A stretch of DNA of 20,943 bases, taken from positions 1-20,943 of IMG/VR virus record IMGVR_UViG_3300047550_003386, one strand, 5' to 3'. Under the pieces are notes generated by a model, which was not told the DNA's origin, ran no database searches, and was given only the letters and a program-made list of their open reading frames with translations. Shown piece by piece: positions 1 to 20,943 of this stretch. Both the position numbers and the translations under genes were made by a program. The stretch comes from a virus. The first letter of the stretch is position 1, and every line of letters starts with the position of its first letter.

Positions 1-202
1 GTTTTATCAATTCTTTTTTTAAAGACCCAAGACTGATCGGTGATGATTTTTCAACTAATTTATTTTCTTTTTCTGGTGCTTTATAATTTTCAACTTTAAT
101 ATCATTTTTATTAATATTTTCAGTATTAAAATCACCAATTAAATTTTGAATACGATCTTTTAATTTTTGAGGGACTTTATTTTTTGATTTTTTTAGTTCC
201 AT
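1..202 (-). CDS. N-terminus of unidentified tail gene, possibly tape measure (partial)
   Basis: The ATG is at 202-200 and directly follows the TAA stop (205-203) of the -1 frame downstream of gp26. The 67 visible residues (beginning MELKKSKNKVPQKLKDRIQ) are open to the window edge. They are very rich in Lys, Glu and Asn with almost no aromatic residues, and look like a charged, partly helical or disordered leader. I recognise no motif. The order tube protein, gp26 chaperone-like gene, frameshift extension, then this gene is the order in which long-tailed phages usually place the tape measure protein, so that is my guess from position only. In T4 the genes after 26 and 51 are 27, 28 and 29, so another hub protein is also possible. 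The gene sits last in the visible minus-strand operon and has only a weak purine-rich stretch before its start. Confidence 0.7.
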   Translation of the reverse strand, partial: MELKKSKNKVPQKLKDRIQNLIGDFNTENINKNDIKVENYKAPEKENKLVEKSSPISLGSLKKELIK

Positions 203-373
203 TTACATTTTACTCTTTTCTTTTTCTACATCCACCCTCAGTTGCTCCACATATAGATCTCTTTCCCAGGGAAGCATCCCCTCTAAATCTGCTAGATTAA
301 ATCCGTAATTTTTTGTTAAAATATACATTAATTCAAAATAGCTTCTAAGAGATATGTGACTGAGGGTTATGAA
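203..373 (-). CDS. -1 frame extension of gp26 (tail-chaperone T-like segment)
   Basis: An open frame of 56 codons overlaps the end of gp26 in the -1 frame and stops at TAA 205-203. Its conserved-looking core is SYFELMYILTKNYGFNLADL followed by a Leu-Pro-Trp-Glu-Arg motif near the middle, then an acidic/basic helix. The aromatic and helical pattern and the size resemble the T part of G/GT tail chaperones and short proteins found after gp26 in T4-like phages, where T4 has gene 51. The only internal ATG (328-326) would give 41 residues, has no Shine-Dalgarno sequence before it, and would cut the pattern SYFELMYIL in half. I therefore think it is made as a fusion with gp26 (about 283 residues) by frameshifting. 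Independent initiation at 328 is the alternative. The sequence here is locally GC-richer than its surroundings because it also forms an RNA stem. Confidence 0.65.
   Translation of the reverse strand, partial: FITLSHISLRSYFELMYILTKNYGFNLADLEGMLPWERDLYVEQLRVDVEKEKSKM
234..367 (-). promoter_or_regulatory. Long bulged RNA stem-loop downstream of slippery site
   Basis: In minus-strand RNA the 21-base arm at 367-347 pairs in full with the region 263-234 in three blocks: 9 bp (367-359 with 242-234, ACCCTCAGT against ACTGAGGGT), 7 bp (358-352 with 254-248) and 5 bp (351-347 with 263-259). The only interruptions are 3'-side bulges of 5 bases (247-243) and 4 bases (258-255). The loop is 83 bases and contains a small GC-rich hairpin candidate (GGGATGCTTCCC). 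The stem begins five bases after the heptamer, within the usual spacing for a frameshift stimulator. Twenty-one pairs with one arm uninterrupted is hard to explain by chance in such AT-rich DNA. Confidence 0.65.
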
Positions 374-1053
374 AAAAAATCTTTAAGATTTTTTAATACT
401 ATTGATCTTTTAACTCCATCCTGTGTTGTATAATAAACTGTGATCGGACATGATGGCATATTTTCAAAAAATTCAAGTATTTTTTTATAATATTGAATCG
501 TCAAATGATCTAAAAAGTCAATTATTTCTTCTTTAGAAAAATTAGAAGCTTCTACCTTTTCTTCAGAATTTTCGAAATATAAAATACAATTTGATATGAG
601 ATCATTTATATTATTACTAGATTCTGAAATATCACTTACAGTTGGATATCTTAATTTGATTTTAAGATCTTTTCCTATTTGTATAATATTTTCTTGTTTT
701 GGTATGTCCAATTCTAATTTATTTAAATCTATTTCAATAATATGATTTTCTTTAGTTATTGGGCATGTAATTTTTGGAGTGATGATTTCACCAACAGATT
801 TTGCTCTTAATTTTAAAAAACAATACTCGACTTCAAAAATTGGTATTTTAGTAAAATCAATATTATCGTAACAAGAATTTAAGACCTCAATAATACCATT
901 ATAAATTTCTTTTTTATTGGATGTTTCTTCCAATATTAGTAATTTTTTTTCTTCTTTAACTAAAAAAGGTCTAAATTTAGTCTTTATTTTAGTATAGGGT
1001 AAAGATGTTATATAAGAAGGTAGAGAATTATGTAAAATAGTTTGTAAATTCAT
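367..1053 (-). CDS. 26: T4 gp26-family baseplate hub / tail assembly chaperone
   Basis: This 228-residue protein matches the T4 baseplate protein family of gp26 (T4 gp26 is about 208 residues). The clearest signature is the segment TKFRPFLVKEEKKLLILEE near residues 25-43, followed by a helical stretch with Asn-Ser-Cys (residues 58-61) and a region around residues 85-110 with the Cys-Pro-Ile-Thr pattern. In T4, gp26 is assigned to hub assembly. The context here, between a tube protein and a likely tape measure gene and with a -1 frameshift signal at its 3' end, suggests it works like the lambda G / P2 E chaperones that coat the tape measure before the tube polymerises. Start ATG 1053-1051 follows the tube gene stop by six bases and has only a weak GGA upstream. 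The family call is firm; the chaperone role is inferred. Confidence 0.85.
   Translation of the reverse strand: MNLQTILHNSLPSYITSLPYTKIKTKFRPFLVKEEKKLLILEETSNKKEIYNGIIEVLNSCYDNIDFTKIPIFEVEYCFLKLRAKSVGEIITPKITCPITKENHIIEIDLNKLELDIPKQENIIQIGKDLKIKLRYPTVSDISESSNNINDLISNCILYFENSEEKVEASNFSKEEIIDFLDHLTIQYYKKILEFFENMPSCPITVYYTTQDGVKRSIVLKNLKDFFS
373..379 (-). promoter_or_regulatory. Slippery heptamer T TTT TTT for -1 frameshift
   Basis: On the minus strand gp26 ends GAT TTT TTT TCA TAA. The eight T lie at 379-372, and the first seven form T_TTT_TTT in the gp26 frame, which fits the X_XXY_YYZ pattern of -1 slippery sites. A one-base slip reads TTC ATA ACC and continues 56 codons in the frame of the extension, bypassing the gp26 stop at 369-367. 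The run is four codons from the gp26 stop. A stable stem begins five bases further on. That frameshifting occurs is inferred; the run, the frame and the spacing are read directly. Confidence 0.65.
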
Positions 1054-1059
1054 TTTTTA

Positions 1060-1647
1060 TCATCCATTCAATAAATTATAAGAATTTCTATAAGCTAATG
1101 TTAAAACAAATGTCGTATATCCAGTATTATCGGATGACATTTGTATAGGTAATAAATTTAATGGGTATGCTTCATCTAGTAGGGTTTTTGAAGTAATACT
1201 AGTATATGTAGTAGCCTGAGCGGAACCAGAAAAAGTTGTTATGTAAATTTTACCAACATAGTCAAAATATACATTAGCATTTTCAGTGACTGCTTCGCCA
1301 TAAGATCCTTTTCTTATGATATTGTCCATCCATGCATCAAAAAAATTCTTTTCTGCAAAATCTTCATATAAAACAAAGGACATTGTAATTTCATCAAATT
1401 CATGCTGAAGTGGAATTTTTCTTTTTGTTCCCCATAAAGAAGTAGGCATTCCAGTTTCATAGGTCATCAAAGCTCTTTGTGGTATGTTTATTTCTGAAGG
1501 ATATGTGGTAAAAGATCCATGTGGGGTCACAAAATCAACAACATATCTGTTTGCAAATTGAACGCCACCACGATTTACTACATTATTTCTAAATTGAGAT
1601 ATTGAACCTGAAATAAAATCATCAGGTACTTGTGGATCTGGTATCAT
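1060..1647 (-). CDS. T4 gp19-family tail tube protein
   Basis: The 195-residue product has the layout of the T4 gp19 family: an N-terminal region with ANRYVVDFVTPHG (residues 31-43), the IPQRALMTYE strand, the EFDEITMSFVLYEDFAEKNFFDAW block and a C-terminal FVLTLAYRNSY strand. Members form hexameric rings with the tube fold, either as the main tube (gp19, 163 residues in T4) or as baseplate-proximal rings (gp48, gp54). The length is close to gp19, but the position beside gp4 and gp26, rather than beside gp18 and gp20 as in T4, leaves open that this is a second, initiator-type tube protein (gp54-like). Start ATG 1647-1645 overlaps the gp4 stop (ATGA) and has an AAGGA Shine-Dalgarno at 1657-1653. 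Confidence 0.85.
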   Translation of the reverse strand: MIPDPQVPDDFISGSISQFRNNVVNRGGVQFANRYVVDFVTPHGSFTTYPSEINIPQRALMTYETGMPTSLWGTKRKIPLQHEFDEITMSFVLYEDFAEKNFFDAWMDNIIRKGSYGEAVTENANVYFDYVGKIYITTFSGSAQATTYTSITSKTLLDEAYPLNLLPIQMSSDNTGYTTFVLTLAYRNSYNLLNG

Positions 1648-2078
1648 AATAGTTCCTTTTCCGTGAGAATTATGAAATTAATGTCATTTTTATCACAAAA
1701 ATCTTTAGCAGCTTCCCATTTTGCTTGATTTATTAAAAAAGTTTCCATATTCTTAGAATAAGTTTTTTTTGAAATAGATTCTGTCATTATTGGTTGCTTC
1801 GTCTGTTTAAAGGGTTTAACTTCTATGAGTAGGGTTGAAACAGACCCATCTTTGTTTCTTTTCTCTGCCAAAAAATCTGGTATATAAAAATGCATTTGGC
1901 CATCTAGTGGTGATTTATATGGAATTTTAATATTTTCAAAAGACCAACGTAAAATATTTTTATTTTCATCTAAATATTTACAGAATTTTCGTTCCCATAG
2001 TGATCTACATAATATTTTTGTAGAATCACCTATATATTTTGATATGTTTTTAGGTAAAAATTTATTTTTATAAGCCAT
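1644..2078 (-). CDS. 4: Head completion protein gp4 (gp50/gp65 family)
   Basis: The 144-residue protein opens MAYKNKFLPKNISKYIGDS, nearly the same layout as T4 gp4 (MAYSGKWVPKNISKYRGDP), and is almost the same length (about 150). The fold is endonuclease-like, and several conserved elements are visible: RSLWERKFCKYLDEN (residues 26-40), IPDFL (about residue 67), LLIEVKPFKQTKQP (about residues 82-95) and the ending FIILTEKELL. The Asp, Glu and Lys in PDF and IEVK are the nuclease-like positions. In T4 gp4 acts on the filled head before tail joining. I start at ATG 2078-2076 rather than the TTG three bases upstream because the family begins MAY. No Shine-Dalgarno is seen. It is the first gene of the minus-strand set, 19 bases from the divergent gp48-like gene. 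Confidence 0.93.
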   Translation of the reverse strand: MAYKNKFLPKNISKYIGDSTKILCRSLWERKFCKYLDENKNILRWSFENIKIPYKSPLDGQMHFYIPDFLAEKRNKDGSVSTLLIEVKPFKQTKQPIMTESISKKTYSKNMETFLINQAKWEAAKDFCDKNDINFIILTEKELL

Positions 2079-2097
2079 CAAATTATTTAGTTAAAAA
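2079..2097. other. 19-base divergent gap between gp4 and gp48-like gene
   Basis: The two oppositely oriented operons begin on either side of this gap, which is too short to contain two promoters. Any promoter must lie inside the opposite gene. No exact TATAAATA is seen near it; TATAAGCC (2070-2077, plus strand) and CTAAATAA (2090-2083, minus strand) are weak look-alikes. Neither start codon has a clear Shine-Dalgarno sequence here. Confidence 0.5.
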
Positions 2098-2958
2098 ATG
2101 CTAATCCAACAAATATATCCTCAAAATCCAAAACTACGAGCTGAAATACCTTTATGGTTAAAATTCAGATGCTTTGCATATCAAGGTTTCATAGGAAGAC
2201 AATCTGGAAATTTTGATGGCGTTTTACCAACTCCACCAAATCAATTAGCTACTCTTTATGTTCCTGCCCCACAAGAATTGGTTAGTGGAACTCAAAATAA
2301 TTATAAAAATATAGGTGCTCAACAAATTTTTAATGCTGTTATAACTCCGGCATCAGCCATGGCTGGTATGGCAGCTGGCATGATACCAGCAGTGGGGGAA
2401 AAGATGCAGGAATCTATGCAGAATGCTCCAAAATTAATACAAGCAGCTATAGAAGCATTATTAATGACAAGTTCTTATTTTTTTGGCATATCCCCTCCAG
2501 ATTTTGAAGATAATATTTTTGCTGGAACTGGAAAAAGAACCTACACTTTTAATTTAGTATTTCCATGCTTAACCAGCGAGGATAGTTTTGCAGCGTTTGC
2601 CATAGGTAGATCTTTTGAAGCTTTAAGTGCTCCATATGCATCAAGAATTCCTTTTATTTTTAATCACCCTCCAATGTGGCTTTTTGGGGTTGGTCCTGGT
2701 GTTGGGCCAGCAATTGATTTTACTTGGTTAACCGATCCTCAGCTTTCTGTACTAACAAATGTCGCAGTAAATAGATCAGCTCCAGATAAAGGTTCATATG
2801 CTGTTTTGACAGATTATGGATTAAAACCTTCAGTAACAACTATAAGTCTTAAATTTGTAGAAATAGAACCTGTCTATAGAGATAGCTTGAGTTTAATTTC
2901 AAGATCACAGGCTCTACAAAATGCTTCATCTGGAATATCACAACTATTCACAATTTAA
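2098..2958 (+). CDS. 48: gp48-like baseplate tail-tube cap protein
   Basis: The 286-residue product belongs to the T4 gp48/gp54 group, which forms the ring on top of the hub from which the tube grows. Evidence is the length, the tube-like strand pattern, and the C-terminal segment DYGLKPSVTTISLKFVEIEP, typical of this family, together with its position beside gp53. Residues 76-120 are rich in Ala and Met and likely form an amphipathic or buried helix between the two halves of the fold. T4 gp48 is somewhat longer (364). Distinguishing gp48 from gp54 would need a profile search. The ATG lies in the short divergent gap without a clear Shine-Dalgarno. The stop codon overlaps the AAAGGA site of the next gene. 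Confidence 0.75.
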   Translation: MLIQQIYPQNPKLRAEIPLWLKFRCFAYQGFIGRQSGNFDGVLPTPPNQLATLYVPAPQELVSGTQNNYKNIGAQQIFNAVITPASAMAGMAAGMIPAVGEKMQESMQNAPKLIQAAIEALLMTSSYFFGISPPDFEDNIFAGTGKRTYTFNLVFPCLTSEDSFAAFAIGRSFEALSAPYASRIPFIFNHPPMWLFGVGPGVGPAIDFTWLTDPQLSVLTNVAVNRSAPDKGSYAVLTDYGLKPSVTTISLKFVEIEPVYRDSLSLISRSQALQNASSGISQLFTI

Positions 2959-2967
2959 AGGAATTTA

Positions 2968-3957
2968 ATGTACTTCAATCAATTTCCACTTACAGAATAT
3001 ACAATCGATAGCAAAACCGAAACGGTTGTAGATATTTTTAGAAAAGTTGCTATTTCAAAGTATAATACAGATTCCATTTTTACAGAAGAATTAGTGACAG
3101 ATATTGATACAATAGAATCATTAGCGGAAAAATATTATGACGATCCAGAATTATCTTGGATAATTTTATTAACAAATGATATCGTTGATCCAGTTACTGA
3201 ATTTTGCTTATCTACAAAAAATTTTGATTCCTTAATTAATACAAAATATTCAGGATCTATATTTTATTTTGAGGAAAATATCGAATTGCAACAAGGAGAT
3301 ATTTTAATAGGATTGAATCGTACCCCTCCGTATTTAACTCCATATCCACTTGATACTTTACCAGAAAATCTTAACTCTACTGATTTGAATACTAGTAAAT
3401 ATTGTTTTGTTAATTCTTATAACAATGAATTTAGATATGCAAGAGTAACTAATATAGTAGGATCTTTTACAACTTCAACTGAAGTTGCTGCATATAGAAA
3501 AATAAATGATAAACTACAATTAATTACTTTTAGTAAAAAATTTACTTCTAGCGAAAATGAACAAGATGTTTTTGTATTACCAATTAAACTAATAGATAAT
3601 TATTATAATGCTCCATTATATATTTACAATTCAACTAATCAAATAATATCACCATATAGAAGATATACAACAGAATTAGAAGATGATTACATTTTATTAG
3701 AATCTAATGGTAGCTACACAAGCTCAACTGATATAAATGCGTTTAGATCGTCATTGTTATATCAAATGATAATGTTAAATACAAATATTTCTAATTTACA
3801 AATTAAAACAATATTACAAGATTTAACTGATAAAAATGAAAAATTTAGAAAAATTAAAATATTAAATAAACAATTTATAACACCTTTTATAGAAACATTT
3901 AATAATATGATATCTAATGATGATATTAGATTTAGAGTAATTTCGAAAGAGAATTAA
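2968..3957 (+). CDS. 53: gp53-like baseplate wedge protein
   Basis: Residues 1-75 carry the gp53 pattern: a short strand with FPLTEY, then DIFRKVAIS, then a LysM-like block (DTIESLAEKYYDDPELSWII) ending in LLTNDIVDP. T4 gp53 uses this region to hold the wedge to the hub. T4 gp53 is about 196 residues; this one is 329, so it has an extra C-terminal part (about 130-329) that I do not recognise and that ends in helical segments. The ATG is preceded by AAAGGA at 2957-2962, which overlaps the previous stop and supports this start. The next gene follows after one base. Confidence 0.85.
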   Translation: MYFNQFPLTEYTIDSKTETVVDIFRKVAISKYNTDSIFTEELVTDIDTIESLAEKYYDDPELSWIILLTNDIVDPVTEFCLSTKNFDSLINTKYSGSIFYFEENIELQQGDILIGLNRTPPYLTPYPLDTLPENLNSTDLNTSKYCFVNSYNNEFRYARVTNIVGSFTTSTEVAAYRKINDKLQLITFSKKFTSSENEQDVFVLPIKLIDNYYNAPLYIYNSTNQIISPYRRYTTELEDDYILLESNGSYTSSTDINAFRSSLLYQMIMLNTNISNLQIKTILQDLTDKNEKFRKIKILNKQFITPFIETFNNMISNDDIRFRVISKEN

Positions 3958-3958
3958 T

Positions 3959-6900
3959 ATGGCTGGAAATTTTCCATTTGCGATAGAATCATTATCCTCA
4001 CTTCAAATAATAAAACAATCTGGACAATCACTTAATATAATTCCCTGGGGTTCTGGATTGAATCCACTCATTTCATTTACTTTAAATGAAAGTATGTTTT
4101 CACCTTTGATGACAGGTACATTAATCATACGAGATACTGGTGATTGGTTAAGAACATATGGTGTTAAATCTAGCGATGAAATTAGATTTAATTTAAAGGC
4201 AAAAAAAGTTTCTGGTATTTTACATAGAGATAGAGATGAATCGATTATCAAAAATTATGATATGACATTTGAGATTACAAATGTAAAAAATACAGTTACA
4301 TTATCATCAGATGAGTATCAGACAGAAACAGAAACAATAAAAGCATTAACTATAGAATTTATAGCTAAAAATGTTTTAAATAAAGAATTTTTATCATCTG
4401 CTCTTGAAACTGAAAATTTTATAGGACCAATATATTCGGACGAAATTGAACGAAAAACTTTATCTGGAGAAGTACCAACATCAGTTGAACTTATTGGATT
4501 TAACAAATATCTTAAACAAAAATTTAATATTAAATTGGATGGTGATCGTACATTTAATTATTGTTATTTAAAAAGAAATAATATTTCATATCCCTGGGGT
4601 AAAATTCAAGGACAACCAACAATTCTTCAAACATTACAGTATCTTGCAGAAAATGCTGTTAGCAATGATAATAATGCCGCTGTTAATTATGTATTTTGGC
4701 AAGATTTGGATGGATTTCATTTTAAATGTATCGATTCGATGATCAAAAATAGTAGTGATTCTGAGGATAAAAGATTTGTAATCGGAGAATATCAATTTGC
4801 TCCAAATAATATTCATTCCTTTGAAACAATAAGTGAATTTGATAATTTAAAACTTTTAAATTCTAATGTATATTATTCTTGGTATGAAAGAATAATTCCA
4901 AACTATGAGGATCCGTATCTAGATTTTGTAAGTACATCAGAGGGATTAAAAAGAGAAACTATCTTATTTGATATTCAAGATGAATACAATAATATATCGC
5001 ATGTTGAAAACACTCCAATAATAACTTTAAATTCAAGTTCAAATTCTGAATTATCACAAAGCCAGAGAATTGATGATGATGTCTATGGATTTTATTCAAA
5101 TCAAAGATACAATACACCATTTCCACAATCATGGGAATATATTGGTCTTTCCGCTGATACAAGATCATCAAGTAGTGTTTGGCAGAATCAATTTGATCTT
5201 GATAATGAAGTAAAACCAGAAATAATTTATGCCTATGATAAATTAATTAAAAATGCTTCTTTACGAAATAGAGAAAAATTCATAGAACTTAAAAATTTAA
5301 AGAAAAAATGGGAAGTTTATCGATGTTCTATTTGTTGCACAGAAGATACTGCAAACGAAGAAGATAAAAAAATAAAAAATATTGGTGCTAACGATCCAGA
5401 TTATAATTTATATTTTGGACCAAATGGTATATTTAAAGAATTTGCATTTGATGAATATAAAATTGTCGCGGCTGGATCATTTTCTGATGTTGTGAATTAT
5501 GAAAAACCAAAATCAAAAGAAGAAAATAATGAAAATTTACAACCATGTATTGAAGTTGCACCAGAAGAAGAAAATCAAGAAGATGAAGAATATAATGGAT
5601 TAACTTTATCTTATGATATGAATTCACTCCCATACAATCAATCGATAAAAGATTTTTACAATTTAGATTCTGCATTGGTTTCAAATATAGGTACATTATC
5701 CGGTATTAAACAAAAATATCAAAGTGAATTATCTGAAGTTAATACATTGATTCAAAAAATAGAATCATTATTGGGTAAAATAGATGGATGGATTACTGGT
5801 GCTGCTGATTTAGCATTTCAGAATTTAACACCATATCCAAGATATGATTGTAGACGTTTTGGACCACCAATAAGAGAGGAAGGTACTAATTGCTGTATAG
5901 ACATGGGTATCGCTGGCAGTATAGATCCAGAGGACGAAGATTATAATCAAGAATATCAAGAATGTGTTAATTATTATGGTGAAGAATTAGGTAACTTGCA
6001 AGACGTACAAACTGTAGATTGGAATTTTGATTCAGTGAGAATTCCATATCTTCATTTAACACACGCATTTAACCCATTGGATGGTGAAAGGAGAGAAATG
6101 GAATTTGGAGATCAATTCTGTTATCCAGTTCCAGATTCGGAGGTCAGAAATGTATATAGAGCACCCCTGTATGTAAATTTAGAATATAGAACAAAACAAA
6201 ATATTCCAGATGATTATACTGGATCAGCTCGTTTTTTAGTTAGATATGATCAAACCAATGGTTATGTAACAAAAGCAGGGTGTAAACGATTTGTTGATGG
6301 TCAAATGGCATGGGAATTACCTTATAAGGAACCTGGGTTTTTATATGAATGTACCCAATCAAAACTTATAACTGGCTTATATACAAGTAATAATAAAACA
6401 AGAGAACCAGCACCAGATGATGATTTTTATATTACAAGATTAGAACAAATACAAGATCCTGTATTAAATGGACGTATTAATAGTAAACAAGTTTTTTGTG
6501 CTACATGTTTAGATTTTATTTCATTGGAAGGAGCAAAATACGAATATAAAAAAGTACTAAATGAAAAAAAATTGAAAAGATTTATTTTAGAGACATTAAT
6601 TAATAAAATTACTAGTGTTTCAGCATCTTATGCAGCATATTATAATGAATTTTTAAATAGAAAAGCTTTTTTCATATCAAAAAATCCATTTGACCCAGGA
6701 GTAACAGGAAATATTGTAAATAAAAAAACAAATTTATCTTTATTTAATATTAAATCAATTAAAAGAAAACCTATTCGCGGAAGCAAATATGAAGTTTTAG
6801 CAAATAGAATTGGAATAACTAGCGGTAAAAAATCCTATGAATATGATGTATTTTTTGGTATTTCTGCTGGTGATAGAGATCCAGCGTTACCAGGAAACCA

Positions 6901-9214
6901 TCCATACTATGATCAGAAATTTAAAGGATTTACATATGATTCATATAGTTATGGGGCATATGCATCAAAACCTGGATTTAATATAAGAAAATATGATACA
7001 GAAGATATATTATATTATGACGATGACTTGTCGAGATATGAAGGAACTCCTGGATTTAATTCTGATGTATTCAAATCAGTGTCTGGAACTATTTTTTCTC
7101 CAGTTGAATTGAAATATGAAAATCAAATTACACAAGATTCTAGCTTTAATCTTTCAAATAATATAGGCTCTTTAGATCTAGCTACCAATAGATTAAATAT
7201 CTTTAAAGAAAATTCAACAAAAATTCCATCAATAGAAAAAGAAAAATTAAGTTCTTATGTTAGAATTGAATTTGAAAGCCCTATAGGTTTAGATAGTTTA
7301 GAGGATTTTCCAGATGGATTTGTTCGTGATGCTGGATCTGAATATTTTTTACCATATCTTGTTCAACTAACTGGTGGTCCAAATGGAAGACAAACAATTC
7401 AAAATAATACCGTTGTAATTGGTATGGATCCTTACGGATTTGATGTTGCTGTAAAGAAAAATAGAACAAAAAATAATTATTCTGATTATAAGGAATGGGG
7501 TAATTATTGGTGGTATAAACCTTTAAATCAAGTAAGATTAGATATAAAAACTAAAGATATACCTGATATGTCTTTATGGGCAGAGAGAAAATTTGAAAAT
7601 GAATATACTTTCTACCAAAATAATGGAGAGTACATATCAACAATAGGTGAAGATTTTACGGAATATGATAATTATTTTGGAACATTCAGTCCACTTTATT
7701 ATGGTCCAGCTACAACTATTCCATTGACTAATGTAGAATGGCATCCAGAAAATGTATTCACTTCTAATGTTTATTTTAATTATTATGATTATGATGCTCC
7801 TTCTTATAGTGCTTATGGTTATTATGCTGATTATTATACTGTTGGATATTATGGAGGATATTATTTAAATAATGTTAAAAATATGACAAGATTTCCTACA
7901 AGCCAATATTTTCGTATATTACAAAATTTGATAAAAACATACAAAGATGATTCAGAATTGTATATTAATGTTGGAAGTAAATATAAAATAGAAAATAGAT
8001 GTATAGAAAAAAATATAAATTTAAATAATTTTAAATATGGTTCTTATAATTTATTAGGTTCACATTTACATTATAATACAAGAAGAAGTTGGTATGATTT
8101 AAATTATAAAATTATAACTAAATTAAATACTTTTATTGATAATATTGGAACTATTAATAATTTAAGTAATGCTATATTTAATAGAGGATTTGATTATATT
8201 GCAGGTTTTGCTCCTTTTGCTGGGGGGATCCCAGTACCAACAATTTTTAAAGCACCAGATTTTTATGCTTATTCTGGAAATGATTTTGTGAGTAACTTTG
8301 CAAATGTTATAAAATTAAAAGATAATCAACCTTTAAAAGCTTTTTTAGCTTCAATAAATAATAATAATGTCATTACTAGTGATATCTCTAGTGTAGACAA
8401 ATTAACTTTATTAAATAAAACAGCAATAACTTTACAGTCAATATTTGCTGATGAAATAGAAGCTCAACATGATACAAGTTTGACAATTTACAGACCTGGA
8501 TTAGTTACATCAAAGGTATGGAAATATGATATATTTGGTGAATCCGAATATGGATTAACTTCACCACCGACTTTACCCCCAGAATATGATTTATTTGATA
8601 ATAACTTCGCGGCACAATTCGTTGTTTATGGAAAACAATTAAATTTATGCAAGCAATTAAATCTAAAATGTCTAAATCCACAAGGATATGTTGATAATCA
8701 AGATTGCCCAGACAATGATCCTTATTGCAATTGCCCAGCTAAGAATCTGATTCCAAAACAAGCAGAACCATCATATAAACAGTTAGCTTCGGCATATCAA
8801 ACAACAAAAGAATGTAAATTAATCTCAGATAATTTAGGATGTGATTATCTTGGATGTATGCTTTCTGATCCAGAGAATGTTACTTCTTGCGGATGCCCAT
8901 CACAAGGTGAAAATTATCCAAAATTGTTATATGCAATTCGCACAAATGCAACATTTTACAATACTCCACCAGAAACACCACTCAGAAGACAAGCACAAAT
9001 GTCACTAATTACTGGTCAACAGGCAGTAATGACAATCTATCCAAATGATTCATTAAAGATAGGTGATATTATAACTGTCTTTAGGGGAACTGCCGTAGAT
9101 GGAAAAGACTCTATAAATGGAAAATGGATGATTACTGGAATCACTAGAATATTTAAATCTATTAATATAGAAATTATGGTAGTTAATTTAGCCAGAGATT
9201 CAACAAAAATATAA
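3959..9214 (+). CDS. Giant gp27-like baseplate hub protein with large insertion
   Basis: At 1751 residues this is by far the largest gene. The N-terminal part (about 1-400) looks like the first half of a gp27-type hub ring: FTLNESMFSPLMTGTLIIRD, then IRFNLKAKK, a strand-rich region, and PWGKIQGQPTILQTLQYLAE. The last 90 residues resemble the second half of gp27 (DSLKIGDIITVFRG, then SINGKWMITGITRIF and a final strand). Between them lie about 1250 residues with no T4 counterpart, including a Cys pair region (456-460, 645-646, 847-850), a block LEDFPDGFVRDAGSEYFLPY (from about 1115), a Tyr-rich stretch (1271-1305) and a ten-cysteine cluster (1564-1646). T4 gp27 is 391 residues. Marine T4-like phages often carry large structural proteins here, so a decorated hub is my reading. 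No lysozyme motif is visible, unlike T4 gp5. Start ATG follows gp53 by one base. Confidence 0.75.
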   Translation: MAGNFPFAIESLSSLQIIKQSGQSLNIIPWGSGLNPLISFTLNESMFSPLMTGTLIIRDTGDWLRTYGVKSSDEIRFNLKAKKVSGILHRDRDESIIKNYDMTFEITNVKNTVTLSSDEYQTETETIKALTIEFIAKNVLNKEFLSSALETENFIGPIYSDEIERKTLSGEVPTSVELIGFNKYLKQKFNIKLDGDRTFNYCYLKRNNISYPWGKIQGQPTILQTLQYLAENAVSNDNNAAVNYVFWQDLDGFHFKCIDSMIKNSSDSEDKRFVIGEYQFAPNNIHSFETISEFDNLKLLNSNVYYSWYERIIPNYEDPYLDFVSTSEGLKRETILFDIQDEYNNISHVENTPIITLNSSSNSELSQSQRIDDDVYGFYSNQRYNTPFPQSWEYIGLSADTRSSSSVWQNQFDLDNEVKPEIIYAYDKLIKNASLRNREKFIELKNLKKKWEVYRCSICCTEDTANEEDKKIKNIGANDPDYNLYFGPNGIFKEFAFDEYKIVAAGSFSDVVNYEKPKSKEENNENLQPCIEVAPEEENQEDEEYNGLTLSYDMNSLPYNQSIKDFYNLDSALVSNIGTLSGIKQKYQSELSEVNTLIQKIESLLGKIDGWITGAADLAFQNLTPYPRYDCRRFGPPIREEGTNCCIDMGIAGSIDPEDEDYNQEYQECVNYYGEELGNLQDVQTVDWNFDSVRIPYLHLTHAFNPLDGERREMEFGDQFCYPVPDSEVRNVYRAPLYVNLEYRTKQNIPDDYTGSARFLVRYDQTNGYVTKAGCKRFVDGQMAWELPYKEPGFLYECTQSKLITGLYTSNNKTREPAPDDDFYITRLEQIQDPVLNGRINSKQVFCATCLDFISLEGAKYEYKKVLNEKKLKRFILETLINKITSVSASYAAYYNEFLNRKAFFISKNPFDPGVTGNIVNKKTNLSLFNIKSIKRKPIRGSKYEVLANRIGITSGKKSYEYDVFFGISAGDRDPALPGNHPYYDQKFKGFTYDSYSYGAYASKPGFNIRKYDTEDILYYDDDLSRYEGTPGFNSDVFKSVSGTIFSPVELKYENQITQDSSFNLSNNIGSLDLATNRLNIFKENSTKIPSIEKEKLSSYVRIEFESPIGLDSLEDFPDGFVRDAGSEYFLPYLVQLTGGPNGRQTIQNNTVVIGMDPYGFDVAVKKNRTKNNYSDYKEWGNYWWYKPLNQVRLDIKTKDIPDMSLWAERKFENEYTFYQNNGEYISTIGEDFTEYDNYFGTFSPLYYGPATTIPLTNVEWHPENVFTSNVYFNYYDYDAPSYSAYGYYADYYTVGYYGGYYLNNVKNMTRFPTSQYFRILQNLIKTYKDDSELYINVGSKYKIENRCIEKNINLNNFKYGSYNLLGSHLHYNTRRSWYDLNYKIITKLNTFIDNIGTINNLSNAIFNRGFDYIAGFAPFAGGIPVPTIFKAPDFYAYSGNDFVSNFANVIKLKDNQPLKAFLASINNNNVITSDISSVDKLTLLNKTAITLQSIFADEIEAQHDTSLTIYRPGLVTSKVWKYDIFGESEYGLTSPPTLPPEYDLFDNNFAAQFVVYGKQLNLCKQLNLKCLNPQGYVDNQDCPDNDPYCNCPAKNLIPKQAEPSYKQLASAYQTTKECKLISDNLGCDYLGCMLSDPENVTSCGCPSQGENYPKLLYAIRTNATFYNTPPETPLRRQAQMSLITGQQAVMTIYPNDSLKIGDIITVFRGTAVDGKDSINGKWMITGITRIFKSINIEIMVVNLARDSTKI

Positions 9215-9223
9215 AGAATATAA

Positions 9224-9231
9224 TATAAATA
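9224..9231 (+). promoter_or_regulatory. Candidate late promoter octamer TATAAATA before gp25
   Basis: This is an exact match to the T4 late-promoter element in the 22-base gap between the hub gene and gp25. T4 late promoters start transcription about six bases after the octamer, which here would be 9237, the A of the gp25 ATG, giving a leaderless message. On reading the plus strand I saw only one other exact copy, also before a gene. In DNA this AT-rich a chance match is quite possible. Confidence 0.4.
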
Positions 9232-9236
9232 AAATT

Positions 9237-9623
9237 ATGAAAATATTCAAAAATGTCTATTCCGATATTCCGATGTTTTTCAGTAAAAATAGTTTTACTG
9301 GTGATTTAAACTTGAAAAAAGATGGTATTGCTATTAAAGAATCAATTAAAAATTTAATTTTAACGACAGAATATGAAAGACCCTTTGATTCCGAATTTGG
9401 TACTCCTGTAGGAAATGGATTATTTGACAATCCATATGATTTTGCATTTTATGTAGAAAATGCTATAGCAGCAGTCATTACAAGATATGAATCAAGAGTT
9501 GAGTTAAATTCTATTAATTCTACTTTTAATAATGATAAAACTGTATCTGTAAATATTAGATATACAATCAGAGAATTTAAACTAGAAGATAATATTAAAT
9601 TAATTGTAGAAAGAGCCAGATAA
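9237..9623 (+). CDS. 25: Baseplate wedge protein gp25
   Basis: The 128-residue protein is the same size as T4 gp25 (132) and holds the GPW/gp25 family pattern: a helix from about residue 32 (IKESIKNLILTTEYERPFDS) with the Glu-Arg-Pro motif at 47-49, then FGTPVGNGLFDN, and C-terminal strands VSVNIRYTI and LIVERAR. In contractile injection machines gp25 bundles with gp6 and anchors the first sheath ring, so it is one of the most conserved wedge proteins. Its stop and the gp6 start share one A (TAATG), suggesting coupled translation. A late promoter octamer lies just upstream, and no Shine-Dalgarno is visible before the start. Confidence 0.95.
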   Translation: MKIFKNVYSDIPMFFSKNSFTGDLNLKKDGIAIKESIKNLILTTEYERPFDSEFGTPVGNGLFDNPYDFAFYVENAIAAVITRYESRVELNSINSTFNNDKTVSVNIRYTIREFKLEDNIKLIVERAR

Positions 9624-11383
9624 TGCCATCATATCCGAATTTAACACCAGATTTAGGCAAAATAAATTTTAGTGATATAAAAACTAGTATTACTAATTAT
9701 CTAAAAAATCAAGATTCTCTCAAAGATTTTAATTTTGAGGGATCTGTAATGCAGACTCTGATTAATACTCTTGCATATAATACGTATTATTATGCTTTTT
9801 ATGGAAATATGGTTGCGAATGAATCTTTTTTAGATTCAGCCCAAAGAATCGATTCACTTATATCTCTAACAAAACCACTTGGTTATTTTATACCATTGAG
9901 AACTTCATCAAAAGCTGTTGTAAATGTTTCTGGATTAATAGCAGATATACCAGAATTTGCATCATTTAGAGGATTAAATTCAGATGGTATAGTTTATAAT
10001 TTTTATACTATAAAATCGTATGATCAAAATGGTGGTCAAGTTTCAAATGTAGAAATATATGAAGGAAATCTTGTTAAAAACTTAGAAGTTACTAATTTAT
10101 TCGATAATGTAAAACAAAGATTTTTTATAAATGATCCAAATATTGATGCTATGACAATAAACATTAGAGTAGCAAAAAATGGTCAAAATACAACAGTAAC
10201 TCCAACAGAATGGAGTTTAATAGATACTTTTGGATCAATTCCTGTAATAAATCAAGATGTATTTTATTTAGAAAGAGCAAATAATGGAGTTTATGTTACT
10301 TTTGGTAAGATAAATAGTCTTGGTAATTCTATAGATGGAAATGCGGATAGAATTTTTATTGATTATTTAAGCTCAAGTGGAGAGGCTGGAAATGATATAT
10401 CAGCTTTTTCATTAACGGAGCCAAATATAGGTGGAAATGTCGCAATTGCATTGGTTCAGATATCTCAGGGTGGTTTGGATGAGCCAGATATTGATCTAGT
10501 CAAATTTGCAGCACCAAAAGCTTTCGCAGCACAGAATAGAGCAGTAACAAAAGACGATATCAAAGCTTTGATTGCTCCATTTTTTCAATCTCCAAATGAT
10601 TTTAATGTTTTTGGTGGTGATGAAATCTTTCCAAAGAGATTCGGAAGAGTATTTTTCACCGCAAATTTAAATCCAAATATTGATGAAGATGCTTTGAAGA
10701 TACAAAATATTTACAATATTTTGTTGGATAAATGCGTGGTAACAGTTCTACCAGAATTTACATCTCCAAAAAATCTTAGTATATTAAATGACGTTACGAT
10801 GAGATTTGTTACTACTAGATCTACTTCATCACCAGCAGGAGATCAGAATATTAAAAATGGAGTAAAGAATATTTTATTAAATAATTATAATTCTTCTGGT
10901 TCATATAATTTTGAATTTAAAGCAACGGATGCAATTGCAGATATTGAAGAACAATATCCAGAAGTTATAATAGAACCAAGTGATTTCAGAATATATTATA
11001 GAGAAACTTTTACAAATAATGGACTGATAACTATTAATCTAGAAAATGAACTTGATATACCATATTTCATAGATTATGACATAACAGGTGAATTTAAAAA
11101 TAAATCAAATGTCACTATAAAACTGGCAGCTTATTATACACCAGCACAAAATAAATTTGGTTTCTTTAATTTGAAAACATTAAGAAAAAATTCAGATGGT
11201 ACTTTTAGTCCTTCACCTGAAGTTTTAGGTAGAATTAATGTTAAAAAAGGAATTATAGAAATTTATGATAAACGTCTAGCTGGAACTTCAGTTACTGTTG
11301 AAGTTGATTTTAAAAATAGTTATTTTAAATCATCTACAAATAGTTTAGTATCATTTACAACAAATTCAGTAGAAATTAACTAA
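9623..11383 (+). CDS. 6: Baseplate wedge protein gp6 (Baseplate_J type)
   Basis: The 586-residue product is close to T4 gp6 (660 residues). It opens with the gp6 pattern (SDIKTSITNYLKNQDSLKDF, then GSVMQTLINTLAYNTYYYAF and ESFLDSAQRIDSLISL), the helical part that packs with gp25. The Baseplate_J signature is at about residues 295-345: AFAAQNRAVTKDDIKALI followed by GGDEIFPKRFGRVFF. Two gp6 copies and one gp7 form the core wedge that becomes the inner iris of the baseplate. Start and stop each overlap the neighbouring gene by one base. Confidence 0.95.
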   Translation: MPSYPNLTPDLGKINFSDIKTSITNYLKNQDSLKDFNFEGSVMQTLINTLAYNTYYYAFYGNMVANESFLDSAQRIDSLISLTKPLGYFIPLRTSSKAVVNVSGLIADIPEFASFRGLNSDGIVYNFYTIKSYDQNGGQVSNVEIYEGNLVKNLEVTNLFDNVKQRFFINDPNIDAMTINIRVAKNGQNTTVTPTEWSLIDTFGSIPVINQDVFYLERANNGVYVTFGKINSLGNSIDGNADRIFIDYLSSSGEAGNDISAFSLTEPNIGGNVAIALVQISQGGLDEPDIDLVKFAAPKAFAAQNRAVTKDDIKALIAPFFQSPNDFNVFGGDEIFPKRFGRVFFTANLNPNIDEDALKIQNIYNILLDKCVVTVLPEFTSPKNLSILNDVTMRFVTTRSTSSPAGDQNIKNGVKNILLNNYNSSGSYNFEFKATDAIADIEEQYPEVIIEPSDFRIYYRETFTNNGLITINLENELDIPYFIDYDITGEFKNKSNVTIKLAAYYTPAQNKFGFFNLKTLRKNSDGTFSPSPEVLGRINVKKGIIEIYDKRLAGTSVTVEVDFKNSYFKSSTNSLVSFTTNSVEIN

Positions 11384-12585
11384 TGATATCCGGTTTTAGC
11401 AACAATGCCATTAAAAATATAAACCATACTCTTGATGGGTTTTTGAATACTATTTTATCGGATTATGATGAACAATTTCCAGAAAACGTACAAGATTCAA
11501 TAACACAAAGAGCAGCAGGAACTGAAATTGATATAGACTCAATTACAGGAACCTCATGTACTACTAATTTTGATATAAGTAGACTGATTCCATCATGGGT
11601 TGTTCGTGAAAAAAATGCCTTACAAGCTTCTGGTGAAACTAATGTTATTTCTGTTTTTGATTTTTTACAAAAATACTACGATTGGCTTTACTGTGATGCT
11701 GAAGATGGAGCACAATATTCTTTATCAAATAGTCTTTTAGATGTAATAGATGTCCAAAAAACAAAAGAAGAATTCTTAAAAAGAATTTATTCTGTATATT
11801 TTAATTCATTTCCATATGATGATGTTAAGAATAATAAAAATATAGTTTTTGATCTACAAAAAGCTAGAGATTTTATAGTAAATATTCGAACTACCTTACA
11901 CAAAAGAAAAACAAATAAAGAAGCAATTCGTTATTTCTTCAATAGACTATTTTCCATATCAGAAGAAGATATAGAAATATACTTTCCAAAGAAAGATATT
12001 CTACGTCTTAATGGTGGTATGTTTGAAAATAATCAGTTTGCATTTATATCAGCAACTGGAGACTATGAAAAAACCAATACATTAGGATCTGCCTTAAATA
12101 TATCAAGATTTCAAGATAATGATTGGTTTCATGATTGGTCATATCTGGTATTTTTAGGACATACACAGGACACAAAAGACTTAAAAGATGCTTATATTCA
12201 GTCACTACATCCAGCCGGATTGAGATTGGTTTTCGGTAAGCAAATATCAGATTATCAAGGACCTGGAGTTCCAGATGAAGATTCCAGAATTTGTGAATAT
12301 CCATTACTTAAAAATTATGCTCCTTATCAAATGGGTTCTACATATCCATTCATAGGTAATGCTTTTGGCTTTAGTTTATTTGGTATTTCTGGTTGTTCTG
12401 GATGTCTTGGTACATTTACAACACCAACAGCAACATTAGGATTTACTGGACCAACTCATGTTATGCCTACCTGGGCTGGATTAAATCAACCATTTTTTGA
12501 CATAAATATTTTAAGTTTCATTTATATGTGTTATCAGTCTGGAACAACTAGTCCAAACGAATTTAAGACTTGCGAGAATTGCTAA
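11383..12585 (+). CDS. gp7-like core wedge protein (shortened)
   Basis: The 400-residue protein sits between gp6 and gp8, the place of gene 7 in T4. Recognisable parts are the helical segment around 126-160 (KTKEEFLKRIYSVYF) and the motif TLHKRKTNKEAIRYFFNRLF (171-190) followed by EEDIEIYFPK, a pattern common in wedge proteins of gpI/gp7 type, and near residue 272 LHPAGLRLVFGK, also typical. T4 gp7 has 1032 residues, so this would be only the core that contacts gp6. Residues 300-400 are Gly/Cys rich, with GCSGC near 335 and a C-terminal Cys-Glu-Asn-Cys. The assignment to gp7 rests mainly on position and these motifs. Confidence 0.6.
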   Translation: MISGFSNNAIKNINHTLDGFLNTILSDYDEQFPENVQDSITQRAAGTEIDIDSITGTSCTTNFDISRLIPSWVVREKNALQASGETNVISVFDFLQKYYDWLYCDAEDGAQYSLSNSLLDVIDVQKTKEEFLKRIYSVYFNSFPYDDVKNNKNIVFDLQKARDFIVNIRTTLHKRKTNKEAIRYFFNRLFSISEEDIEIYFPKKDILRLNGGMFENNQFAFISATGDYEKTNTLGSALNISRFQDNDWFHDWSYLVFLGHTQDTKDLKDAYIQSLHPAGLRLVFGKQISDYQGPGVPDEDSRICEYPLLKNYAPYQMGSTYPFIGNAFGFSLFGISGCSGCLGTFTTPTATLGFTGPTHVMPTWAGLNQPFFDINILSFIYMCYQSGTTSPNEFKTCENC

Positions 12586-14297
12586 TGGCAAATAAATCAA
12601 CTATTTTAAAGAACTATTTGCAAGATATTGGTGTAAAAAATCAATTATTTTTTATGTTTGGTAAGACTCCAAACACAGTTTCTAGCAATACAGATGAGAC
12701 TGCTATTGATGTTTGGAAAAATGCAGATTTATCATATAAAGTAGCAAGAAAAGATTCTGTGGCAGTTATTCCGAAAATAGAATGGTCTTCTGGTAATGTA
12801 TATAAAGCATGGTCTACAAAATCAGTGAATACTGGTTTTTATTATGCTTGGAATAAAGTCAATGGTATAGTTTATCTTTGCATTTCAAATAATAATTTAA
12901 ATAGAAAAGATTTAGATTCTACAAACGCTTCAACTCAAATACCAAGCCATTCATATGGTTTGGCCACATATTCTGATGGTTATACATGGCTTCCTTTATA
13001 TAAGATAACCTCAGATTTGTTGAGATTTGTCACATCGACTTGGATGCCGATTATTTCTTTTGATGATTATCGTTTAAATGAAACATCAAGATATGGTCAA
13101 GCACAAAAATTTTGCTCAAATGATCAAGCAGCAAAGGGAAATTGTGCAATTTATTTCAAAAAAACAACACAGATTCCAAACTCATCTACAACATTTAGTA
13201 CAAATAACATAGGTACAAAATACATAACATTTTCAGATGTAGATTGTGGTGTATGTTATTATTTGTATGAAGGAAATGATTCTTTTACAACCTATTTTTC
13301 TATCGACACCCCACCAACGACATTATCAATCAAAGATAAATTTGATGAAGTGTCAGAGTTAGTTGAGAATAAAACAATATCCCCATCATCGGCATATTAT
13401 TCATTATATCAGATAGCAAATAATGGGCTTGAAGATGGTGCATTAGTTTCGGCATTTATTGATTTAGAAAATCTTTCAGAAAATGATTTAATAGCCCCAA
13501 CAGCAAATCCAATAATTGAGGTATCTAGTAGTACTGGAACTGGTGCTTCGTTGAGATTTATCACATATACTAATAGCAATGGTTATAATATAATCAATGG
13601 AGTTGAAATTATTTCAAATGGTGCTAATTACAAAGACATATCTTTATCCAGTTTAGATTTATGGTCTATTGATATTGATGCTTTATTGGCTACCATCGAA
13701 CTAAATTTAGATACAATCGATGGTTTAAATTTTGATCCAGTATCGGCTCTTGGAGCTGAAAATATCATGTTTGATATTCGCCTTGAGACAAATACCATGG
13801 TTCAGGATGATGTTGTAATTCCTGATGAAATTAATTTCTATGGATTAGTTGAAAATCCATTGGAAAATCTTGGTTCTGGGCTTGAGATTGTTGCTGGATC
13901 TCAATATGGTAAAGATTTATCATATACTGAACCAACAACAACTAAAGTTGAATTATTATCAGGAACTCCACCGAAAAATTCTGGTAGAACTACTGCGACT
14001 ACAACCACTGGTAAATCTATATCTAATGCTAGTGTTGTAAAATTAAGTACAAGTGGTGGATATACACGCGCTGATTTAGCTGGTATTAATTATGACGATG
14101 CTCAAAGTTTACAGACCATAACTATAGATTCTGTTTCCTATACAGTAAAAGATATCATAGATTATCCAGTATTAAAGCAGTATACAGGAAAAGTAGCTCA
14201 GAGTAAAAAATTATCATCTCCTTTAATTTTTGGAAATGATGAAAACGATAATCAAAATACTAAAATATTTCGTATAAATATCGTAAAAGGATTTTAA
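12585..14297 (+). CDS. 8: Baseplate wedge protein gp8, enlarged
   Basis: I start at ATG 12585, which overlaps the previous stop as TAATG, rather than at a TTG 15 bases upstream. That gives 570 residues beginning MANKSTILKNYLQDIGVKNQ. The N-terminal 170 residues follow the T4 gp8 pattern: YLQDIGVKNQLFFMFGKT, AVIPKIEWSSGNVY, FYYAWNKVNGIVYLCISNNN and SDGYTWLPLYKIT. T4 gp8 has 334 residues. The extra part includes a domain at about 309-354 with the layout Pro-x-x-x-Val...Gly-Thr-Gly-Ala...Ile-Ser-Asn-Gly-Ala-Asn-Tyr, a Gly-rich beta module common in structural proteins of marine T4-like phages. gp8 dimers lie on the outside of each wedge. Confidence 0.85.
   Translation: MANKSTILKNYLQDIGVKNQLFFMFGKTPNTVSSNTDETAIDVWKNADLSYKVARKDSVAVIPKIEWSSGNVYKAWSTKSVNTGFYYAWNKVNGIVYLCISNNNLNRKDLDSTNASTQIPSHSYGLATYSDGYTWLPLYKITSDLLRFVTSTWMPIISFDDYRLNETSRYGQAQKFCSNDQAAKGNCAIYFKKTTQIPNSSTTFSTNNIGTKYITFSDVDCGVCYYLYEGNDSFTTYFSIDTPPTTLSIKDKFDEVSELVENKTISPSSAYYSLYQIANNGLEDGALVSAFIDLENLSENDLIAPTANPIIEVSSSTGTGASLRFITYTNSNGYNIINGVEIISNGANYKDISLSSLDLWSIDIDALLATIELNLDTIDGLNFDPVSALGAENIMFDIRLETNTMVQDDVVIPDEINFYGLVENPLENLGSGLEIVAGSQYGKDLSYTEPTTTKVELLSGTPPKNSGRTTATTTTGKSISNASVVKLSTSGGYTRADLAGINYDDAQSLQTITIDSVSYTVKDIIDYPVLKQYTGKVAQSKKLSSPLIFGNDENDNQNTKIFRINIVKGF
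14273..14280 (+). promoter_or_regulatory. Candidate late promoter octamer TATAAATA before 14298 gene
   Basis: This is an exact T4-type late promoter octamer inside the last codons of gp8. A start about six bases downstream (near 14286) would leave a 12-base leader that keeps most of the Shine-Dalgarno AAGGA (14287-14291), six bases before the ATG at 14298. The combination of octamer, leader and ribosome site in the right order makes it more convincing than the gp25 copy. It would let the fibre genes be transcribed separately from the wedge genes. Confidence 0.5.
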
Positions 14298-15011
14298 ATG
14301 GCATTAACCCCTTTTGGTGATCAATTCCCACTTGCAGATAATTCTGGGGTTTATAATTCCAGAATTTCTGAATTTCTTTCAAGACCAGTAAACTATGTTT
14401 TTACTGGCTTTAAACCAGGTTATGCTTTACAGGCTTCTGAGCTTAATGAATTACAAGAACAATTCTTTCTTCAGCAAACTCTGTCAAATAGATGTGTTTT
14501 TAATTGGTTGACATATACTGGCACACCAAAACCATTTTGGGAAGGCTGCACACCTCTTTCACCAACACAAATAGATGTATCCAATTCTGGGCCTAATATT
14601 CAAATTAATTTATCTGCTGGATGGTATTATATCACAGATAAAAGATATTCATCAAGTGGAATTTATCTAAATTCTGGTATTGGTTTCTGGATTTATAGTT
14701 CTGCTTTAACATTAGATGTTCTCAAAGATGCAGTTTCGACAAATCCATCAAGCCCATCAAAAATAGGTTTAATATATTCATTTGCTTCGAAAAATACATC
14801 TGATGACGAAACATTGAATGATAACTCAAATTCTACCAATGTAATAATGGAAGTTCCTGGTGCTGATAGAATTTTAGTAGATGGTTTAGAAATACAGAAA
14901 TATACTTCACAAACAGTTTTCTCTGATATTTTAACAATAGTAAATACCTCTGGATCTTATTTGGTTAAATATCTAGACGGAACAACAGTAGCAACAATTA
15001 ACGGACAATAA
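14298..15011 (+). CDS. Baseplate or fibre-attachment structural protein
   Basis: The 237-residue product starts MALTPFGDQFPLADNSGVYN and contains FKPGYALQASELNELQEQFF (residues 38-57). This Pro-Gly...Leu-Gln-Ala-x-Glu-Leu-Asn-Glu-Leu-Gln pattern is seen at the N-terminus of several phage tail and baseplate-periphery proteins (for example the DUF4815 group). The rest is beta-rich, with many Ser/Thr/Asn. Position after gp8 and before the fibres matches T4 genes 9 and 10, which attach fibres and tail pins, but I cannot claim homology to either. A good AAGGA precedes the ATG, which abuts the gp8 stop with no gap. Confidence 0.65.
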   Translation: MALTPFGDQFPLADNSGVYNSRISEFLSRPVNYVFTGFKPGYALQASELNELQEQFFLQQTLSNRCVFNWLTYTGTPKPFWEGCTPLSPTQIDVSNSGPNIQINLSAGWYYITDKRYSSSGIYLNSGIGFWIYSSALTLDVLKDAVSTNPSSPSKIGLIYSFASKNTSDDETLNDNSNSTNVIMEVPGADRILVDGLEIQKYTSQTVFSDILTIVNTSGSYLVKYLDGTTVATINGQ

Positions 15012-15012
15012 G

Positions 15013-17355
15013 ATGACCATAGATAAAGACTATATCATAAATGACTTAGGATCAAATAGTACTTTCTACGATTGGTTTATAAAAGAAAATACTGAAATTA
15101 TAGAAAAGCTTAATATGTTGAAGGTATTCAACATAGAAGGTGTAAATGGTATTACAGCTCCTGTTGCCACAAACGGTGTTGCTTCTATTGGTTTAAGTGG
15201 TAAAGTAGATGATGGTATTTCTTTTAATGGCCCAGCATATTTTAATAATTTTGCAGCAATTCCAAATATTGCAGTGAAAGTACCAGAAATTAATTCTACA
15301 GTTGGTGGTTTTACTTTCGGTACACCCGTTCGTGTATATTTTGATACGGATACTAATACTATTAAATATGAGGGTGCTAGAGCTAATGACCAAGATCAAG
15401 CAGAAGTTATGGGTGTTGTATCTTCCATAACATCAACACATGCTTATGTTACATTATTAGGAAAAATTGATGGAAATTTTAGTCAGGTAAATACTAGAGG
15501 TATAGGTCTTACTGCTGGTTGGGTATACTTTGTTGATCCAGGAATTACTGGAAATATAACTGACGTAGAACCAGTGACAACAGGCCATGTTTCAAAACCT
15601 ATAATTATGGGTATTTCTGGAGATTCTGGTTTAGTTCTTCAGATGCGTGGAAACTATCTTACTGGCGTTACAACAGTTCCACAACAATCAATAGTAGTTT
15701 TAGAAACATTTAGTAATAATTTTACTACTTCACATCCAGATTATGTTGATTTTGAACCAGGAAGGGTAGTATCACTTAGAACTATTTCATCTTCTGAAAG
15801 TAATTTATTTATACAGGAACTTGGAGAGTACGCTGACTTTTTGGTAAGACTAGCAAATAGCAATACAGATGAACGTACATGGTTATATCTATCCATAACG
15901 AATAAAGATGGTATTTATGTAAATACAGCAGAAAATGATATATTTGGACTAATTCTTAGTAGACAAGTTATTTCTGGTAAAATTTATTATACTATTTTAA
16001 CATCTGGATATACAGACTCTTTAAATGGTCTTTCTGATAATGGTTTATATTATTTAAATCCAGATTGGGTTAGTTCGGAAGACGCAACAACGATAGTTGG
16101 TCCACAGTATGGTATAGACTTTTGTTCATCTGGAGTTTTATTATTTAATAAAGTATCATCATTTTCTTTATTTTCTAATAGTAGAGTAGCACCATGTACA
16201 TCTGGATTTAGATCTACTGATTCGTTTGAATCATCAAATATAAAATCAACATACAACTATCTTGTAAATGGCAATTTTAATGTGTGGCAAAGAAATACTG
16301 GTAAGAATACAGCAGATACTAGCACTGGTAATTTACAATTTGCCGATATGTGGAGAAGACATGACGGTATAACTGGAATAGCCGCTTCAAAAGATTACTA
16401 TATCATTAGAAGAAATTTTAATGAATATCAAACAGAAATAGAAGGAAATCCTGAATATTACTTAGATATAAAAGCATTAGGATTATCTGCTATTGGATTA
16501 TCTGGAACTTCTGGTGGTTATACAGCATATGATCATTTAATGATTGGGCATGTAGTTCCTGGTGCTAAAAAATTCGATTCGAATTATCTAAATGTTAATT
16601 TTTACGCAAAATCATCTTCATCTGGATATGATGTTGATGTATATCTTTCAAGATATTCAGATACTGATTTATTGGATTATACTAAAATAGGAACTGCAAA
16701 TTTAACTAGTTCATGGAATAAGTATTCCTATAGTTATTATATAAATCCTCTTACTAATAATGGAATACCATTAGATATAGATTCTGATTATTCGGAAATT
16801 GGTGTAGATTTAATACCATTAATAGAAAGAGCAAATTTAAATGGTGTAACATTAGGACAAGATGTATATGTTAGTTTAGCATCTTTTTCAGCATCAATTA
16901 ATTCTACTCCAACTTCTGTTTATCCAGAATATGTTGATCAATTAAGATATTGTCAGCAATTTTACTATAGTACCTATGATAAAAATCAAACAATCGGTTC
17001 ATTGACAATGACCGATGTAACCACACCAACTCAAAATACAGAATCTATTTTCATACTCCCAAACAAAATATGTAATTTTTACAAATGGCCAGTGCAGATG
17101 AGAGCAACACCATCTGTTAGCATATATTCACCAATGTCTGGAATTTTAAATAGAGCGTATAATAAAACAGCAAGTACAACCAGTGTTCAATTAGATACGA
17201 TTAATACATCTGGTGTTGGTGGTCGAAATGGACAAAATGCAACAATAACACCAACACCGTCTACACACGGAAGTAATATTTGTATCAATAATGGTATCAT
17301 AAATTATGATGAAGTTTATTTTCATATAATAGCAGACGCAGATTTTAATATTTGA
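15013..17355 (+). CDS. Tail fibre with receptor-binding C-terminal domain
   Basis: This is a 780-residue fibre. The N-terminal part (1-45) is helical (FYDWFIKENTEIIEKLNMLK) and likely attaches and trimerises; residues 46-75 contain GVNGITAPVATNGVASIGLS, typical of fibre shafts. A beta module at about 95-216 (Gly-Thr-Pro-Val-Arg-Val...AEVMGVV...GHVSKPI) is related to modules in the next two proteins, and a degenerate second copy may lie at 250-400. From about residue 414 the pattern YLVNGNFNVWQRNT, then FADMWRR, later YVDQLRYCQQFYYS (from about 639) and WPVQMRATPSVSIYS is the jelly-roll-like C-terminal domain found on many phage fibres that bind surface sugars. The ATG follows the previous stop by one base. 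Confidence 0.85.
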   Translation: MTIDKDYIINDLGSNSTFYDWFIKENTEIIEKLNMLKVFNIEGVNGITAPVATNGVASIGLSGKVDDGISFNGPAYFNNFAAIPNIAVKVPEINSTVGGFTFGTPVRVYFDTDTNTIKYEGARANDQDQAEVMGVVSSITSTHAYVTLLGKIDGNFSQVNTRGIGLTAGWVYFVDPGITGNITDVEPVTTGHVSKPIIMGISGDSGLVLQMRGNYLTGVTTVPQQSIVVLETFSNNFTTSHPDYVDFEPGRVVSLRTISSSESNLFIQELGEYADFLVRLANSNTDERTWLYLSITNKDGIYVNTAENDIFGLILSRQVISGKIYYTILTSGYTDSLNGLSDNGLYYLNPDWVSSEDATTIVGPQYGIDFCSSGVLLFNKVSSFSLFSNSRVAPCTSGFRSTDSFESSNIKSTYNYLVNGNFNVWQRNTGKNTADTSTGNLQFADMWRRHDGITGIAASKDYYIIRRNFNEYQTEIEGNPEYYLDIKALGLSAIGLSGTSGGYTAYDHLMIGHVVPGAKKFDSNYLNVNFYAKSSSSGYDVDVYLSRYSDTDLLDYTKIGTANLTSSWNKYSYSYYINPLTNNGIPLDIDSDYSEIGVDLIPLIERANLNGVTLGQDVYVSLASFSASINSTPTSVYPEYVDQLRYCQQFYYSTYDKNQTIGSLTMTDVTTPTQNTESIFILPNKICNFYKWPVQMRATPSVSIYSPMSGILNRAYNKTASTTSVQLDTINTSGVGGRNGQNATITPTPSTHGSNICINNGIINYDEVYFHIIADADFNI

Positions 17356-17363
17356 GGTAAAAT

Positions 17364-17861
17364 ATGCCATCAGCAAGCAATACTAGTAACAGCTCAAATA
17401 TTTCAACTCCTTTATTAAATTTCAATGTTCAAAGTGAACTAGGTTCTAGATTACTTGTTCAAATACAAACAAATAATTTTTCTGGTTTCACTGGTGGAGA
17501 TGTAATACGTTATGATGTCCCAACAAGTGGATACACTTTAGCAAAGGCCGACACAGCATCAAATTCTGAAGTTTTTGGAATAGTTGAAGATAAAGAAGAA
17601 CCAAATTTATTAAATGTTGTCATTTATGGTTCTATTAATTATCCTACAGAAAAATTAGTAAATGATACTGGAACTAATTATGGTGGAAATGATGTTTATT
17701 TTCTAAGTGCTTCTGATGCAGGAAAATTAGTAAATATACCATCCACGACGATAGGAAATATAGTTAAACCAATATATCAAGTAGGGCCACATCTCACTCT
17801 TACGGGGTTAGCTGCCACTGGTATTGTTGTAAATTACGTAGGATATGTAATACAGGAATAA
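17364..17861 (+). CDS. Small fibre-associated protein with single repeat module
   Basis: The 165-residue protein is almost entirely one beta module: GFTGGDVIRYD (41-51), ADTASNSEVFGIVED (62-76), VVIYGSINYPTEKLV (85-99), GGNDVYFLS (107-115) and a final IVKPIYQVGPH strand (133-143). The same order of motifs is found at the N-terminus of the next protein. The N-terminus is Ser/Asn rich and probably flexible. It could be a separate fibre tip, an adaptor between fibres or a fragment left by recombination. The start has GAGGT (17354-17358) overlapping the previous stop. It is intact, with no sign of decay. Confidence 0.75.
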   Translation: MPSASNTSNSSNISTPLLNFNVQSELGSRLLVQIQTNNFSGFTGGDVIRYDVPTSGYTLAKADTASNSEVFGIVEDKEEPNLLNVVIYGSINYPTEKLVNDTGTNYGGNDVYFLSASDAGKLVNIPSTTIGNIVKPIYQVGPHLTLTGLAATGIVVNYVGYVIQE

Positions 17862-17866
17862 TTTGA

Positions 17867-20119
17867 ATGTCATCAAATTCTATATTTCCGATAAGTAAAC
17901 AATCAATTATAGTTAATCCATCTTCTAGATTAATTATAAAATTACCAGTAAATACTTTTGATTCTGGAATAACTGGTGGCGATGTCATTCGATTTGATAC
18001 CGTTGGAAATAAATACAAAAAATCTCTTGCGGATACTTCATCCAACGCAGAAGTATTTGGTATTGTTGAAAATATAAACAGTGATGGTTCAGCGAATGTT
18101 GTTATTAATGGATCCATAAATTATCCAGAATCTAAGCTAGTAGATAAAGCAGTAGTGGGTGAGGAAATTAATCTAGGTGGAAATGATGTTTATTTTTTAA
18201 GTGGTTATACTGCTGGGTTATTGGAAAATAGAATAACAGATGACAAAATTGTTATAAAACCTTTATTACAAAAAGCTCCTCACGGCGCATATAATGGAAT
18301 TTTTAGAAATTATCTAGGATATAAACAAGGAAATATAAATTCTTCTGTTATAGAAGATCAATTTTTTGTTTCTTTTTCTGATGATTTAACTAAACTTATA
18401 ACAGTATCAGTAAATTTAGACAAAGTATTTGTATACAGCATATCTTATTCTTCTTTAGTATTCACTACCACTTTATTAGATACTATTGAATTTAATACTT
18501 TATCTGGTGATTCTATAGAATGGGATACAGAAACAACCGAAGCAAAAATTTCAAATAATGGTTATGATATTTTAATTTTTACAAAACAAAATAATAAAAT
18601 ATTTCATATAAACAGACAAATTGGTATTCAACTAAAAGCTCAAATAGATGCTGATTTGACAGGAAATGCAGTTGATAAATTATGGGCAGTAGATGATGAA
18701 TTATCATCAATAGCCCTTTCAACTGTTGCTATGAATAGAGATCCAGATCCAGATGATATGAAATTAACATCCAGAGATGTAACTTCTCGTATAAAATATT
18801 TAAGAAGAAAACCAGATGGAAAAAATAAATTTAATTGGAGTATTATAAACGAACATACTGTTCCTGGTTTTTTATTAGCAAATCCATTTCCTGCTTTGCC
18901 AAAACAAGATTCGTTAGGTTTAGTTTTAGGTGTTTTTAGGGCAAATAATATTAAATGTAAAGGTAAAAATTATATTTTAACGACAAAATGTTTGATCCAA
19001 GATCAGAAAGAGTATAAATCAGCTGCAAATGGGCCAAGAAGCTCAAAATATAATAACTCACAATTTGATTATATGGATTTATATTCAAAAACTATTACAT
19101 ATAAATTTGGAAGTGATATAGATGCATCAAATAATCCTATATATGATTCATTCACAATTAAAGATCATAATATGTTTATTGATGGTCATCTTGTATATAC
19201 ATCTCCATCCGATCTATGGTACTCTGAAAGTAATATCGATGCTCCAAATTTAACACAAAAAATTTTAACAGCATTTCAAGATAATGTTAATAATAAAAAA
19301 TATAAATGTTATTTTGGTATTAAAAATTTTAAAATAGTCAATAAAAAAAATAACAAATATTTAGATGATCCTTCGTGTTTAGGTTCTAATTCTTTTGCAT
19401 ATTATCATCCAATTGAATACCGAGAAGGTCATTATAGAAATGATTTTGAGAACTTTTATCCATCTGGAATTACATTTTTAACAAAATTAACTCCACAAAC
19501 AAGATCTTTATCGCGCATAAATGCATCACAATATAATCAAAATGCTTTATTTTCGAGTGGTTCTTGTAGTGATACTTTTTTTGTTATTGGTTTATTATAT
19601 GAATCGATTGATACTACTAATAATGACATAAATAAAAAATTTGTGGTTTTAAAGTTTCCATTAAATTCTTATGAAAATGATTCAGTTTTTGATTATTTTC
19701 AATATAGTACAACTTATAATTCTGTTATTCCTAGCTTGTCAGGATATGGAATAATTTCATCATTTTATACTGATGCATTTTCAGAAATTACAAATTTTTG
19801 GACAGCACCATCTACCACTACTAAAGGACCAATAACAGATAATCCAACTTTTCCTGTAGATACACAATTAACATCTGTCAATATAAATCAATTAAATTCA
19901 TTTGAATTACATACATCTAATGATAGATACTTTTTATGTACATCAACATATACATTAATATGGACCTATTCATCTGGAACATATGTAATTAAAGATATAG
20001 CAGATTTAGATCAATATAAATTTTCATATAGTGCAGATGGTGAGTTTTTTATAAAAAATAATAAAATTTTAAGATATGATTCAGGGACTCAAGAATTTAT
20101 TAATATTACTGTTGTATAG
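17867..20119 (+). CDS. Fibre protein with repeat module and beta-propeller-like body
   Basis: The 750-residue protein begins with the same module as its upstream neighbour (about 34-155: GITGGDVIRFD, AEVFGIVEN, VVINGSINYPESKLV, GGNDVYFLS). The remaining 590 residues contain phrases typical of propeller blades: VSFSDDLTKLITVSVNLDKV (168-187), KISNNGYDILIF, FVIGLLYESID, FELHTSNDRYFLCTSTYTLI and finally YKFSYSADGEFFIKNNKILR near the C-terminus. I therefore suggest a WD40- or YVTN-like propeller as the host-contact body, but the blades in the middle are irregular and I cannot count them. It could also be another beta-rich fold. No catalytic motif is visible. The start lies five bases after the previous stop. 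Confidence 0.7.
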   Translation: MSSNSIFPISKQSIIVNPSSRLIIKLPVNTFDSGITGGDVIRFDTVGNKYKKSLADTSSNAEVFGIVENINSDGSANVVINGSINYPESKLVDKAVVGEEINLGGNDVYFLSGYTAGLLENRITDDKIVIKPLLQKAPHGAYNGIFRNYLGYKQGNINSSVIEDQFFVSFSDDLTKLITVSVNLDKVFVYSISYSSLVFTTTLLDTIEFNTLSGDSIEWDTETTEAKISNNGYDILIFTKQNNKIFHINRQIGIQLKAQIDADLTGNAVDKLWAVDDELSSIALSTVAMNRDPDPDDMKLTSRDVTSRIKYLRRKPDGKNKFNWSIINEHTVPGFLLANPFPALPKQDSLGLVLGVFRANNIKCKGKNYILTTKCLIQDQKEYKSAANGPRSSKYNNSQFDYMDLYSKTITYKFGSDIDASNNPIYDSFTIKDHNMFIDGHLVYTSPSDLWYSESNIDAPNLTQKILTAFQDNVNNKKYKCYFGIKNFKIVNKKNNKYLDDPSCLGSNSFAYYHPIEYREGHYRNDFENFYPSGITFLTKLTPQTRSLSRINASQYNQNALFSSGSCSDTFFVIGLLYESIDTTNNDINKKFVVLKFPLNSYENDSVFDYFQYSTTYNSVIPSLSGYGIISSFYTDAFSEITNFWTAPSTTTKGPITDNPTFPVDTQLTSVNINQLNSFELHTSNDRYFLCTSTYTLIWTYSSGTYVIKDIADLDQYKFSYSADGEFFIKNNKILRYDSGTQEFINITVV

Positions 20120-20127
20120 GATTAAAA

Positions 20128-20943
20128 ATGATTTCAACAACACTAACAGGAATAACACACTCCACATATACAACTACAACTGATATCCCATTTGCTATAA
20201 ATGATACTTTTTATAGTAATTCAAATATTTCATTCACGTGTACAACATCAGCAATTGCAGATTTATTATCAAAAACTTTAACTGCTGGAAATATTACAAA
20301 TTATTCTTTATATTACAGATTAGTTGATAATCTTACGAGTAATAATACTATAATATCAGAAACAATTAGTTTAACTTCTGGTATGTTAGTCAATAATGCA
20401 CTTATTGTTGAATTAAATACATTAAATAATACAATAACTCATAATTATCTTTTAGATGATATGAATGAAAATGAAGTTTATACTTTATATAAAAATTATA
20501 AACTTGTTTTAAGAATATATGAAGAAGGTGGTACTGAAGAAACTACGCATTTAGCAAATTTAAATACTATTTTAGAAACTGATATTGTTCAAGATGTTAA
20601 TTATATGTTAAATGGATTAAATCAAGGACCATATGATGTTGGATTTGAACATCTAGATTTATTAAATAAAAATGATTTTTCTTTATCAGAAATTGAATCA
20701 ATAATAGATAATAGTCCAGCAATAGTTGGTGTTGAATACTTTAGAATTTTTTATCCAAAAAATAAAATAAGAGATCAAAAATGTCCTTTATTTATATTTT
20801 TTCATGGTCAAGGACAATTAGCTGAAGATTATGATTTATATTATAGTAAATTAGCTTCTTATGGTTATTTTTGTATAGGTGTGCATCATATATCTGGCTA
20901 TACTGAGTTTTTAAATAGTTTTAATGAATTTCTTAAAAAATTA
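20128..20943 (+). CDS. Fibre-region protein with alpha/beta-hydrolase domain (partial)
   Basis: The ATG at 20128 is eight bases after the previous stop and preceded by AGGA at 20118-20121. The 272 visible residues remain open to the window edge. Residues 1-160 are Thr/Asn/Leu rich beta strands without a recognised motif. From about residue 200 the sequence changes: VGVEYFRIFYPK, then CPLFIFFHGQGQLAEDYDLY and KLASYGYFCIGVHH. This is the beginning of an alpha/beta-hydrolase fold, with the oxyanion-hole His-Gly at 226-227 and the next strand in place. The nucleophile elbow (Gly-x-Ser-x-Gly) and the Asp/His would lie beyond the window, so activity cannot be judged. Placed after the fibres, it could be an esterase acting on host surface glycans or lipids. 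Confidence 0.75.
   Translation, partial: MISTTLTGITHSTYTTTTDIPFAINDTFYSNSNISFTCTTSAIADLLSKTLTAGNITNYSLYYRLVDNLTSNNTIISETISLTSGMLVNNALIVELNTLNNTITHNYLLDDMNENEVYTLYKNYKLVLRIYEEGGTEETTHLANLNTILETDIVQDVNYMLNGLNQGPYDVGFEHLDLLNKNDFSLSEIESIIDNSPAIVGVEYFRIFYPKNKIRDQKCPLFIFFHGQGQLAEDYDLYYSKLASYGYFCIGVHHISGYTEFLNSFNEFLKKL

Follow-up and report, generated by a model that had tools for sequence, protein, structure and literature searches.

Gene organization around gp26

The window, that is, the whole stretch of 20,943 nucleotides analysed here, comes from a virus record that is a 20.9-kb fragment and not a whole genome. A homologue of T4 gene 26 is found on its minus strand, together with the following genes and features.

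2081..1644, minus strand: gp4-like head closure protein
1060..1647, minus strand: tail-tube-like protein, 5' of gp26 (phrog_45, tail tube, E=2.7e-15)
367..1053, minus strand: gp26 homologue of 228 aa, putative short form (TAC-N; PF12322, E=5.8e-49; phrog_150, E=9.3e-51)
373..379, minus strand: slippery heptamer T_TTT_TTT, in frame, read from the sequence (T_TTT_TTN in 122/122 distinct non-T4 relatives)
367..369, minus strand: zero-frame stop codon of gp26, read from the sequence
203..373, minus strand: -1 frame extension of 56 codons plus stop (TAC-C, cyanophage "gp51"; phrog_634; frame conserved in relatives)
2..202, minus strand: next gene, likely tape measure, running off the window (complete counterpart in the relative L006)

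The order of these genes, tube-like gene (1060-1647), gp26, extension and tape-measure-like gene, is the placement expected for a tail assembly chaperone; in phage lambda the order V, G, T, H corresponds to tube, short chaperone, extension and tape measure. The complete gene of 312 residues that follows the extension in L006 (3839-4777) matched PHROG tape measure families (E=2.4e-5), and a short tail is expected if this gene is the whole tape measure. For Cr30 and HTVC008M, the annotated tape measure lies two genes further downstream. A tape-measure-like stretch, GGVVKEPTVAYLHENEAVIPL, was noted within the 312-residue L006 gene, 3' of gp26-51.

The closest gp26 from an isolate shows about 36% identity by tblastn. 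The window phage, which is uncultivated, is a new and distant member of the known T4-like frameshift chaperones.

Slip site and -1 frame extension

The 3' end of gp26 reads GAT TTT TTT TCA TAA, and the T run is eight T long (379..372). The -1 frame ends at 203, with the next ATG only one base on (202), and the predicted fusion consists of 227 plus 56, or 283, residues. The sequence-only reading had described this heptamer, the frame, its length of 56 codons, the span 203-379 and a fusion of 283 residues, all of which were reproduced from the sequence. It had also described a single possible ATG in the -1 frame, devoid of a ribosome site. Three in-frame ATGs are in fact present (extension codons 16, 33 and 56); the first of them (codon 16) does lack a Shine-Dalgarno-like site at the usual distance.

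By profile search, the extension matched phrog_634, "baseplate hub assembly catalyst" (E=2.9e-14), and no Pfam match was obtained for it. Both parts of the locus thus match profiles of the T4 gp26/gp51 family, gp26 through PF12322 and phrog_150 and the extension through phrog_634. Matches by tblastn were obtained for gp26 in 492 phage records (limit 1e-3) and for the extension in 507 (limit E<=10), mostly from Synechococcus and Prochlorococcus phages, and among the matches listed the two share an overlap of a few bases in most records that have both. The extension is what cyanophage annotations call "gp51"; in database records it is given as a separate gene, often from an internal ATG, or omitted. 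Frameshifting would explain why many cyanophage records list "gp51" as a baseplate gene of its own.

Conservation of the slip site among relatives

For comparison of the junction, loci were taken from viral contigs and isolates, and gp26 was found in 161, giving 123 distinct junctions. The heptamer T_TTT_TTN was present in frame within the final codons of gp26 in 122 of these, the sole exception being T4, which is far beyond chance expectation. The -1 frame was open in all 122, nearly always for 53-70 codons; two frames were shorter (15 and 42), three of the 122 ran into the end of the stretch, and the few short frames are, at least in part, truncated at contig ends. The comparison of gp26 3' ends that the sequence-only reading had called for bore it out, slippery run and open -1 frame being kept in 122/122 distinct non-T4 junctions.

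Protein conservation in the -1 frame begins at the slip, with His at residue 6 (113/122) and Leu at residue 9 (116/122), followed by the conserved Pro-Trp-Glu-Arg motif; these conserved residues precede any common ATG. The position of the first ATG in the extension varies from phage to phage (codon 3, 15, 18, 19, 32 or others), and a Shine-Dalgarno-like site stands before it in just two of 120 cases. All 96 non-redundant genomes use TTT for the first Phe of the run, while 72% of the other Phe codons of gp26 are TTT. The invariant run, the conservation starting from the slip, the variable ATGs without Shine-Dalgarno-like sites and the TTT bias altogether fit a reading in which translation passes into the -1 frame at the run, rather than starting independently.

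These observations bear on the possibility that the small gene is translated by itself, through re-initiation or coupling at an internal ATG. Such an arrangement is the one annotated in the records, separate gp51 genes from internal ATGs being given for instance for Mosig and HTVC008M, and termination with nearby restart is frequent in phages. A start that shifts from phage to phage and lacks a Shine-Dalgarno-like site in 118/120, residues conserved ahead of that start and an invariant slippery run all argue against it. A broken run combined with an independent start, which according to the sequence-only reading would speak for a separate gene, was seen nowhere within the frameshift group, and T4, which lacks the run, has a long form that is a true fusion. 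We consider independent translation of the small gene very improbable.

The fusion could also arise from slippage of RNA polymerase on the T8 run, since eight T, as in the window, are perhaps sufficient for some polymerase slippage. In 61 of the 96 non-redundant genomes, however, the run is six T followed by C, which is short for the polymerase but a canonical site for -1 slippage by the ribosome. The run also keeps a fixed codon phase, and RNA structure downstream of it is in excess, as described below. Slippage of the polymerase in place of the ribosome is thus regarded as extremely improbable.

Shine-Dalgarno-like element upstream of the run

In 77% of the 96 genomes, one of the sequences AGGG, GAGG, GGAG and AGGA starts 9-20 bases 5' of the run, compared with 8% at other positions of gp26 (p ~3e-61, with the genomes treated as independent though they are related). 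Where the element lies over a Glu-Gly pair, Glu is encoded by GAG in 43/56, against 27% elsewhere (p=4e-14), indicating that the element is not explained by the protein alone. The window and its closest relatives (L001, L004 and L006) encode Lys-Asn at this position and lack the element. No association was detected among the relatives between absence of the element and stronger RNA structure (Mann-Whitney p=0.57).

RNA structure downstream of the run

The 120 nt after the run showed a mean z of -2.20 against dinucleotide shuffles, while five other intervals gave -0.09 to -0.65 (n=112). Against synonymous codon shuffles the z value was -2.05, with control intervals at about -0.4. Two kinds of structure were observed 3' of the slip, a local hairpin (for example, GTATGGCTCA...TGAGTCATAC) or a long-range stem, and some relatives show neither. 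The local hairpin, with at least 7 consecutive pairs in register, was detected in 16.7% of relatives versus 2.9% after exchange of arms between genomes, and pairing of the bases after the slip with the Pro-Trp-Glu-Arg codons, about 100 bases on, in 17.7% versus 6.8%, a level reached in 0/500 exchanges. Because the exchanges ignore relatedness, both comparisons overstate significance somewhat. Among 20 sequences picked for long-range pairing, two-sided changes were found in 11 cells versus 3.1 expected. An Rfam search found nothing relevant.

For the window, the following two arms are predicted from RNA folding and pair counts.

347..367, minus strand: predicted stimulatory stem, 5' arm, beginning five bases past the heptamer
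234..263, minus strand: predicted stimulatory stem, 3' arm, in segments 258-263, 248-253 and 234-242

This stem (367-347 / 263-234) is interrupted, with 21 bp in three runs of 9, 6 and 6 pairs and a folding energy of -40.6 kcal/mol (z -3.2). Among six relatives, the arms are 86-100% identical to the window, while identity of the loop falls from 90% down to 54%; conservation of third codon positions is likewise 0.86-1.00 in the arms and 0.44-0.78 in the loop. A single compensatory pair, C-G to G-C, was found in the window's clade (L102 and L103), and 13/500 shuffles scored as high. Covariation being thin, arm conservation and folding energy are the main support for the stem. These sequence data argue well, though not conclusively, for selection on the RNA itself in the arms, which also code for protein.

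Upstream element, T run and downstream structure resemble the -1 frameshift cassette of E. coli dnaX, which consists of an upstream Shine-Dalgarno element, a slippery run and a downstream RNA structure. Most of the relatives are of this type. The run is poly-T in the T4-like phages and poly-A in dnaX, the stem of some relatives, and of the window too, closes 80-100 bases and is not a local hairpin, and the window, unlike dnaX, has no upstream element. It is rather probable that a cassette of up to three parts drives chaperone frameshifting in T4-like phages: a Shine-Dalgarno-like element (mostly GAGG) 9-20 bases upstream, the T run, and an RNA structure from about 5 bases downstream, which would be a local hairpin in some lineages. 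Elsewhere, as in the window, it would be a long-range stem enclosing 80-100 bases of the extension, with its far arm at the conserved Pro-Trp-Glu-Arg codons or immediately beyond them.

T4 genes 26 and 51

In T4, genes 26 and 51 are separate and on opposite strands, whereas the window carries a single gp26-extension locus. T4 gene 26 reads GAG TTC TTT GAG at the position of the run and thus, unlike gp26 of the window, has no slippery run. Both T4 gp26 and gp51 matched PF12322, and phrog_634 was matched by gp51 only, in its C-terminal half; the profile of the extension aligned to T4 gp51 (residues 209-245, E=2e-4) but gave no alignment with T4 gp26. By these profile matches, T4 gp51 is the counterpart of the whole frameshift product and T4 gp26 that of the short product, and T4 would accordingly make both forms from two genes. 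In 1,334 phage records, a single site matched T4 gp51 over 80% or more of its length. The frameshift arrangement is retained in Aeromonas phage Aswh_1, which belongs to T4's family (Straboviridae). T4 gene 26 (L012:4303-4929) ends Lys-Glu-Phe-Phe-Glu-Leu-Leu, and its sequence at the place of the run looks as if duplication into genes 26 and 51 had been followed by loss of the slip site.

Predicted fold and chaperone function

The gp26 protein and the extension were folded as separate chains by AlphaFold. The gp26 model (mean pLDDT 91.6) gave no significant Foldseek match. When the Foldseek candidates were realigned with VIA-align, the top match for residues 1-97 was the HK97 chaperone 2ob9 (Z 7.9, with Z<8 being the chance-prone range), followed by 3fgx (Z 7.6) and YqbN, 3klu (Z 6.6), both within that range; the fourth match was at Z 5.0 and the remainder below 3. 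We take 3fgx and YqbN to be prophage proteins of the tail assembly chaperone type. No significant PDB match was found for the extension model (pLDDT 82).

The proposal of the sequence-only reading that gp26 is a tape-measure chaperone of the G/GT type is supported by the comparative sequence data, the gene order, the division of labour between T4 gp26 and gp51 and the predicted fold. The tail assembly chaperone would then, as in lambda G/GT, have a short form, gp26, and a long form, gp26-51. The locus is in this respect like lambda gpG/gpGT and P2 E/E+E', for which a short product and its -1 extension are encoded between the tube and tape measure genes (PMC5009743). The heptamer of the window differs from the slippery heptamers of both systems, and gp26, with 228 aa, is larger than their short forms, with more protein beyond the chaperone-like domain.

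We propose that gp26 encodes the short form of the chaperone and that a minority of ribosomes, held up by the RNA stem with its 5' arm starting five bases past the heptamer, slip back one base at T_TTT_TTT (379..373). These ribosomes would read 56 more codons to yield the long form of 283 residues. On the model of lambda gpG/gpGT, the short form would coat the tape measure protein, the product of the gene immediately downstream, and the C-terminal part of the long form would recruit tail tube subunits; in T4 the two proteins would come from the separate genes 26 and 51. We put the probability of this reading as a whole, a short chaperone extended by a -1 slip with the aid of an RNA stem, at about 0.9. 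Production of both tail chaperones from one gene is thereby supported in a lineage far from any isolate.

The 2022 abstract of Vladimirov, Gautam and Davidson is said to name genes 26 and 51 and to describe frameshifting as conserved in several T4-like groups. The frameshift chaperone reading for T4-like phages is thus already published (Vladimirov, Gautam and Davidson 2022, as represented in papers citing it). T4-like chaperone genes (TAC-N/TAC-NC) carry poly-T slip signals according to papers citing this work (Virology 2022, 566:9-15), and some T4-like phages produce the short and long chaperones from two genes, with no frameshifting, according to the statement in PMC10885494 that cites it (Vladimirov, Gautam and Davidson 2022). 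In a 2016 review T4 was still given as the exception (PMC5009743). No earlier report of the upstream Shine-Dalgarno-like element and the downstream RNA structure was found, the 2022 Virology paper being represented here by papers that cite it; the novel part seems to be this element before the slip and the structure after it. With conserved signals flanking the slip, the T4-like frameshift becomes directly testable in reporter assays.

Other tail genes in the window

A single tail protein of 1751 residues is encoded at 3959-9214 on the plus strand. It is much bigger than a typical baseplate hub protein, and its best-scoring phrog_350 stretch (E=2.4e-22) covers residues 222-350 only. Further along the plus strand, the adjacent genes at 17364-17861 and 17867-20119 encode proteins with similar N-termini (GGDVIRYD / GGDVIRFD, EVFGIVE, INYPE), and this similarity suggests that a tail or fibre domain was duplicated in tandem.
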